Shown here: piece by piece, positions 1 to 64,000 of the stretch
How the letters are laid out: the number at the start of each line of letters is the position of its first letter
Position numbering within the stretch: the first letter of the stretch is position 1
Origin: Candidatus Acididesulfobacter guangdongensis
Lineage (GTDB): Bacteria; SZUA-79; Acidulodesulfobacterales; Acidulodesulfobacteraceae
Length of the DNA stretch: 64,000 nucleotides
Direction: 5' to 3'
Assembly: GCA_004195045.1 (NCBI GenBank)
Contig: SGBC01000001.1
Span: 62,001 to 126,000, forward strand
Translations under genes and position numbers: made by a program
Notes under the pieces: generated by a model
Seen by the model: the letters and a program-made list of their open reading frames with translations, nothing else
Databases searched by the model: none
What the model was told of the DNA's origin: nothing

Positions 1-146
1 TTAAACTGCACCATGCCGGCGTTGGTAAACATTATTGAATCATCGCCTGCAGGAATTAAAGACGAACTCGGAATATGTTTATGTCCTTTTTCTTTGAAAT
101 AAGCAATGAATAATTCCCGCAGTTCGTTAGAAAGTAAATATTTCAT
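1..146 (-). CDS. alaS: Alanyl-tRNA synthetase, N-terminal fragment
   Basis: Only the first 48 codons are in the window; the gene runs off the left edge. The translation starts [13 protein letters not shown] and contains FTNAGMVQF, the start of the class II catalytic domain of AlaRS, which charges tRNA-Ala with alanine in the cytoplasm. The start codon at 144-146 places the conserved N-terminus as usual for the family. It is the last gene of a minus-strand run after recA, pilT and recX, an order common in proteobacteria. I am confident of the identity because the N-terminal segment is very characteristic; nothing can be said of editing or C-Ala domains. Confidence 0.9.
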
Positions 147-366
147 ATAAAATTAATCCTTTATTAATTTAGAGTGAATTAGAGACAGGCGCCTTTTTAT
201 TAATCCGCTATAAATTGGGGCAATTGCCGTCGTTTGTTTTATTTATTTATATTTTTAAATTAAATTATTTCTATGTTTCTATAGTTTTCTTATATTTTTA
301 TATTTTTATATTTTTTTCTATATTTCTATGTTTCTATATTTCTAAATTTTTAATTATACATATTTT

Positions 367-843
367 TCAGAATTTCCCATTTATTATATCTTCAACCGCG
401 TCTGAAGAAAAACCTCTCCTCTGCAAAAAATCATACAGTTTTTTTTTATATATTATTTTGTCTTCTTTATATTTTATTAGAGCAGGTTTCTTTTTTTCAA
501 GGGCTTTTTCGGCAATCTGCTTTTCTTCTTCCGAAGTATAGAGGCTTTCTAAAAGATTATTTATCAGCGAACTGTTTATTCCTTTAGTATGCATCTGATA
601 GGCTAATTTCATTTTACCCACCATTTTCAATTTGCCGATTCTTATCATATTTTCGCCGTAGCTTTCATCATTTATATAATTTAAATCCTTCAGCTTTTTT
701 ATAGTTTGGCTTATAGATGAAGTAGAAAATCCTTTCTTAATTAATTTTTGAGCCATTGAACTTTCTGAATATGATTTAATTGCCAGAAGTTTTAAAGCAT
801 AATCCATAGGAAGCTTTTCAGTATTGCTTTTCAGTACTTTCAT
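367..843 (-). CDS. recX: RecX-family regulatory protein
   Basis: About 158 residues, the usual size for RecX, which binds RecA filaments and limits their growth. The protein is mostly short basic helices with the three-helix RecX repeats: ALKLLAIKSYSESSMAQKL, then KKLKDLNYINDESYGENMI, then FLQRRGFSSDAVEDII. Start: an ATG at 841-843 overlaps the pilT stop in an ATGA arrangement, which suggests translational coupling. A start four codons upstream (855) is possible but would overlap pilT more. Located two genes after recA on the same strand, which supports the assignment. The gene ends just before an AT-rich 220-bp gap leading to alaS. Confidence 0.85.
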   Translation of the reverse strand: MKVLKSNTEKLPMDYALKLLAIKSYSESSMAQKLIKKGFSTSSISQTIKKLKDLNYINDESYGENMIRIGKLKMVGKMKLAYQMHTKGINSSLINNLLESLYTSEEEKQIAEKALEKKKPALIKYKEDKIIYKKKLYDFLQRRGFSSDAVEDIINGKF

Positions 844-2087
844 TTTGTTTCCCATATGGACTGGTTTGAAGACCCGGAACCGGAAGCAGAGTCCACGCCG
901 GATATAAGCAGAGCCAGATCGTTAGGACTGGTCGATTCGGCTAATGCATCCTCGTAAGTAATAAGATTGTTTTTATAAAAACCGTATAATGACTGGTCAA
1001 ATGTCTGCATACCATATTGCGTATTTCCTGCTTTTATATAATCCCTGATACCTGAAGTCTTGTCTTCATTCAGTATGCAATCCTTTATCGTTTCAGTGCC
1101 TATTAATATCTCTGCGGCGGGAAGTCTGCCTTGCTTATCTGCTTTTTGGATAAGGCGCTGGGATATGACAGCCGTAATAACACTGCTTAATTGTATTCTT
1201 ATCTGCTTTTGCTGGTAAGGAGGAAAAACGGCTATAATTCTATTAATAGTTTCCTGAGCATCTAACGTATGTAATGTGCTCATAACGAGATGTCCTGTTT
1301 CGGCAGCGGTAATTGCGGTTTCTATAGTTTCAAGATCCCGCATTTCTCCTACAAGAACAACATCCGGATCCTGTCTTAACGCTTCCCTGAGTCCATGAGA
1401 AAATGAATACACGTCCATACCTATTTCACGCTGGTTTACTATGGATTTAATATCTTTGTGAAGATATTCTATCGGGTCTTCTATGGTGATTATATGAACC
1501 GACTTATTAGCATTAATATAATTTATCATTGAAGCAAGCGTCGTGGATTTTCCGCTTCCGGTGATACCTGTTACTAAAATTAGACCTCTTTCTTTTAACG
1601 CAACCGATTTGACAATAGGAGGCAAACTCAGCGTATCAATGGAAGGTACGCTGAACGGTATATATCTCATGGCTATACTTAAACTGTTTCTCTGAGAAAA
1701 AATATTTACCCTGAATCTGCCGACATCGGCAAGACTATATGCAAGGTCAACGTCTTTATTTTCTTGAAAAACTTTCATCTGATACTTATCTATCATACTG
1801 AAAGCAATCTTATCTATAATTTCCTTTGAAAGCACCCCGAAATCCGGTTGAACAACCAATTCTCCGTTAATTCTGAAAATAGGAGCGGAATTAACTTTCA
1901 AATGAACATCGGAAGCTTTTTTATTCACTGAAAATGTCAGAATTTTCTCAATAAATGTAAGAGATTGTTTCTGCTGTTCTAAAGCAATATTGCGCTGAGC
2001 GCCGTTAATATCATCTGTATTATTCGTATTGCTTATATGATTTGTATTATTTATATCAGTTATATTGTTTATATTATCGGTTTCCAT
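840..2087 (-). CDS. pilT: Type IV pilus retraction ATPase PilT
   Basis: Secretion-superfamily ATPase of 415 residues that powers pilus retraction at the inner membrane. Visible motifs are Walker A GITGSGKST (about 174-182), the Asp box around TIEDPIEYLH (201-210), Walker B region DPDVVLVGEMRD (240-251) and the His box GHLVMSTLHT (265-274). The N-terminal PAS-like segment SDVHLKVNSAPIFRINGEL is at 59-77. The first 35 residues are an Asn/Asp/Thr low-complexity tail not found in typical PilT (about 345-380 residues). It sits between recA and recX, apart from the pilM-Q operon at 32.8-37.1 kb. PilU is an alternative name for close paralogues; the sequence does not clearly separate them. Confidence 0.93.
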   Translation of the reverse strand: METDNINNITDINNTNHISNTNNTDDINGAQRNIALEQQKQSLTFIEKILTFSVNKKASDVHLKVNSAPIFRINGELVVQPDFGVLSKEIIDKIAFSMIDKYQMKVFQENKDVDLAYSLADVGRFRVNIFSQRNSLSIAMRYIPFSVPSIDTLSLPPIVKSVALKERGLILVTGITGSGKSTTLASMINYINANKSVHIITIEDPIEYLHKDIKSIVNQREIGMDVYSFSHGLREALRQDPDVVLVGEMRDLETIETAITAAETGHLVMSTLHTLDAQETINRIIAVFPPYQQKQIRIQLSSVITAVISQRLIQKADKQGRLPAAEILIGTETIKDCILNEDKTSGIRDYIKAGNTQYGMQTFDQSLYGFYKNNLITYEDALAESTSPNDLALLISGVDSASGSGSSNQSIWETK

Positions 2088-2186
2088 ATTAATCCATAAT
2101 AATTAGATTACATTAAATAAGTAATTAATTAAGTTTAACCGCATTTAATTAAACTAAGTAAAACAAAATTAAATTCTTAAATTTTT

Positions 2187-3290
2187 TTACGGTTTTAAAT
2201 TAAAATGATTCATTATTTTCCCCATTATTTCATTTTTTATAGCAGGATTGTTTCTAAGAAATTCTTTAGCGGCTTCCCTTCCCTGACCCAGTCTTTCTTT
2301 TCCGTAGCTGAACCATGTTCCCGCTTTGTCTATGATTCCGCTTTCGGAACCTATATCTACTATATCGCCTTCGGTAGATATACCGCTGTTATATATTATA
2401 TCAAACTCCGCTTCTTTAAACGGAGGGGCAACTTTATTTTTGACTATTCTTGCTTTTGTACGAGAACCTACCACTTCATCCCCTTTTTTGATAGAACCTA
2501 TCCGCCGAATATCAATACGTACCGAAGCGTAAAATTTAAGAGCGTTCCCTCCGGTTGTAGTTTCGGGAGAACCGAACATAATACCTATTTTCATTCTGAT
2601 TTGATTAATGAAAATCACTGCTGTATTTGATTTTGATATAGCCGAAGTAAGTTTTCTCAGTGCCTGAGACATCAATCTTGCCTGAAGTCCCATATGGGCA
2701 TCGCCCATATCTCCTTCTATCTCCGCTTTAGGAACAAGCGCTGCAACGGAATCGATAACAAGAACATCTACCGAACCGGACCTTACAAGAGAATCTGCTA
2801 TTTCTAAAGCTTCTTCGCCTGTTCCCGGCTGTGAGACTAAAAGATCGTCCACATTTACGCCGATTTTTTTCGCATAATTTAAATCTAAGGCGTGTTCTGC
2901 ATCAATAAAAGCAGCTATGCCGCCTTTTTTTTGCGCCTCGGCAATTATCTGTAAAGTCAACGTAGTCTTCCCCGAAGATTCCGGTCCAAAAATTTCAATA
3001 ACCCTGCCCTGCGGTATACCGCCTATTCCGAGAGCTATATCTAGAGAAAGAGAACCCGTTGAAATTGACGGTATGTTCTCTACTATCGGTTTACCGCCTA
3101 ATTTCATAATAGACCCCATGCCGAACTGCTTTTCTATTTGAGAAATAGCTAGCTCAAGCGCTTTTTTCTTTTGTTCGTTGATTGGATTTGCAATATCTCT
3201 GTTTTTTTCTTTCTCTTTTTCTTTGTATTTGTCTTCTTTTTCTTTGTCTTTGTCTTCCGGCATATCGGAATTATTAATTTTAGCAGCCAT
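2187..3290 (-). CDS. recA: Recombinase RecA
   Basis: Recombinase that forms ATP-dependent filaments on single-stranded DNA for recombination and SOS induction. Seen: Walker A GPESSGKT (about 102-109), the conserved FIDAEHALD, Walker B region [18 protein letters not shown], and the L2 segment [27 protein letters not shown]-like stretch. The core is colinear with bacterial RecA. Residues 10-36 form a Lys/Glu/Asp-rich tail before the usual start of homology, longer than in most RecA proteins. Start at 3290 lies 8 bases below a TGAGGA-type ribosome site. A 10-bp-arm palindrome lies 45-65 bases upstream. No E. coli-type or Gram-positive-type LexA box was seen. Confidence 0.97.
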
Positions 3291-3334
3291 GATTTAATTT
3301 ATCCTCAATAATATATATTTAATTATTTGATATT

Positions 3335-3355
3335 ATATTATAAATTTTATAATAT
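3335..3355. promoter_or_regulatory. AT-only palindrome upstream of recA (operator-like)
   Basis: A perfect inverted repeat with 10-bp arms and a single central base (ATATTATAAA-T-TTTATAATAT on the plus strand). It lies in the recA 5' region and overlaps a weak promoter-like pair for the minus strand: TTGATA at 3358-3353 and TATAAT at 3337-3332, with a 15-bp spacer. In so AT-rich a background such palindromes can occur by chance, so a regulatory role is only a possibility. Confidence 0.3.
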
Positions 3356-3509
3356 CAAGTTAAAATAATTTTAAAAATAGATTACATTATTGCTACGTTA
3401 TATTTACAATATTGTTACATGAGCGTTACGCCTTGGCATGCCCGACTCCATCATTGCTAAAGCAGCGGATAATCTTCGCCGTACCACGCCCCGTTTCCGC
3501 AGCATTTTA

Positions 3510-4763
3510 TTATTTATCCGTCCCTGCATATGCCATAAGTCTATAAATCCAGAATAGGACCATTTTGGCGGTATAAATCTTTATTTCATTTCTTGTGCCT
3601 GAAAAATTATACTTTCTGACCTCCTGAATATTATCGGAAGATAAAGCTATAAACACAGTTCCTACGGGATAGTTGTCCGATTCTCCTTTGGGTCCTGCAA
3701 AACCGGTTACTGCGGCGCCTATATCAGAATAAGCTTTTTTTCTTATATTTTCAGCCATTAGTATAGCACATTCCGAAGATACCGCTCCATTTTTTTCTAT
3801 AATATCTTCATCAATGCCCAGTTCATTTATCTTCGCAAAATTGGAGTAGACTATCTCGCTTAAAATAAAATAAGCCGAAGCCCCGGGCGGATCGGTTAAT
3901 TTGTTAGAAATATAGCCTCCGGTTAGCGACTCTGCAATAGCGACGGTAATTTGATTTTTTTTTAGCAAAGCTGAGCAAACCGTTTCTAATTCATCATCGT
4001 CATATCCGTAAATAAAATTATTAAACTCCGCAAGTACAATATCGTCTATTGCTTTGATAGCGTCTTGAAGTTTTTGGGTTGTAATGCCCTTTACGTAAAT
4101 ACTTAGAATAATTTCACCATAAGAAAATTCAAACGAATATTTTAAATCCGCAAACTTGTCGCTTATACGCTTTAAATTGTTTTCAAACTTTTTTTCTTTA
4201 AGACCGAATAATTTATATTTTCTTTTTTTAATAAAATAAGATATTCCCAATTTCCCTATCATTTTTCCGAGTACATGATTTTTAAACATTGCCTTTGCAT
4301 CATCCGGTTCTAAAGGCATAGCGGCAAAAAAAACAGGTTCGGTCAGGTAAAAACCGGAAAGCCCGGAATTTTGATTAGGAATAACAAATGAATTTTTTGG
4401 AAAATAGCATGATTTTTCATATGCAGATTTATACTGTTTACCTTTGGATTCATATACAAGTTTCATCAAATCCAGCGCATCTTTGCTTTTTATCAGCTCC
4501 CTTTTTAATACATTCGATACCATTTCAGACGTAATATTCAAATCTTCTTTTAAACCGCCGCAAACCAATATTGCCGAGGAATCTCCCGTCAGCATATACG
4601 ACAAGACTTTATAAATACTGTCTGATGAGTCGTCTGGAAGACATACCGCTTCTTTAAATTTCAAATTATAATCGGCAAGCGTATCCGAAAAATCTAAAAG
4701 AATCTCGCCTGCTTTTTTAAAATCGTAATTATCGGCAATAATTAATATCTTAATATCATCCAT
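3510..4763 (-). CDS. cinA: CinA family protein: divergent MoCF-like domain plus NMN deamidase (PncC) domain
   Basis: 417 residues, normal CinA length. The C-terminal domain (about 258-415) is clearly PncC-type nicotinamide-nucleotide amidase: AESLTGG at 277-283, then EIVYSN, NGAVSSECA, and AAVTGFAGPKG near 350. This domain hydrolyses NMN to NaMN in pyridine nucleotide salvage. The N-terminal molybdopterin-binding-like half is diverged; the usual GGLGPTxDD motif is replaced by CGGLKEDLNIT at about 68-78, and PNQNSGLSGFYL is the counterpart of the family's PN..G.A.G segment. Position between pgpA and recA is a common arrangement. The ADP-ribose pyrophosphatase function of the N-terminal half may be lost or altered. 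Confidence 0.85.
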   Translation of the reverse strand: MDDIKILIIADNYDFKKAGEILLDFSDTLADYNLKFKEAVCLPDDSSDSIYKVLSYMLTGDSSAILVCGGLKEDLNITSEMVSNVLKRELIKSKDALDLMKLVYESKGKQYKSAYEKSCYFPKNSFVIPNQNSGLSGFYLTEPVFFAAMPLEPDDAKAMFKNHVLGKMIGKLGISYFIKKRKYKLFGLKEKKFENNLKRISDKFADLKYSFEFSYGEIILSIYVKGITTQKLQDAIKAIDDIVLAEFNNFIYGYDDDELETVCSALLKKNQITVAIAESLTGGYISNKLTDPPGASAYFILSEIVYSNFAKINELGIDEDIIEKNGAVSSECAILMAENIRKKAYSDIGAAVTGFAGPKGESDNYPVGTVFIALSSDNIQEVRKYNFSGTRNEIKIYTAKMVLFWIYRLMAYAGTDK

Positions 4764-4921
4764 TAAGTTATAGGAAATTATTTTAAATATATACCCTGTA
4801 TATTTTTATTATATATATTTATTTATTTAATAAATTATTTAACAAATTGTGTATTTTCATTTCTTCATGCGCGTTATGCATCTTTATAATAATATATAAT
4901 GATATATAATGATATTAAGTT

Positions 4922-5413
4922 TTACAGACCTACAATTATAACAATTATCAATCTTAAAAGCACTGCGGAAATAACCGCGGCTATGACATCGTCAAGCATG
5001 ATGCCTATGCCTCCGCCGATACGTTTGTCTGCGGCGCCGATAGGAAACGGTTTAATTATATCAAAAATTCTAAATAATAAAAATCCTATTAAAATATATA
5101 GTATCGAAAAAGGCGCCCAAAAAGCTCCGAGCATAGTGATTAAATAACCTTCAACCTCATCTATTACAACTTCTGAAGGGTCTTTTTTACCAATAATTTT
5201 TTCTGCTCTTGAAGAAAAAAATATTCCCGCAAAAAACAACACGATACATAATATAATATAACCTGAAAAGGTCAGATAATGAAAAAAGAGAAAATATAGA
5301 ACCATAGAGGCAAAAGTTCCGGCAGTTCCGGGACCGTACGGAAAATATCCGACATAAAAGAAAGTTGCAAAAAATATAGATATGCTGTCTATAAAATTTT
5401 TATTTTTATACAT
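4922..5413 (-). CDS. pgpA: Phosphatidylglycerophosphatase A
   Basis: Integral membrane protein of 163 residues that dephosphorylates phosphatidylglycerol phosphate to phosphatidylglycerol. The family signatures are all present: GYFPYGPGTAGTFAS at about 22-36, DPSEVVIDEVEGY in the middle, FRIFDIIKPFPI, and GGGIGIMLDDVIAA near the C-terminus. Four hydrophobic segments separate these motifs. Located directly upstream of cinA and recA on the same strand. Confidence is high because acidic motif spacing matches the family. Confidence 0.93.
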   Translation of the reverse strand: MYKNKNFIDSISIFFATFFYVGYFPYGPGTAGTFASMVLYFLFFHYLTFSGYIILCIVLFFAGIFFSSRAEKIIGKKDPSEVVIDEVEGYLITMLGAFWAPFSILYILIGFLLFRIFDIIKPFPIGAADKRIGGGIGIMLDDVIAAVISAVLLRLIIVIIVGL

Positions 5414-5632
5414 TACTGTTGCATCCCGCTTTATGCTATTAATTCGAACACGATAGCTATTTTTTTAATTTTTAATCTTTCCCTGTATTATTACAGTTTT
5501 ATCAAACCAGCGCTATAACAAACTATCATTAAATTAAAATTGAATCAAAATAAAAATAAATAAATAAATATTGTATGCCCCTTAATTTCCTGACTTATGC
5601 GGATTTGCGCCCCTAAACCCTAATTTTTCTTT

Positions 5633-6739
5633 CTATCCGGACTGGTATTTATATCGCCGCATTGATATGTTTAATAATATTGCTACGGCAGATATATCCA
5701 CAATCAGCGAAGTTCCTCCGTAGCTGAAAAATGGAAGCGGAACGCCCACTACCGGCAATAAACCGATAGCCATAGCAATATTAATAACCGTGTGCAGCGT
5801 AATTATAAATAAAGCTCCTGAACCCAGTAAAAATGCCGGCAGTCTTTTAGTATTATAGACTATTTTAAATCCTCTTATAATTAAAATAAAATATAATCCG
5901 ATTAAAATTATCGAACCGATAAATCCGAACTGCTGGGCATAGGTAGAAAATATAAAATCCGTCTGTTTGGCAGGCAAAAAATTTAATATACTCTGACTGC
6001 CGTGCCTGAATCCGTCACCCAGAATTCTACCTGCGCCGACTGCTATTTCAGATTGTATAATATTATAGCCAGCGCCTAAGGATGCTTTCGCCGGATGCAA
6101 AAATATAAGAATTCTGCTCTTCTGATAAGTTTTGAGATGTCCCCATATAACAGGCAATACAACAATGGCAAAAAACAAGGCAATCGCCATTGAAACCCTT
6201 TTGATGCCTGAAAGATAAACAATAATGCATCCGACAAAGAAAACAATAAGCGATGTTCCGAGGTCCGGTTCTTTAGCTATAAGTAAAACAGGTATAATAA
6301 TTATTAAAAAAGGAATCATCAAATCGGTTAATTTATAATATTTTTTTTTAGCGTCTGTAAAATATTTTGCTAAAGCAAGAATTAACGCTATTTTCATAAG
6401 TTCTGAGGGCTGTATCGTAAACAATCCTAAAGAAATCCACCTTGACGCGCCGTGCGATATTTTCCCCTTTATTAAAACTATAATTATTAAAATCAGAACA
6501 ACGCCGTAAATATAGTATGCAATATCTATAAGAGTATTGTAATCTATTGATATTATTGCAAACAGCACAAAAAAAGAAATTCCGAACCATATAATCTGTT
6601 TCACAACATAAGAGTTAAGCAATTCATGATGATTAAGACTTAATGAACCAAGCAGATTAACTATTCCTAAAAAAGAAATTATTACTACCGTAAAGAATAA
6701 AATAAAATCAAAATTTTTAATGTTATCCGATAATTTCAT
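5633..6739 (-). CDS. rodA: SEDS peptidoglycan glycosyltransferase RodA
   Basis: Polytopic membrane protein of 368 residues that polymerises lipid II for lateral wall growth, working with PBP2. Seen: SRWISLGLFTIQPSELMKI at about 109-127, the loop LPAKQTDFIFSTYAQQFGF with the conserved Asp following QT, and the C-terminal PFFSYGGTSLI. The usual loop sequence LPE.HTDFIF..LAEE is altered (E to A, H to Q, EE to QQ), but the catalytic Asp is kept. It follows mrdA by 67 bases on the same strand, the standard RodA-PBP2 pairing. Confidence 0.95.
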   Translation of the reverse strand: MKLSDNIKNFDFILFFTVVIISFLGIVNLLGSLSLNHHELLNSYVVKQIIWFGISFFVLFAIISIDYNTLIDIAYYIYGVVLILIIIVLIKGKISHGASRWISLGLFTIQPSELMKIALILALAKYFTDAKKKYYKLTDLMIPFLIIIIPVLLIAKEPDLGTSLIVFFVGCIIVYLSGIKRVSMAIALFFAIVVLPVIWGHLKTYQKSRILIFLHPAKASLGAGYNIIQSEIAVGAGRILGDGFRHGSQSILNFLPAKQTDFIFSTYAQQFGFIGSIILIGLYFILIIRGFKIVYNTKRLPAFLLGSGALFIITLHTVINIAMAIGLLPVVGVPLPFFSYGGTSLIVDISAVAILLNISMRRYKYQSG

Positions 6740-6806
6740 TTAAATATCAGTTATACTTTTAATTTATATTATATATATTTATAATTTTTGTTTTATATTA
6801 ATTTTT

Positions 6807-8705
6807 CTAAAAACTTGTATAAATAAAACTTGGAAGATTTTTATTTTTATTATTTTTTCTTTTTTTGAGAGACGGTTTCCACATGCCTTTCTGTTCAAGA
6901 TATTTTTCAACTATTTTTTTTGCAACTACTGCTGCATGAGCTCCAAGAAATTTTGCGTGCATTTCAAGAACCACTACGGCAATTTTTGGATGATTCATCG
7001 GGGCAAATCCAACAAACCACGCGTTATCCCTATCTTTTCTCGGAATATATTTTGCATCGTAAATAGAATAAGTTTTTGAGATTATCTGCGCAGTTCCGGT
7101 TTTGCCGCAAAATGAAATGCCTCTTATCCTTCCATTAGTGGCAGTTCCGTTTTTTCCGTTTACCACTTCGTAAAGACCTTTTTTTATAGCTTTTATATAG
7201 CTTCTTTTTAGCTTAATCCGTCTTATCAATCTGCTTTTAATCTGTTTTACTATCCTACCCGAACTCGATACAATTTTACTTACTATATAAGGACGGTAAA
7301 GATAGCCGCCGTTTGCGATAGCGCTGTACGCCTCAACAAGTTGCAAAGGGGTAACTGAAACATAACTCTGTCCGATTATAGAGGATAACGTTGAACCTTT
7401 ATACCATCTTCTATGATAAACTTTATAAACTAATTTTCTTGTAGGAATAAATCCGGGATTTTCAGCAGGCAGATCAATTCCTGTTTTTTTGCCGAATCCA
7501 AGTAGATGCGCATAATAGGCTATCTGAGAAATATGAAGCCTAACGGCAATAGAATAAAAATAAGTGTCTACGGATTCTTCTAATGCGGTATATAAATTTA
7601 TTTTCGAATCCTGATTGGGATTCCAGTTATAAAACACCGCGTCCCCCAGTTTAAAAGTAGGACCTGCAAAAATCTTTTTATTTGGTGTAATCAGATGTGT
7701 TTCAAGACCTGCAAGCGCACCGACAATTTTAAACGTGGAGCCAGGCGCCAAAGAATTTTGTATAGCTTTATTTTGAAGAGGATGTTCGTCGTTATTTATA
7801 ATTTTATCCCATTCTTTTGTTGAAATACCCTTGGAAAAATAAACAGGATTAAAAGAAGGGGTAGATACCATAGCAAGAATTTTTCCGTTATTCGGATTCA
7901 TTGCAATTACGGCACCCTCTTTTTTTTTCATAAGTTTATATGCAAGTTTTTCTAAAGTAAGATCGAGCGTAGTATATACATTATCCCCCATTTTAGGCTT
8001 TTCGACCACGACTTTTCCTTCGCTTTTACCGAACGAATTCACTACAACCCTTTTTTCTCCGTCTTTTCCGTGTAAATATTTTTGATAATAATATTCCAAT
8101 CCTGTTTCTCCGATAATATCGGAAGGATTAACATACGAATATTTTTTTTCTTTTAATTGTTCAGAAGAGACTAAACCGACGTACCCGAATATTTGCGCTC
8201 CTATATCTCCATATTTATAATGTCTTATAGGTATTTTTTCTATAAAAAAACCGGGGAGATAGAGTTTATTAACCTCAAAAACAGATAAATTTTTTATAGA
8301 CAGATTTCTTATTAAAACTATTGAATCATAATCAGGTATAAATTCTTCTTTTTTTACTATTTTGTACAATCTGGAATATTTTTTATGAAACATGGAAGCA
8401 ATTAAATGAAGTTCTCTTTTTAACGACTTTGTATGAGCTACAGTTACGGCAATATTGAAAGACGATTCATTATCAACCATAATCTTGCCTGTGTCAGATA
8501 ATATATATCCTCTCGGCGCCGGCAGATATATTATCCTTGTAGCATTATTTTTAGCAAGATAATAATAATGATTTCCGTTGATAACCTGCAAAAAAAATAT
8601 TCTTGCAATAATCAATAAACATATCACCGAAAAAATCAACGCAATAAAATTTAATCTTTTTTTTTGGCTATTAAATATCCCGTTTTCGTTAAATGCAGAA
8701 GACAT
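6807..8705 (-). CDS. mrdA: Penicillin-binding protein 2 (elongation transpeptidase)
   Basis: 632 residues, the expected length for PBP2. One N-terminal membrane anchor (about 18-38) is followed by the PBP dimerisation domain and a C-terminal transpeptidase domain. Active-site motifs are SLAPGSTFK (SxxK, near 320), SVDTYFY (SxD/N) and CGKTGTAQ (KTG, near 533). It cross-links peptidoglycan in the periplasm together with RodA, the next gene. Immediately before the start lie three copies of a 12-bp AT repeat (8731-8766). The C-terminal 20 residues are Lys/Asn-rich. Confidence 0.96.
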   Translation of the reverse strand: MSSAFNENGIFNSQKKRLNFIALIFSVICLLIIARIFFLQVINGNHYYYLAKNNATRIIYLPAPRGYILSDTGKIMVDNESSFNIAVTVAHTKSLKRELHLIASMFHKKYSRLYKIVKKEEFIPDYDSIVLIRNLSIKNLSVFEVNKLYLPGFFIEKIPIRHYKYGDIGAQIFGYVGLVSSEQLKEKKYSYVNPSDIIGETGLEYYYQKYLHGKDGEKRVVVNSFGKSEGKVVVEKPKMGDNVYTTLDLTLEKLAYKLMKKKEGAVIAMNPNNGKILAMVSTPSFNPVYFSKGISTKEWDKIINNDEHPLQNKAIQNSLAPGSTFKIVGALAGLETHLITPNKKIFAGPTFKLGDAVFYNWNPNQDSKINLYTALEESVDTYFYSIAVRLHISQIAYYAHLLGFGKKTGIDLPAENPGFIPTRKLVYKVYHRRWYKGSTLSSIIGQSYVSVTPLQLVEAYSAIANGGYLYRPYIVSKIVSSSGRIVKQIKSRLIRRIKLKRSYIKAIKKGLYEVVNGKNGTATNGRIRGISFCGKTGTAQIISKTYSIYDAKYIPRKDRDNAWFVGFAPMNHPKIAVVVLEMHAKFLGAHAAVVAKKIVEKYLEQKGMWKPSLKKRKNNKNKNLPSFIYTSF

Positions 8706-8730
8706 ATTAAAGATATAGTTAATAATAAAA

Positions 8731-8766
8731 TATAAAAAATAATATAAAAAATAATATAAAAAATAA
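8731..8766. repeat. Tandem repeat, 12 bp x 3, in the mrdA leader
   Basis: Three exact copies of TATAAAAAATAA lie 26-61 bases upstream of the mrdA start codon, in a position where they could affect promoter spacing or mRNA structure. Such arrays change copy number easily by slippage. Confidence 0.8.
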
Positions 8767-8914
8767 TATGTAAAAATGTATTTTTAATTTTAAAAAAGGT
8801 AAATTTTCTTAATCGGCACTAAGCAGAAATATGACTATATTTTAGCAGTATCTACATAGTTGCGGCGTATCTCATATTATATTTATAATAAAATTTAATA
8901 AGACTAAATAAAAT

Positions 8915-9796
8915 TTATAAATTAAGTCCGCTGTGATTTATTCCTTCAATATCTACCGCAACTGTTTTAAATCCTATTTCTTTTATTTTTGATATAATAT
9001 CAGATAATGATTCATATTGCATCAGGTTATTAATCTGCGCCGAAGGAACTTCAATTTTTGCCAGTTTTCCATAATGTCTTATCCTTACTTCGTTAAATCC
9101 GTTTTGCATCAGCACATCTTCAGCCCTTTCAACCATTTTAATTTTTTCTTCCGTTACAATGCTGCCGAATGGTATTCTTGACGCCAGACAAGCCATTTGA
9201 GGTTTGTCCCACGTATCAAGCCTAAAAAATTTAGAAGCATTTCTTATATCATTTTTAAAAAAACCTGCTTCTTTTAAAGGAGATATGACATTAAATTCTT
9301 TTTCGGCTTTCATTCCCGGTCTATCTTTAAAATTAGCCTCGTCCTCGGCGTTAGTTCCGACGGACAATTTATAGCCCTCTGGAATATAAGGTCTTATGGT
9401 CTTAAATAATGCAATTTTACAAAAATAACATCTTAAATAATCATTTTTTAAATATGATTCGTCTAAATACTCTTTAGTTTTAACTATAATATGCTTTACG
9501 CCTAATTCAAACGTTTTTTTTTTACAGAACTCAATTTCTCTGCCAGGTATTGTAAAGGAATTACCGGTAACAGCCAGTACATTTTCGGCGCCGAGCGTTT
9601 TTCCGGCAATAAATAATAGAAAAGTTGAATCGACCCCTCCGCTGTATGCGACGGCAATTTTTTTTTCGCTGCCGAGGATCGTTTGAATCTTTTCTATTTT
9701 TTGCAATAAATTGTCATCTATTTCTATCATTTTATCCGCTGTATATGTTGAAGCTGCAGTACTTATTGAAATTTCCGTATCTATAACAGTATTCAT
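8915..9796 (-). CDS. larE: ATP-dependent sulfur transferase LarE, three-cysteine type
   Basis: 293 residues. PP-loop ATPase domain with SGGVDS at 52-57, followed by the LarE-specific regions TNAEDEANFKDRPG and PQMACLASRIPFG. LarE adds sulfur to pyridinium-3,5-biscarboxylate mononucleotide during synthesis of the nickel-pincer nucleotide cofactor. Cys123 and Cys126 (RCYFCK) plus Cys203 (ACLASR) give the three-cysteine pattern known from cluster-binding LarE proteins, rather than the single sacrificial cysteine of Lactiplantibacillus LarE. The first 22 residues are Ser/Thr-rich and a start at Met23 is possible. It lies between the SurA-like gene and mrdA. Confidence 0.92.
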   Translation of the reverse strand: MNTVIDTEISISTAASTYTADKMIEIDDNLLQKIEKIQTILGSEKKIAVAYSGGVDSTFLLFIAGKTLGAENVLAVTGNSFTIPGREIEFCKKKTFELGVKHIIVKTKEYLDESYLKNDYLRCYFCKIALFKTIRPYIPEGYKLSVGTNAEDEANFKDRPGMKAEKEFNVISPLKEAGFFKNDIRNASKFFRLDTWDKPQMACLASRIPFGSIVTEEKIKMVERAEDVLMQNGFNEVRIRHYGKLAKIEVPSAQINNLMQYESLSDIISKIKEIGFKTVAVDIEGINHSGLNL

Positions 9797-9837
9797 AATT
9801 GTTCACATTTTTTATTTTTTTATCCGTAAATTCGTTC

Positions 9838-10863
9838 TTACACACGCTGCATTATTTTATTTATTAATGGAATATTATATTTTATGTGCGATTTAGATTC
9901 AAGGTATGTTACGTAATCATCTAAAAATTCAGTCTGCTTCTCAAACATATAATTTCTGTACGCGGCAAACTTTTTTTGCGGCGTAAGTTTAAAAGCAGGA
10001 AAGTGAATATGTTTTATTTTCAATACCGTAAATCCGGATTTTATAGAGATTGGAACTAATGAAATCTTGCCTTGAATACCGGATGACGCCGCCTGCAGCA
10101 CTGTACCGTTGAAGTTATATTTTTTAAATTTATTTGAAGCAATTAATTGAGTATCCGTCTGCAACGGAAAATTAACAATCTTGGCTTTAAATTGAATTGC
10201 CAGTTTTTTAAATCCGCTGTTAGAAAGAACAATTTTTTTAATAAACTTATAAGCAGCGTTTTTGGTCTTGAAAATAGCTGCTTCAAAAGCAACTGATTTA
10301 TTCTGCAATATATAATTATCGGCAATCTGCTGTTTATTAAAACTAAAAGAACTCTGAATAATTGCACGCATAAAATGCCTATCGATTGCGTGTTTATAAT
10401 GTTTTTCAAAAATAGCCTGCGTCATATGATTCTGGGCAAGAACAGCTGTAAAGGCTTTATTGCTGAAATTTCCGTTTTTTTGAAATGCGTAAATACCGGC
10501 TATTTTATTTGCGAGATAATGCTTAGAAACGCTGACGCCAAAATTATTAGCTCTATTTTCTAAAACTTTATCTGCGACAATAGAAGATAATGCTTTGCCG
10601 GCTATATATTTTTTCATAGTCTTATTAATATTTTTGCCATATAATTCTCTGTAATAATTTTCAAGATTACCGTAATATCTATAAAATGCAGCTACCGTAA
10701 CAGGTTTCCCGTCAACCATAGCTACATTCTGCGGAGATATAGCGCTGCCTCCTCCCACAATATACGGTAAAAAGCTAAAACCTACTATAAATAAAAATCC
10801 TACAACTATTGTCACTATCTTGCCAAATAAAGAACCGTAAAATCTTCTTAAAAACTCAAGCAT
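9838..10863 (-). CDS. SurA/PpiD-like membrane-anchored chaperone, no clear PPIase domain
   Basis: 341 residues from the ATG at 10861-10863, chosen because AGAGGA sits just upstream; a longer reading frame to 11025 would run into larB on the other strand. The protein begins MLEFLRRFYGSLFGKIV, then a single membrane segment (about 14-35), like PpiD. The next part (VAMVDGKPVTVAAFYRYYG, then a helical region with NKAFTAVLAQNHMTQAIFEKHY) matches the SurA_N-type chaperone domain. I do not see parvulin motifs in the remaining segment. Likely a periplasmic folding factor anchored in the inner membrane. Downstream larE follows after 41 bases, so the two may be cotranscribed. Confidence 0.7.
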   Translation of the reverse strand: MLEFLRRFYGSLFGKIVTIVVGFLFIVGFSFLPYIVGGGSAISPQNVAMVDGKPVTVAAFYRYYGNLENYYRELYGKNINKTMKKYIAGKALSSIVADKVLENRANNFGVSVSKHYLANKIAGIYAFQKNGNFSNKAFTAVLAQNHMTQAIFEKHYKHAIDRHFMRAIIQSSFSFNKQQIADNYILQNKSVAFEAAIFKTKNAAYKFIKKIVLSNSGFKKLAIQFKAKIVNFPLQTDTQLIASNKFKKYNFNGTVLQAASSGIQGKISLVPISIKSGFTVLKIKHIHFPAFKLTPQKKFAAYRNYMFEKQTEFLDDYVTYLESKSHIKYNIPLINKIMQRV

Positions 10864-10975
10864 AAATAAATCCTCTTTTAATTTTTTAAAATTAAATATA
10901 ATATATAATTTTATACGTCTTATGTTTTTAATGCAAATAAAAAATAATTTAAAGGTTAAATTAAAGAGCAATTTT

Positions 10976-11698
10976 ATGGAGCCTTTTGACAAAAATTTCA
11001 CGGACAGCGATACTTGCGCCGACACGAATTATATCAACCTGCATTTTGCAAAGTTAGATATTAACCGCCTTAAAAGAGCAGGCAAACCTGAAGCAGTTTT
11101 ATGCGACGGAAAAACCCCTGCAGAAATTTTAAAAATAGCAAAAACATTAGAAAGGATTGCAAATAACGTAATTTTTACGAGAGTAAATTATAAAATCAAG
11201 AATATTCTTCTTTCGAACTGCAAAAAAACAATATACCACGACGAAGCAAAAATTATAGTATTAAATCCGCTGCAGCCGGAAGAATGCAAACTTAAAGGAA
11301 ATATTCTTATCGTTACCGCAGGTACATCTGATATACCGGTTGCCGAAGAAGCCGCAGTTACGGCGGAAGTTTTGGGGAATAAAATATCTAAACTTTACGA
11401 TATAGGAGTTGCCGGAACTCACAGGATTTTTGATAATATAGACAAAATCAAATCGGCTGGCGTTATCATAGCCGTTGCAGGAATGGACGGCGTGCTTCCT
11501 ACTTTTATTTCAAGTTTAGTAGATGCAACGGTCATCGCAGTTCCTTCGTCTAATGGTTATGGAACCGGATTTAACGGAATATCGGCTCTTCTTTCTATGC
11601 TTAACAGCTGCTCCGGAGGTTTATTAACGGTAAACATAGACAACGGATTCGGCGCCGGCGTGGCAGCAAGCATCATTAATAAAAAGATTAATATATAG
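10976..11698 (+). CDS. larB: Pyridinium-3,5-biscarboxylate synthase LarB
   Basis: About 240 residues from the ATG at 10976 (MEPFDKN), preferred over the upstream ATG at 10922 because the family needs no longer N-terminus. The C-terminal domain is PurE-like: VTAGTSDIPVAEEAAVTAE, YDIGVAGTHRI, AVAGMDGVLPTFISSLVD, VPSSNGYGTGFNGISALL. LarB carboxylates and hydrolyses nicotinic acid adenine dinucleotide, the first step in nickel-pincer cofactor synthesis. It is transcribed away from the SurA-like gene; the two start codons are 113 bases apart. larE and larC are nearby but not in one operon with it. Confidence 0.93.
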   Translation: MEPFDKNFTDSDTCADTNYINLHFAKLDINRLKRAGKPEAVLCDGKTPAEILKIAKTLERIANNVIFTRVNYKIKNILLSNCKKTIYHDEAKIIVLNPLQPEECKLKGNILIVTAGTSDIPVAEEAAVTAEVLGNKISKLYDIGVAGTHRIFDNIDKIKSAGVIIAVAGMDGVLPTFISSLVDATVIAVPSSNGYGTGFNGISALLSMLNSCSGGLLTVNIDNGFGAGVAASIINKKINI

Positions 11699-11812
11699 AA
11701 AATTTATATAGAAAATATTGCTTATCTATTATTATTAGCAGTAGGAATAATATAATTAAAAATAACATAATATTGCAGAAATAGTACAATATATTAGAAA
11801 TATCACTAAATA

Positions 11813-12349
11813 TTAAATTTTTAATCCGGTTTGCGACCGTTTATATCTGTAATAATCTATTTTTCTAAAAAAATAAAAGACTATCGGGGCTACCATAGAA
11901 GTAGCAGCGCTAACAGGCAGCAGATAAAACAAAACATAATAAATCAAGTTATATCTGTACTTAAAATAAATAAAACTTACGGCAAATATTAAAAAATAAT
12001 AGAGCGCCGACGATATAAACGTTATAAAAATCTCGTAAATTATATTATCCGATAAAAATTTTTTCCATAAATAAAATGCAAAAATAAAAATGATAACGCC
12101 TGCCATAGCATACGTGTAAGGGTTCATAGCGGTAAAACATCCGTATACGTAAAAAAATAGATAAGATGCGATGAGCCCGTTAAAAATATTAAAATAAAGA
12201 GCAAAATAAATAATAGCAATAAGCGCAAAATTAGGTAAAATAAAAGGATTTTCAAAATAATTGGAAAAAATCAGGGTAAGAATAAGCAAAAAAAGAGAAA
12301 ATAGGGTTATATAAACATTTCTTATTATTTTATCTCTCAATGAGAACAT
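11813..12349 (-). CDS. mreD: Rod shape-determining protein MreD
   Basis: 178 residues, five to six predicted membrane helices, basic termini. Sequence identity in MreD is always low; the call rests on length, hydrophobic pattern (PNFALIAIIYFALYF, YAMAGVIIFIFAFYLW) and position. It overlaps the end of mreC by 20 bases, as expected for a coupled mreC-mreD pair. MreD is part of the inner-membrane elongasome with MreC, RodA and PBP2. Confidence 0.85.
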   Translation of the reverse strand: MFSLRDKIIRNVYITLFSLFLLILTLIFSNYFENPFILPNFALIAIIYFALYFNIFNGLIASYLFFYVYGCFTAMNPYTYAMAGVIIFIFAFYLWKKFLSDNIIYEIFITFISSALYYFLIFAVSFIYFKYRYNLIYYVLFYLLPVSAATSMVAPIVFYFFRKIDYYRYKRSQTGLKI

Positions 12350-13154
12350 TTTTCGAATTAAATAAATTTTTATGAGGCTCTACTATTATTTTTTTAAATA
12401 TATCGTTAGGCTTGCTTGTAATTTTAACTATATGACCGACGGGCAATCCTGCCGTAAAGACCCCGCCTAACCCGGAAGTCAAAATAGTATCCCCGATATA
12501 AGCCTTCTGGGTAGAAAAAATAAATTTAATCTTTAGATAACCGTTTCCTATACCTTTCGCTATACCTACAACTCCGGTTTTGGCGTCAACTACCGAAAAT
12601 GCGCATTTTGGATTTGTAATAGCGATAGCTTTTGAATAATAGCGTCCCGCTTTAATAATTCTTCCTATAACTCCGCTGTCCGAAACAATTCCTTCCCCGA
12701 TTTTAATTCCGCTATGCCGTCCTTTGTTTATATAAAAACTTCTGAACCACGATTGTATGCCGTGAATTGTGATAACTGCAGATATAGTTTTTTTTGAAAT
12801 AATATTTCTTTTTAAATTAAGAAGTTTTCTAAGCTCGCTGTTTTCTACTTTATAGGTATTTAATTTATAAAGTTTTTCTTTAAGAATATTATTTTGCTTC
12901 AGAAGAATTTTATTGTCTTTTTTTATAGATATTAAATCAATATAGTTCGAAAAAATATTAGAAGATAACTTTACCGGATAATCCGCAATTCTATAAATAA
13001 AATATATACTGCCGTAAATGGGTCCTGACAATATACCGTTATATTTCTTGCTGTTCAAGTGAGCTAAAAATATGACGGCGGCGATAATCACGACTAATAT
13101 CAGCAAAAAAATATCTTTATTTTTTTTAAAAAATTTTTTAAACCCTTTTTGCAT
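12330..13154 (-). CDS. mreC: Cell shape protein MreC
   Basis: 274 residues with one N-terminal membrane helix (about 12-30), a coiled-coil stretch (LLKQNNILKEKLYKLN and following), and the beta-barrel region with GIKIGEGIVSDSGVIGRI, then GDTILTSGLGGVFTAGLPVG near the C-terminus. The latter is the MreC hallmark. MreC links MreB to PBP2 in the periplasm. It lies 333 bases downstream of mreB, a larger gap than usual, so it may have its own promoter. Confidence 0.93.
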   Translation of the reverse strand: MQKGFKKFFKKNKDIFLLILVVIIAAVIFLAHLNSKKYNGILSGPIYGSIYFIYRIADYPVKLSSNIFSNYIDLISIKKDNKILLKQNNILKEKLYKLNTYKVENSELRKLLNLKRNIISKKTISAVITIHGIQSWFRSFYINKGRHSGIKIGEGIVSDSGVIGRIIKAGRYYSKAIAITNPKCAFSVVDAKTGVVGIAKGIGNGYLKIKFIFSTQKAYIGDTILTSGLGGVFTAGLPVGHIVKITSKPNDIFKKIIVEPHKNLFNSKNVLIER

Positions 13155-13487
13155 GGATATTTTTATTATATTGCAGGTACTGTTGAAACACCTAGTTATT
13201 AGAATTTAAAACAGCTTTTTCATGAACGTTGCTATTATCACGCCGTTATTGCTAAATTGCATTTATCAAAATCTGCCGGCGATGAAATACGGTTAAATAA
13301 ATAATTCATTTTTAAATAATTGGCAAAAAAATATATATGATTTTTTATTTTCTTGTAATGATATAATTGTTTTATCAATTGGTTCTGGTTTTTTTAATAT
13401 GTTTTTTATCTGTTTTCATTAATTTTTAACCAATTAATAAGATATTAATTTATTAATTGCTATTAAATATCATCAACTATTTTCACG
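13155..13487. other. mreB-mreC intergenic region, 333 bp
   Basis: No gene seen. The middle (about 13215-13285) is GC-richer than the flanks. A TGATATAAT extended -10-like sequence at 13359-13367 faces the plus strand, towards the 3' end of mreB, so it would be antisense if active; I give it little weight. Confidence 0.5.
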
Positions 13488-14951
<1,464 letters not shown>

Positions 14952-15917
14952 ATGGATAAATTATTCATATCGGATTTAAAAGAAAATGAAAAAGCAGATT
15001 CAATTTTTTTAGTAAAAAATAAATCATTATTGAAAGGAAAAACAGGTAAAGATTATATATCTCTTAAATTATCCGATAAAACCGGCGATATAAAAGCCAA
15101 TATCTGGGACAACACTCAAAAATTTGCAAATATTTTTGAAGCCGGAGATTTTATAAGAATTAAATCAAAAACCAGCGTTTTTCAAAATGAATTGCAGCTC
15201 AATATTTCAGATGCGGAAAAAATAGACGTCACTAGCGGCGATTTATGCCTTTTTCTAAGGTCTTCAAGGTTTAATATAGATGATATGTATTTGGAGTTAT
15301 GCACTATATTAAGGGAAAATATTAAGGATAAATATATCAGCGAACTCATAAATTCATTTCTTAACGATGAACATTATACGGATAAATTAAAATCTCTGCC
15401 CGCTGCCAAATCTATACATCATGCATATATAGGCGGTCTTCTGGAGCACACTCTCAGTATCGTAAAAGCCGGTCTTTTAATGTCTATGCACTATAAAGAT
15501 TCCGTAAATAAAGATGTGATGCTGGCAAGCTGTTTTTTGCATGACGCCGGTAAAATACAGGAATTGAGATTTAATAAAAATATAGCGGAATATTCTGACG
15601 AAGGAAGACTTCTGGGGCATATAGTATTAGGCATCAACTGTATAAGTAAAAGAATAGAATCTATAAAAGGTTTCCCTGAAAATTTAAAAATTATTATTTT
15701 ACATTCTATCGCTTCGCATCACGGAGAATTGGAATTCGGTTCGCCTAAAAGACCTAAAACTATTGAAGCCCTTATATTGCATTTTATAGACAATATGGAT
15801 GCAAGAGTAAATCAATTTGAAGGGTTAACGGAAGAAACCGCCAAAGTTTCCTACTGGAGCAATTATTCAAAGCATTTAGACAGGTATATTCTGGATTCAA
15901 AATCATATTTAGTTTAA
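14952..15917 (+). CDS. YhaM-family 3'-5' exoribonuclease (OB fold plus HD domain)
   Basis: 321 residues. The N-terminal third reads as an OB-fold nucleic-acid-binding domain (YISLKLSDKTGDIKANIWD). The rest is an HD phosphohydrolase domain: HHAYIGGLLEHTLSIV, CFLHDAGKIQEL, LHSIASHHGELEFGSPKRPKTIEA, and FIDNMDARVNQF. This order and spacing match Bacillus YhaM, a Mn-dependent 3'-5' exonuclease. It is a single gene with its own candidate promoter, divergent from mreB. The identity is firm at family level; the substrate in this organism is inferred. Confidence 0.85.
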   Translation: MDKLFISDLKENEKADSIFLVKNKSLLKGKTGKDYISLKLSDKTGDIKANIWDNTQKFANIFEAGDFIRIKSKTSVFQNELQLNISDAEKIDVTSGDLCLFLRSSRFNIDDMYLELCTILRENIKDKYISELINSFLNDEHYTDKLKSLPAAKSIHHAYIGGLLEHTLSIVKAGLLMSMHYKDSVNKDVMLASCFLHDAGKIQELRFNKNIAEYSDEGRLLGHIVLGINCISKRIESIKGFPENLKIIILHSIASHHGELEFGSPKRPKTIEALILHFIDNMDARVNQFEGLTEETAKVSYWSNYSKHLDRYILDSKSYLV

Positions 15918-16017
15918 TTCATATTTAGTTTAATTGGAATATATACTTTTTTTCCTCATATCATATCGCAGCCGTATACCGATACCGATTGCCGCTGATT
16001 GCCGTCAATATCTGCTC

Positions 16018-16107
16018 GGAAAAGGTGTCAGATTTATTTTTTTGCAAATATTTTCTTTGTTAATTGAACTACTCTATATGCAAAAAAATAAATCTGACAC
16101 CTTTTCC
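16018..16107. repeat. 90-bp palindromic repeat, family A, copy 1
   Basis: Perfect 29-bp inverted repeat beginning GGAAAAGGTGTCAGAT, with arms 16018-16046 and 16079-16107 around a 32-base loop. Two more copies lie at 47992-48082 and 57229-57319, sharing both arms and the loop. It is a non-coding, non-autonomous element (MITE- or REP-like) located just after the yhaM-like gene. Confidence 0.9.
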
Positions 16108-16113
16108 TTTATT

Positions 16114-16163
16114 GCTTAACCGAGCAAAGAAATGCATAAATATTTTCTATTGCAGGACTAAAG
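16114..16163 (+). repeat. Repeat family B (about 48 bp), copy 1
   Basis: Runs from GCTTAACCGAGCAAAG to GCAGGACTAAAG. Near-identical copies are at 27071-27118 (reverse) and 43766-43815. Its last 20 bases are the box that recurs at seven intergenic sites. It directly follows family A copy 1. Confidence 0.85.
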
Positions 16164-16188
16164 TGATTGAAAGAGTCTTGTTATTCAG

Positions 16189-17499
16189 TCATTTAATTAT
16201 TCTGTTGACGACGCTATAAACTTCCTTTAAAGAAACATTATTGTTTAGCGCTATTTTTTTTAAGTTTTCATATTCGGGTTTTTTATTCAGGATTTTATTT
16301 CCTAATTTAGATACTTTAACTTTGATTGTACCGTATGGAGTATTTATCTCTTCCGTAAATCTGTCTATATAAATTTTATCTTTTATTGCTATTCTGACCC
16401 CTATAGTAGTGGTTTCTTCCATTATAACCGCCGATAATTTCTTTATTGACGGAACATCGCATAAAACATTCAAAACAATGCCGGGTCTATTTTTTTTCAT
16501 TATTACCGGTGTGAGAAAAACATCTGCTGCCCCGTTTTTAAATAATTTTTCGATAACAAAATCATATATCTCCGGATTCATATCGTCAATATTACACTGC
16601 ATTTCAACGATTTCTCCGTAATTCATCATATCCGTCATATCTGGAATTTGCGGATTATTGCCGCCGTCAATATTATTTTTGTAATGGCTAATGTCGTCGC
16701 AGCTGCCGCTGTTATCAGAATTGCAGCTTAAAGAAGAATGTTTATTTAATTTTCCGTAAAAAATTCTCAAAATATTCGCCAATCTGTTCAGGTCTTTCGA
16801 CCCGCAGCCGTAACCTTCTGAAATAATTTCCATTGATGGTATTTTTTCGCTGAATCCGCCTGCGTAATATTTAATAAGCGCAGCTCCGGTGGGCGTGGTT
16901 AACTCGGTATCATCGCCAAAACCGTAAACCGGCACTTCTTTTAATATATAGGAAACTGCCGGAGGAGGCACCGATAAAGTACCGTGCGAGATATCTATAA
17001 TGCCTGAACCTAAGTTTATTTTAGAACAGATTATATTATAATTTCCGTTATTTTTTAAATTAAGTTCGTTAATAATAAAAGCGGACAATGATACGTCTAT
17101 AAGGGTATCGATGCTTGCAACTTCATGAAGATGCAGTTCTTTTAAAGATTTTCCGTGGATATATCCTTCTGCCTCAAATAAAATATTATAAATCAGGCGT
17201 ATGTCGTTTTTAATATCATTTTTAAAATTAATTAAATTAATCTGCTTATCTACTTCGTTTACTGTTTTGAATTTTACGGATATTTTATCTTGATTTATTC
17301 TAAGGAATAACCCGCGAAAACCTTTTTTCTGCGTTTCTTCAAAAAAAATGTCTTTTGAAGAAAAATTCTGTATATTCAAATTATCTACTGCATCGCATAA
17401 TTGCTTTTCTTTGATTAAATCTAAATTATATAAAGCGCTCAGGAATTTATCGCCTGATACGCCGCTAAAACAGTCAATATAGATAGTGTTTTGATTCAT
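16189..17499 (-). CDS. larC: Nickel-pincer cofactor nickel insertase LarC
   Basis: About 436 residues from Met at 17497-17499 (MNQNTIYIDCFSGVSGDKFLSAL); the frame extends 19 codons upstream, but those residues are hydrophobic and lie outside the family homology. LarC inserts nickel in a CTP-dependent reaction to finish the cofactor used by lactate racemase and relatives. Seen: HLHEVASIDTLID, GTLSVPPPAVSYIL, TTPTGAALI, and the C-terminal part with QCNIDDMNPEIYDFV. Both halves are in one frame, unlike the frameshifted LarC of Lactiplantibacillus. A Ser/Asn/Asp-rich insert sits at about 251-290 between the halves. Last gene of the tmk-to-larC run. Confidence 0.93.
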   Translation of the reverse strand: MNQNTIYIDCFSGVSGDKFLSALYNLDLIKEKQLCDAVDNLNIQNFSSKDIFFEETQKKGFRGLFLRINQDKISVKFKTVNEVDKQINLINFKNDIKNDIRLIYNILFEAEGYIHGKSLKELHLHEVASIDTLIDVSLSAFIINELNLKNNGNYNIICSKINLGSGIIDISHGTLSVPPPAVSYILKEVPVYGFGDDTELTTPTGAALIKYYAGGFSEKIPSMEIISEGYGCGSKDLNRLANILRIFYGKLNKHSSLSCNSDNSGSCDDISHYKNNIDGGNNPQIPDMTDMMNYGEIVEMQCNIDDMNPEIYDFVIEKLFKNGAADVFLTPVIMKKNRPGIVLNVLCDVPSIKKLSAVIMEETTTIGVRIAIKDKIYIDRFTEEINTPYGTIKVKVSKLGNKILNKKPEYENLKKIALNNNVSLKEVYSVVNRIIK

Positions 17500-17651
17500 G
17501 GCGCAACCGATATATAATATAACCAATGAGACAATATTTAAAATTAAAATAAACAAACAAAATAAAATTAAATCAAATCAATACAATACATAGGATTAAA
17601 TTCAATCAGCACAAATTGTTAAACAGAGTTGGATTTTTATCCGACAATTTT

Positions 17652-19097
17652 TTATCCGACATCATTATATTTACGAAATTTAAATTTTACCTTTTTTTCT
17701 TCCGCTATTTTTTTTACTTTTTCTATGTTTAAATCTTTTAACCCTACTGCCGAAACCGCAACGTCATTTATATATTTTTTCGATTCGTCTATAAATTCTA
17801 AAATTGAGTTAAAAGGGTTAATGCCTGAGACGCTATTTTTCTTTATCTGTGGTCTGCAAATTGCATTGTAATAATCGCTGTCGGCGGCATTAAGACTTAT
17901 GCTTATACCGTCTATATATTCTCCCAGCTCTTTCGCCACATTCCTGCCATAAACGGCATTAGCAAGCCCGTCGGTATCAAGTCTTACATAAATTCCTTTA
18001 TTTTTAAGATGTGCCGCGACTTTTTTAAGAACGTTCAAACGCAAAGTCGGTTCTCCTAGTCCGCAAAATACAACCTCTTTAAAATTGTAATAATGAAAAA
18101 TAGATGCTAAAACCTCGGCTTCAGATGGTTCATGTTTTAATTCAAGATTGTATCCTTTTACATTAAAATTTATCGCGCCGTTCTGATATTTAGGGCAAAA
18201 AATACATTGATTTGTGCAGTTATTCGTAAGATTAACGTAAATTGAATCTCTGATTTTATAGGCTACGGCAGGATAAAAATTATCTACGCCGCTAAGAGAA
18301 AACAGATTCACGGTATTCTGCACTGTTAATTCTTTAAATTTTTCCAACTCAATATTTTTTTCGTTTGCTATTGTTTCAGCTATAAATCTTACATAAGACG
18401 GTTCGTTTCTTTTTCCCCGGTATTTTTGCGGAGCAAGAAAAGGGCTGTCTGTTTCTATTAATATTTTTTCATCGGGGAGGACTTTTGCAATTTCTCTTAA
18501 GTGCTGATTTTTTCTATACGTTATCTTGCCGGCTATTGAAATAAAATATCCCAGGTCTAAAAATTTATCGGCTTCTTCAATATTTTTACCTGAAAAACAG
18601 TGAATAACCCCTCCGTAAAATAAATAATCGGAATTATGATAGTTTTTTAAAATTTCATATGCTTCGTCGTAAGCATCCCTTATATGAACGGCGATGGGAA
18701 GTTTATTGGCTAACGCAAGCTCAATCTGAAATCTGAACAGCTCTTCCTGCTTTTTTTTATCTATCGTATTTTTACCCGTCTTTTCGACCTCTTCAAAATA
18801 GTCAAGCCCTATCTCTCCAATAGCAACAACCTTTTCTTTTAAATTTGAAAAATTTATTTCAAACAAATTTTTTATATCGCTAAGACTCTTATAATTACTT
18901 TTTGGATGAACTCCGAGTGTTGTAAATATATTGCCGTGCTCATTGACAATCTGAATCGTTTTTTCCAATCTTTCGTTTTCTGCTAAAGAACCTATGGATA
19001 TAGCATGAGTTATACCGAATTTTTCCATGTTTTCAAATACGGCAGAACGGTCTGCATCAAAATCTTTCATTTCTAAATGGCAATGCGAATCTATCAT
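17652..19097 (-). CDS. TatD-family hydrolase fused to a radical SAM domain
   Basis: 481 residues with two domains. Residues 1-265 are a TatD metal-dependent deoxyribonuclease-type hydrolase: HCH at 5-7, GEIGLDY with Glu97, VHIRDA with His138, VIHCFSG with His166 and ETDSPFLAP with Asp217. Residues 285-481 are a radical SAM domain with CTNQCIFC (Cys294, Cys298, Cys301) and CGLGEPTLRL at about 345-354. The second part matches the TatD-associated radical SAM proteins that are usually a separate gene. It follows metG by 124 bases, a typical TatD position. The substrate of the radical SAM half is unknown. Confidence 0.9.
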   Translation of the reverse strand: MIDSHCHLEMKDFDADRSAVFENMEKFGITHAISIGSLAENERLEKTIQIVNEHGNIFTTLGVHPKSNYKSLSDIKNLFEINFSNLKEKVVAIGEIGLDYFEEVEKTGKNTIDKKKQEELFRFQIELALANKLPIAVHIRDAYDEAYEILKNYHNSDYLFYGGVIHCFSGKNIEEADKFLDLGYFISIAGKITYRKNQHLREIAKVLPDEKILIETDSPFLAPQKYRGKRNEPSYVRFIAETIANEKNIELEKFKELTVQNTVNLFSLSGVDNFYPAVAYKIRDSIYVNLTNNCTNQCIFCPKYQNGAINFNVKGYNLELKHEPSEAEVLASIFHYYNFKEVVFCGLGEPTLRLNVLKKVAAHLKNKGIYVRLDTDGLANAVYGRNVAKELGEYIDGISISLNAADSDYYNAICRPQIKKNSVSGINPFNSILEFIDESKKYINDVAVSAVGLKDLNIEKVKKIAEEKKVKFKFRKYNDVG

Positions 19098-19221
19098 AAC
19101 TGCAATCCTATATTACTGCGTTAATTGATGTTGTGAATTAAGTCCAAAATATTATATTGGTATCAGCTGGCGGCTGCGCCATTTCTTAAAACGTTGTTTC
19201 TTATTATTATATAAAAGCGGG

Positions 19222-20859
19222 TTATCCCTGATTTTTACCGCCGGATATATTTAATCTAGGGAAAAGCATAACGCTTTCATCAGATATTTTAAAACCTTCT
19301 TTAAATACATCCTCCGGTACGGGAAATTGACCGCCGTCTGAAAAAAACTTGACGTTCAGCATGAAATTTATTTTATCCGATGTACCTGGCATAAACGGAT
19401 AAATAAAATAAGAGATATAATATACCGAAATAATAGAACTTCTCAATACCGAATCTAAAAATTTGTTTTCAGTTTCATTATTGACGTCTATTTTCCATGG
19501 AGCGCTGTCATTTATATATTTATTAACTTTATTTATAAATAAAAAAGCATCTTCTAAAATTTTGGAAAATTCAAAATTTTCGTATCTTTTATCTAAAGAA
19601 TCTCGCAAAGTTAAGGCATAATCAATTAAGTCCGTATTAATTTCCGCAGATATCGGTACAACACCGTTTCTATATTTCTTAATCATCGCTAAAAGCCTTG
19701 AAACTAAGTTGCCTAAATCATTAGCAAGCTCTGAATTATACCTTGTTGTAAAATTTTTCAACGTAAAATCCCCGTCAAGACCGAAAGTAACCTCCCTCAT
19801 AAGATAATAGCGCAGCGGATCTTCTCCGTAAGTATTTACGACTTCAACCGGATTAACAACATTGCCTAATGATTTCGACATCTTTTTGCCGTCCATGAGC
19901 CACCATCCGTGAGCGAAAACCGTCTTCGGAAGAGGAATATCTAAGGCTAACAGCATAATAGGCCAATATACCGTATGAAATTTAAGTATATCCTTCCCTA
20001 TAATATGATGAAGACTGCCGAAATAATTAATGAACTTATTTTCATTTTCGCCGTTATAATTGCAATTCGTCTTCTTGCCATCGGCATTAGCTAAATCATT
20101 TTCTTCTTTATATTTATCATCTTTTCGATAATTTAAATAGCCTGCTCCGGTCAAATAATTAATTAGAGCGTCAAACCAAACATAAATAACATGTTCGTTA
20201 TTTTCGCTTACCGGAATTCCCCATTTAAAAGACGTCCTTGATACGCTTAAATCGTTTAATCCTTCTTTGATAAAACTTACTACTTCGTTTTTCCTGAAAG
20301 ACGGTTTAATAAAATCAGGATTCTCATCAATATATTTTAATAGTTTTTCTTCATATTTTTTCAATCTTAAAAAATAACTTTTTTCTTTTATTCTTTCAAC
20401 AGGTCTCCCGCACTCCGGACAATTTCCGTTTAAAAGAGATTTTTCGGTTAAAAAAGTTTCGCATGGGGTGCAGTACCAGCCTTCATAATCTGAAAGGTAT
20501 ATATCCCCTTTAGAAATAAGTTCCGAAAAAACTCTTTGCACTGTTTTAACGTGGTCTTCGTCGGTAGTTCTGATAAATCTGTCGTAAGAAATATCTAAAG
20601 AATTAAAAAGTTCTTTAAATTTTATATGGACATTATCCGCAAGTTCTTTGGGGGATATGCCTCTGGATAGAGCTTCCTTTTCTATTTTTAATCCATGCTC
20701 GTCCGTACCGGTCAGAAATAATACATTAAATCCGGAAAGTCTCTTAAATCTTGCAAGTATATCGGCAGATACCGTAGAATAGGCATGCCCTATGTGCGGT
20801 ATATCATTAACATAATATATAGGCGTGGTTATATAAAAAAAATTGCCTTTATTTTTCAT
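19222..20859 (-). CDS. metG: Methionyl-tRNA synthetase
   Basis: 545 residues. Class I signatures PHIGHAYST (HIGH at 22-25) and KKMSKSLGN (about 325-333). A zinc knuckle is formed by CTPCETFL and CPECGRP. The anticodon-binding domain follows; the C-terminal tRNA-binding appendage of longer MetRS forms is absent. A low-complexity Lys/Asn/Glu insert (about 243-276) lies just before the conserved GSLHHIIGKDILKFH. Charges tRNA-Met in the cytoplasm. Between ricT and tatD, a widely conserved order. Confidence 0.97.
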   Translation of the reverse strand: MKNKGNFFYITTPIYYVNDIPHIGHAYSTVSADILARFKRLSGFNVLFLTGTDEHGLKIEKEALSRGISPKELADNVHIKFKELFNSLDISYDRFIRTTDEDHVKTVQRVFSELISKGDIYLSDYEGWYCTPCETFLTEKSLLNGNCPECGRPVERIKEKSYFLRLKKYEEKLLKYIDENPDFIKPSFRKNEVVSFIKEGLNDLSVSRTSFKWGIPVSENNEHVIYVWFDALINYLTGAGYLNYRKDDKYKEENDLANADGKKTNCNYNGENENKFINYFGSLHHIIGKDILKFHTVYWPIMLLALDIPLPKTVFAHGWWLMDGKKMSKSLGNVVNPVEVVNTYGEDPLRYYLMREVTFGLDGDFTLKNFTTRYNSELANDLGNLVSRLLAMIKKYRNGVVPISAEINTDLIDYALTLRDSLDKRYENFEFSKILEDAFLFINKVNKYINDSAPWKIDVNNETENKFLDSVLRSSIISVYYISYFIYPFMPGTSDKINFMLNVKFFSDGGQFPVPEDVFKEGFKISDESVMLFPRLNISGGKNQG

Positions 20860-20985
20860 TTTTTTAACTTTTAATTTTGATTTATTTATTAACTTATTTA
20901 TTAAATATTTTCATCATATGTATTGCAAAAAGACTGCGTGTCCTTGATGACGGAGACAAATTGTAATCCTTTAAGCGAAAGAAGC

Positions 20986-21684
20986 CTAAGCCGGAATATC
21001 TTCTTTAATCTCTGCATTGCCGCCGCATCCGCAGCCGTCATCATCAGAGGAACAAAACATAAAACAGCATAAAAGTCTGCCGCAAGAACCTATCATTCTC
21101 CCTGAATTCTGTTTTTGAAACTTGGCGCTTGCAGCCTTAAGAGTTATAGGTGCAAGTTCTTTTATGACTGAATTGCAGCAATACATTCTGCCGCACAAAC
21201 CTATTCCGCCCAGAAGTTTACACTCATCGCGTATATTTATCTGGCGCATCTCTATTCTTAAATGGAATTTTGCCGCCATAATCTTGACTAGCTCTCTAAA
21301 ATCAACTCTTTCTTCGGCGCTGTAATAAAAAATCATCTTATTTTCTGACGGAAGATATTTAACCTTAAGAAGTTTCATCGACAAGCCTAATTCTTTAACT
21401 CGTTGATTGCAAAAAACAAATCCTTCATCTTCTTTGGGATGATACTGAAACGCACTTACATCTTCATTGCCGTTGACTTTTCTTAATACCAGAGACATCT
21501 GCTCTGCGCTGCTCGGCAAGTCCTGCTTATTATCTTTAATTTCAGGCGTCTCTGATACAATACCGAGAAAAATTTTACCTTTCTTTTTAACCAAAACCCT
21601 GTCCCCGATTGCGATATTTAAAGCGCATGCATTGAATTCTTCGGATTCAGCGCCTTCATAAAGTTTTATTTTTACTGTTCTCAT
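20986..21684 (-). CDS. ricT: PSP1/RicT-family protein
   Basis: 232 residues. The PSP1 C-terminal domain contains LLGGIGLCGRMYCC and MIGSCGRLLCC, the cysteine-rich pair of this family. In Bacillus, RicT (YaaT) is part of the RicAFT complex, which binds iron-sulfur clusters and affects RNA maturation. The C-terminus has further cysteines (MFCSSDDDGCGCGG). Located between holB and metG, the typical place for yaaT-type genes. RicA and RicF partners are not in the window, so the complex may differ here. Confidence 0.88.
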   Translation of the reverse strand: MRTVKIKLYEGAESEEFNACALNIAIGDRVLVKKKGKIFLGIVSETPEIKDNKQDLPSSAEQMSLVLRKVNGNEDVSAFQYHPKEDEGFVFCNQRVKELGLSMKLLKVKYLPSENKMIFYYSAEERVDFRELVKIMAAKFHLRIEMRQINIRDECKLLGGIGLCGRMYCCNSVIKELAPITLKAASAKFQKQNSGRMIGSCGRLLCCFMFCSSDDDGCGCGGNAEIKEDIPA

Positions 21685-21840
21685 ATTTTTTATGTTTTAT
21701 TTCAATTTTATTATTATTTTATTTATTATTATTTTAATTGTTAGTTATTTATTTTATATTAATCTCATAAAACCCATATATACTTTAATTATTGTGTATA
21801 TTCTACTATATATGCTTTTTATATATTATATATATCGGCA

Positions 21841-23130
21841 TCATATTGCCGAAAAGTACCTATCTAAAGAAATATGTTTATTTAGATTATAATTGAGACC
21901 ATTAATATGGCTTAAGGTAATTTCTATCATTTCAGAAATTTTTTCTTCATCAAAATTATCAAGCATAGTTATTTTTTTTATTTCTTCGTAAATATCTACA
22001 TTATATATTAATTTTATATTTTTTGTAACTAAATAAACTAAAATATCTCTTAATATGACAAGTATAATTTCAAAAATATAGCTCTCGTCTATATCTATAT
22101 TATCATTATCTGTATTTTTTGCCATGATACCGATTTTCTTACCTGACTTATTGCTTTTGCTTCCGTCTTCTTTATAATTTTTTATAATATTATTAAACTT
22201 ATCGGACATATTATAATTATAAAAAGGTAATTTTTTGTTAAATGATTCGCTGATAAAAATGTCAAAAATTTCATTTCTGAGTTTTATGTAATTGCCGGAC
22301 ATTAAATTGGCTAAATTGGATATGCTTCCCCTTGCGAGCCTCACATACGCTGCCAGTATTTCGTCGTCGTTATTAAACCCCTTAATTTCTTTATCGGCTC
22401 TATTTTCTCTATTGCCGTTATTATTATCATTATTATTGTTGCTGCTGCCATTGCTATTTTGATTACCGTTGCCGTTATAGTAATTTTTAGCATAGTTGAA
22501 TAATATTTCTTCATTTACGGGTTTAAAATTTACAATCATACATCTTGATATTATAGTTGGAAGAATATTATTTAAAGCTGCCGCTATTAAAATAAAAACA
22601 GTTTTTTCCGGAGGCTCTTCTAAAATTTTTAAGATTGAGTTCATTGCGCCTGCATTCATTTTAGAAATATCGTCTATAATGACAAATCTATGCATATTGT
22701 TAGCAGGCAAAAGCGAAAGAGACCTTGCTAATCCATTAATCTTGTCTATATTTATCAGTCCTTTTTCATGCTCTATGTAAATTATATTGGAATTTGTTTT
22801 ATTAAGTATTCCGGCGCAGGATGAACATTTTCCGCACGGTTCAATCAATGCTGAAGAGGGATTATTTAAATTACTGCTGCGGTCGCCATTACTGTCTTCG
22901 ATGCCGATCAGCTTCCTGCTATTGCCGCTATTAAAATTTAAATCTAAATTAAAATCTGAGCAAAGCACGGATGAGGCGAATGAAAAAGCGGTAAATTTTT
23001 TTCCTATCGATTCCTGACCGTAAAATATCAGACCGGATGGGATTCTGTCCTGTAAAATCAGACTATTCAGAAAAACCAGTTCACTTTCGTGTCCAAGCAC
23101 CTTTGAAAATCCATACGGAAAATTATTCAT
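21841..23130 (-). CDS. holB: DNA polymerase III delta-prime subunit
   Basis: 429 residues. Clamp-loader subunit with AAA+ fold: FYGQESIGKKFTA as the degenerate P-loop, a zinc module with CGKCSSC near residue 99, RFVIIDDISKMNAGAMNSILKILEEPP, and sensor 1 with SRC (TIISRCMIVNF). An Asn/Gly-rich insert occupies about 217-247 (NSNGSSNNNNDNNNGN). The C-terminal lid domain is diverged and Lys/Asn-rich. It stands between tmk and ricT as in many bacteria. The core motifs make the call secure; DnaX is excluded because the true Walker A lysine-threonine pair is missing. Confidence 0.9.
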   Translation of the reverse strand: MNNFPYGFSKVLGHESELVFLNSLILQDRIPSGLIFYGQESIGKKFTAFSFASSVLCSDFNLDLNFNSGNSRKLIGIEDSNGDRSSNLNNPSSALIEPCGKCSSCAGILNKTNSNIIYIEHEKGLINIDKINGLARSLSLLPANNMHRFVIIDDISKMNAGAMNSILKILEEPPEKTVFILIAAALNNILPTIISRCMIVNFKPVNEEILFNYAKNYYNGNGNQNSNGSSNNNNDNNNGNRENRADKEIKGFNNDDEILAAYVRLARGSISNLANLMSGNYIKLRNEIFDIFISESFNKKLPFYNYNMSDKFNNIIKNYKEDGSKSNKSGKKIGIMAKNTDNDNIDIDESYIFEIILVILRDILVYLVTKNIKLIYNVDIYEEIKKITMLDNFDEEKISEMIEITLSHINGLNYNLNKHISLDRYFSAI

Positions 23131-23315
23131 AATACTGATAATGATAATATTAATAATATATCTATAATATATTTATTTAATTTATTTAACTTGCCTCATT
23201 TGGCAGAACATTTACAACTTTATTTTCTGTTCCGAAATAACAGGATTTACCGTAACATTTTATTAAACTTGTTTAACAGGGCATTTATAACGTTATAATA
23301 ATCTTCATAATATAT

Positions 23316-24128
23316 TCACGGCAATAAAGAATCCGTATCCGATAAAATTTCCGATACTATTTCATCGGTAGTTTTGGAAGCGTTTATCAATGTTATTCTA
23401 TTCCGATATATTTCATAAAGATATAAATAGTTTTCTCTGATTTTTGAAAAAACATCGACAGATTGAACATCATACAGGCTCTTGATATCTTTTTTAGATA
23501 TTCTTTTACCGGCTATTTCGGGGTCTATATCAAGCAGATAAGTTCTATCTATTTCAATATCATTTATATCAAGAATAAAACTGTTTACTTTAAGAATAAA
23601 TTCTTTAGCTTTGTTTATTTTAGCTTTATCTTCTATTTCATCAAAACTTTGATAGGCAAATGTAGAATCTGTAAATCTATCGCATATAACAATGTCATAA
23701 TCTTTAATTTTATTTTTAATACTGCTCAAATGAGCTGCTCTGTCGGATGAAAACAAAAACAGACAAATTAATTTATAAGAAATTTCGTCTAAATTATTAA
23801 TATATTCATGCAGCAGTTTGTCTTTTGTACCATTATCTTTTGTATCATTATCTTTTGTATCATTATCTTTTGTATCATTATCTTTGCTTATATTATTGTT
23901 TTTGTAATTGCTGAAATTGTCGTCTTTATAATTATTTTTTTCACTGTCTCCTAAAATATATTTCTTAATAAAAGCACCCAGAGGTTCGTCTGTCGGTTCC
24001 ATAGTGTATAAAACACTATAACCTCTTTTCTCAAGTCTGCTTTTTAGTTCATGCCCCGCAGTTGTTTTTCCGCAGCCGTCTATACCTTCTAAAGTTATAA
24101 ATAGATTATTATTTTTATATGTTTTCAT
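23316..24128 (-). CDS. tmk: Thymidylate kinase with a repetitive insert
   Basis: 270 residues, longer than the usual 205-215. P-loop LEGIDGCGKTT at about 13-23, DRFTDSTFAYQSF for the substrate site, and DIDPEIAGKRIS near the lid. It phosphorylates dTMP to dTDP. The extra length is an Asn/Lys/Asp insert at about 61-108, which includes four DN(D/G)TK units encoded by a 15-bp tandem repeat. The insert lies after the conserved EPT segment, in a surface region of the fold, so the enzyme is probably active. First gene of the tmk-holB-ricT-metG-tatD-larC run. Confidence 0.93.
   Translation of the reverse strand: MKTYKNNNLFITLEGIDGCGKTTAGHELKSRLEKRGYSVLYTMEPTDEPLGAFIKKYILGDSEKNNYKDDNFSNYKNNNISKDNDTKDNDTKDNDTKDNGTKDKLLHEYINNLDEISYKLICLFLFSSDRAAHLSSIKNKIKDYDIVICDRFTDSTFAYQSFDEIEDKAKINKAKEFILKVNSFILDINDIEIDRTYLLDIDPEIAGKRISKKDIKSLYDVQSVDVFSKIRENYLYLYEIYRNRITLINASKTTDEIVSEILSDTDSLLP
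23823..23882. repeat. In-frame tandem repeat within tmk, 15 bp x 4
   Basis: Four copies of a 15-bp unit (TTTTGTATCATTATC on the plus strand; the first copy has one change). The unit length is a multiple of three, so changes in copy number would keep the tmk reading frame. Confidence 0.9.
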
Positions 24129-24170
24129 TGTTCTTCATCGTTAGTTAATTATTTTATCTTCATTTTATTC

Positions 24171-24200
24171 TTATTTTATCTTATTTTATCTTATTTTATC
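24171..24200. repeat. Tandem repeat, 10 bp x 3, in the tmk leader
   Basis: Three exact units of TTATTTTATC, 43-72 bases upstream of the tmk start codon, with degenerate flanking copies. Confidence 0.75.
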
Positions 24201-24434
24201 TTATTTATTTTATTCTATATTTATAATTATTTTTAGTTAAGAAATATTATTATTTTTAGAAAAATCTGCGAAATTCCCTTCTTTTTAAAGGAAAATTGTA
24301 AATATTTTGTTTAGCTAAAAGATGCAAATTAAGCAATAGACGCTATAAAAGTTATTTTGTAATAGACATTATAAAAGCTATAGAGATAGCAATTATTTAT
24401 GTAATTATTTATATTTATATATTTACGGTTATTA

Positions 24435-24443
24435 TGATATAAT
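24435..24443 (+). promoter_or_regulatory. Extended -10 promoter candidate for queA
   Basis: TGATATAAT (TGn plus TATAAT) about 90 bases before the queA start. No good -35 is present at 17 bp, as is common for extended -10 promoters. Confidence 0.4.
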
Positions 24444-24458
24444 GCAAAAAAAAACTCA

Positions 24459-24522
24459 AGATTTAAAATTAAATACAACAACTCAAAATCAGATTTAAAA
24501 TTAAATACAACAACTCAAAATA
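24459..24522. repeat. Direct duplication, 32 bp x 2, in the queA leader
   Basis: Two adjacent copies of a 32-bp unit starting AGATTTAAAATTAAATACAA, identical apart from the final base. The second copy ends 11 bases before the queA start codon, so the duplication lengthened the leader. Confidence 0.9.
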
Positions 24523-24533
24523 ACTGAAAATAT

Positions 24534-25736
24534 ATGAAATTAGAAGATTTTAATTACTTTTTTGATGAAAAACTTATCGCAAAATATCCTCTTAAAAATA
24601 GAGATGAATCGAAGCTTCTTGCCGTTAACGTAAAAAAATTCACGGTAGAGCATAAAAAATTTTACGACATTATTGATTATATTAATCCCGGCGATGTAAT
24701 AACAGTTAACAGCTCTTATGTCAAAAAAGCGCGCATATTCGGCAAAAGAGAGACCGGCGGAAAGGTTGAGATTTTTATACTGGATTTTCCGAACAAAATT
24801 ACTTTTCCTCTTACCTTAAAATGTTTGCTTAAAACACATAAAAAAATAAAAAAAAATGAAAGAATTACAGTTTTGTCTTCGAACGGTGAAAAAAACACCG
24901 CCTGTGACAATCGGCATACATCGGAATATTTTGATTTTAAAGAAGATTTTAAAGAAGATAGGAACAGAAAAAATGAGGATAGCTGCTGCGATAATTATAA
25001 TAATTATAATAACGGCAATCAAAATAATAATTTTTTTATTACCGCTTCAAACTACCTTGGAGAAAGTACATGGGAAATAATAATTCAAAATGAGAACGAT
25101 TACAATTTCATATTTGATAACTGCGCCGCTGTTCCCCTGCCTCCATATATCAAAAGACCAACCGATAAGAATGATGAAATTTATTATCAGACCATATACG
25201 CAAAGGAAGCTTCCGGTTTTTCAGTTGCAGCTCCTACTGCAGGACTTCATTTTACGGAAAATCTTATTAATAAAATAAAAAACAAGGGCGGCATTTTTAC
25301 GGATATTTCATTGAATATAGGATTAGGAACATTTGCGCCGGTGCGTGAAAAAGATATTGAGAACCACAATATGCATGAAGAAAGATATAAAATATCGGAA
25401 AAAACGGCAAACATAATCAACAACGCGCTCAAAAACGGGAACAAGCTAATCGCCACGGGAACGTCCTCCGTAAGATGCTTGGAATCGTCAACCGGCAATG
25501 ACGGTACGGTCCGACCTGAAAGTGATGCAATTACCTCATTATATATATATCCGGGCTATAAATTTAAAATAACTAAGAATTTGATAACTAATTTTCATCA
25601 GCCTAAATCTTCTCTGTTTATTATGCTCAGCGCATTAATAGGCTTAGATAAAATGAAAATATTATATGAAGAAGCTATGAATAACGACTATAAATTTTTT
25701 AGCTACGGCGATGCAATGTTTTTATATAATATATAA
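24534..25736 (+). CDS. queA: S-adenosylmethionine:tRNA ribosyltransferase-isomerase
   Basis: 400 residues (family about 340-360). Transfers and isomerises the ribosyl group of SAM to preQ1 in tRNA, making epoxyqueuosine. Seen: FDEKLIAKYPLKNRDESKLL at the N-terminus, AAPTAGLHFTENL, NIGLGTFAPVR, HNMHEERYKI, GTSSVRCLES and TNFHQPKSSLFIMLSAL. The additional length is an Asn-rich insert at about 117-168. No strong ribosome site is visible before the start, which lies just after a 32-bp duplication. Paired with tgt, the enzyme acting just before it in the pathway. Confidence 0.95.
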   Translation: MKLEDFNYFFDEKLIAKYPLKNRDESKLLAVNVKKFTVEHKKFYDIIDYINPGDVITVNSSYVKKARIFGKRETGGKVEIFILDFPNKITFPLTLKCLLKTHKKIKKNERITVLSSNGEKNTACDNRHTSEYFDFKEDFKEDRNRKNEDSCCDNYNNYNNGNQNNNFFITASNYLGESTWEIIIQNENDYNFIFDNCAAVPLPPYIKRPTDKNDEIYYQTIYAKEASGFSVAAPTAGLHFTENLINKIKNKGGIFTDISLNIGLGTFAPVREKDIENHNMHEERYKISEKTANIINNALKNGNKLIATGTSSVRCLESSTGNDGTVRPESDAITSLYIYPGYKFKITKNLITNFHQPKSSLFIMLSALIGLDKMKILYEEAMNNDYKFFSYGDAMFLYNI

Positions 25737-25760
25737 TAAGACATTGAAAAGGTGTCCACT

Positions 25761-25836
25761 GAAAAGGTGTCAGACACCTTTTCCGGAAAAGTATACGGTA
25801 AAATGAGTAACATAAAAAGGTGTCAGACACCTTTTC
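25761..25836. repeat. Two short palindromes GGTGTCAGACACC between queA and tgt
   Basis: Two palindromes, GAAAAGGTGTC-A-GACACCTTTTC at 25761-25783 and AAAAGGTGTC-A-GACACCTTTT at 25816-25836. A third half-copy (GAAAAGGTGTCC) precedes them at 25746-25757. They share the terminal sequence of repeat family A but lack its interior. On RNA they would form strong hairpins and might also end queA transcripts. Confidence 0.85.
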
Positions 25837-25916
25837 CGTTATAATAAAATGAGGAGCCGGCTGCTTTGCGGCAGGATTAACATAATCTATAATTAAACTA
25901 TCTATATAAATAATAT

Positions 25917-27050
25917 ATGTTTGAAATTCTAAAAAAAGACCCTTTGAGCAATGCCAGAACCGGCAAGCTTCGCACAAAAAACGAAACAATAGATACGCCG
26001 GTTTTCATGCCGGTCGGAACGTTAGGCACTGTAAAGTCAATCTCTCCGTTAGAACTTTATAATGAAGGTTTTAAAATAATGCTTTCAAATACCTATCATC
26101 TCTTTTTGCGTCCCGGTATGGAAGTTATTGAAAAATTCGGTTCTCTAAGAAATTTTACAAATTATAAAGGCGCAATATTAACAGATTCAGGTGGTTTTCA
26201 AATATTCAGTCTGTCCAAATTTGCAAAAATAAGCAGCGGCGGCGCAGAGTTTATGTCTCATATCGACGGCTCGGTCCATATTTTTACGCCTGAAAGAGTT
26301 GTTAAACTGCAGGAAACTTTTGATTCTGATATAATAATGCCTTTAGATGTTTTCTCAGGTCCGGGCGTATCAAAAAAAATAGCCGAAAAAGACCTCGATA
26401 TAACTTTAGAATGGGCTGAACGTTCAATCAGCGCAAAAAATAAAGAAAAAAACAATTTAATTTTTTTAATATCTCAGGGAAATTTCTTTGATGATTTGAG
26501 AGAAAAATCGGCAATATATTTATCCGAACTGAATGCCGACGGATATGCCATAGGCGGTCTTGCAGTAGGAGAAGATAAGGAAACAATGCGTGATATGCTC
26601 GGTATTTCAGTTTCTAAACTGCCTGAAAATAAACCGAGATATCTGATGGGGGTCGGCACTCCTGAAGATATAATAACAGCCGTAAGCCTCGGCGTTGATA
26701 TGTTTGACTGTGTTTTGCCTTCAAGAAATGCAAGAACTGGGTTTGCATTCACATCTAAAGGTAATTTAAATATTAAGAACTCTGTTCATAAATTTGAAAA
26801 ACAGCCTATAGACGATGAATGCGGCTGCTACGCCTGTTTAAACTTTTCCAGGGCTTATTTAAGACACGCTTTTATGAGCAAAGAAATATTTTCGCAGAGA
26901 CTTTTGACGATACATAATCTTCATTTTTATCAGAATATGATATTAAATATCAGACGGTCTATAAATGACGGCAACTTCACAGACTATAAAAATGATTTTT
27001 TAGGAAAAAGACAACAGACAGCTGTACTGCCTGAAGATACCTCTTTATAA
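25917..27050 (+). CDS. tgt: tRNA-guanine transglycosylase
   Basis: 377 residues, normal length with no insert. Exchanges guanine-34 for preQ1 in GUN-anticodon tRNAs. Seen: TPVFMPVGTLGTVKS, LTDSGGFQIFSL with the active-site Asp, DSDIIMPLDVFSGPG, GGLAVGE, YLMGVGTPEDII, FDCVLPSRNARTG with the second catalytic Asp, and the zinc ligands CGCYACLNFSRAYLRHAF (C-x-C-x2-C then His). It follows queA by 180 bases, separated by two palindromes. Confidence 0.97.
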   Translation: MFEILKKDPLSNARTGKLRTKNETIDTPVFMPVGTLGTVKSISPLELYNEGFKIMLSNTYHLFLRPGMEVIEKFGSLRNFTNYKGAILTDSGGFQIFSLSKFAKISSGGAEFMSHIDGSVHIFTPERVVKLQETFDSDIIMPLDVFSGPGVSKKIAEKDLDITLEWAERSISAKNKEKNNLIFLISQGNFFDDLREKSAIYLSELNADGYAIGGLAVGEDKETMRDMLGISVSKLPENKPRYLMGVGTPEDIITAVSLGVDMFDCVLPSRNARTGFAFTSKGNLNIKNSVHKFEKQPIDDECGCYACLNFSRAYLRHAFMSKEIFSQRLLTIHNLHFYQNMILNIRRSINDGNFTDYKNDFLGKRQQTAVLPEDTSL

Positions 27051-27070
27051 CAATAAATGCAATTTATTCA

Positions 27071-27118
27071 CTTTAATCCGAAATAGAAAATATTTATGTA
27101 TTCTTTGCTCGGTTAAGC
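27071..27118 (-). repeat. Repeat family B (about 48 bp), copy 2
   Basis: Reverse-orientation copy of the repeat at 16114-16163, ending GCTCGGTTAAGC on the plus strand. It lies 20 bases after the tgt stop codon. Confidence 0.85.
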
Positions 27119-27291
27119 AAAATATAAAAACGGCTTCTGCTTATCCAAATTTTTATAATTTAACGCTTATTTTTTACATTTACTCTTTACTTTAATCAGA
27201 AATTTGAATAGAATAATAAATCAAAATATAATAAATTATATTGATTTAATCTATTAATTTAATCTAATCAATAAATAAAAAGGTAAAAAAA

Positions 27292-27633
27292 ATGAAAATT
27301 CTATCTGATGTATTAAATTTATTTTATCCCACAAATGCTTATGCAGCACCAGCAGCCGCCGGAGGAAGTTCTCTCCAGAATGAAATTTGGAGTTTTGCTC
27401 CGCTTATCGCAATAGTAGTTATATTCTATCTTCTTGTAATATTACCGCAGCAGAAAAGAACAAAAGACCATAAAAAAATGATTGATTCTTTAAAGATAGG
27501 CGACCAGGTGATAACTAACGGCGGTATATACGGAGTAGTTGCCGGAATTGCAGACCAGGTATTTACGCTTGAAATAGCAAAAGATGTTAAAATTAAGGTT
27601 GCGAAAAACACGATAGCGACCAAAGCGTCTTAA
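27292..27633 (+). CDS. yajC: Preprotein translocase subunit YajC
   Basis: 113 residues. Single membrane segment (about 35-52, LIAIVVIFYLLVILPQQKR), followed by the conserved KDHKKMIDSLKIGDQVITNGGIYG and VAGI. YajC associates with SecDF at the inner membrane. The first 25 residues form a hydrophobic leader-like stretch (LNLFYPTNAYA). AAAAGG lies just before the start codon. The stop codon sits inside the first copy of a 41-bp direct repeat. Confidence 0.93.
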   Translation: MKILSDVLNLFYPTNAYAAPAAAGGSSLQNEIWSFAPLIAIVVIFYLLVILPQQKRTKDHKKMIDSLKIGDQVITNGGIYGVVAGIADQVFTLEIAKDVKIKVAKNTIATKAS

Positions 27634-27740
27634 ACTTATTTGCCTTAAATTTAATTTGACAGAAAAAACAAACGATATTATTGCCGCTAATAAAAAATGT
27701 CTTAAACTTATTTGCCGTAAATTTAATTTGACAGATAAAA
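27627..27740. repeat. 41-bp direct duplication around the yajC stop codon
   Basis: Copies at 27627-27667 and 27699-27740 (GTCTTAAACTTATTTGCC and onwards) differ at only a few bases. The first includes the yajC stop codon; the second lies in the yajC-secD gap. Confidence 0.9.
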
Positions 27741-27783
27741 TGAATTTAATACTAAATATTAAAGAGGGCTATTTTTCAATATT

Positions 27784-29349
27784 ATGAAACCTGTTAAAAC
27801 AAGAGTAATTCTTATAACCGTTTTAATTATCGTATCTTTATTTTCAATAGTTCCGTCAATTTACCCCAATACGCCTTCATGGTGGAAAGCGACCATAGGA
27901 AACGCCGAGATGCATCTTGGATTAGATCTTCAGGGCGGTCTTTATCTTGTTGAAAAAGTCCAGACAAACAAAGCTATCAATGAAAAATTATACAAAGATT
28001 ATTCTGATATCGCGGCTTTTACCGTCTCGAAAGGATACAGCAAAAACAACATTGTGTACAATAAAAGCTACTTATCCGTCAAAGGAAAACTGCTAAAAAA
28101 CAAACCGTTTTTAATGAAATTTATTTCCGAACGCCATCCTTCTTTAAAACTTGTCGGGGATAAAATAATATTCAAAAAATCGTCCGTAGCTTTATTTAAA
28201 AAGGAAGCGGTCAGCGGAGCTTTAGAGGTCATGCGCAACAGAATAGACCAGTTCGGCTTAGTAAATCCTAATATCGCAAGACAGGGTAAAAATACTATCG
28301 TTCTTGAACTCCCCGGCGTGAAGAATGTAAAACAGGCTGTCAGTCTGATAGGCAAAACTGCCAGATTAACCTTTCAGCTGGTAGATGATAAATACAGCTT
28401 AAAAAAAGCACTATCCGGCGAGATACCTCCGGGAGATGAAATTTTATATCATACTACCTACAATAAATACACGCATAAAACTATGAAAAGACCTTATCTT
28501 ATCAATAAAACGGTTTTAATGAGCGGAACTAATATTTCAAGCGCCAATGTCCAAATAAATCAGTATAATCAGCCGATAGTCGCAATTTCATTTAATTCTA
28601 AAGGAACAAAGGAATTTGCAGCCGTTACTACAAAATATACAGGACAAAGACTTGCTATCATCTTAGATCATAATGTAAATTCCGCTCCTGTTATAGAAGA
28701 ACCTATTACAGGAGGAAATGCTACTATTTCAGGCAATTTTACTATGGCGAAAGCAAATGACCTTGCTATAGCGCTGCGTTCGGGCGCTTTGCCGGCTCCG
28801 GTAAAAATAATGCAGGATGTGACAATAGGACCTACGCTTGGTGCTGATTCTATACATGACGGTATTGTAGCGGCGGTAGTCGGGCTTATCCTTGTTATGG
28901 GATTTATGATATTTTATTATAAATTATCAGGACTTATTGCAGATTTTGCTTTGATAGAAAATATTCTTTTTCTTATGGCAGCGCTGTCTCTTTTCGGCGC
29001 AACGCTCACGTTGCCCGGTATTGCAGGTATAATTCTTACTATAGGTATGGCTGTCGATGCAAACGTTCTTATATTTGAAAGAATAAGGGAAGAACTCAGA
29101 GAAAATAAACCGATTCCTATTGCAATAGAAAACGGCTACAATAAAGCGTTCTTTACTATACTTGATTCGCATGTTACGGCATTAATAACGGCTGCCGTTT
29201 TATTTTATTTCGGTTCAGGTCCGGTCAAAGGTTTTGCAGTTACTCTTTCATTAGGTATTATCATTAATCTTTTTACTTCTTTAGTAGGAACAAAGGTTAT
29301 TTTTGATATTGTAGCAAATAAGAAAAAAATTGAAAAATTAAGCATATAA
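27784..29349 (+). CDS. secD: Protein translocase subunit SecD
   Basis: 521 residues, RND-type accessory of the Sec translocon that uses the proton gradient to pull proteins across the inner membrane. Seen: first membrane helix (9-27), LGLDLQGGLYLVEKV, the P1 region GALEVMRNRIDQFGLVNPNI, FNSKGTKEFAAVT, and the C-terminal membrane bundle with MAVDANVLIFERIREELRE. Between yajC and secF on the plus strand, 13 bases before secF. Confidence 0.97.
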   Translation: MKPVKTRVILITVLIIVSLFSIVPSIYPNTPSWWKATIGNAEMHLGLDLQGGLYLVEKVQTNKAINEKLYKDYSDIAAFTVSKGYSKNNIVYNKSYLSVKGKLLKNKPFLMKFISERHPSLKLVGDKIIFKKSSVALFKKEAVSGALEVMRNRIDQFGLVNPNIARQGKNTIVLELPGVKNVKQAVSLIGKTARLTFQLVDDKYSLKKALSGEIPPGDEILYHTTYNKYTHKTMKRPYLINKTVLMSGTNISSANVQINQYNQPIVAISFNSKGTKEFAAVTTKYTGQRLAIILDHNVNSAPVIEEPITGGNATISGNFTMAKANDLAIALRSGALPAPVKIMQDVTIGPTLGADSIHDGIVAAVVGLILVMGFMIFYYKLSGLIADFALIENILFLMAALSLFGATLTLPGIAGIILTIGMAVDANVLIFERIREELRENKPIPIAIENGYNKAFFTILDSHVTALITAAVLFYFGSGPVKGFAVTLSLGIIINLFTSLVGTKVIFDIVANKKKIEKLSI

Positions 29350-29362
29350 GGAGCCGATAAAA

Positions 29363-30274
29363 GTGGAATTTATAAGAAATACGCATTTTGATTTTCTTGG
29401 AAAAAAGAAATTTTCTTTTGTAATATCTTCCGTACTTGTTATCCTCGGAATAATCGAGGTCATTACTATGCTTCTCGGCACTGCTAACATAGGTATAGAT
29501 TTTACCGGCGGCTTAACAATGCAGCTTCTTTTTAAACATAAGCTCAACGTTCCGCTAGTCAGAAAATCATTAACATCCGGCGGATTTAAAGACATCAAAA
29601 TTATAAAATTTAAAGGGAAGAATGAATGTATTATTAAAACAAAATTAATCGGCAACAATATTACGAAATATGCAGATAAACTAAAATCTGTAGTGAAAAA
29701 ATCTTCACCGGGTAACCCTTTTAAAGTAATAAGCAATGAGATGGTCGGTCCGTCCGTAGGCAGCAGTATGACAAAAGATGCTATTATAGCTATAATTATA
29801 GCTATAGTAAGTATTGTCATATATATCACGTGGAGATTTGAATTCAGATTCGGGGCGGCGGCGGCAATCGGGCTTGCCCATGATATCCTTGCTCTTCTTG
29901 GAGTTATATTTATATTCGATAAAGAAATTACGCTTCTTGTAATAACGGCTATTTTAACCGTTGCGGGATATTCTTTAACGGATAAAGTCGTTGTTTTTGA
30001 TAGAATAAGGGAAAATCTCAAGCTTGAAAGCGAGCAAAAACAGCCTATTAATTTAACAAATTTGGTAAATAAAAGTATAAATGAAGTTTTAACCCGAACT
30101 GTAGTAACTTCATTGACTGTTATATTAGTTGTTCTATCATTATTTTTTCTTGGCGGATCGGTGCTGCATGATTTTGCTTTTACACTCCTTTTTGGAGTTA
30201 TAATCGGAACATATTCTTCTATTTTCATAGCAAGCCCTATTATGGTAATATTCAATGAAAAATATTATAAATAA
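29363..30274 (+). CDS. secF: Protein translocase subunit SecF
   Basis: 303 residues. Starts at GTG 29363 behind TAAGGAG. Six membrane helices; IGIDFTGGLTMQLLF near 47 and the RND signature YSLTDKVVVFDRIREN near 208, where the usual YS(I)ND is YSLTD but the key Asp is kept. Partner of SecD. Its 3' end overlaps the start of recJ by 20 bases, implying cotranscription of recJ with the sec genes. Confidence 0.96.
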   Translation: MEFIRNTHFDFLGKKKFSFVISSVLVILGIIEVITMLLGTANIGIDFTGGLTMQLLFKHKLNVPLVRKSLTSGGFKDIKIIKFKGKNECIIKTKLIGNNITKYADKLKSVVKKSSPGNPFKVISNEMVGPSVGSSMTKDAIIAIIIAIVSIVIYITWRFEFRFGAAAAIGLAHDILALLGVIFIFDKEITLLVITAILTVAGYSLTDKVVVFDRIRENLKLESEQKQPINLTNLVNKSINEVLTRTVVTSLTVILVVLSLFFLGGSVLHDFAFTLLFGVIIGTYSSIFIASPIMVIFNEKYYK

Positions 30275-32513
30275 TAATGAAAATGACGACACGGACTTTT
30301 CAAACTTGAAGAAGTACGGGTATGACAGCGAGGTGATTTTTTTATCAATAAAAAATAATTTAGATAAATTTCAGTTAAGCAATCTCACCAAATCTATTAT
30401 TTCAAAAAGAATATTTTCTCAGCTTTGTTTTGAACCGGCATTTTTGAATCTGATAATATCCGAAAAGGATAAAGCGGATACTTTCGATGCAAATTCAATA
30501 AACATTTCGACAGAAATTTTAGATAACTATATATATAATTATATATCGAACTATATTGAGCCATCGTTAAAAAATCTCCACAATCCGTTTCTTATGAAAG
30601 ATATGGATAAAGCGGTAAACCGTATAATTAGCGCATTAGTAAACGATGAAAAAATATGTGTTTTCGGCGATTATGACGTTGACGGAATTACCGCAACATC
30701 TTTTTTAGTTCTTTTTCTCAGAGAAATTAATAAATATATTGTAAAAGCCAACAGCAATGGTAATACCGACGGCAGTGCAGGCAATAAAGACACTGGGATT
30801 GCTATAAACGGAAACAGCGATGCCGTAAAAAAAGTAACTGATGATAACAATCATAATGAAAATGGAATAAATGGAAGCTTCGAAAACAATCATACGAATA
30901 ATATATGCGGCAACGCTTGTACAAACGGCAGTAAAAACACATCCGATAATAACATAATATATAAAATTCCGGACAGAATTAAGCATGGCTATGGACTTGG
31001 CATTGAACCTATAAATGAACTGATAGCCGATAATAATTGCGAAAATGGAAAGCCGGTCTCGCTAATAATTACGGTTGACCTCGGTATCACTAATTATGAA
31101 CCCGTAGAATATGCAAATTCCAACAGCATAGACGTTGTTATATGCGACCATCACGAAGTCCCCGATAGGATTCCTCCTGCAATCGCAATACTTAATCCTA
31201 AACAAAGAGACGATAAATTTCCTTTTAAATTTTTACCGGGCGTGGGCATTGCGTTTAATCTTGCAATGGCTCTAAGAAAACAACTTTTTGACGATGGTTT
31301 AATAAGTTCTTATCCAAATCTAAAAGATTTTCTTGACATTGTTTGTATTGGGATTGTAGGCGACATCGTACCTATGTATGACGAAAACAGACTGCTGGTT
31401 TACTACGGGCTTAAAATAATTAATAGCGACCCAAGACCGGGAATAAAAGAATTAAAAAAAATCTGCAATCTTCGTTTTGACAATGCAACTGAATCTGACA
31501 TTGCATGGAAAATAGCTCCGAAGATCAATTCATCGGGCAGGGTTGGAAATCCTAATATCGCTATTGAATTACTCATGTCGCAGGATTACGAACAAGCAAG
31601 AACTTTAGCCTTAAAATTAGAAGAACTGAATAAAAAAAGAAAAAAATTAGAAACAGAATGTTTTAACAGCGCAATTATAAAAATAAATCAGATGGACGGC
31701 GCGAATTATTCAAATCCAGTAATTATTTTATCAGATGATTCATGGCATCCGGGGGTTATAGGAATAGCATCGTCAAGATTAGCCGAATCTTTAATGAAAC
31801 CTGTTTTGCTGCTATCAGGATATAAAGAAGACATTTTTATAGGTTCTGCAAGGTCATATGAAAATATTGATATCTATTCAATTTTAAAACAATTTAAAAA
31901 TTTTTTTATAAAATTCGGCGGTCACAAGCTGGCTTGCGGTCTGAGTATTAAAAAAAACGAATTCGATAAATTTATTGACGCTGCAAATAAATTATGGGAA
32001 AAAGATTCGGATAAACTTCAATCTGATATTGCTTATATCAGGACAGGCTGCAAATTTAACTACGACGAAGAACTGTCAGCCGACAATATGAGCAATGAAC
32101 TTATAAATAAGCTGAGACTAATGGCACCCTACGGAGTACTGAATGAACAGCCAAAATTCTGCATAAAGAATCCTTTAATAGACAATATTATAACAAGGAA
32201 AATAAAAAATACTTACAATTCCCGCAACAGCAGCGATCAGAGAAATGCAGACACTCCTTCCCCCGCAGATAAAGTATTAGATAACAATTTAAATTTTAAT
32301 TTTAAAAAAATTATAAACAATGAATATTTTACTTGCGACATAATAAATTACGGAGACAAAATCAGCAAATCGAATAAAGCTATCATTTTTAAAAATATAT
32401 CCTGCTTCAGAGCCGAAGATTTTGATTTTAAAAATCTTAACAATACTACAGTTAAAAGTATAATATTTGAATTTTTTAATAATTATATTAAAATATTAGA
32501 TATTATCTACTAA
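30255..32513 (+). CDS. recJ: Single-stranded-DNA exonuclease RecJ
   Basis: 752 residues, longer than the usual 560-600. DHH-family motifs in order: CVFGDYDVDGITATS (about 136-150), VVICDHHEVPDRIP (near 298), DIVCIGIVGDIVPM, KIAPKINSSGRVGNP, GSARSYENIDI and FGGHKLACGLSI. Degrades 5'-ended single strands in repair and recombination. An Asn/Gly-rich insert of about 70 residues (166-237) sits between the first motif and the DHH motif. A smaller one lies near the C-terminus. The start overlaps secF. Confidence 0.95.
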   Translation: MKNIINNNENDDTDFSNLKKYGYDSEVIFLSIKNNLDKFQLSNLTKSIISKRIFSQLCFEPAFLNLIISEKDKADTFDANSINISTEILDNYIYNYISNYIEPSLKNLHNPFLMKDMDKAVNRIISALVNDEKICVFGDYDVDGITATSFLVLFLREINKYIVKANSNGNTDGSAGNKDTGIAINGNSDAVKKVTDDNNHNENGINGSFENNHTNNICGNACTNGSKNTSDNNIIYKIPDRIKHGYGLGIEPINELIADNNCENGKPVSLIITVDLGITNYEPVEYANSNSIDVVICDHHEVPDRIPPAIAILNPKQRDDKFPFKFLPGVGIAFNLAMALRKQLFDDGLISSYPNLKDFLDIVCIGIVGDIVPMYDENRLLVYYGLKIINSDPRPGIKELKKICNLRFDNATESDIAWKIAPKINSSGRVGNPNIAIELLMSQDYEQARTLALKLEELNKKRKKLETECFNSAIIKINQMDGANYSNPVIILSDDSWHPGVIGIASSRLAESLMKPVLLLSGYKEDIFIGSARSYENIDIYSILKQFKNFFIKFGGHKLACGLSIKKNEFDKFIDAANKLWEKDSDKLQSDIAYIRTGCKFNYDEELSADNMSNELINKLRLMAPYGVLNEQPKFCIKNPLIDNIITRKIKNTYNSRNSSDQRNADTPSPADKVLDNNLNFNFKKIINNEYFTCDIINYGDKISKSNKAIIFKNISCFRAEDFDFKNLNNTTVKSIIFEFFNNYIKILDIIY

Positions 32514-32544
32514 CTAATAAATATTTTATATATAACTATATACA

Positions 32545-32616
32545 AATATACATAAACATATAAATAAAAATAATCATATAAATATACATAAACTTATAAA
32601 TAAAAATAATCATATA
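32545..32616. repeat. Tandem duplication, 36 bp x 2, before pilM
   Basis: Two adjacent 36-bp units (AATATACATAAAC...CATATA) with one difference. A degenerate third copy follows. This is in the 265-bp recJ-pilM gap, which shows no gene. Confidence 0.85.
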
Positions 32617-32778
32617 AATATATATAAATATACATAAACTTATTTATAATATATATATAGGATTATAGATAGATAGCAAATAAAAAAATAGACGGCAGAT
32701 AGTTGGTATATATTAGATAATAAATAATCTCCAACGATATTTAAATTTCTTAATAATTGAAAATATAATATAGCATAT

Positions 32779-34128
32779 ATGTCAAAAACCTTCACGGCAG
32801 CCATAATAGATTACAATTATATTAAAATCATTGAAGCGACTAAAAGGAATAAGACTTATATTATAAATAATTTTTCGCTCGAAAAGCTTAACCAAAACAA
32901 CATTGACGCAGCAACCCATAATGATAATCCGGAAAACACGGAAAATATTTTAATGGCGGAAGAAATAAAAAAAGCATTCGGCTTAAGGCAGTTCAGTAAA
33001 AAAAATGTTTTTACAGTTTTAAATGATGATTATATTTATAATTATAATTTTTCACTCCCCGAAATGCCTGCATCTGACCTTGCTAAAGCGATAGAATACG
33101 AGATCAAGAAAAAATCTCCGTTTCCTATGTCTCAAATTGTTTACGATTATATTTACACCTATCAGGAAGATAATAAAGATGGTGGCTGCAGCCTTTTAAT
33201 AACCGCATACGTCGCTAAAAAAGAATATTCCGAACAGTTAGTTAAAATTTTCGCGGATGCTGATATAAAGCTCAGGTCAATAGAATCTAAAACAACCGGG
33301 CTGTATAATGCAAATTTATTTATTTATGGGAATAATGCCGGTCTGCACTATATGCTTATAGACATCAATCTTATTTCAATAAAGATAATCATCATATATA
33401 AAAATACGATAATCTTTGAAAGAAATATTGAAGAAGTTAATATCATCAAAAATACCAAAAATATAAATGAAGCGGGAGAGGCTATAAGCGCTGAAATTCA
33501 AAAAACGGTTGATTATTATTATGCAGGAAAATCAATAGAACCGATTGAAAAAATATATATTTCAGGGGTTTACGCAAACAATGAAACATTTAAAGATATA
33601 ATATCTAATTTAACAAATATACATATAGAAACAACGAGCATTGTAAAGCTATTAGACAACACCAGCGGCGCAGACAAACACGATAATAACGCAAGAAATA
33701 ATAGCGTCAAAGCCGATAGCGCACGCAATAACGATGAAAATAATAAAAAAAGAAATAATAAGGGATATAAAATTCAACCTTTAATAAAACTGTCATCAAA
33801 ACTTCACAAAAAAATTTATAAAACTAAAACTGCCGCAAAAAAAGTGCGCAAAGCAAACAATAGCAATAAACCGCCGGACGGCAGCGGCAATGGCATTAAT
33901 AATTACACCGATAACGGTAATATCGGCAGCAACGGCGGCAATAACAGCAATAACATTAATAACATTAATCGTTATACCGATAATGACAATATCGGCAGCA
34001 ATAACGGAATGATGAATATGAACGCAGATGGGCAAATGTTACCAAATTATATTCTGTATGACGAAAATAATTTATTTGATATACTGGATATTATGCTGCC
34101 CGCATTTGGGCTTATACTTGGGAAATAA
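32779..34128 (+). CDS. pilM: Type IV pilus assembly protein PilM (actin-like)
   Basis: 449 residues (family about 350). The N-terminal actin-like fold includes KAIEYEIKKKSPFPMSQIVYDY, typical of PilM, and EIQKTVDYYYAGKSIEPIEKIYISG near 245. It sits on the cytoplasmic face and binds the PilN N-terminus. Residues about 296-425 are a low-complexity Asn/Gly/Lys region with two similar blocks (YTDNGNIGSN and YTDNDNIGSN). The end, DIMLPAFGLILGK, resembles the usual C-terminus of PilM, so the insert precedes the last conserved segment. First gene of pilMNOPQ. Confidence 0.88.
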   Translation: MSKTFTAAIIDYNYIKIIEATKRNKTYIINNFSLEKLNQNNIDAATHNDNPENTENILMAEEIKKAFGLRQFSKKNVFTVLNDDYIYNYNFSLPEMPASDLAKAIEYEIKKKSPFPMSQIVYDYIYTYQEDNKDGGCSLLITAYVAKKEYSEQLVKIFADADIKLRSIESKTTGLYNANLFIYGNNAGLHYMLIDINLISIKIIIIYKNTIIFERNIEEVNIIKNTKNINEAGEAISAEIQKTVDYYYAGKSIEPIEKIYISGVYANNETFKDIISNLTNIHIETTSIVKLLDNTSGADKHDNNARNNSVKADSARNNDENNKKRNNKGYKIQPLIKLSSKLHKKIYKTKTAAKKVRKANNSNKPPDGSGNGINNYTDNGNIGSNGGNNSNNINNINRYTDNDNIGSNNGMMNMNADGQMLPNYILYDENNLFDILDIMLPAFGLILGK

Positions 34129-34130
34129 AC

Positions 34131-34727
34131 TTGTATCTCATGGTAAAATCCATCGTTAAAAAAAAGAAAAACAAAACTAGAATAAATTTATTGCCGTTAA
34201 GCGATAAAATAAATACAGCCAGAAGGAATAAGCTTATTGTTTATTTAATCGTTTTGCTCAGCTATATTTTTATCTTATCCGGATATGATTATATAATATA
34301 CGGTAAAACAAACAATGCGAGAACCGTTATTTTTAATCTGAATCAGAAATTGGAGACCATTAGAAATAATAATATAATTTATACGACAATTCAAAAAGCT
34401 ATTCTGAATAAAGAAAAAATAGAAGCATCGCTCAAAAAAGATTCATTGATAATAAATCAGTTAAACCGGCTTAAAAAGAAAGAATATAAAAAATTTATCG
34501 AAATAATTAAATTTCCGATGCCGGACGGCATATGGCTCAGCAGTTTATCGTCAAATAACGGAAATTTTATCATTAACGGCAATAGTCTATCATTAAAAGA
34601 TGTTTCCGTTTATATTAAAAATATTAAAAAGATGAAAATATTCAAAAAAATATATTTATCAGGCATTGAAAAAAAAATAAAAAAAGGTAATAATTATTAT
34701 ACTTTTGATTTAAAATGCAAACTTTGA
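34131..34727 (+). CDS. pilN: Type IV pilus assembly protein PilN
   Basis: About 195-198 residues. It carries the short cytoplasmic RINLLP motif that docks into PilM, then one membrane helix (about 35-55) and a coiled-coil periplasmic part. TTG at 34131 with GGGA upstream and ATG at 34140 are both possible starts. It follows pilM by two bases. Identity rests on the INLLP motif and gene order; the periplasmic part is too diverged to add support. Confidence 0.85.
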   Translation: MYLMVKSIVKKKKNKTRINLLPLSDKINTARRNKLIVYLIVLLSYIFILSGYDYIIYGKTNNARTVIFNLNQKLETIRNNNIIYTTIQKAILNKEKIEASLKKDSLIINQLNRLKKKEYKKFIEIIKFPMPDGIWLSSLSSNNGNFIINGNSLSLKDVSVYIKNIKKMKIFKKIYLSGIEKKIKKGNNYYTFDLKCKL

Positions 34728-35329
34728 TTATGAAATATTTTGAAAAAATAAAAGAATTTCTTAACAATTTAAGAAATAATAAATTTTTCTTAATATTTTT
34801 AATGCTTTTAGTGTTTATCTATTTAATAAATAATGATTTTTTTTTACAAAAATTTAATAGAAATTACTCTTTAGAAGCTATCAAGATTACACAACTGAAC
34901 GGAAAGGTTAAAAAAATGCAAAAAAATTATTCTTCTATCAGCGCTGAAAGATTTGAACTATTGAACACAAAAAAATATATTAAAAAATTAAAGCTAATAC
35001 TGAAACAGAATAAATCTTCGCTGCCCGATACTTTTCAGATTGCATCTTTAGTTAAACAAATATCGGATTGTATGCCGGAAACCAATTTCGAAATTAAATA
35101 TATAAAATTTAATAAAATCATTAAATCTAAAAAAATAAATTACAAAATACTGCCTATTTCTATTTCAATAGTAAGCGGATATAATCAGGCTTTATTATTT
35201 TTAAAAAAGATTAACTCATTAAAAAGAATAATTTTATTAAAAAACATGGAAATTTCGGCAGACCGGAAAATACCGTCTTATCTTGAAATAAATTTAACGG
35301 CTGAAACTTTCGCTTTGACAAAAAAATAA
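34715..35329 (+). CDS. pilO: Type IV pilus assembly protein PilO
   Basis: About 200 residues with one N-terminal membrane helix (about 25-42), then a coiled coil (KITQLNGKVKKMQKNYSS) and a C-terminal alpha-beta part (LPISISIVSGYNQALLFLKKINSLKRII), the PilO pattern. It forms the inner-membrane alignment complex with PilN and PilP. The first Met overlaps pilN by 13 bases; the Met at 34730 avoids the overlap and may be the real start. Called largely from topology and position. Confidence 0.78.
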   Translation: MQTLIMKYFEKIKEFLNNLRNNKFFLIFLMLLVFIYLINNDFFLQKFNRNYSLEAIKITQLNGKVKKMQKNYSSISAERFELLNTKKYIKKLKLILKQNKSSLPDTFQIASLVKQISDCMPETNFEIKYIKFNKIIKSKKINYKILPISISIVSGYNQALLFLKKINSLKRIILLKNMEISADRKIPSYLEINLTAETFALTKK

Positions 35330-35349
35330 ACGTTATATCAATAAATAAA

Positions 35350-35727
35350 ATGAAATCTATTTTTCTAAATATTCTATCGCCTGTCGGTATTACAGGATTA
35401 TCTTTTATAATGCTTTTTATATGCGTAAATTCCGTCAATGCTTACGCTTACAAATTGAAAAATCCATTTATTTCACCGTTTAAACAAAAATCAATCTCAA
35501 TAATACGCCATAAAACAGTTCATAAGCTAAATTTACAGGCAATAATCGCAAGTTCCGAAAAAAATCTTAATATTGCAATAATTAACGGTAAACCTTATTA
35601 TATAAACTCAAAAATTTTATCAGTAGGTAAGATACTCAATATAACAAAAGGCGCTGTCATTATTGAATCAAAAAAAGGCAGAATAATACGTTTGATTTTA
35701 AAAAAATTTGAAGGTTTCCAAAATTAA
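35350..35727 (+). CDS. pilP: Probable PilP-like pilus lipoprotein/periplasmic subunit
   Basis: 125 residues. N-terminal hydrophobic segment (about 8-30) resembles a signal peptide with no lipobox cysteine. The C-terminal region (LQAIIASSEKNLNIAIINGKPYYINSKIL...GAVIIESKKGRIIRLIL) resembles the beta-domain of PilP and GspC. Located between pilO and the secretin gene, exactly where pilP occurs. It would link PilN/O to the secretin. Short for PilP (about 170) and without the lipoprotein cysteine, so the name is partly positional. Confidence 0.65.
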   Translation: MKSIFLNILSPVGITGLSFIMLFICVNSVNAYAYKLKNPFISPFKQKSISIIRHKTVHKLNLQAIIASSEKNLNIAIINGKPYYINSKILSVGKILNITKGAVIIESKKGRIIRLILKKFEGFQN

Positions 35728-35729
35728 TT

Positions 35730-37127
35730 ATGAAAATTCATAAAAACTTTTCGTTTATTTTATTTTTTATATTACCGGCGGTACTATTTGCTATATTTTT
35801 AGATTTACAAAATAATACGGCTGCTTTTGCAAAAACTTTTCATAGCAATAATCGCAGCAGCAATATCAGATATAATTTTGACAAAAGAGCAATTAGCAGA
35901 AAAATAAAATATATTAACTTTTACGGCATAGAACTGCCTGAAAATAAAATAACTATAAATGGAAATGATATTCCGCTGAGACCGCTCCTTATCGGTTTAA
36001 CTCATGAATTTCATATTAACTATTCATTGAGTAATGCAGTAAAAGGCGATATAACCCTTCACATAAATAAGATTTATTTAAATAAGGCGCTAAAAATAAT
36101 TTTTGAAGCGGGAAATTTAAATTTCAGCGTTAAAAACAAAGTACTTTTTATAGGTACAAGCTCTTCATTAAAGAATAAATTTAAAGTTTATAAAATTAAA
36201 CTAAAAAATATACCGGCATCTAAAGCAATATCTCTTTTAACTCCAATGATGCCAAAAGGCGGAAAAGTTATTGCGCTGCCGAACGGTAATGAAATTTTAG
36301 CATATGATTTGCCCTCTAATATTAAACAGATAAACAGAATTATAAAAAATATAGATGTAAAAAAGAGAATTGTTCGTATTCAGGCAAAAATAGTTGACAT
36401 CAGCAATAATTTTACCAGAAATTTAGGCGTTTCATGGTCAATGTCCCCCTATGCAAATAATACTATTACTACTACAGGTACGAGCATATCCGGTTTCAGC
36501 ACGCCTGTCGCTCTTTCTTCAGGTACTATGAATCTGAATATAGGAACGTCATGGCAGAATTTTGGACTAATTTCGGCTCAGTTAAGCATGGGACAGCAAT
36601 TAGGATACGATAAAATAATATCATCGCCGGATGTGACGGTAGTAAGCGGCAGCACGGCTACGATAAATTCCGGCACTACATTGTATTATACGGCTTATAC
36701 GGCATCTTCAGGAACAGGCTCTTCGTCGCCGACATCTTCAACCGGTACCACGATCATCACACAGCAGCCAGTCACCTCTACATTGCAGACAATAACTTTG
36801 GGATTGACGCTGACGGTTACACCGATTATAGAAAGCGGAGGCAATATCATTTTAAATCTTACGGTTACTAATTCACAGCCTGATTTTGGACAGGAGGTGG
36901 ATGGTTTTCCCAGCGCAACGAATCAAAGCGTTACTACGACAGTTTCGGTAAAAAATAATTCCACACTTGTTTTAGGCGGTATTCTTTATACGGAAAAATC
37001 ACGTTCAAATAACGGCATCCCTTTATTATCAGATATACCTATATTGGGTTATCTGTTTTCATCAAGACAGAAAGTCGTAAATAAAGAACAGCTGATGATA
37101 TTTATTTCCCCTAAATTAATTAAATAA
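35730..37127 (+). CDS. pilQ: Type IV pilus secretin PilQ
   Basis: 465 residues, shorter than typical PilQ. Signal peptide about 1-35. An STN-like N0 domain at about 75-140 (LIGLTHEFHINYSL...), an N1 domain (KVYKIKLKNIPASKAISLL...IKNIDVKK), then the secretin core: RIQAKIVDISNNFTRNLGVSW and, at the C-terminus, LVLGGILYTE and GIPLLSDIPILGYLFSSR. A Ser/Thr-rich stretch near 325-345 may be the gate or tip loop. The AMIN domains of long PilQ proteins are absent. Forms the outer-membrane pore for the pilus. Confidence 0.93.
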   Translation: MKIHKNFSFILFFILPAVLFAIFLDLQNNTAAFAKTFHSNNRSSNIRYNFDKRAISRKIKYINFYGIELPENKITINGNDIPLRPLLIGLTHEFHINYSLSNAVKGDITLHINKIYLNKALKIIFEAGNLNFSVKNKVLFIGTSSSLKNKFKVYKIKLKNIPASKAISLLTPMMPKGGKVIALPNGNEILAYDLPSNIKQINRIIKNIDVKKRIVRIQAKIVDISNNFTRNLGVSWSMSPYANNTITTTGTSISGFSTPVALSSGTMNLNIGTSWQNFGLISAQLSMGQQLGYDKIISSPDVTVVSGSTATINSGTTLYYTAYTASSGTGSSSPTSSTGTTIITQQPVTSTLQTITLGLTLTVTPIIESGGNIILNLTVTNSQPDFGQEVDGFPSATNQSVTTTVSVKNNSTLVLGGILYTEKSRSNNGIPLLSDIPILGYLFSSRQKVVNKEQLMIFISPKLIK

Positions 37128-37185
37128 TATTTATATCATAACAAAATAAATAAGACTGATAGATAATACCGCTGATATCTAAAGC

Positions 37186-37315
37186 TAAAATTAAAATTAA
37201 ACTATTAAAATTAATCAATTAAAATTAAACTATTAGAATTAAACAATTAAAATTAAGCAATTAAAATTAAACTATTAGAATCAAACAATTAAAATTAGAC
37301 TATTAAAATTAAACT
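37186..37315. repeat. Degenerate AT-rich tandem repeat before tatC
   Basis: Repeating blocks built from CAATTAAAATTAAACTATTAGAAT, about 28 bp each, in roughly four imperfect copies. They fill most of the 223-bp gap between pilQ and tatC. Confidence 0.8.
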
Positions 37316-37350
37316 GTGGTTAAGCCACTGAGGCTAAAATAGAACGCGCT

Positions 37351-38250
37351 ATGGAAAAAAAAATAAAAAATACTGACAATACAGATAATGCAAATAATAC
37401 AGACAATACAGACGATTCGAGAATGCCTTTCCTCGAACACTTTTCTGAATTAAGAAAACGGATTGTCCATATTTTTATTATTATAATAATTACCACCGGT
37501 TTTTCATGGCATCTATCGTACAACGCCGTTAACGTCATTGAAATGCCTTTAGAGAAGCCTACTTACATTACATACTTTTCAGGAGAACTAAAAAATATTA
37601 TCAAACAGAAAGTCCCTTTTATTTATTACGCCTTCGGACTTAATAAAACACCTAAAAAATTTACAAAACATATATTGCATTATTCCGCCCCGCTGGAACC
37701 GTTTTTTATGCAGGTAAAAGTATCAATTATACTTGGATTTATGATGGCATTGCCGTTTATATTCTTTGAAATATGGCAATTTATTAAACCCGGATTATTA
37801 AAAAAGGAAAGAATGTACTTGCTGCCTTTCATGTTTTTTGGAACACTTTCATTTATATCAGGAATGGTTTTTATGATATTTTATATATGGCCGGCAGTGA
37901 TAAATTTTTCACTCAGTTATCAAAATACGAATTTGTCGCCTTTGATAAATCTTACTCATTTTGTTAATTTTGCTTTGAGATTAAGTATTATTTTCGGAGT
38001 AATATTTGAATTGCCGATTATTTCTACTTTGCTTTCTATAGCAGGAATACTGAAACCGGATATTTTAACCAAGAATAGAAAGTACGCTTTAATAGGCAGT
38101 TTAGTTATTGCGGCATTTCATGCAGACATTGTTACTATGTTTTTTATAGCTATACCGTTATATTCTATGTATGAAATAAGCATTGCTATCTCAACCGTCG
38201 TCTGGAAATTGAAAAAAATAAAACAAAAAAGCGCAAAAACTGAACAATAA
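37351..38250 (+). CDS. tatC: Sec-independent protein translocase TatC
   Basis: 299 residues, six membrane segments. Conserved N-terminal FLEHFSELRKRI at about 28-39 with the key Glu, then PLEPFFMQVKVSIILGF and MALPFIFFEIWQFIKPGL. TatC binds twin-arginine signal peptides. The usual TPPD-type loop between helices 5 and 6 reads AAFHADIVTMF here, a noticeable departure. The first 23 residues are an Asn/Asp/Thr tail. No tatA or tatB is in the window. Confidence 0.92.
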   Translation: MEKKIKNTDNTDNANNTDNTDDSRMPFLEHFSELRKRIVHIFIIIIITTGFSWHLSYNAVNVIEMPLEKPTYITYFSGELKNIIKQKVPFIYYAFGLNKTPKKFTKHILHYSAPLEPFFMQVKVSIILGFMMALPFIFFEIWQFIKPGLLKKERMYLLPFMFFGTLSFISGMVFMIFYIWPAVINFSLSYQNTNLSPLINLTHFVNFALRLSIIFGVIFELPIISTLLSIAGILKPDILTKNRKYALIGSLVIAAFHADIVTMFFIAIPLYSMYEISIAISTVVWKLKKIKQKSAKTEQ

Positions 38251-38561
38251 AAGATATTTTTAATCCAAAAATTCACCAAATTGCAGAATTAATAGAATTA
38301 TTTTTAGTCCAAATTCACCGTAGTTAATAATAAATAGCACTATTATAGTGCTTATATATTATATAATAATGCCAATACGCCGCACTGTAGCATATATAAC
38401 GAAATGCTTAGCGCAACGTGTCAAAAAAAACTGCCGGAAACCGCAACCGCGGGTGCCAGACATCTCATATTTATAATACAAATACCAACAAATTAATAAT
38501 TAAAACGATGAAATTGGACTAAAAAAATTTGCTTGTTTTAGATAAAAAATTAATAAGGAAT
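38251..38561. other. Convergent tatC-tusA intergenic region, 311 bp
   Basis: No gene seen. A GC-richer patch (38371-38460) has several short inverted repeats, such as CCGC/GCGG, but no clear terminator with a T run. Its sequence is partly similar to a patch at 8811-8871. Confidence 0.45.
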
Positions 38562-38795
38562 TTATGCTTTTTTTACATAAAATTTAAATTTTCCGCCTTC
38601 TTCTGCAGATTCTAAGAGCTCATTTCCTGTTCTTTTGCACCATGCCGTCATATCATTTTTAGAACCCGGGTCGGTAGAAATAACTTCAAGAACCTGACCT
38701 GAAGTCATTGAATCGATTTCTTTTTTCGTTTTAACAATAGGCAACGGACATGATAATCCGCTTGCGTCAAGAGTTTTGTTTGATGCTGTTGCCAT
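38562..38795 (-). CDS. tusA: TusA/SirA-family sulfur carrier protein
   Basis: 77 residues. The conserved Cys lies in LSCPLPIVKTKKEI (CPxP motif near 16-19), which in TusA accepts persulfide sulfur. The rest follows the beta-alpha-beta TusA fold with VLEVISTDPGSKNDMTAWC. GGAGGG precedes the start at good spacing. Single gene, convergent with tatC. Members act in tRNA thiolation, molybdenum cofactor or sulfur metabolism; the window does not say which. Confidence 0.9.
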   Translation of the reverse strand: MATASNKTLDASGLSCPLPIVKTKKEIDSMTSGQVLEVISTDPGSKNDMTAWCKRTGNELLESAEEGGKFKFYVKKA

Positions 38796-39000
38796 AATTA
38801 AATACCCTCCATTTAGTTTTATTGATTTTATTGAATTAAGTTAATACCGTCAATGGCATATTTATTAAACAAATACCGATAATACCTTTATTTTATGAAG
38901 CGTAAAACATTTGTACATTATATTATTAAAATATAAATTTGTCAATAAATACAAAGTTAAATTGACAACTTTTAAGGTATCTATTTTAATAAAGTATAAT

Positions 39001-39771
39001 CTATTTTTGTTTCGGAAAATTTAAAGTTATCACCTCTTTATTTTTGCCTAATTTTCCAAGATATTTTCCATTATAGCTTAGCAATATTCCGCCTGCATTC
39101 CCAATTTTGATATGCAAATTCTTTTTGGCTTTCCATATTTTAACAGTTCCGGGATATAGCATGCTCTGCTTTTGCCTTGAATCGTCTATAGAAACATCTA
39201 CCCATGTTTTTCTGATAACCTTGCCTTTAAGTATTACTTTATAATGGATATTAGATTTGTTTTTAATATACTTGCTTTTTAATGATTTTTTTTTATTGAC
39301 AAGTTTATGTTTATGTTTTGCGGAAAATATAGAAAATAATTTGGAGGAAATATTATCTGTTCTAACTGCTTTTTGAATATTAATAAACCCGATAATGCCG
39401 AAAATAATTACAATAATAATTGCAGCTGATATAAATAATCTTTTCTTTAATTTTATTGATTTCTGATGCTCTTCTACAAATTTTTGTTTTACAATATCTT
39501 CGTGCTTAATTTCAGAAATATTTTTGTTAGCCGATTCGTAAAGCTTCATAGCATAAAATTCATCGGCTTTAATTGCTTCGGCAATTGATTTTATATAGCC
39601 CTTAATTGTATAAGAAGAAGGGAAAGGTAAAAAATTATCGTCTTCTATCGCCTGAATATATGCCGGCGATATTTTTGTTATGCGGGCAATATCGTTCTGG
39701 GTAAAATTATGCCTTTCCCGTTCCGACTTAATGTATTTACCGACCGTTTCTATATTAATTTCATCTTCCAT
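39001..39771 (-). CDS. rodZ: RodZ-like helix-turn-helix membrane protein
   Basis: 256 residues. N-terminal Xre-type HTH at about 8-70 (ERERHNFTQNDIARITKISPAYIQAIE), with the RodZ-typical LPFPSSYTIKGYIKSIAEAI. One membrane helix at about 112-132. The C-terminal periplasmic domain (WVDVSIDDSRQKQSMLYPG...WKAKKNLHIKIGNAGGI) matches the DUF4115 beta domain of RodZ. It tethers MreB to the membrane. It lies next to the TPR lipoprotein as in many proteobacteria (pilF-rodZ). Confidence 0.9.
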   Translation of the reverse strand: MEDEINIETVGKYIKSERERHNFTQNDIARITKISPAYIQAIEDDNFLPFPSSYTIKGYIKSIAEAIKADEFYAMKLYESANKNISEIKHEDIVKQKFVEEHQKSIKLKKRLFISAAIIIVIIFGIIGFINIQKAVRTDNISSKLFSIFSAKHKHKLVNKKKSLKSKYIKNKSNIHYKVILKGKVIRKTWVDVSIDDSRQKQSMLYPGTVKIWKAKKNLHIKIGNAGGILLSYNGKYLGKLGKNKEVITLNFPKQK

Positions 39772-39791
39772 ATATCTGTAATGACAATCAA

Positions 39792-40613
39792 TTAATAGTT
39801 TTTTAATTTTTTAAGATAATCCGACGCTTTAATGCCGAATGAATTAAGTTTGTTCTGAATATAAATTTTGCTAAATATAGCACGAGCCTTTTTATATCTT
39901 TTGAGTTTAAAATAATTTTCCCCTTCCTTAAACTGAGCAGGCACAAAATAGGCATCTATCTTCAATGTTTTTTTATAATCAATTATAGCTTCAAGAAACT
40001 TTCCTCTTTTTGAATAATAGCTTCCCAAGTAATAGTAAGTCAAAAAATATTTCCTGTTAAGCGCTTCGGAAATTAAAAGATATTTTTTGGCTTTTTTAAA
40101 TTTGTTCTGAATAATATATATTTTGCCAAGTAGTGTATATGATTCATAAGGCTGATTATAAAAAGGATTCAGCAGAGCCTTTTTTAAATTTGCCGCAGCA
40201 AGATGATATTTTTTTAATTTTATATAAATCATTGCAAGATTATAAAAGGCATATGAAAATTTATTATTCAGTCTAGTTGCCTTTTTAAAACACTTTATAG
40301 CCTTATTTTGACGATGGGTCATCATATAGACTGTGCCCATTGCATTATAATTTTTAGCAGAATACGGATTTACCGTTCTGGCTTTTATAAAGTCTTGCAA
40401 TGCTTTAACATAATTGCCGCTGTTGAAATACCCCGAACCGATTCTGTAGTAAAGGACAGACTTCAGTTTATCCGTCTTACTGACCTGAGAAAATCCGCAT
40501 CCGTACAACATAAAAGAAGACAATATGCTTAGCGCAATAATAAAACTTATTTTAATAAGAAATTTTTTATCTAAATTAAATTTAAAAAAGCGAGACATAA
40601 TTAAGTTAAGCAT
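39792..40613 (-). CDS. TPR-repeat lipoprotein, PilF/PilW-like
   Basis: 273 residues. Signal peptide ending in the lipobox LYGC at about 36-39, then about six TPR units between 52 and 265 (for example GSGYFNSGNYVKALQDFIKA, AFYNLAMIYIKLKKYHLA). PilF/PilW lipoproteins help secretin assembly in the outer membrane, and a pilQ gene is in this window. Two start codons are possible (40613 and 40598), neither with a good ribosome site; the first touches a 7-bp tandem repeat. Located directly before rodZ. Confidence 0.8.
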   Translation of the reverse strand: MLNLIMSRFFKFNLDKKFLIKISFIIALSILSSFMLYGCGFSQVSKTDKLKSVLYYRIGSGYFNSGNYVKALQDFIKARTVNPYSAKNYNAMGTVYMMTHRQNKAIKCFKKATRLNNKFSYAFYNLAMIYIKLKKYHLAAANLKKALLNPFYNQPYESYTLLGKIYIIQNKFKKAKKYLLISEALNRKYFLTYYYLGSYYSKRGKFLEAIIDYKKTLKIDAYFVPAQFKEGENYFKLKRYKKARAIFSKIYIQNKLNSFGIKASDYLKKLKNY

Positions 40614-40643
40614 TAAGTGTTAAGTGTTAAGTGTTAAGTGTTA
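40613..40643. repeat. 7-bp tandem repeat at the start of the TPR lipoprotein gene
   Basis: Four exact copies of TTAAGTG (40613-40640) followed by TTA. The first base overlaps the first possible start codon. A 7-bp unit is not a multiple of three. Confidence 0.9.
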
Positions 40644-40861
40644 AAAAAATTTTAACTTAACTAAACCGAATTAAATTAAATTAGACTATACCGAATTAAA
40701 TTAAATTAAATTAGACCAAACTGAAATTAAACCAAACTAAACTAAGTCAGAGTAAATAAAGAAATATAATTAAGATATCAGATATTATAATTATAATATA
40801 TAATGTTATTATAATATAACATTTGCAACATATGCAATTAATTATTATAGGTTAAATAAAT

Positions 40862-41767
40862 TTAAATATTTTCAAAATATGTCATATTCCTAAATTTAGA
40901 AAATCTATCTTTTATTTTATCTCCGTCTATTGAAAGAAGTTTATCAATGCTAAATGATTCAACGGCAAATGATGCCATGATATTGCCAAAAACAAGAGCT
41001 TTTTTTAAATTTTCATCGCTTAAATTACCGGTATTATCAATATATCCTAAAAATCCGCCGGCAAATGAATCGCCTGCTCCGGTCGGGTCTACGACATTCT
41101 CTAAAGGATATGCCGGAATCATAAAAAACATCCCGTCGGTAAATAGAGTAGCACCGTAAGAACCTCTTTTAAGGACAATTATCTTAGCGCCGTATTTAAA
41201 AATTTTTTTAGCGGCAGAAAATATGGAAGCCTCGCCGGTTAGCAATCTTGCTTCAGATTCATTTATGATAAATATATCAGATTTATTTATAGCCTGCAGC
41301 AATTTATCTTTCTTTTTTTCAATCCAGAAATTCATAGTGTCTAACGCAATTAATTTAGGAGATGACATTTGCTCTAAAACTTCAAGCTGAATATCCGGGT
41401 CAATATTAGCTAAAAAAAGCGCATCGTTTTTAAAGATATGCGGGACTGAAGGTTTAAAATCTAAAAAAACACCCAGTTCGGTATTAAGTGTTTGAGGGTC
41501 CGACATATCATAATCGTATTTTCCTTCCCAATGAAATGTCTTACCGTGCTTTTTAATTATATTATCAACGTTTATGTTTTTACTTTTTAGAATATCTATA
41601 TATTTATCGTCAAAATCGCTTCCTACTACCGCAATGACATTGACATCCGTAAGATACGAAGAGGCAACCGAAAAAAAAGATGCAGAACCCCCCAGTATAT
41701 TTTGTTTTTTTTCAAAAGGTGTTTCTATATTATCGATAGCAACAGAACCTATAACAGTTATAGCCAT
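40862..41767 (-). CDS. PfkB-family sugar/nucleoside kinase
   Basis: 301 residues. Glycine-rich N-terminus (GSVAIDNIETPF, GGSASFFSVASSYL) and the C-terminal PfkB signature DPTGAGDSFAGGFLGYI with the catalytic Asp. It phosphorylates a small hydroxylated substrate. The neighbour mtnP releases methylthioribose-1-phosphate and adenine, so a role in salvage is plausible but the substrate cannot be read from sequence. It is the last gene of the purH-to-kinase run, 209 bases after mtnP. Confidence 0.85.
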   Translation of the reverse strand: MAITVIGSVAIDNIETPFEKKQNILGGSASFFSVASSYLTDVNVIAVVGSDFDDKYIDILKSKNINVDNIIKKHGKTFHWEGKYDYDMSDPQTLNTELGVFLDFKPSVPHIFKNDALFLANIDPDIQLEVLEQMSSPKLIALDTMNFWIEKKKDKLLQAINKSDIFIINESEARLLTGEASIFSAAKKIFKYGAKIIVLKRGSYGATLFTDGMFFMIPAYPLENVVDPTGAGDSFAGGFLGYIDNTGNLSDENLKKALVFGNIMASFAVESFSIDKLLSIDGDKIKDRFSKFRNMTYFENI

Positions 41768-41851
41768 ATTTTTATTTTCCTCAAAATTATTTTATTTAAA
41801 TTAGAATAAATTAGATAAATTGGAAATAATCAGGGATAATTAGGGATAGAC

Positions 41852-41965
41852 ACTAATTTATATGCCCTTAATTACAATATATACTTTTTAAGTATTTAAA
41901 TTAGTATATGCCATTAATTATATAATATATATTTTTTAATTATTTAATTAGTGAATGCCATTAAT
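41852..41965. repeat. Degenerate tandem repeat between mtnP and the kinase gene
   Basis: A unit of about 48 bp, containing ATGCC(C)(A)TTAATTA and a long AT tract, repeated about 2.3 times with many changes. Confidence 0.6.
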
Positions 41966-41976
41966 CAGCAATTATT

Positions 41977-42981
41977 TTATTTATATATTTCAAAAATAGC
42001 AAGTTTTTTTAAAATTTGTTCCGGCACGTCTTTTTTAGCAGTCACAACAGCATGCTCTAAAGACGATGGACATGAGCAGGAGCAAACATTATAAATATTT
42101 CCTTCAGGGTTTATATTATTTGAATAATGTATCTTATTAATATTAGCATAGGCATTATCATTACGATTATCAATATCAGCAATATCATTAATATTATTAT
42201 TAATATTATCGTTTCCGGCATTATCGCCATAAGCTATATGCTTAATAGCTTCCTTGATAATATTTTTTGCTTTTTCTGCATTTTCGTTTAGAATTTTGAT
42301 AATAATATCGGCATTAACATTTTCTTCATCTTCGTGCCAGCAGTCATAATCCGTCGCCATAGCAATCGTGGTATAGCAGAGACTTGCTTCGCGGGCAAAC
42401 TTTGCCTCTGTTGCATTTGTCATACCTATAACATCAAATCCGCTGTTTTTAAAAAATAAAGACTCCGCTTTTGATGAAAATTGAGGTCCTTCTATGCAAA
42501 TATACGTTCCTTCGGAATGATATCTTATCCCCAAAGATTTGCACGAATCAATAACGATATTCCTTAGGCATGGACAAACCGGCTCCGCCATAGAAACATG
42601 AGCTACAATACCGTCTCCGAAAAAAGTATTTTTTCTATTTTTAGTAAAATCAAAAAACTGGTCAACGATTACCATATCGCCCGGAATTATTTCTTTTTTA
42701 AGACTCCCCACGGCGCTGACGGAAATAACCTTTGAGACTCCTGCCGCTTTAAGAGCGTAAATATTTGCCGCGTAATTTATCTCAGAAGGTAAAATTTTAT
42801 GCCCTCTTCCGTGTCTTGGTATAAATACCAACTGTTTTCCGTCAATTTCTCCAAAAATAAGATTGTCGGAAGGCGCGCCGAACGGGGTATCTGCAGCAAC
42901 CTCTTTAATATTATTCAATCCTTCAATATTATACAATCCGCTTCCGCCTATAATACCTAAGATATTTCGCGAATTTTTCAA
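41977..42981 (-). CDS. mtnP: S-methyl-5'-thioadenosine phosphorylase
   Basis: 334 residues. Phosphorylase motifs GIIGGSGLYNIEG, IPRHGRGHKILPSEINYAANI, SAVGSLKKEI, and YICIEGPQFSSKAES. The C-terminal GMTNATEAKFAREASLCY...MATDYDCW identifies MTAP rather than purine nucleoside phosphorylase. Cleaves methylthioadenosine from polyamine and SAM metabolism. An Asn/Asp/Ile-rich insert lies at about 247-310, near the C-terminus. 42 bases after tsaC on the same strand. Confidence 0.92.
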   Translation of the reverse strand: MKNSRNILGIIGGSGLYNIEGLNNIKEVAADTPFGAPSDNLIFGEIDGKQLVFIPRHGRGHKILPSEINYAANIYALKAAGVSKVISVSAVGSLKKEIIPGDMVIVDQFFDFTKNRKNTFFGDGIVAHVSMAEPVCPCLRNIVIDSCKSLGIRYHSEGTYICIEGPQFSSKAESLFFKNSGFDVIGMTNATEAKFAREASLCYTTIAMATDYDCWHEDEENVNADIIIKILNENAEKAKNIIKEAIKHIAYGDNAGNDNINNNINDIADIDNRNDNAYANINKIHYSNNINPEGNIYNVCSCSCPSSLEHAVVTAKKDVPEQILKKLAIFEIYK

Positions 42982-43023
42982 TTTATCATTCTCCAGATAT
43001 CAGATAGTTATTTTTTAAATTAT

Positions 43024-43689
43024 TTATGCGTTATTATTAATATTTTTTATATAGCAGGACAATCTTTCTTTAATATTATTATTCCCTGCCCTAACAATCT
43101 TGATTTTTCTTGTGCAGCCGTCTATTTTGAGTATTGTAGAACACCCGCCCGCCAATTTTCCGTCGTCTATCGCAATTATACCGTCGTCTTTGTCATTATA
43201 ATCGGCGAATATACAATCTAGTTCATTTTCGCTGAACTCATTAAGACTTTCTTTTGAAGATATATTTGCGCTCGTAGAAATAATAGGATAATCTATTTCT
43301 TGAAATAGTTCTTCTATAAACATATGCGAAGATACCCGAGCCCCTATGCATTTAGAATTTGATTGAAATAAATATTTTTTGTCTGTCCGAGCTTCAAATA
43401 ATATGGTAAGAGGTCCGGGCCAGAATATAGAAATTAAATCTTCTTCACCCTTTTTTATATATGCTATATTAAGAAGCATAGCCGGATTCTTGATAACAAC
43501 AGGCAGCGGTTTTAAATTATCCCTTTTTTTTAATAAAAATATTTTTTTTACAGCCTCGTCGTCTAAAGCGTTAGCTCCAACAGCGTAAGAAGTCTCAGTG
43601 GGATAAATTATAAGGTTTGATGAATCCAAATGTTTCTTGATAACATTATAATCAGCTTTGGTCATATTGTGATAGTCAAAAATTTTCAT
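43024..43689 (-). CDS. tsaC: L-threonylcarbamoyladenylate synthase (Sua5/YrdC family)
   Basis: 221 residues. N-terminal IYPTETSYAVGANALDDEAV, then IFLLKKRDNLKPLPVVI, FWPGPLTIL and PIISTSANIS, the YrdC core. It makes threonylcarbamoyl-AMP for the t6A modification of tRNA. The core is complete; the C-terminal Sua5 extension is absent, so the short (TsaC) type. Located between purE and mtnP. Confidence 0.9.
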   Translation of the reverse strand: MKIFDYHNMTKADYNVIKKHLDSSNLIIYPTETSYAVGANALDDEAVKKIFLLKKRDNLKPLPVVIKNPAMLLNIAYIKKGEEDLISIFWPGPLTILFEARTDKKYLFQSNSKCIGARVSSHMFIEELFQEIDYPIISTSANISSKESLNEFSENELDCIFADYNDKDDGIIAIDDGKLAGGCSTILKIDGCTRKIKIVRAGNNNIKERLSCYIKNINNNA

Positions 43690-43765
43690 AATAATGGGAT
43701 AATAATTATTTTTATAATCATTGATGATTTATAAACTATTTTCATTAATCTTTTGCTTAATATTT

Positions 43766-43815
43766 TACTTAACCGAGCAAAGAAATGCATAAATATTTTC
43801 TATTACAGGATTAAG
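43766..43815 (+). repeat. Repeat family B (about 48 bp), copy 3
   Basis: Same repeat as at 16114-16163, from ACTTAACCGAGCAAAG to TACAGGATTAAG, in the purE-tsaC gap. Confidence 0.85.
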
Positions 43816-43886
43816 AATTTTATCTTAGATATAATTATTCATTATATGATATATAAGATAAATAAAATATACCTAATGTACAATAA

Positions 43887-44381
43887 TTACATATCTATAT
43901 TGCTATCTGCCGCGATTACCTTATCCGTAAGTTCTTTTCTATAATTTTTTAATTTTTCGGAAAGTTCGTCGCTATTTAATGATAAAATTGATACTGCAAG
44001 CAAGGCTGCATTTACTGCGCCGCTTTTACCGATAGCCGTTGCCGCAACAGGAATTCCTCCAGGCATCTGAACTATAGAAAGCAAGCTGTCTAACCCATGC
44101 AGCGACGATGAATCAACCGGAACTCCTATTACAGGCAAAATTGTACACGCAGCAGCTACACCAGGCAAATGCGCACTCATACCAGCGGCAGCTATTATAA
44201 CTTTAAATCCTTTATCTTTTGCTTCCTCAAAAAGAATCACCGTTCTTTTTATGCTTCTATGAGCGGAAGAAACATGGACCTCATAACCTACTTCAAATTT
44301 TTTTAAAATTTCGGCTGCGCCTTCCATTACGGGCAGATCATTTTGCGAACCTACAACAATCAGCACTTTCTTGTTTTCCAT
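43887..44381 (-). CDS. purE: N5-carboxyaminoimidazole ribonucleotide mutase PurE
   Basis: 164 residues, class I PurE. VGSQNDLPVMEGAAEIL, VSSAHRS with the catalytic His, AAAGMSAHLPGVAAACT, and GVPVDSSSLHGLDSLLSIVQMPGG. It converts N5-CAIR to CAIR. purK is not in the window. Preceded by purD and purH on the same strand. Confidence 0.97.
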   Translation of the reverse strand: MENKKVLIVVGSQNDLPVMEGAAEILKKFEVGYEVHVSSAHRSIKRTVILFEEAKDKGFKVIIAAAGMSAHLPGVAAACTILPVIGVPVDSSSLHGLDSLLSIVQMPGGIPVAATAIGKSGAVNAALLAVSILSLNSDELSEKLKNYRKELTDKVIAADSNIDM

Positions 44382-44532
44382 AGCATTTTACGCCAAACTT
44401 ACGCTTATAAAAGTCTAATGAAAGACATAAGTTTATAAGGCGCCTCCTTTTTTAGTTAGTTAATTGGTTAGTTAATTAATTATTCAGTTATTTTGCTATT
44501 TAATTATTTAATTATTTAATTAACATAAGAAG

Positions 44533-45846
44533 TTAACTTTTTAAGATACTTATCATGCCGATATCCTGCCTGTAATATTTATTTTTAAATTGAATAGCGT
44601 CTGCCGCGCTATAAATATTATCTGTAGCAGTTTTCAAATCTTTGTTCTTAGAACAGATATTTAAAACCCTTCCGCCGTCGGTAAAATATTTATTGCCTAT
44701 TTTTTTTGTTCCGGCATGAAATATATAAATATCTTTATTTTTATTTATATAGCTCAAATTATCGGTGCCGTAATGAAAATATTTTTCATATTCTCCGAAT
44801 AATATTTCAAAACCCTTTTCGTATTTATCTGGATAGCCTGCTGAAGATAAAACTAGACAAACCGCCCGCTTATCATCAAATTCAAGATTGTAGTCATCTA
44901 AAGTTCCGTTTATACATGATTCAAATAAACCGACGATATCCGATTTTAATCTTATTAAAATAGATTGCGTTTCAGGGTCTCCAAATCTGACATTAAACTC
45001 TAAAACATAAATATCATCGCCTTTAATCATTAATCCTGCATATAATATTCCTTTATAAACAATTCCTTCATTTTTTAATGCCGACAATACGGGTTCTATA
45101 ATATTTTTTTTTATCTTTTCTTCCAAATCGGCAGATAAAAAAGGGTGCGGAGAGATAGAGCCCATTCCGCCCGTATTTTCGCCTTTATCTCCGTCATAGG
45201 CTTTTTTATAATCCATGCTGGTAGCTAGAGGTTTATAAGTTTTGCCGTCCGAAGCGATCATATAAGATAATTCAAAACCTTCTAAATAATCTTCTATAAC
45301 AACCGTTTCTCCGCTTTGACCAAATATTTTTTTATTAAAAATCAAATCAAGATAATCTTTTGATTCAATAATATTCTGAGGTATAAACACGCCTTTTCCG
45401 GCGGCAAGACCGCTTGCTTTAATTACAATAGGATGCAGCCTGTTTTGAACGTACGCATATGCGGTTTCAAAATCATTAAAAGACTGATAATCAGCGGTTT
45501 TGATATTATTTCTTTTTAAAAACTCTTTTGTAAATTGCTTAGAAGATTCAAGAAGCGCAGCTTTTTTATCAGGTCCGAATATTTTTAGTCCGTTATGTAA
45601 AAATTTATCAGCTATTCCAAGTGAAAGAGGTACTTCAGGTCCGACAACCGTTAAATCTATTTTTTCCGATAAAGAAAAATTAAGCAGTCCGTCAATATCG
45701 TCATATTTAATATTTACTATTTTAGCGTTATCCGATATGCCGCCATTGCCGGGTGCGCAATATATATCGACATCTCTTCCGGATTTTAAAATAGAATAAA
45801 TTATAGCATGTTCTCTGCCGCCTGAACCTATAACAAGAATTTTCAT
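44533..45846 (-). CDS. purD: Phosphoribosylamine-glycine ligase
   Basis: 437 residues, usual length. ATP-grasp enzyme: MKILVIGSGGREHAI at the N-terminus, APGNGGI, VGPEVPLSLGIADKF, PIVIKASGLAAGKGVFI, GENTGGMGSISPHPFL and EFNVRFGDPETQSIL. Second step of purine synthesis, joining glycine to phosphoribosylamine. 91 bases after purH. Confidence 0.97.
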   Translation of the reverse strand: MKILVIGSGGREHAIIYSILKSGRDVDIYCAPGNGGISDNAKIVNIKYDDIDGLLNFSLSEKIDLTVVGPEVPLSLGIADKFLHNGLKIFGPDKKAALLESSKQFTKEFLKRNNIKTADYQSFNDFETAYAYVQNRLHPIVIKASGLAAGKGVFIPQNIIESKDYLDLIFNKKIFGQSGETVVIEDYLEGFELSYMIASDGKTYKPLATSMDYKKAYDGDKGENTGGMGSISPHPFLSADLEEKIKKNIIEPVLSALKNEGIVYKGILYAGLMIKGDDIYVLEFNVRFGDPETQSILIRLKSDIVGLFESCINGTLDDYNLEFDDKRAVCLVLSSAGYPDKYEKGFEILFGEYEKYFHYGTDNLSYINKNKDIYIFHAGTKKIGNKYFTDGGRVLNICSKNKDLKTATDNIYSAADAIQFKNKYYRQDIGMISILKS

Positions 45847-45937
45847 GTTTTATTTGCTATTATGTTAGCTGTTAAGTTATATTATTTAGTTATTTAGTTA
45901 TTAAAATATTAAAATAAATTATAGCCGCTATTATTAT

Positions 45938-47896
45938 TTAGTGTTTAAAATGTCTGATTCCGGTAAAAACAAGGGCAATACCTGATTTATTGGCTTCCTC
46001 TATCACCTCTTCATCCCTTATAGAGCCACCCGGTTCGATAATAGCGGAAACGCCCACCGTTTTAGCATATTCTATTGAATCCTTAAATGGAAAAAATCCG
46101 TCCGACGCCATAACACATTTTTCAATTTTCTTGCCGTAAGAAAACAGCATCTTTTCATAAGCAAATTTTGCGCTGTCTATTCTTGACATCTGTCCTGCTC
46201 CTATACCGAGCGTAACACCGTCCTTTGCATATACGATAGCGTTGGATTTTACATGTTTTGCGATCTTCCATGCAAAGAGCAGATCATTAAACTGATATTC
46301 ATCCGGTTTAATATCTGAAACAGTTTTAAATTTTATTATATTATCCGTTCTAATATCTTTTTCCTGCATTAAAATGCCGCCTGCCGCGGATTTTAAAATA
46401 ATCTCCGAAGACGACAAAATAAAATATTCGGAAACCTTAATTATAATTGTATTTTTTTTGGATTTTAATATATCCAGAGCGTCTGCTTCAAAATCAGGCG
46501 CAATTATTACCTCCACAAACATAGGTTTAATTTCTGTGGCTGTTTCTTTGTCAATAATTCTGTTAAAACCCATAATGCCGCCGTAAGAAGAGATTTCATC
46601 GGCTTTTTTTGCCTTTAAAAATGCATCTTTTAATGAAATATTGCTTATTGCAGCGCCGCATGGATTAGTATGTTTTATTATTACGGAAAAATATTCTTCC
46701 GCGCTGTTTTTATTGTTTTTATTCTCATTATTTTCATGCTCATTATTTGTTATATCTGTTGATGTATTAGTTTCTGTATCTGTATATTGTTTATCATATT
46801 GTTTATCTGCGCCTGAAAAATAAAAATCTCTTATAATGTTTAAACATGAGTCTATATCAAGCAAATTATTATATGATATTGCTTTACCGGATAATTTTTC
46901 AAAATTTTTGTTTGTTCCGCTGACGCTCATAATTGAATTATCCGCGCAAGGTAAATTGCCGCTCATATCGGTGCTATTATTCTTATTGCTATTATCATTG
47001 CCAAGGTCAATACCGCTGTTTAAAATATTGATATTATAATTATAAAATGATGCTTTTTGATGCGGATTTTCCCCGTATCTTAATGTGTCGATTTTGTTTA
47101 ACTGAACGCCTAAACTGTCGGCATTTAACAAACTCTCGATATCAGACGGGTAATCCGAATTTTTGTTTATATTGTCGGATTTAAGATTTAAAAAAGAAAA
47201 AATTTCATTATCATATTCGGCTGTTTGTTTAAAAACCTCAACAGCCAGTTCAAATTTTATATCTAAAGGAATTCCGGCACTGCATTTTTTAATATACGGG
47301 ATAATTCTTTTATATTGACACGGATCAGATAGCACGGTAACATATTTGAAATTTTTTGCCGCCGCCCTGAGCAGAGAAACTCCGCCTATATCTATATATT
47401 CTAATTTTTCGTCAAAAGTTATATCTTTATCTTTCATTTCTTTGAACGGATAGAGATTAACGATGACAAAATCAATAAAATTTATTGAATTTTCAGTTAA
47501 ATCCTTTAAATGATTTTTATCTTCCCTCAAGGAAAGAATGCCGCCGAAAACTGCAGGGTGAAGAGTTTTGACCCTGCCGCTTAAAATTTCAGGGAAATTA
47601 GTTATTTCGTCTATTTTTTTTAATTTTATACCGTCAATATTTTTCAGATAATTATAAGTATTGCCTGTTGCTATAATAGTGTAGCCGGCAGAACTCAGAT
47701 ATATGGAAAGCTCGTCTATTCCGGTTTTATCAAAAACAGATATCAAAGCATATTTTTCACCGATCGAACCGGCTCCATCGTTATTATTCAATCCGTTCCG
47801 AGCAGTAATTGTATTCGTTGAATCGGCTGCGCCGGTTATCCCTGTAATAATTTTTCTATCGTCTTCATTGTTGCCGATTTGCTTTTTACATGTCAT
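45938..47896 (-). CDS. purH: Bifunctional IMP cyclohydrolase / AICAR transformylase
   Basis: 652 residues against about 510-530 in most bacteria. IMP cyclohydrolase part: SVFDKTGIDELSIYLS, GRVKTLHPAVFGGIL, DIGGVSLLRAAAKN. Transformylase part: LRYGENPHQKASFYN, IIKHTNPCGAAIS, SSYGGIMGFNRI, GAGQMSRIDSAKFAYEK, SDGFFPFKDSIEYA. Two Asn-rich inserts at about 285-325 and 358-392 explain most of the extra length; both fall outside the motifs. It makes IMP, the last step of purine synthesis. Confidence 0.97.
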   Translation of the reverse strand: MTCKKQIGNNEDDRKIITGITGAADSTNTITARNGLNNNDGAGSIGEKYALISVFDKTGIDELSIYLSSAGYTIIATGNTYNYLKNIDGIKLKKIDEITNFPEILSGRVKTLHPAVFGGILSLREDKNHLKDLTENSINFIDFVIVNLYPFKEMKDKDITFDEKLEYIDIGGVSLLRAAAKNFKYVTVLSDPCQYKRIIPYIKKCSAGIPLDIKFELAVEVFKQTAEYDNEIFSFLNLKSDNINKNSDYPSDIESLLNADSLGVQLNKIDTLRYGENPHQKASFYNYNINILNSGIDLGNDNSNKNNSTDMSGNLPCADNSIMSVSGTNKNFEKLSGKAISYNNLLDIDSCLNIIRDFYFSGADKQYDKQYTDTETNTSTDITNNEHENNENKNNKNSAEEYFSVIIKHTNPCGAAISNISLKDAFLKAKKADEISSYGGIMGFNRIIDKETATEIKPMFVEVIIAPDFEADALDILKSKKNTIIIKVSEYFILSSSEIILKSAAGGILMQEKDIRTDNIIKFKTVSDIKPDEYQFNDLLFAWKIAKHVKSNAIVYAKDGVTLGIGAGQMSRIDSAKFAYEKMLFSYGKKIEKCVMASDGFFPFKDSIEYAKTVGVSAIIEPGGSIRDEEVIEEANKSGIALVFTGIRHFKH

Positions 47897-47960
47897 TATG
47901 TTATAATCCTTTAGTATTTTTATAATATCTATTTTTTTAATGGGTATATTTCGTATTTTA

Positions 47961-47982
47961 CCTTAATCCTGCAGTAGAAAAT
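47961..47982. repeat. Dispersed box, copy with CCTTAATCCTGCAGTAG
   Basis: One of seven intergenic sites with consensus TTAATCCTGCAATAGAAAAT. Here it lies nine bases before family A copy 2. Confidence 0.85.
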
Positions 47983-47991
47983 TATCTACTT

Positions 47992-48082
47992 GGAAAAGGT
48001 GTCAGATTAATTTTTTTGCAAATATTTTCTTTGTTAATTGAAGTATTCCACATGCAAAAAAATAAGATCTGACACCTTTTCC
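47992..48082. repeat. 91-bp palindromic repeat, family A, copy 2
   Basis: Same arms and interior as 16018-16107. The arms differ by one inserted base and one or two substitutions, so it is not a perfect palindrome. Confidence 0.9.
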
Positions 48083-48163
48083 TTAATATTGATTTTTTAT
48101 ATCGTATATTTATTTATTTTTAATTTATTTTTAATTTTAACTATATTTACAAAATTAAATTCA

Positions 48164-48191
48164 TTGCATTATACTTGATTTGTAGTATAAT
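48164..48191 (+). promoter_or_regulatory. Candidate sigma70 promoter for the small lipoprotein operon
   Basis: TTGCAT at 48164-48169 and TATAAT at 48186-48191 with a 16-bp spacer. Expected start about 48198, giving a leader of about 70 bases. Confidence 0.55.
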
Positions 48192-48268
48192 TTCAATTAT
48201 TAAATAACGTTGTTTGATAAAAACATTATCTGACAAAAAAATATAAACAAAAACCGGGGAAATTTAAT

Positions 48269-48454
48269 ATGCAAAAATCTAATATGCGTAAATTTAAAAA
48301 AATAAAATTAATGCTGGTTGTATTCATAATTATTATGGTTATGAATTTTCTGACAGGGTGCGCCCTTTTAGTTGTAGGAGGATTAGCCGGAACAACGGGT
48401 TATTTAGCCGCAAAGCAGGGCTACGGGGTGCAATCTCCCGTAACTAAAAAATAG
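48269..48454 (+). CDS. Small lipoprotein of unknown function
   Basis: 61 residues. Basic N-terminus, hydrophobic stretch and lipobox LTGC at about 28-31, so the mature part would be only about 30 residues with a GGLAGTTGYLAAKQGYG stretch. A Gly/Ala-rich short mature lipoprotein of this kind is common, but no family was recognised. The strong promoter and GGGGAAA before the start support expression. It precedes the SMR-like gene by 7 bases. Confidence 0.6.
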   Translation: MQKSNMRKFKKIKLMLVVFIIIMVMNFLTGCALLVVGGLAGTTGYLAAKQGYGVQSPVTKK

Positions 48455-48461
48455 TGAAATA

Positions 48462-48863
48462 ATGCATACGCCAAAAAATACGCCAAAAAGATATACCGTA
48501 TATTTAAATCTTTTTATTTCTATTATTATGGGGGTCTCGGCTCAGATTCTTATGAAGTACGGAATGGAAAGCGTAGGTCATATAAATAATTTGTTTTCAA
48601 TAAAAATTATTTATATGTTCTTAAATATATTTGTTTTATCCGGAATAATATCTTATCTTATTTCTATGTTTTTCTGGATAAACGTATTGTCAAAAATAGA
48701 CCTTTCGGCTGCCTATCCTTTTGTCAGCATAGGAATTATCCTTACAGTATTGCTTGCGGCTGTCATGCTGTCCGAAAAAATAACGGCTCAGAGATGGATA
48801 GGTATATTTATCATTATAATAGGCGTTTATATTATAGTTTCTACACATAAAGTCAGTAAATAA
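48462..48863 (+). CDS. SMR/EamA-like small multidrug-resistance or ArnE-type membrane protein
   Basis: 133 residues with four membrane segments. Typical small-transporter features: QILMKYGME in the first helix, SKIDLSAAYPFVSIGIILTVL in the third, LSEKITAQRWIGIFIIIIGVYII in the last. No Glu like the SMR active-site Glu14 is present in helix 1. It resembles the ArnE/undecaprenyl-type flippases as much as SMR drug pumps. It may act on lipid-linked sugars, consistent with gmhA next to it, but that is inference. Confidence 0.65.
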   Translation: MHTPKNTPKRYTVYLNLFISIIMGVSAQILMKYGMESVGHINNLFSIKIIYMFLNIFVLSGIISYLISMFFWINVLSKIDLSAAYPFVSIGIILTVLLAAVMLSEKITAQRWIGIFIIIIGVYIIVSTHKVSK

Positions 48864-49021
48864 TAAAATAAAATAATAAAATAATAAAATAAACAGGATA
48901 ATGCAAAACAAGGCAGAGCAGGCATAAAAGCCGGCAAAAACAAATAAGAACAAGGCAAAAACAAAAACATCGGCAAAAACAAATAAAATCACGCAATATA
49001 CTAAAATACGGATATTTTAAA

Positions 49022-49600
49022 ATGGAAAAAATCATTCGCTCAAGATTTAATGAATCGAAAGAAATAAATCGTCTTATTTCAGAAAATAACGATATTATAA
49101 ATAAAATACAAAAATTTGCAGAAGTGATTATAGAAAGTTACAAAAACGGCGGTAAACTTTTCATAGCCGGAAACGGCGGCTCAGCAGCCGATTCTCAGCA
49201 TATAACCGCAGAATTAGTCTCAAGATTTTATAAAGAAAGAAAGGCGCTGCCTGCAGAATCGTTGAACGTCAATACGTCAAACTTAACTGCAATAGCAAAC
49301 GATTATGATTTTTCGGAAGTTTTCTCAAGACAGCTTGAAGCAAACGCAAAAGAAGGAGATATTTTTTTAGGTATATCTACATCGGGAAATTCTAAAAATA
49401 TAATAAAAGCATTGAAAATATCGAAAGACATGAATATCGCAACATTGGGTTTTACCGGAAAAGGCGGCGGCGAAATGGCGGAGATGTGCGACAATATAAT
49501 AATGGTGCCGTCCTCAAATACTCCAAGGATTCAAGAATACCACATAACAATAGGACATATTATATGCGAGCTTGTCGAATCTTCATTGTTTCCTGACTGA
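49022..49600 (+). CDS. gmhA: Phosphoheptose isomerase (SIS domain)
   Basis: 192 residues. SIS-domain protein: FIAGNGGSAADSQHITAELVSRFYKERKALPA, ANDYDFSEVFSRQLEA and GISTSGNSKNIIKAL are GmhA-specific. Converts sedoheptulose-7-phosphate to manno-heptose-7-phosphate for LPS core. Its 160-bp leader carries two copies of CGGCAAAAACAAATAA (48932-48947 and 48971-48986). No other heptose gene is in the window. Confidence 0.93.
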   Translation: MEKIIRSRFNESKEINRLISENNDIINKIQKFAEVIIESYKNGGKLFIAGNGGSAADSQHITAELVSRFYKERKALPAESLNVNTSNLTAIANDYDFSEVFSRQLEANAKEGDIFLGISTSGNSKNIIKALKISKDMNIATLGFTGKGGGEMAEMCDNIIMVPSSNTPRIQEYHITIGHIICELVESSLFPD

Positions 49601-49842
49601 TGCGAGCTTCTACGACCTTATTACGCCGGCAAAAAATTACCGGCAATTACAGTAAAGCCGCTTGCGTCAGCTATGGGAGAATGTCAATACAATAGATTTA
49701 ATAAGAATAACTGCCCAAACAAACTATTTTTGTCTCAGGCACTGTCTAAGAAATAACCGAATGCAGCGATAAACAATAAATGCAATTATAATAAATTATA
49801 ATATTTGCTCAGCAGCGCCATGCTTATTAATTCAAAATAAAA

Positions 49843-51372
49843 TCAAAACGGTGACAAATCCGATATATTAGCGGTTTCAAACAGAGAAGAATATAGTTTC
49901 ATAGCATATAAATCAGTCATCCCGCTTATATAATCCGCACATATTTTGTATAATTTGTCTTCGTTGTATTCATCGTAAAAACCGTTATTATAAAGTTCCT
50001 GAAAATCATCCGGATAAAGTTTCAGAGTCTCATCTTCTTCGCCTTCATAGTTTCCTCTTGAGGAAAATTTGTCAAATAATTTGATTAAGATATGCTTGGC
50101 TTTATTTCTATTAAATAAAATATTTCGATTCTCCATTATCAATTTATATGAAATAGTTTTTAACGCTTGAATTTCTTCATTTATATTATTTTTCCCAACG
50201 ACGCTGTACTTATAAGAATAATCGTTTGCAGTATCCAATCCCGGAATTCCGTCTTCTATTAAATTAAAAAAATTAAAAAGTTCTGAATTATTATCGGCAG
50301 ATTTTAAAAAAATGTTATTGTTAGATAGGAAATTAGCAGATTTAAAAATTCCTTTTCTTTCGGTTATATCGATATTAACTATAAATTTTGATATATAATT
50401 TGAAAAAAATTCTTTTAATTTCATTTTTATTTCAAGCTGCGGCATTTTTGTAGTATTTATTTTAAAAATATTACCTAAATTACTGAAAAAAACATCAATG
50501 CTTTTTTTATTTTTTTCATTAGCGTCAAATTTTATTTTATTATACCCGTTAATATCGACTAATTTGGATTCCACTCCGTCCTCAAGGTCGTGCGTAGCAT
50601 AGGCTATATCATCTGCCGCGTTTAGAATCTGGCACTCTAAGCTCCTCGTCAATTCAAAGAAATATTCTTTAACGGAGCTGTTTGCGTTTAACAAATTATA
50701 ATTATTTTTTATAAAATATATAAATTCGTCTCCATGCAGCCTTCTTAAAATAAATTCGTCTGAATCATATATAAAATGTTTTTTTTTATCGGAAAATTTA
50801 AAGGGGAGTTTATATTTAAGTATTCCGTCAATAGTTTTAAGGCATGGATTAAGTCCGCACAGTCTTATTTTTCCGTCATTACCATTGTCGTATAATTTTT
50901 TTTCCAGAAAATTAAGTATTCTAATATTCTGTCCGTTAGCTTCAAAACCGCATCTGCCTTCCGTCAATTCAGATAGCTTAGAGTTTATGATTTCTTCGCC
51001 GAGATGACCGAAAGGCGGATGCCCTATATCATGGGCCAGGGCTATTGCTTCTATAAGATCAAGACTGATATTCAGTCCGTGTTTGTTATTAATGTTAGCA
51101 GCAATAGCACGCGCTATCTGAGATACTTCAAGTGAATGGGTAAGCCTGGTTCTATAATAATCAAGAGTGAACACCCCGAAAACCTGCGTTTTATTTCTTA
51201 ATCTTCTAAAGGAACTTGAATGTATTATTCTATCCCTGTCTATCTGAAAAGGATTTCTTAATGAAGGCTCCTTTTTTTTATAGCTGCAGTCGTCAAAAAC
51301 CCGTTCCGCATTAAAATAAATTTTATCTTTTCCGCTGCCGCCGTCCGCAAAATTATAATAAGATTCGATCAT
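49843..51372 (-). CDS. dgt: Deoxyguanosinetriphosphate triphosphohydrolase family (HD domain)
   Basis: 509 residues. HD-domain motifs: RDRIIHSSSFRRLRNKTQVF, RTRLTHSLEVSQIARAIA, ALAHDIGHPPFGHLGEE and the later ILNAADDIAYATHDLEDG. Hydrolyses dNTPs to nucleosides and triphosphate. The C-terminal half is diverged and Asn/Lys-rich, so which dNTP is preferred cannot be stated. Single minus-strand gene between gmhA and the DksA-type gene. Confidence 0.9.
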   Translation of the reverse strand: MIESYYNFADGGSGKDKIYFNAERVFDDCSYKKKEPSLRNPFQIDRDRIIHSSSFRRLRNKTQVFGVFTLDYYRTRLTHSLEVSQIARAIAANINNKHGLNISLDLIEAIALAHDIGHPPFGHLGEEIINSKLSELTEGRCGFEANGQNIRILNFLEKKLYDNGNDGKIRLCGLNPCLKTIDGILKYKLPFKFSDKKKHFIYDSDEFILRRLHGDEFIYFIKNNYNLLNANSSVKEYFFELTRSLECQILNAADDIAYATHDLEDGVESKLVDINGYNKIKFDANEKNKKSIDVFFSNLGNIFKINTTKMPQLEIKMKLKEFFSNYISKFIVNIDITERKGIFKSANFLSNNNIFLKSADNNSELFNFFNLIEDGIPGLDTANDYSYKYSVVGKNNINEEIQALKTISYKLIMENRNILFNRNKAKHILIKLFDKFSSRGNYEGEEDETLKLYPDDFQELYNNGFYDEYNEDKLYKICADYISGMTDLYAMKLYSSLFETANISDLSPF

Positions 51373-51769
51373 TTAAAAACTGCCTCATTATTGATAATTA
51401 ATATCGATATGTTTAGATTTCACTCTAAAAAACTTGCTTTTATTTTTTATTTTATTTTTTAATAAATATATTTTTTTTATTAAATCAATTAATCTAAATA
51501 AAACTAAAAAACTTGCTTTTATTTTTTAATAAATATATACTAAATCAAAAATTTTTTTTAAATTTTAAAAATATAATACAATAATAATACAAAACAATTA
51601 TATTTACAAATATTATATATATATGCGGCTTATTTAAAAGCTGCATTACATACTTATTTGTTCAGTGAATTTAATATCATATATACAGTGAATTTAATAT
51701 CTAAATTTTGCTAAACGCCGAATGCTGTGTTTAAAAAAATATTTAAGAATACATTATTAAGGAGACATT
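51373..51769. other. Divergent dgt-dksA intergenic region, 397 bp
   Basis: Very AT-rich, no gene. It holds two imperfect direct repeats (51424-51547) and a perfect 16-bp direct repeat (51663-51678 and 51686-51701). AGGAG at about 51760 serves the plus-strand gene. Confidence 0.55.
51424..51547. repeat. Imperfect direct repeat upstream of dgt
   Basis: CTAAAAAACTTGCTTTTATT starts copies at 51424 and 51504; the second is shorter by about 20 bases in its T-rich middle. Both end TAAATCA. Confidence 0.8.
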
Positions 51770-52306
51770 ATGACGACGGAACAAAAAATTGCGAATAAAG
51801 AAGCTAAAAATATAGACGTGCTGCATGAAGACGCTGCGGATTTAATCGAGTCGGGCGACCCTGATTTCACGCCGGAAGAACTCGCTGCAATAAAACAAAA
51901 TTTAATTGCAATGAGAAAAGCTCTTTTAAAAGAAATAGATATGAGCATTAAGGAGGGTTCTTCTAAAGACACTACTGAACCAAGCGGAGATATATACGAT
52001 ATTTCCTCAAATGAAAGAGACCGTGAATTGTCTTATATGCTTGGCGATAGAGAAAGAAACAAATTGAGAGAAATAGATAACGCAATTTCTAAAATTGAAG
52101 ACGGAACATATGGCATATGCGATGAATGCGGAGAAATTATTTCTAAAAAAAGATTGTCGGTTATTCCTTATTCTAATCTATGCATAGCCTGTAAATCAAA
52201 AATAGAAAAAGAAGAAAAAGAGAAGTTAAACGACAGCTATTCCGATAATTTTAATGCGATAGCAATTTTAGACGAAGATACGACATATAATCATACGGAA
52301 GAATAA
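51770..52306 (+). CDS. DksA/TraR-family C4 zinc-finger protein
   Basis: 178 residues. N-terminal coiled coil, then GTYGICDECGEIISKKRL and NLCIACKSK, the four-cysteine zinc finger (C-x2-C...C-x2-C). DksA-type proteins bind RNA polymerase in the secondary channel. The Asp pair at the coiled-coil tip is not clear, so activity may differ from DksA. Preceded by AAGGAGAC. Its last 16 bases overlap the end of the peptide-ABC ATPase gene, tail to tail. Confidence 0.82.
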   Translation: MTTEQKIANKEAKNIDVLHEDAADLIESGDPDFTPEELAAIKQNLIAMRKALLKEIDMSIKEGSSKDTTEPSGDIYDISSNERDRELSYMLGDRERNKLREIDNAISKIEDGTYGICDECGEIISKKRLSVIPYSNLCIACKSKIEKEEKEKLNDSYSDNFNAIAILDEDTTYNHTEE

Positions 52307-53289
52307 TACGGAAAAAAACAATTTACCTGAACATCTCCGTTTTCTTTTAGCTCTGGTTCATTATTAACACATTTGTCTTCTCTTCTGCCGCATAACTTAT
52401 AATATACGCAGCCTCGGCTATTTTTTTCAATTCCTGCGTTTATATTGTTTACATTAATATTTCCGGCATCAGCAAATTGCAATATATTTTTTGGACCGTA
52501 TGCCAGAATCGATTCTAATAAGACTTTTGAATAGGGATGCAGAGGACCGTCGAAAAATTTATCTACAGGGGATATTTCCATGATTTTTCCGCCGTACATG
52601 ACACAGACTTTATCAGCCATATGTCTCACTAATCTTAAATCGTGGGTTATAAATATATAAGTAAGATTATTTTTTTCATGTAAATCTAAAAGCAGATTTA
52701 ATATCTGAGCTGAAACAGAAACGTCAAGAGCTGACACCGGCTCATCGAGCACAAGAAGTTCGGGATTAACCGATAAACTTCTTGCTATAGATATTCTCTG
52801 CCGCTGCCCTCCTGATAACTCATGCGGAAATTTGAAAACATAATTTTCATCTAACCCTACTTTTTTAAGCATCTGCATTGAATATTGCAGAGCATCTTTT
52901 TTTTTAATGATTTTATTTTTTATTGCCGGCAACGATACAATTTTATAAATCTTTTTTTTGGGATTTAGCGAAGAATACGGGTCTTGGAACACTATCTGAA
53001 TTTTTTTTCTCAAATCTAATTTTTTTAAATTATAATTTAATATATTGCCTTTATAAAAAATTTCACCGGAAGACCTGTTTGTAAGTCCTAAAATTAATTT
53101 TGACAATGTCGATTTCCCGCACCCTGTTTCGCCGACAATTGAAAAAATATCGCCTTTGTAAACCTTAAAAGAGACATTGTCTACAGCTTTTATAATATTT
53201 TTTTTAAAATTAAATAACGAACTATAGCCGGAATAATGTTTACTCAGCTTATTGATGCTTAACACCTCAGAATCCTTGCCGTTATCCAT
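52291..53289 (-). CDS. Peptide ABC transporter ATP-binding protein (OppF/DppF type)
   Basis: 332 residues. Walker A GETGCGKSTLSKL near 55, signature ELSGGQRQRISIA, Walker B LLVLDEPVSALDVS, His switch ITHDLRL. The C-terminal region has CVYYKLCGRREDKC and a later Cys, the conserved cysteines of the oligopeptide C-terminal extension, which bind an iron-sulfur cluster in characterised DppD-type proteins. Energises uptake of peptides or nickel. No permease or binding protein is nearby. Confidence 0.9.
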   Translation of the reverse strand: MDNGKDSEVLSINKLSKHYSGYSSLFNFKKNIIKAVDNVSFKVYKGDIFSIVGETGCGKSTLSKLILGLTNRSSGEIFYKGNILNYNLKKLDLRKKIQIVFQDPYSSLNPKKKIYKIVSLPAIKNKIIKKKDALQYSMQMLKKVGLDENYVFKFPHELSGGQRQRISIARSLSVNPELLVLDEPVSALDVSVSAQILNLLLDLHEKNNLTYIFITHDLRLVRHMADKVCVMYGGKIMEISPVDKFFDGPLHPYSKVLLESILAYGPKNILQFADAGNINVNNINAGIEKNSRGCVYYKLCGRREDKCVNNEPELKENGDVQVNCFFPYYSSV

Positions 53290-53372
53290 AAAATAGAGTT
53301 ATAGAATTATATAGTTGTAGAGTTATAGAGTTATATTATTATAATTATAATATAGATATAATATAATATAGA

Positions 53373-53430
53373 TACAATATAGATATATTGCAATTATATA
53401 GTTAATTATAATGTAATAATTAGCTATATA
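53373..53430. repeat. Hairpin repeat, left copy
   Basis: 58-bp unit starting TACAATATAGATATATTGCA. Its second half folds into a hairpin with arms TTATATAGTTAA and TTAGCTATATAA (one G-T pair). The matching copy is at 53491-53548; the family A short palindrome lies between. Confidence 0.8.
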
Positions 53431-53440
53431 AGAAAGAAAA

Positions 53441-53463
53441 GAAAAGGTGTCAGACACCTTTTC
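53441..53463. repeat. Short palindrome GGTGTCAGACACC, third copy
   Basis: GAAAAGGTGTC-A-GACACCTTTTC, same as the pair at 25761-25836. Followed by the 20-bp box in reverse orientation at 53471-53490. Confidence 0.9.
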
Positions 53464-53470
53464 CGAGTAA

Positions 53471-53490
53471 CTTTCTATTGCAGGATTAAA
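53471..53490 (-). repeat. Dispersed box, reverse copy
   Basis: CTTTCTATTGCAGGATTAAA, the reverse complement of the TTAATCCTGCAATAG box. Confidence 0.85.
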
Positions 53491-53548
53491 TACAATATAG
53501 ATATATTGCAATTGCATAGCTAAATATAATTTAATAATTAGCTATGCA
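53491..53548. repeat. Hairpin repeat, right copy
   Basis: 58-bp unit like 53373-53430. A 14-bp-arm perfect inverted repeat AATTGCATAGCTAA / TTAGCTATGCAATT spans 53510-53551. Two base pairs of the stem differ from the left copy by paired changes. Confidence 0.85.
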
Positions 53549-53557
53549 ATTCTTTTA

Positions 53558-54544
53558 TTATATATTTACGCATCTTGCAAATCTCCCACTGCCTAATTTT
53601 AACAGCGGAATTTCATTTAAACATCTTTCGGTCTTTTTAAAACATCTGCTGTAAAACCGGCATTTTCCCGATTTAAAATCACTCTGGCTCAATGAACCAG
53701 GAATTACAAAAAGTCTTTCACGCGGAGCATAATCTTTTGATAAACCTGGAACTGATTTCGTTAAAGATATTGAATACGGATGCGCCGGATTATTTATTAT
53801 ATCTTCAGTTAAGCCATATTCCATAATTTGTCCTGCGTAAAATACTATCGTTTTATCAGAAATATTTCTTGCAATGCTTAAATCGTGCGTTATAAATAAT
53901 ACGCTGACATTTTTTTCGAACCGCATTTTTTCAATCAGGGCAAGAACCTGAAGCGAAGTTTTTACGTCTAATGCTGTCGTCGGTTCATCGGCGACAAGCA
54001 CAGCCGGCTCAAGCACCATTGCCATTGCAATCATAACTCTCTGCCTCATTCCTCCCGACAGTTCATGAGGATAAGAATTAAAACGGGCTTTTCCGTCAAT
54101 CCTCATAAGTTCAAGATAATGTATCGCAATGTCGCAGGCATCTTTTTTTTTCATTTTTTTATGCGCTAAAATTGCTTCAATGATTTGATCTCCTACTTTT
54201 ATAACAGGATTTAACGAAACATTGGGGTCTTGAAAAATCATTGAAATTAAACGCCCTCTTACACCGCTTAATTGATTCTCTTTTAATTTTACAATATCAA
54301 CTTTTTCAAAACCGCCCGAATCTGATATTGATATACTGCCTGATGAAATCTCGGATATGTAAGGAGGATTAAGCCTCATTAGCGATAAGCCTAAAAAAGA
54401 CTTTCCGCTTCCGGATTCGCCCACAACGGCAATTATTTCTCCATTTTGAACGCTGAATGAAACGGAATCTGCAACATTGAAGAATTCTTTTTTTTTAAAA
54501 TCTGTATAAAGTTTTACGGTCAAATCGTCAATTATCAAACTCAT
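53558..54544 (-). CDS. Peptide ABC transporter ATP-binding protein (OppD/DppD type)
   Basis: 328 residues. Walker A GESGSGKSFLGLSLMRL near 38, signature ELSGGMRQRVMIAMAM, Walker B LVADEPTTALDVKT, His switch ITHDLSIARN. The C-terminus keeps CRFYSRCFKKTERC and a final Cys, as in oligopeptide transporter ATPases. The partner OppF-like gene follows after 268 bases of repeats. argS lies upstream and no permease or solute-binding gene is next to either. Confidence 0.9.
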   Translation of the reverse strand: MSLIIDDLTVKLYTDFKKKEFFNVADSVSFSVQNGEIIAVVGESGSGKSFLGLSLMRLNPPYISEISSGSISISDSGGFEKVDIVKLKENQLSGVRGRLISMIFQDPNVSLNPVIKVGDQIIEAILAHKKMKKKDACDIAIHYLELMRIDGKARFNSYPHELSGGMRQRVMIAMAMVLEPAVLVADEPTTALDVKTSLQVLALIEKMRFEKNVSVLFITHDLSIARNISDKTIVFYAGQIMEYGLTEDIINNPAHPYSISLTKSVPGLSKDYAPRERLFVIPGSLSQSDFKSGKCRFYSRCFKKTERCLNEIPLLKLGSGRFARCVNI

Positions 54545-54550
54545 TGTGAC

Positions 54551-54616
54551 ATTTTTATTATATTATTTTTATATTTTTATTATATTATTTTATATTTTTA
54601 TTATATTATTGTATCG
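54551..54616. repeat. AT-rich tandem repeat upstream of the OppD-like gene
   Basis: Three units of about 22 bp (ATTTTTATTATATTATTTTT type) in the gap between argS and the ATPase gene. Confidence 0.75.
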
Positions 54617-54641
54617 TTTTTATATTATTTTTATATTATTT

Positions 54642-57056
54642 TTACATTTTTTTTAGAATAGGCACAGATAATAAATTCAGACCGGACTCAAGAATTATTT
54701 TTACCGAAATAAGAAACATAATCCTGCTGTACACAAAATCAGGTTCAAGATTCATAAGTTTATAATTTTGATAATAGCTGTTAAAAAGTGCGGCTACATC
54801 TAATAAATATGAGCTTATTGCGGATGGCTCATCATGAGATGCCGCATCTTTTATTATATCTTCAAACAAAGACAGATGCTTAACAATTTCAAATACTAAA
54901 TTAAAATCATGGTCGTTTATGCTGCAAAAATCTTTTTTTTCCGCATCTGCAATAATATTAGAAAACGTTTCAGAAGTATACGGATTTTCTATTTTAATTT
55001 TAAATGAATATTCTTTATTCAGCTTTTCAATAAGACTATTTATTCTGGCGACTGAATATTGCAAATACGGACCTGTCTGCCCTTCGAAAGAAAGTACATT
55101 GTCCCAATTAAAATTTACATCAACATTGCGCCGTGTCTTGAGGTCGTTAAATATTACAGCTCCCACGCCGACTTTTAACGCTATGTCATCAATATCAGCA
55201 TCGGCATCAGTACTGACATTAGCACTGACATCAGACGAAGCAATAGACATACCGTTTTCCGACTTATCGGCAGCGCTGACGTTTGACGTATATTGTTTAT
55301 CTGCCTTAAGTTTCAGCAGCGCTTTTTCTTTAGCTTCATTAATATAGTCTTCTAAAAATACGAGATTGCCTTTTCTTGTGGACATTCCTATTATTCTGCC
55401 AAATTTTATATGATGCAGTTTGCCTGAAATTTCGGAAGCATATCTAAAAAATAAATCAGAATCGATTGCCGTATTTAAATTTATACTATCATATTGTTCA
55501 ATCTGTTTATTATTTTTAATAATTTTAAATATATTAAACAACTGGCTGAAATGGAGAGACTGCTCTGAGCCCACGACATACAGCATTTTATCAAATTTAA
55601 ACTTTTTAAATCTCAGCATAGCAGTAGCAATATCGCGAGAAAGATAAAGCGTTGTTCCGTCGCTTTTTGCGATTAAAGCAGGTGTTTTTTCCATAGGAAT
55701 TATAACGGCATCCATACTTCTTTCCGCAATCTTTGTTTCCAATAATATATTTACAAGATTAACGGCGATTTTTGACGCTTGAGACTCCCCTTCGTAAAAA
55801 TCAAAAGATACATTGATTATATTATAAATGCGCTTAAATTCTTTTATGCTTAATTTTCTGAATAATTTCCATAAATATAATTCGCCGGAAATCTCTTTAC
55901 CGGCGGTTTCATTTTTATCTTCATCTCTGCTTTTATATTCGTCTCTACCTTTATCTCCATCTCTGTCTTTATCTTCATATTCTTTAGTATTATCGTATTT
56001 ACGCTCCTCAGCGCTATATTCTCTAAAATTGTCATTGCAGAAGTTATAAACATCGCCATTGATATTATTATCATAGTTGTCTAAATCATCTGCAATATCG
56101 TCAAACAGTTCAGATACATCATCTATTCCAATAATTGATTGCTCAAGTTTTTTAAATCTGAGCCTTGCTTCATCATCAAGCTCAGGGTTATTTTCCGATT
56201 CAGAATGAAATTTTACATACAATTTATATAAAAACTTTATGGGGTCGTTTTTAAATTCAGTTAAATCAAGATTAGCATTTCTGAAACGGCAGAATGCGGT
56301 TATCAGCTTTCCGAATTGCGTTCCAAAGTCTCCAAGATAGTTTATTTTTACAGTCTTGTACCCGCAAAAATCATAAATACGCGCGAGACTCATACCTATG
56401 ACGGTCGACCTTAAATGTCCTACGCCGAAAGGTTTTGCTATATTTGGAGAAGAAAAATCTATTATTACCGTTTTGCCTTTCCCTGAATAGTTTCTGCCGT
56501 AATTATTTTTTTCGGCTAATATTTCTGTAATAATATAATTGGCAAATTTCTGTTTGTTAACATAAAAATTAATATATGCCCCTTTAGCATCGGCGGAAAC
56601 AAAATATTGCTTAAAATTTTTTAATATATCATTATTATCATTGTCATTATTATTATCATTATTATTATTATTTGTAATTTTATCTATTTCTGCTGCATTA
56701 TTGTCAGGCAGGTTAATTATATATGAATATATGAAATCGACTATTTTATTTGCAAGAGCTTCGGGCTCTCCTTTGAAACCGTTCTGTTTTAAATAATATG
56801 AAGGAATGCAATAATCACCGTAAGACGCATCCGGCGGCAGCTTAATGAGTTTTTCGATTTCGGCGGTATCAATCTTGCTTAAATCAATATTTGTATTAAA
56901 ATATATACTGTTTTTATTTTCTTTATCTTTGGCGGCATTTTCATCTTTATCGGAGCCTAAGTTTTCAATTAATTCTTTATTTATTATGATAAGATAAACA
57001 ATAAGAACTAAATTAAATTTAAAAATATTACCTGATGATTCAGCTGTTTCCGTCAT
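54642..57056 (-). CDS. argS: Arginyl-tRNA synthetase, enlarged by inserts
   Basis: 804 residues against about 550-590. The core is all present: the N-terminal Add-1 segment (LPPDASYGDYCIPSYYL near 73-89), HIGH motif SPNIAKPFGVGHLRST (GVGH at about 211-214), KMSKS-like FGRIIGMSTRKGN, and the class I Arg anticodon domain with GQTGPYLQYSVARI. Low-complexity inserts sit at about 118-147, 310-385 and 600-635, with a charged N-terminal tail of about 45 residues. Charges tRNA-Arg. The motifs look intact, so the enzyme is likely functional. Confidence 0.95.
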   Translation of the reverse strand: MTETAESSGNIFKFNLVLIVYLIIINKELIENLGSDKDENAAKDKENKNSIYFNTNIDLSKIDTAEIEKLIKLPPDASYGDYCIPSYYLKQNGFKGEPEALANKIVDFIYSYIINLPDNNAAEIDKITNNNNNDNNNDNDNNDILKNFKQYFVSADAKGAYINFYVNKQKFANYIITEILAEKNNYGRNYSGKGKTVIIDFSSPNIAKPFGVGHLRSTVIGMSLARIYDFCGYKTVKINYLGDFGTQFGKLITAFCRFRNANLDLTEFKNDPIKFLYKLYVKFHSESENNPELDDEARLRFKKLEQSIIGIDDVSELFDDIADDLDNYDNNINGDVYNFCNDNFREYSAEERKYDNTKEYEDKDRDGDKGRDEYKSRDEDKNETAGKEISGELYLWKLFRKLSIKEFKRIYNIINVSFDFYEGESQASKIAVNLVNILLETKIAERSMDAVIIPMEKTPALIAKSDGTTLYLSRDIATAMLRFKKFKFDKMLYVVGSEQSLHFSQLFNIFKIIKNNKQIEQYDSINLNTAIDSDLFFRYASEISGKLHHIKFGRIIGMSTRKGNLVFLEDYINEAKEKALLKLKADKQYTSNVSAADKSENGMSIASSDVSANVSTDADADIDDIALKVGVGAVIFNDLKTRRNVDVNFNWDNVLSFEGQTGPYLQYSVARINSLIEKLNKEYSFKIKIENPYTSETFSNIIADAEKKDFCSINDHDFNLVFEIVKHLSLFEDIIKDAASHDEPSAISSYLLDVAALFNSYYQNYKLMNLEPDFVYSRIMFLISVKIILESGLNLLSVPILKKM

Positions 57057-57197
57057 TTTACGCTAAGTTTTCCGATTTTAAAGTTGTATTATTTTATTTA
57101 TATATAATTATGCTATTTTATACAAAAAACACAAAAAATAAAAGTTAATAATTTAATAAACTCAATTTAAAATTAATTATGCAAATGTGAATATTTA

Positions 57198-57219
57198 CTT
57201 TAATCCTGCAATAGAAAAT
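57198..57219 (+). repeat. Dispersed box, forward copy
   Basis: CTTTAATCCTGCAATAG box with AAAAT following, nine bases before family A copy 3, the same arrangement as at 47961-47992. Confidence 0.85.
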
Positions 57220-57228
57220 CATCTGTTC

Positions 57229-57319
57229 GGAAAAGATGTCAGATTAATTTTTTTGCAAATATTTTCTTTGTTAATTAAACTACTCCATACGCAAAAAAAT
57301 AAAATCTGACACCTTTTCC
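57229..57319. repeat. 91-bp palindromic repeat, family A, copy 3
   Basis: Like copies 1 and 2, with GATGTC in place of GGTGTC in the left arm. The interior TTTTGCAAATATTTTCTTTG segment is identical to the other copies. Confidence 0.9.
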
Positions 57320-57634
57320 TTATAACCCATTGATATTATTATATTTTATTTTTTATTTTGCAGTCCGCATAGACATTTCTATTGCCTCATAAATATAGTA
57401 ATATCAATGTGTTGCTGATAATTATGGTGAAGTTGGGTTAAGAATATAAATTAAAAATTTTATTTCTAATTTATCCTTTTATCTGATAAAATATAAATAT
57501 ATATAATATATTTTAAAGTGCATGGTGCCAAACAATATTGTTGAGTTGCGATACGGATTATAATACGGTAGAATCAGCAATAAAATATGACGGCTGCAAA
57601 ATTGTAATACAAAAAAGAAAGAGGTGAATATAAA

Positions 57635-57847
57635 TTGAGCACTAATAAAAACGATAATGAAAATATAGACGAAAACGGCGCTAAATACATATGTCAGGCG
57701 TGCCCGTACATTTACGATCCTGCAAAAGGAGATCCTGAAGGCGGCATTCCGCCGGGTACTCCTTTTGAAGACATACCGGATGACTGGGTTTGTCCTATCT
57801 GTCTTGTTGACAAAACACATTTTGTTCAGCTTAAAGACAAGAAATAG
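57635..57847 (+). CDS. Rubredoxin-like protein with altered cysteine knuckles
   Basis: 70 residues from TTG at 57635, after AGAGGTG. N-terminal 17 residues are Asn/Asp/Glu-rich. The rubredoxin core has [10 protein letters not shown] and [11 protein letters not shown]: all four iron-binding cysteines are kept, but the glycines that normally follow each CxxC pair are Pro and Leu. It would hold a single Fe ion and transfer electrons in the cytoplasm. The canonical rubredoxin gene follows after 129 bases. Confidence 0.85.
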
Positions 57848-57862
57848 TTTGCGTTATATGAT

Positions 57863-57884
57863 ATTTTCTATCGCAGGGTTAAGG
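57863..57884 (-). repeat. Dispersed box, reverse copy between the rubredoxin genes
   Basis: ATTTTCTATCGCAGGGTTAA with two changes from consensus. Confidence 0.7.
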
Positions 57885-57976
57885 CATATAGTTCAGTTTG
57901 ATATTATTTAAATTTTAAATATTATTTAATTTATATTATTAAATTTAATTTAATTCAATTAAATGGAGATTATTAG

Positions 57977-58135
57977 ATGGATAAATACCAGTGCGAGGTT
58001 TGCGGATATATTTACGACCCTGAAAACGGGGACAGTATAGGGGGCGTTGAACAGGGTACCGCTTTTAAAGACCTGCCTGACGATTGGGTATGTCCGGTAT
58101 GCGGAGCAGATAAAACGCATTTTGTAAAATTATGA
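57977..58135 (+). CDS. Rubredoxin
   Basis: 52 residues, canonical short rubredoxin. [12 protein letters not shown] and [13 protein letters not shown] provide the Cys4 iron site with both knuckle glycines present. AATGGAG lies ahead of the ATG. Electron carrier, often serving oxygen- or superoxide-reducing enzymes in anaerobes. It ends 7 bases before the next gene, suggesting one operon. Confidence 0.93.
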
Positions 58136-58142
58136 CGGACAA

Positions 58143-59081
58143 ATGAATATAACCCCGATCGACAACGGAAAAATAAAAACTTACCTGCTTAAAGATAGAC
58201 CGTCTAAAGTAAATATCAATTCTTTTGCTAAAAGATTTAACAAAGGCGGTTCTTTTAATGATTTTATTAAGATATTGCCTGATTATTTAGCCGCAAGCGA
58301 TATTAAAGAGCTTTCAGAAGAAATAATAGCCCGGCACAGAAAAGGTTCTTTCATTGCCGTCGGTATGGGCGCTCACGTGATAAAAGTAGGGCTTGCTCCA
58401 ATACTAATCCATTTAATGGAAATTGGTCTCGTTAACAGCATAGCATTGAACGGAGCAGGAATTATACATGATTTTGAGATAAGTTATAGCGGGAAGACAT
58501 CGGAAGATGTATCGGCTGAAATAGACAGCGGCTTGTTCGGTATGGCAAAAGATACTGCGGAATTGCTTAATAATGCTATCAGTGAAGGCGCTGCGGAAAA
58601 TAAAGGCATAGGCGAAAGCATAGGCAGGTTTATTTATAATTCTGATTTTAAAAATAAAAATTTAAGTATTATAGCAAGAGCATATGAGCTTGGCGTACCT
58701 GTCACGGTTCACGTGACTATCGGAGCGGATATTATACATATGCATCCTTCTGCAAACGGCGAAGCAATCGGAAAATCAAGCCTTATAGATTTTAAAAAAT
58801 TTACATCTATAGTTTCTAAGCTTGACGGAGGAGTGTATTTAAATATCGGTTCCGCCGTAACTATGCCTGAAATTTTTCTTAAAGCATTGACGCTTTCAAG
58901 AAATCTCGGATTTGCGGTTAATAATATCGTTACGGCTAATATGGATTTTATACAACATTACAGACCGAATGTTAACGTACTTAGAAGACCTACTCAGCAG
59001 GGAGGAAGATTTTTTTCCCTTACCGGACACCATGAAATAATGCTTCCTTTGCTGTATTCAATGCTGATTGACAAATTATAG
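58143..59081 (+). CDS. Conserved protein, possibly deoxyhypusine-synthase-like; function unknown
   Basis: 312 residues, soluble, no insert. Notable segments are GSFIAVGMGAHVIKVGLAPILI, ALNGAGIIHDFEIS followed by GKTSEDV, VHVTIGADIIHMHP, and the C-terminal PTQQGGRFFSLTGHHEIMLPLL. The glycine-rich alternation looks like a Rossmann-type nucleotide-binding protein; I recall a resemblance to deoxyhypusine-synthase-like bacterial proteins but the catalytic Lys context of that family is not seen. It begins 7 bases after the rubredoxin stop. It is well conserved in appearance, without low-complexity insert. Confidence 0.45.
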   Translation: MNITPIDNGKIKTYLLKDRPSKVNINSFAKRFNKGGSFNDFIKILPDYLAASDIKELSEEIIARHRKGSFIAVGMGAHVIKVGLAPILIHLMEIGLVNSIALNGAGIIHDFEISYSGKTSEDVSAEIDSGLFGMAKDTAELLNNAISEGAAENKGIGESIGRFIYNSDFKNKNLSIIARAYELGVPVTVHVTIGADIIHMHPSANGEAIGKSSLIDFKKFTSIVSKLDGGVYLNIGSAVTMPEIFLKALTLSRNLGFAVNNIVTANMDFIQHYRPNVNVLRRPTQQGGRFFSLTGHHEIMLPLLYSMLIDKL

Positions 59082-59297
59082 TATTTATTATAATATATAA
59101 CTCAATATATATTATTTATATAATATATTATTTATTATACATTAATTAGTATATTGTATTAAAATTATATATTTACCGCCGGTTGCCGTAAATCCCGTGC
59201 TTTAGCAATGTGGAGTATGTCAAAGGCGTTAATTATACCTTGTTAACATTCAAATCAAACTCCTTAAAATTAAATTAAGATTAAAAAGGTGGTCAAG

Positions 59298-60092
59298 ATG
59301 AAACATAATTATCTGCTAAACGATATATGCAGCGATAAAAATATCGGATTAAGAACAAAAAATCGTCTGGCTAACGGCGATGCACATTATTTAATACTTG
59401 CTGATCCCGCAAGAAATAATATTCAATTAATAATTTACCAGCTCTTCATTATCATATCCTGCATGCTGCTGCTGCTTTTTATAAATGTTTCGACAGCTTC
59501 GGCTCATACAAATTTAACGCAGAGAACAATCGCACATCTTGTGAATGCTCAAAGGGTTCAGGGTAATCCTGATGCAAATGTTACCATTGTTGCCTATACC
59601 GATTTTCAATGTTACTGGTGCAGGAAATTTGAAGAATTAGACCTGCCGTATTTAATAAAAAATTATATTAATACCGGAAAGGTATATCTTATCTATAGAG
59701 ATTTTCCTTTAACGCTCATTCACCCTTTCGCTTTCAAAGCAGCTAAGTATGCTGACTGTTCAGCCTTGCAGAGCACAAAACATAATAATAAATATCTTAA
59801 AATAAGAAACCTGCTTTATAAATATCAGTCAAAATGGAGCACAATAGGCGATATTTATTATTTTTTGAAAAAAAATGATAAAGGACTGCTGAATATGAAA
59901 AAAGAGCAGTCATGCGTGAAGCATAACGTAACCGTCAGTCTCATAAAGCAAAACATAAAAAAAGGAACAATGCTCGGCGTCACAGGAACTCCAACATTAT
60001 TTATATATAAAGGTCTGGAGTTAGTAAAAACTATAAGGGGATACCAGCCAATCGGCAAATTAAATAAACTGCTACAAAAAATAGCAGGATAA
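59298..60092 (+). CDS. DsbA-like thiol-disulfide oxidoreductase
   Basis: 264 residues from ATG 59298, chosen because AGGTGG fits it; a GTG nine bases earlier is possible. An unusually long N-terminal part (about 50 residues) precedes the membrane segment LFIIISCMLLLLFINVSTASAH. The thioredoxin-fold domain has YTDFQCYWCRKFEE (CYWC active site), YRDFPLTLIHPFAFKAAK and GVTGTPTLFIYKG with cis-Pro. Likely acts in the periplasm on disulfides. Fits the Thioredoxin_4/DsbA family; partner DsbB or DsbD is not seen. Confidence 0.85.
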   Translation: MKHNYLLNDICSDKNIGLRTKNRLANGDAHYLILADPARNNIQLIIYQLFIIISCMLLLLFINVSTASAHTNLTQRTIAHLVNAQRVQGNPDANVTIVAYTDFQCYWCRKFEELDLPYLIKNYINTGKVYLIYRDFPLTLIHPFAFKAAKYADCSALQSTKHNNKYLKIRNLLYKYQSKWSTIGDIYYFLKKNDKGLLNMKKEQSCVKHNVTVSLIKQNIKKGTMLGVTGTPTLFIYKGLELVKTIRGYQPIGKLNKLLQKIAG

Positions 60093-60202
60093 ATATTATA
60101 GACAAACAATAACAATACTTAGAAATATTATTATCATTTTAAAATTATACTTTTTAAAACCTTATCCTGTATAAACATAAACATTGCAGTCAGGTAGTAT
60201 AC

Positions 60203-61147
60203 TCAAATATTTGCCGTTATATAAATTTTTTTGTTTTCTGAATTATCAGGTATGGTTTTACAATTATTTATTAATTTTTCGACAAATATTTCCGTTTTAT
60301 TTAAAGCATCATAAGGGTTGATTCCTTTAGTCAAAAGAGCCGCCATCATTGCGGAAAATGCGCATCCTGTTCCGTGAATCTGCTTGTCTGTAATAATACG
60401 CCTTTTTTTGTATGATGCGAACTCATTGCTTTCAGTTAATAACAAATCTGTTATCTCTTCGTCTCCCGCGCAATAACCGCTTCGTACAGCATTATTAATG
60501 CAGCGGTTTTCATTATTGTAATCGGCATCATCTATCGTTATACCGCCATACTGAGAGTGAGAGCCTCGTAAATGCGAACCTTTTATTATTATATTTTTAA
60601 TGCGGCGATATTGCTTTTTTATAGCAGCTGCTGCATCTTTCATGCAGTCAAGATTTTTGATTTCTAGACCAGAAATGATTTCTGCCTCGTTAATATTAGG
60701 CGTAATAACTGTTGCAATATTCAATAAATGTTCTAAATAACCTGCATCGAAATTGCCGCCGTTAAAGCCGCTCTTATTTCTGCTACCGCCTGCTCCGGTA
60801 TCCCCTAATCTTACACCTGAAGTAGATACAAATACAGGGTCTAAAATAACATCTTTTACGTTATACTTTTTGATATAGCCGGCTAAAACGACGCTTTGCC
60901 GTTCGCTTCCGATAAGCCCTATTTTAACGGAATCAATCTTAAAATAATCGAATATCGCTTTAAGTTCATAATCAAAAAAATCGTCGTCGACAGCGGTAAT
61001 TTTATATATATTATCCGGATTTTGAGCAGTAAGCACACTTATTGCCGACAACCCCAATATATTCAATTTTGAAAAAATTTTCGCATCAGACGTAATTCCT
61101 GCACCGCCTGAACCGTCGTATCCTGCAACCGATAAAATTTTTTTCAT
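60203..61147 (-). CDS. thiD: Hydroxymethylpyrimidine/phosphomethylpyrimidine kinase
   Basis: 314 residues (usual about 265). VAGYDGSGGAGITSDAKIFS, KIGLIGSERQSVVL, VTPNINEAEIISGL, and the C-terminal HGTGCAFSAMMAALL with the catalytic Cys region. Adds phosphates to HMP for thiamine synthesis. Short Gly/Asn-rich inserts appear at about 125-140 and 203-225. No TPP riboswitch was seen in the 115-bp upstream gap, which holds an 18-bp tandem repeat. Follows polX on the same strand. Confidence 0.93.
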   Translation of the reverse strand: MKKILSVAGYDGSGGAGITSDAKIFSKLNILGLSAISVLTAQNPDNIYKITAVDDDFFDYELKAIFDYFKIDSVKIGLIGSERQSVVLAGYIKKYNVKDVILDPVFVSTSGVRLGDTGAGGSRNKSGFNGGNFDAGYLEHLLNIATVITPNINEAEIISGLEIKNLDCMKDAAAAIKKQYRRIKNIIIKGSHLRGSHSQYGGITIDDADYNNENRCINNAVRSGYCAGDEEITDLLLTESNEFASYKKRRIITDKQIHGTGCAFSAMMAALLTKGINPYDALNKTEIFVEKLINNCKTIPDNSENKKIYITANI

Positions 61148-61206
61148 ATTCTTATCTATTTAAAATAACTGTTGTTATTGTTTGTTTTATTAACTTTTAT
61201 TGGTTT

Positions 61207-61253
61207 ATTGTTTATTTTATCAATATTGTTTATTTTATTAATATTGTTTATTG
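61207..61253. repeat. Tandem repeat, 18 bp x 2.6, in the thiD-polX gap
   Basis: Two units of ATTGTTTATTTTATCAAT and a partial third, between the polX stop and the thiD start. Confidence 0.8.
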
Positions 61254-61262
61254 TTTTTTTGA

Positions 61263-63017
61263 TTAAACAGATTTATTCAATTTATACTCTCTTATTGTTT
61301 TAATCTTATTTAAAACTTCGTTTATACCGTAAGTATTTAATACATCATTCTTTGTTGTCCACCCCTTTCTGGCTGCGTTTACGCCATATTCTATAACATC
61401 AAAGCCTTTTTTATTATGCGCGTCAGGGTTAATTGAAAGCATAACCGATTTAGAAATTGCTTCTTTAATGTATCGCCAGTCAATATCAAGCCTTTTAGGA
61501 TTTGCATTGAGTTCAACTATCGTTTTGTATTCGCTTAGAGTATCTATAACAGCGGAAATATTAACCTCATATTCTTTTCTTTCCAGAAGCAGCCTTCCCG
61601 TTAAATGCCCGAGCATAGTCGTGTAAGGATTTTTTATTGCCTTCATTATTCTTGCGGTCATATCTTCTTTATGCATATTGAATCTGGAATGTACCGAAGC
61701 TATCACAAAATCTAACTTAGAAAGCGTCTCGTTTCCATAATCAAGGTCGCCGTTTTCTAAAATATCGGATTCAATTCCTTTTAGTATTGTAATTTTTCCT
61801 TCATATTGTTTATTCAGTCTGTCGATATGTTCAATTTCAGAATTTAATTCATCGGCACTGAGCCCGTGAGCATAGGGCGCGGAAACTGAATGGTCGGTTA
61901 TGCCTATATACTCAAAACCCAGTTCTAAAGCAGTTTTAACCATTTCTTCCAAACTTTCTTTCCCATCGGTATAGGATGTGTGTACGTGAAATACACCTCT
62001 TATATCTTTAATGTTTATCAGCTCGGGAATATCGTGCTTCAGAGCCTCTTCTATCTCTCCTGCGCCCTCTCTCAGTTCAGGCGGAATAAACTGCATATTA
62101 AAAACATTATAAAAATCTTTTTCATCTGCAACTATTATTTTATTATATTCCGTCTTGTAAATTCCATATTCATTTATTTTATAACCGTGTTTTTTTTCAC
62201 GGCTTCTCAATTCTTCATTGTGAAGTTTTGAACCTGTAAAATGATGCAGGGCGTATATATAATCTTCCGGCGGTACTATCCTTAAATCAACACGCATACC
62301 GTTTTCCAGTACAATGCTTATTTTTGTATCTCCGTTAGATTCAATATGCGCTATTTTATCGTATTTTAAAAAGACTTCCGCTATTGCCGAAGATTTTGAT
62401 GCAATTACGATATCTATATCGCCTACTGTTTCCAATTTCCTTCTTAATGAACCGGCTATTTCAATGTTTGATATTAAACTGCCGGCTGCTTCTAATAAAT
62501 ATGAAATAATCAGACCTGCTTCCAGCTGCGCTTCTGGATACAAATATCTTTCTTTAAAGTTATTATATTCTTTTATAGATTCGGTTAAATTGCTTACGGT
62601 TTTTTCTCCAAATCCATCGAGATAGAGTAATTTTTTATCTTCAAGCGCCGTTTTTAAATCCGCAATATTTTTTATTCCTAATTTTTCATATAAAATCTTA
62701 GTTTTTTTTGGACCGAGTCCTCTTAATTTTAACAATTCAAAAATACCTTCAGGCACAGATTTTTTTAGCTCTTCATAATAAATCAGCCGTCCTGTTTTAA
62801 CTAATTCTTCAATTTTAGAGGCAATATCTTTGCCTATTCCGGGAATTTTTGACATTTCGCCTTTCAAAACTGCATCTTCAATATTTCCGGGAAATTGGCT
62901 TATAACACGTGATGCGTTTAAATATGCCCTTATCTTAAAAAGATTATCGCCTTTAATTTCAAGCAATTCAGAAATTTTTTCAAATATTTCAGCAATTTTT
63001 TCTTTGTTTATGCTCAT
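61263..63017 (-). CDS. polX: DNA polymerase/3'-5' exonuclease PolX
   Basis: 584 residues. N-terminal HhH regions (SKIPGIGKDIASKIEEL, KLRGLGPKKTKILYEKLG), pol-beta nucleotidyltransferase motif AGSLRRKLETVGDIDIVIA near 183-201, and the C-terminal PHP domain (VFHVHTSYTDGKESLEEMV, ITDHSVSAPYAHG, ELNANPKRLDIDW, SINPDAHNKKGF). Bacterial PolX fills short gaps and has PHP-type exonuclease activity. No insert. Preceded by a 334-bp gap. Confidence 0.95.
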   Translation of the reverse strand: MSINKEKIAEIFEKISELLEIKGDNLFKIRAYLNASRVISQFPGNIEDAVLKGEMSKIPGIGKDIASKIEELVKTGRLIYYEELKKSVPEGIFELLKLRGLGPKKTKILYEKLGIKNIADLKTALEDKKLLYLDGFGEKTVSNLTESIKEYNNFKERYLYPEAQLEAGLIISYLLEAAGSLISNIEIAGSLRRKLETVGDIDIVIASKSSAIAEVFLKYDKIAHIESNGDTKISIVLENGMRVDLRIVPPEDYIYALHHFTGSKLHNEELRSREKKHGYKINEYGIYKTEYNKIIVADEKDFYNVFNMQFIPPELREGAGEIEEALKHDIPELINIKDIRGVFHVHTSYTDGKESLEEMVKTALELGFEYIGITDHSVSAPYAHGLSADELNSEIEHIDRLNKQYEGKITILKGIESDILENGDLDYGNETLSKLDFVIASVHSRFNMHKEDMTARIMKAIKNPYTTMLGHLTGRLLLERKEYEVNISAVIDTLSEYKTIVELNANPKRLDIDWRYIKEAISKSVMLSINPDAHNKKGFDVIEYGVNAARKGWTTKNDVLNTYGINEVLNKIKTIREYKLNKSV

Positions 63018-63351
63018 TTTTTAATCAGTTTTTTAATTAGAGACAAAGACTTATTTATTTATTATTAATTCTTCACATTAGCCAATATGCAATAAAATTT
63101 CTATTACTGCTATAATTTATCGTATAATTATACTATATTATCACATTATATTATAATTTATAATGCCCGTGTGATATAATTAATTACAGATATAATGCCG
63201 ATAGAAATTCAATTAGTTAAAAAAAATAGCAGAAAAATGACAAAAAATTAAATTATAGCAAAAGGCGTAATGTCAATAATAATTAAAATAAATAATTAAA
63301 ATAAATAATTCATTAACAATGATTAACAATTAAATCAGCGGGAGAATATTA
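63018..63351. other. Divergent polX-yggT intergenic region, 334 bp
   Basis: No gene seen. Contains TGATATAAT at 63172-63180 on the plus strand, an extended -10 candidate about 170 bases before yggT, and a short AAATAATTAAAAT direct repeat at 63280-63310. Confidence 0.5.
63172..63180 (+). promoter_or_regulatory. Extended -10 promoter candidate for yggT-divIVA
   Basis: TGATATAAT with no clear -35. The same nonamer is in front of queA (24435-24443). Confidence 0.3.
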
Positions 63352-63663
63352 ATGGGATTTTCATTGAATCTAGTTTTTTTTATTTTTAATATTATAAACA
63401 TAATTCTTCAGGCTTATATGTGGATAATAATTATCAAGGCATTAGTTTCTTGGGTTAATCCCGACCCGTATAATCCTATTATAAGATTTCTTAACGATAT
63501 AACCGAACCTGTCCTCCGAAAGGTAAGGGCGGTAATTCCTATCGGCAATATCGGAATAGATTTATCACCTATAATTGTTATTTTTGCAATTTATATATTG
63601 CAAATGCTTCTTGCCTATTTACAGAATGACTTGGTAAGCTATTTAATCAGCATGAAAATTTAA
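63352..63663 (+). CDS. yggT: YggT family membrane protein
   Basis: 103 residues, two membrane segments. The conserved ALVSWVNPDPYNPIIRFLNDITEPVLRKVRAVIP stretch (about 29-62) identifies the YggT family, found near cell-division and turgor genes. GGGAGAA precedes the start. divIVA follows after 124 bases. Function in this organism unknown. Confidence 0.9.
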   Translation: MGFSLNLVFFIFNIINIILQAYMWIIIIKALVSWVNPDPYNPIIRFLNDITEPVLRKVRAVIPIGNIGIDLSPIIVIFAIYILQMLLAYLQNDLVSYLISMKI

Positions 63664-63787
63664 CTTAAGCTTATTCAATTTCAATATTTAAAATTATAAA
63701 TTAAAATTATAAATTTGACATTTTATATATATCTAATTAAAATAATTATTAAGATAATAATTTATTCAGATAAGGAGCATTTTATAT

Positions 63788-64000
63788 ATGGAACTTTCAC
63801 CATTGGAGATTAAATCTCAGAAATTTTCACGCAGACTTAAAGGCTATGACACTACAGAGGTTGATAATTTTTTAGAATTGATAGCCAAAGACTTGGAAAA
63901 ACTTTACGGCGAATTTTATAATCTCAAAGAAGAAATTGTAAAAAAAAATCAAGAAATTAAAGAATTTAAAGAAAAAGACAAAATGATAAGCGACGCCGTA
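63788..64000 (+). CDS. divIVA: DivIVA-domain protein, N-terminal part
   Basis: First 71 codons before the window ends. MELSPLEIKSQKFSRRLKGYD followed by TEVDNFLELIAKDLEKLY is the DivIVA N-terminal domain that binds membrane, then a coiled coil (KEEIVKKNQEIKEFKEK). AAGGAG lies 8-15 bases upstream. In other bacteria DivIVA marks cell poles or septa; with yggT it forms a common pair. The rest is outside the window. Confidence 0.9.
   Translation, partial: MELSPLEIKSQKFSRRLKGYDTTEVDNFLELIAKDLEKLYGEFYNLKEEIVKKNQEIKEFKEKDKMISDAV

Follow-up and report, generated by a model that had tools for sequence, protein, structure and literature searches.

TatD proteins form two groups, of which group II is defined by an HxH motif, and 3'-5' exonuclease and AP endonuclease activity is found in each (PMC10085689). 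The human and E. coli relatives of a canonical group II TatD are themselves 3'-5' exonucleases and AP endonucleases (PMC10085689). An association of TatD with radical SAM enzymes is already embodied in a curated NCBIfam family, TIGR04038 (tatD_link_rSAM, "TatD family nuclease-associated radical SAM protein"), for which a literature search on TatD and TIGR04038 found no experimental work and no study of a fusion. The nearest sister family of the radical SAM component is TIGR04100 (rSAM_pair_X), which has the same length and motifs. More distant are RlmN, TYW1, MoaA, pyruvate formate-lyase (PFL) activase, NifB and viperin, which have the radical SAM fold and weak profile similarity in common with it. 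Among these and related enzymes, RlmN, TYW1 and viperin act on RNA or nucleotides, MoaA and QueE rearrange small metabolites, and PFL activase and NifB do not act on nucleic acids.

The window, a stretch of 64,000 nucleotides from Candidatus Acididesulfobacter guangdongensis, contains a single gene that joins a TatD nuclease domain and a radical SAM domain. The features of the locus are as follows.

17652..19097, minus strand: tatD-rSAM fusion gene, 481 aa; open frame, intact in 28 phylum members, dN/dS far below 1 in both halves
18297..19097, minus strand: TatD domain, residues 1-267, group II (HxH); from TIGR00010, PF01026, invariant ligands and Foldseek
18264..18296, minus strand: interdomain linker, about residues 268-278; from the spacing in 55 aligned fusions
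17655..18263, minus strand: radical SAM domain, about residues 279-481, with CxxxCxxC and GxGEP and no SPASM extension; from TIGR04038, conserved residues, model and fold search
19222..20859, minus strand: metG, upstream neighbour (PF09334); same-strand order kept in relatives
20986..21684, minus strand: ricT (PSP1), upstream neighbour (PF04468); found upstream on the same strand in 30 of the 61 fused loci whose flanks are long enough

The frame comprises 481 codons from an ATG start (MIDSHCHLE), has no internal stops and ends in a stop codon at 17652-17654; its product is the sole TatD and the sole TIGR04038 protein in the genome. Comparison with relatives bears out the first-pass annotation of a single-chain TatD and radical SAM fusion, which is genuine and has its catalytic motifs intact in both halves. 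More specifically, a stop codon between the halves was looked for in relatives and none was seen, the fused frame being open in 28 intact phylum members. Loss of the cluster ligands was likewise looked for and not seen. Within the genus, dN/dS ranges over 0.04-0.12 in the TatD portion and 0.06-0.19 in the radical SAM portion, and purifying selection acts on both. A chance frame, a sequencing or assembly error and a pseudogene are all ruled out by these ratios and by the open frames in the 28 relatives.

The N-terminal half is a canonical TatD domain. TIGR00010 matches residues 1-267 with 245.9 bits (curated cut-off 206), and PF01026 matches at 2.3e-72. The HxH motif and the Glu/His/His/Asp ligands of group II are both present, and the six metal ligands (His5, His7, Glu95, His138, His166 and Asp217) are invariant across the 55 aligned fusions, as are the cysteines of the CxxxCxxC motif (Cys294, Cys298, Cys301) and the G346-x-G348-E349 motif of the radical SAM half. 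Structure matches of the TatD half include T. maritima TM0667 (1j6o, Foldseek E 1.9e-23), the S. aureus protein and E. coli YcfH, and extend to lactonases and isoaspartyl dipeptidases. Full-length match, metal ligands and fold are common to this protein and the group II systems of TIGR00010 (YcfH, TATDN3, TM0667), from which it differs by carrying a radical SAM domain at the C-terminal end of the chain. No convincing residues set fused TatD apart from standalone TatD in a comparison limited to 19 standalone sequences. Family membership makes it probable that this half is a nuclease.

The C-terminal half matches TIGR04038 over residues 278-478 and profile positions 2-192 of 192, with 232.1 bits against a cut-off of 129.7, and matches PF04055 at 1.6e-17. 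It carries both motifs of the radical SAM superfamily (CxxxCxxC and GxGE/GGE), and on the strength of its family it would be expected to bind a 4Fe-4S cluster and cleave SAM. From TIGR04038 there is no difference of substance: the TatD partner named in the family title lies in the same chain, as it does in most members sampled. TIGR04100, in contrast, scores only 165.2 bits against its curated cut-off of 262, which places the protein outside that family, and one TIGR04100 member, plasmid-borne in Monoglobus, has no TatD annotated within the listed 10 kb. After TIGR04038, the next-highest family scores belong to TIGR04100, a tungsten-cofactor maturase and MoaA, while TIGR00048 (RlmN) is absent from the NCBIfam matches and the protein is not an RlmN by that measure. 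When the radical SAM profile was compared with the sequences of solved structures, the best matches were RlmN (1.6e-6) and MoaA (8.6e-6), with TYW1 lower. A fold search placed PFL activase at the top of a list that also included RlmN, TYW1, NifB, viperin and QueE; the matches to the first five of these are at 15-20% identity, and the radical half is a compact, bare core without the extra domains of RlmN, TYW1, MoaA, PFL activase, NifB or viperin.

Between the two halves, F266 and Y280 are separated by 10-13 residues in every one of the 55 aligned fusions. AlphaFold2 gave the whole 481-residue chain a pLDDT of 92.8 and a pTM of 0.91, and this pTM suggests that the halves are held in one defined arrangement. 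Together with the 28 intact copies in 30 phylum genomes and the linker length, it establishes that the physical link of TatD and radical SAM domains is real and conserved.

The phylum sample consisted of 30 genomes from one family and six genera, with Candidatus Acididesulfobacter diazotrophicus as a named near relative. A radical SAM match was present in 29 of these, 28 as complete fused frames and one interrupted where its contig ends; the remaining genome, just 59% complete, gave no match. When GTDB species genomes were scanned with the radical SAM half as query, 80 loci were recovered, 69 of them fused with TatD preceding radical SAM and 11 separate. In a broad sample outside the phylum, the radical SAM family occurs in 58 of 261 genomes; 46 of the positive genomes have fused-length frames (45 confirmed by profile search), 11 have separate copies, five of these with a TatD within 1.5 kb, and one is truncated. 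Within one Geobacter-like order nearly all genomes have the family (56 of 58, with frames of 420-580 aa), and all but one copy there are fused, the exception being a separate copy that one genome possesses in addition to its fused copy. Judging by record titles, the fused loci span at least eleven phyla.

Fusion is therefore the majority state of the TIGR04038 family in the sampled genomes, and the statement that radical SAM proteins linked to TatD usually occur as separate neighbours was wrong. The suggested search for the same fusion, in the same order, in other genomes instead found it across those phyla, which rules out a lineage-specific novelty. The protein in the window is an ordinary, typical member of a known but uncharacterised family and not an exception to it. 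No full-length match to the fusion protein was found in phage records. One fused homologue (G216:C13:126753-127319) is reported with a single in-frame TGA, which may represent recoding, an error or a pseudogene.

For 123 radical SAM domains, a maximum-likelihood tree requires 12 changes between the fused and separate states, with separate copies scattered among fused ones. Because the tree is unrooted and many of its deep branches are weakly supported, gain and loss of the fusion are indistinguishable. An old fusion with repeated later splitting would fit the pattern, but so would several fusions. Fused and separate copies largely share the radical half's conserved residues, Cys345 and Cys414 among them, which suggests one ancestral function.

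The gene lies in the order tmk-holB-ricT-metG-tatD in the window, as it does across much of the phylum, and tmk-holB-ricT-metG is the only widely recurring context among the window neighbours tested; no further conserved partner gene was found among them. In most loci from Geobacter and Thermodesulfovibrionales, same-strand upstream ricT was not detected. The separate radical SAM copies, read by eye, have varied neighbours with no common or clear nucleic-acid theme. The fusion is the only TatD in 14 sampled fusion-carrying genomes, an indication that in these genomes the housekeeping function of TatD falls to the fused protein. The genome lacks exonuclease III. Two substitutions that the fusion might have made are not supported, since a separate RlmN (C4:96508-97569, 333 bits) and an AP endonuclease IV are encoded elsewhere in the genome. 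Nor is the family restricted to organisms with class III ribonucleotide reductase, with which it has no association (23 of 58 family-positive versus 75 of 203 family-negative genomes).

Considering these observations together, the reading favoured here, tentatively and with rather less than even confidence, is that of a bifunctional housekeeping enzyme acting on a nucleic acid or nucleotide by radical modification and TatD phosphodiester hydrolysis. The 3'-5' exonuclease and AP endonuclease activity of TatD (PMC10085689) is what tips the preference in this direction. The C-terminal half would bind a 4Fe-4S cluster through Cys294, Cys298 and Cys301 and cleave SAM, the resulting 5'-deoxyadenosyl radical would modify or repair a nucleotide or base, and the N-terminal group II TatD would hydrolyse phosphodiesters, as 3'-5' exonuclease, AP endonuclease or both, on the same substrate before or after the radical step. 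We infer both that one substrate would be common to the halves and that it would be a nucleic acid or nucleotide. In favour of this proposal are the two catalytic centres, intact and invariant across phyla, the short and near-constant linker, the pTM value, the canonical group II TatD, the leading profile matches to RlmN and MoaA, the RlmN, TYW1 and viperin folds, and the position of the gene in the tmk-holB-ricT-metG-tatD slot. Against it, PFL activase and NifB are equally among the fold matches, the lower family scores are led by TIGR04100, the tungsten-cofactor maturase and MoaA, and the neighbours of separate copies are without a clear nucleic-acid theme. A more specific version, in which the radical SAM half removes or alters a lesion or modified nucleotide and the fused TatD nuclease trims the strand, as a widespread two-step nucleic-acid repair or RNA quality-control enzyme, is speculative and unlikely.

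The proximity of MoaA, about as near as RlmN by sequence, and the presence of QueE in the fold list could alternatively point to a small-molecule pathway, in which the radical SAM half rearranges a pterin, vitamin or nucleotide-derived metabolite and TatD is not a nuclease but a metal-dependent hydrolase of the same metabolite. The diversity of hydrolases in the TatD superfamily, evident in the lactonase and isoaspartyl dipeptidase matches, would accommodate this, and two copies resembling the sister family adjoin vitamin-related genes (a CytX-like hydroxymethylpyrimidine transporter and a pyridoxamine kinase). However, that context belongs to a divergent branch nearer TIGR04100, the TatD half retains all the nuclease-group sequence features that were checked, and the fusion protein is its genome's only TatD; a metabolite pathway is thus a doubtful, though serious, alternative. 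The occurrence of the radical half alone, away from TatD, in several lineages indicates that the link is not obligatory, and might mean that two housekeeping enzymes were joined for expression or stability only, without a common substrate. Against this, the domain order and the length of the linker are shared by fusions from at least eleven named phyla, separate copies form the minority, and the model predicts a defined packing of the halves, so that mere joining appears rather improbable. PFL activase, the top fold match and similarly compact, raises the further prospect that the radical SAM half modifies or activates a protein, possibly TatD or a partner. Yet only the tmk-holB-ricT-metG housekeeping genes recur widely among the window neighbours tested, and co-occurrence with class III ribonucleotide reductase reveals no link to an anaerobic glycyl-radical enzyme, leaving this as the least credible of the readings.

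By whichever route it acts, the fusion couples a radical SAM enzyme of unassigned function with a nuclease that is nearly universal, and does so in at least eleven phyla, often as the genome's only TatD. Its substrate, once found, would give a function to the whole curated family and clarify the role of the housekeeping TatD.

Several neighbouring and related genes have features of their own. Directly downstream of the fusion lies a LarC-type nickel insertion protein (16189-17556, minus strand), a neighbour in only six relatives' loci. Two housekeeping proteins upstream show low-complexity expansions, namely a repeated KDNDT insert in thymidylate kinase (23316-24128, minus strand) and an Asn-rich insert in HolB (21841-23130, minus strand). 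In Kangiella shandongensis (L105:4430-8579), the separate TIGR04038 copy overlaps a gene for a small cysteine-rich protein and adjoins apparent nrdD and nrdG, as read by eye. After a separate copy in a Chromatiales MAG (L094:7902-11449) come a YhcC-like radical SAM gene and, again by eye, apparent ubiU and ubiV, which function in oxygen-independent ubiquinone synthesis. The Geobacter-like genome G081 carries, alongside its fused copy, a second, separate copy with an N-terminal extension (L191:9167-9931) near apparent nitrogenase-related genes. An NrdD match in one family member (G029:C13:3925-5586) is reported with in-frame TGA and TAA codons. The divergent copies nearer TIGR04100 (L188:7798-10582 and L189) lie with their transporter and kinase genes in an apparent operon, which provides a lead for that sister family.

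Follow-up and report, generated by a model that had tools for sequence, protein, structure and literature searches.

Paired stem differences between two hairpin copies beside a probable MITE-type insertion remnant in an ABC transporter spacer of Candidatus Acididesulfobacter guangdongensis

If two neighbouring hairpins differ at both sides of the same stem pairs, does this mean that the stem has been maintained? This question is raised by the spacer between two oligopeptide/dipeptide ABC transporter ATPase genes of Candidatus Acididesulfobacter guangdongensis, located in the window analysed here, a stretch of 64,000 nucleotides (assembly GCA_004195045.1, contig SGBC01000001.1, positions 62,001-126,000, forward strand). 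The gap between both genes is an AT-rich spacer that holds two hairpin blocks and a palindrome, and no tRNA was found near the site. The features to which the text refers are listed below, in window coordinates.

52291-53289, minus strand: oligopeptide/dipeptide ABC transporter ATPase, downstream gene (PF00005, PF08352)
53369-53427, plus strand: left copy of the local 59-bp block, a direct-repeat family; the block occurs only at this locus in the genome
53394-53431, plus strand: left hairpin, from the fold and from junction and arm comparison
53428-53491, plus strand: truncated MITE-type element, with a piece of the left arm, cargo palindrome, right arm and right end; ATATAAG starts at 53426
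53442-53462, no strand: cargo palindrome AAAAGGTGTCAGACACCTTTT, its core found at 43 sites in the genome; terminator-like on the minus strand (53464-53440, T-rich tail)
53472-53489, minus strand: terminal inverted repeat, from end matches (reverse box TTTCTATTGCAGGATTAA, the reverse complement of TTAATCCTGCAATAGAAA)
53487-53545, plus strand: right copy of the local 59-bp block, direct repeat; its first bases overlap the element's end
53510-53551, plus strand: right hairpin, from the inverted repeat and the fold
53558-54544, minus strand: oligopeptide/dipeptide ABC transporter ATPase, upstream gene (PF00005, PF08352)

A preliminary description of this spacer reported two related copies of one sequence around the palindrome and the reverse box, each folding as a hairpin, and both observations hold. 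The copies lie at an offset of 118 and are identical at 53 of their 59 bases, the six differences being at 53371, 53396, 53397, 53402, 53406 and 53413. With DNA parameters, the left hairpin folds at -7.8 kcal/mol (z -3.3, 3 of 200 shuffles as good) and the right one at -12.9 kcal/mol (z -5.0, 0 of 200). Elsewhere in the same genome the block has no other strong match (next best E 0.003). The hairpins are local sequence.

The same description had drawn attention to paired changes in the stem. Such differences exist, as three stem pairs read A-T, T-A and T.G on the left and G-C, C-G and C-G on the right, but they are not what they seemed. Positions 53396 and 53397 form the 5' side of the outer stem, and their 3' partners (53429 and 53428 in the left hairpin, 53547 and 53546 in the right) sit just outside the duplicated block. 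The third change, at 53402, is one-sided and strengthens a wobble pair, from T.G on the left to C-G on the right. A further difference that had gone unmentioned, T53406 to A53524, turns a T-A pair into an A/A mismatch in the right copy; the remaining two fall in the loop (53413) and outside the hairpin (53371). Within the block, one change thus strengthens a wobble, one breaks a pair, and none is two-sided. The "compensatory" pairs say little about compensation, because their left 3' partners lie outside the block: 53428-53431, the four outermost 3' bases of the left hairpin, match the element arm and not the duplicated block. These bases belong to ATATAAG (53426-53432), which in other copies of the element stands before the palindrome. 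The simplest reading of the left outer pairs is therefore that they formed with element sequence that is by chance rich in A+T.

What, then, is the piece between the blocks? It belongs to a repeat family of this genome whose ends measure 20 bp (CCTTAATCCTGCAATAGAAA). The copy is truncated, with its right end, right arm and cargo palindrome preserved; because the left end is missing, no target duplication can be read at this copy. In 11 of 138 distinct half-sites ATATAAG lies at most 12 nt upstream of the half-site, nine of the eleven having a GCAAAATATAAG-type arm. The match at the junction is a short one of 7 nt, 2 of which lie in the block, and 9 extra nucleotides come after it. Here the duplicated block ends against the element arm, and the right block starts at the element's right end, where the last two terminal bases are succeeded by ACAAT, a sequence that the left block contains as well.

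Matches to the region occur at 66 places in this genome, some of which are the two strands of one site, and the 19-base core of the element end has 70 forward and 71 reverse matches genome-wide (up to 3 mismatches). I fetched 72 stretches around family matches for comparison. Copies with two ends of the CCTTAATCCTGCAATAGAAA type number 38, a set in which a few ends may be due to chance because up to 4 mismatches were accepted, and in which nested or broken copies (e.g. L072, L075, L088, L288) were kept; they span 75-227 bp between their TTAA ends. Just outside the ends, an exact 5-bp direct repeat is present in 24 of these 38 copies; when left and right flanks were re-paired 200 times, such repeats numbered 1.9 on average and never more than 6. 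L278, L287, L293 and others show an empty form, about 80 bp long, and filled forms carry GGAAAAGGTGTC...GACACCTTTTCC, one with the palindrome in the middle and another, of about 181 bp, with the palindrome halves about 65 bp apart. The inverted ends, the 5-bp target duplications and the occurrence of empty and filled forms are the reason to assign the family, on sequence grounds, to the MITE-type elements with a REP-like palindromic cargo. Three further copies in the window (16018-16161, 47962-48090 and 57199-57393) have a long split-palindrome centre; the first is without its left end, the second without its right end, and in the third the right end is degraded.

With RUP, NEMIS, ERIC and Nezha, which are listed as bacterial MITEs (PMC3733652), the element has in common, as far as they are outlined there, a length of 70-300 bp, inverted ends, a fixed short target duplication and a dispersed distribution. 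It differs from them in that its centre holds a separate palindromic cargo, and in that no parent IS was found. Its length makes a coding gene unlikely, and among the end pairs listed no autonomous transposase with the family's ends (CCTTAATCC) was found. L275 was considered as an autonomous parent, sought as a converging perfect end pair at 0.5-3 kb among the ends listed, and was rejected as it holds ordinary open reading frames and two elements. Its movement would be the work of a transposase that acts on the ends in trans, a proposal that rests on the ends and the target duplications because no autonomous transposase was found. Searches with the empty element against phages and the full element against plasmids gave no match, nor did the letters GGTGTCAGACACC and GGTGTCTGACACC in a text search of the literature.

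It had also been suggested that the bracketing reflects an insertion, either between tandem copies or with a long target duplication. The insertion itself is upheld, in the sense that an element was inserted next to a duplicated block, and the long target duplication is not. That the 58-bp copies were made as a target-site duplication by the inserting element would fit their directly bracketing it; however, target duplications in the family are 5 bp long, there is a 10% difference between the copies, and the left end of the element is missing, so that I regard this origin as highly improbable.

The empty site, which the preliminary description proposed to look for in related genomes, does exist. 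I compared the orthologous gap in six relatives of the same genus (G001-G006). In G003 and G005 it holds one copy of the block and no element; the single-copy state is thereby observed, and the duplication is found only in the genome studied here. The gaps of G001 and G004 are short and without the block, that of G002 has no recognisable block, and in G006 the gap is spread over two contigs, with another insertion in it. This insertion (contig C96, locus L095) is independent, with other ends (AAATCACCGTTAGAAA...TTTCTAACGGTGATTT) and the cargo of the sister species described below. Short imperfect 8-bp tandem repeats lie upstream of the left block, at 53294-53341, and similar runs are seen in G001, G003 and G005. 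The G003 counterpart of the hairpin folds well (z -4.2), and that of G005 no better than shuffles (z -0.77).

The interval is thus very probably a decayed MITE-type insertion, with 20-bp inverted ends, a 5-bp target duplication and a REP-like cargo, in an AT-rich spacer that already had one weak hairpin. The element would have inserted at ACAAT while the spacer contained a single hairpin block. The 118 bp from 53428 to 53545, with breakpoints within the left arm and directly behind the stem, would then have been duplicated in tandem, and the subsequent loss of the first, intact element would have left a block, a truncated element and a block. An alternative order, in which the tandem duplication came first, followed by the insertion and a deletion of the element's left part, would fit equally well.

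G003 also gives an indication of what the stem may have looked like earlier. Its 5' arm is that of the left copy, and its 3' side, CAATT, is close to that of the right copy; the outer two pairs were for this reason probably not intact before. The better pairing of the right hairpin is probably due to point changes or to a correction of its 5' arm with the hairpin as template. For the latter, template-switch correction of quasi-palindromes offers a described precedent, at least in outline (PMC8794818). The three changes in the right 5' arm (53514, 53515 and 53520) lie within 7 bp and make the arm of G003 and of the left copy the complement of the right 3' arm, as a single template switch would do in the absence of any selection. 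However, they are three changes only, all of them transitions, for which independent substitutions could account, and T53406A in the same arm goes the opposite way. Such an event, which is compatible with a decayed insertion, is a reasonable possibility that I nevertheless hold to be somewhat short of even.

Alternatively, the hairpin may serve the ABC operon as a functional structure in RNA or DNA, for instance as an mRNA stability or processing element between both ATPase genes, with a stem kept by compensatory change, as the claim that the stem has been maintained would have it. Both copies and the G003 copy do fold better than shuffles, and the right hairpin begins only a few bases after the stop codon of the upstream ATPase gene. 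One pair, moreover, reads T-A in G003, T.G in the left copy and C-G in the right copy, a series that is real support for the predicted pairing. However, the gaps of G001, G002 and G004 are without the hairpin, that of G005 does not fold beyond chance, and the Rfam scan of the window gave 0 matches at gathering score. Of the three paired changes, two are located where the block meets the element, and another stem change breaks a pair. The covariation check that had been proposed did not help the claim either: over the four available sequences three pairs have two-sided changes, a number that 63 of 500 shuffles reach. Sliding the partners by 1-3 columns leaves 0 two-sided pairs, which favours the stem, yet the structure was taken from the same sequences. 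Selection on the stem is therefore weakly supported at best, the impression of a maintained structure being for the most part an effect of the junction, and a functional structure of this kind appears decidedly improbable as the source of the pattern.

The palindrome may have an effect of its own. On the strand of the genes it is terminator-like, with 11 pairs and a T-rich tail, and two such sites are present in a 451-bp region where 0.1 would be expected. A role as terminator or attenuator between the ATPase genes would be a side effect of the inserted palindrome and not the origin of the pattern; as the likeness is a consensus match only, with four G-C pairs, I consider this role unlikely.

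The palindrome is itself dispersed. Its core was absent from 100 shuffles, and is thus not expected by chance, and occurs at 43 sites in the genome (39 exact, 4 with one mismatch), with element ends on both sides in 13, on one side in 14 (the present copy included) and on neither side in 16; here too ends with up to 4 mismatches were counted, of which a few may be due to chance. Two palindromes at 25765-25779 and 25818-25832, 53 bp apart and with no element ends nearby, lie upstream of a possible open reading frame start at about 25920. The exact 21-bp palindrome is found in 6 of 30 genomes of the family, with 37 copies in this genome and 1 or 2 in the others, and in at least 120 stretches of other genomes, the hosts among the matches listed being Planctomycetota, Syntrophomonadaceae and other Bacillota, Deltaproteobacteria, Rhodospirillales and Collinsella. 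Clustering of the open reading frames that adjoin it in 80 of these loci did not reveal a common neighbour family.

A link to REP-associated tyrosine transposases (RAYTs) came from a search with PF01797 and not from this clustering. Transposases with PF01797 are present in 14 of 15 palindrome-bearing genomes sampled, and in 6 of the 30 Y1_Tnp loci of these 15 genomes the palindrome stands on both sides of the gene (in some with 1-2 mismatches). Conversely, 6 of 120 palindrome loci match those RAYT-type proteins, and 4 of the 120 are flanked by palindromes on either side within 800 bases. The bracketed genes are in records of Bacillota, Planctomycetota, Rhodospirillales and Collinsella. The NCBIfam RAYT model NF047646 is matched by seven proteins (five that are bracketed, and two from this genome's relatives that are not), one of them above the cut-off and the other six with scores of 62-77 versus 80. 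The RAYT open frames of two loci (L238, 1012-1929; L246, 1159-1923) overlap at their ends with the bracketing palindromes, whose translation would give VSDT-type residues. Because the palindrome brackets RAYT-type genes in these other phyla, the cargo can be called REP-like and, there, RAYT-linked. This bracketing is the feature it has in common with REP/RAYT systems, but unlike in those, the palindrome in this genome is without a bracketed RAYT, and many of its copies ride inside MITE ends. In the genome itself PF01797 is matched twice, once at full length (147.6 bits) and once in broken form, and neither match lies near a palindrome. No GTAG/GGAG or CGTC tag was seen by eye beside the palindrome in the listed copies.

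The cargo is not the same in all species. The palindrome of this genome (GGTGTCNGACACC), in its 37 exact copies, has no exact copy in G002 or G006, where the same ends mostly surround a second palindrome, TGGATTCCCGC...GCGGGAATGAC, or a variant form (ten fetched copies, L295-L304, e.g. L295 and L301). Allowing up to one mismatch, this second palindrome is matched 61 times in G002, 54 times in G006 and not at all in the genome studied here. Within 200 bp of it lie 18 of 62 end matches in G002 and 23 of 50 in G006, versus about 0.6 and 0.4 expected by chance. The sister-species cargo may belong to the CGTC-1/dRS3 class, judging from the dRS3 sequence. A literature search with terms for this cargo gave, among the matches listed, only papers that are unrelated by title. 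REPs inside longer palindromes have been reported before, namely GTAG-15 in A. variabilis and CGTC-1 in H. neapolitanus, and CGTC-1 elements in Neisseria have been equated with dRS3 (PMC3733652). As these are outlined in that report, the likeness lies in a REP-type palindrome in the middle of a longer inverted-repeat shell, and the difference in a shell that makes 5-bp target duplications and whose ends carry different cargos in sister species. It is tempting, though doubtful, to see in the MITE ends a chassis for RAYT-type palindromes, loaded with a different one from species to species, such that two unrelated routes of mobilisation would share one element and cargos would be exchanged.

The site itself is ordinary, and the wider element family is of moderate interest. 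The locus illustrates how an insertion junction, and not selection, can give rise to paired differences in the stems of two copies, and it cautions against inferring covariation when two sequences are compared. How REP-type palindromes come to spread where a genome has no RAYT of its own could be learned from the element family.
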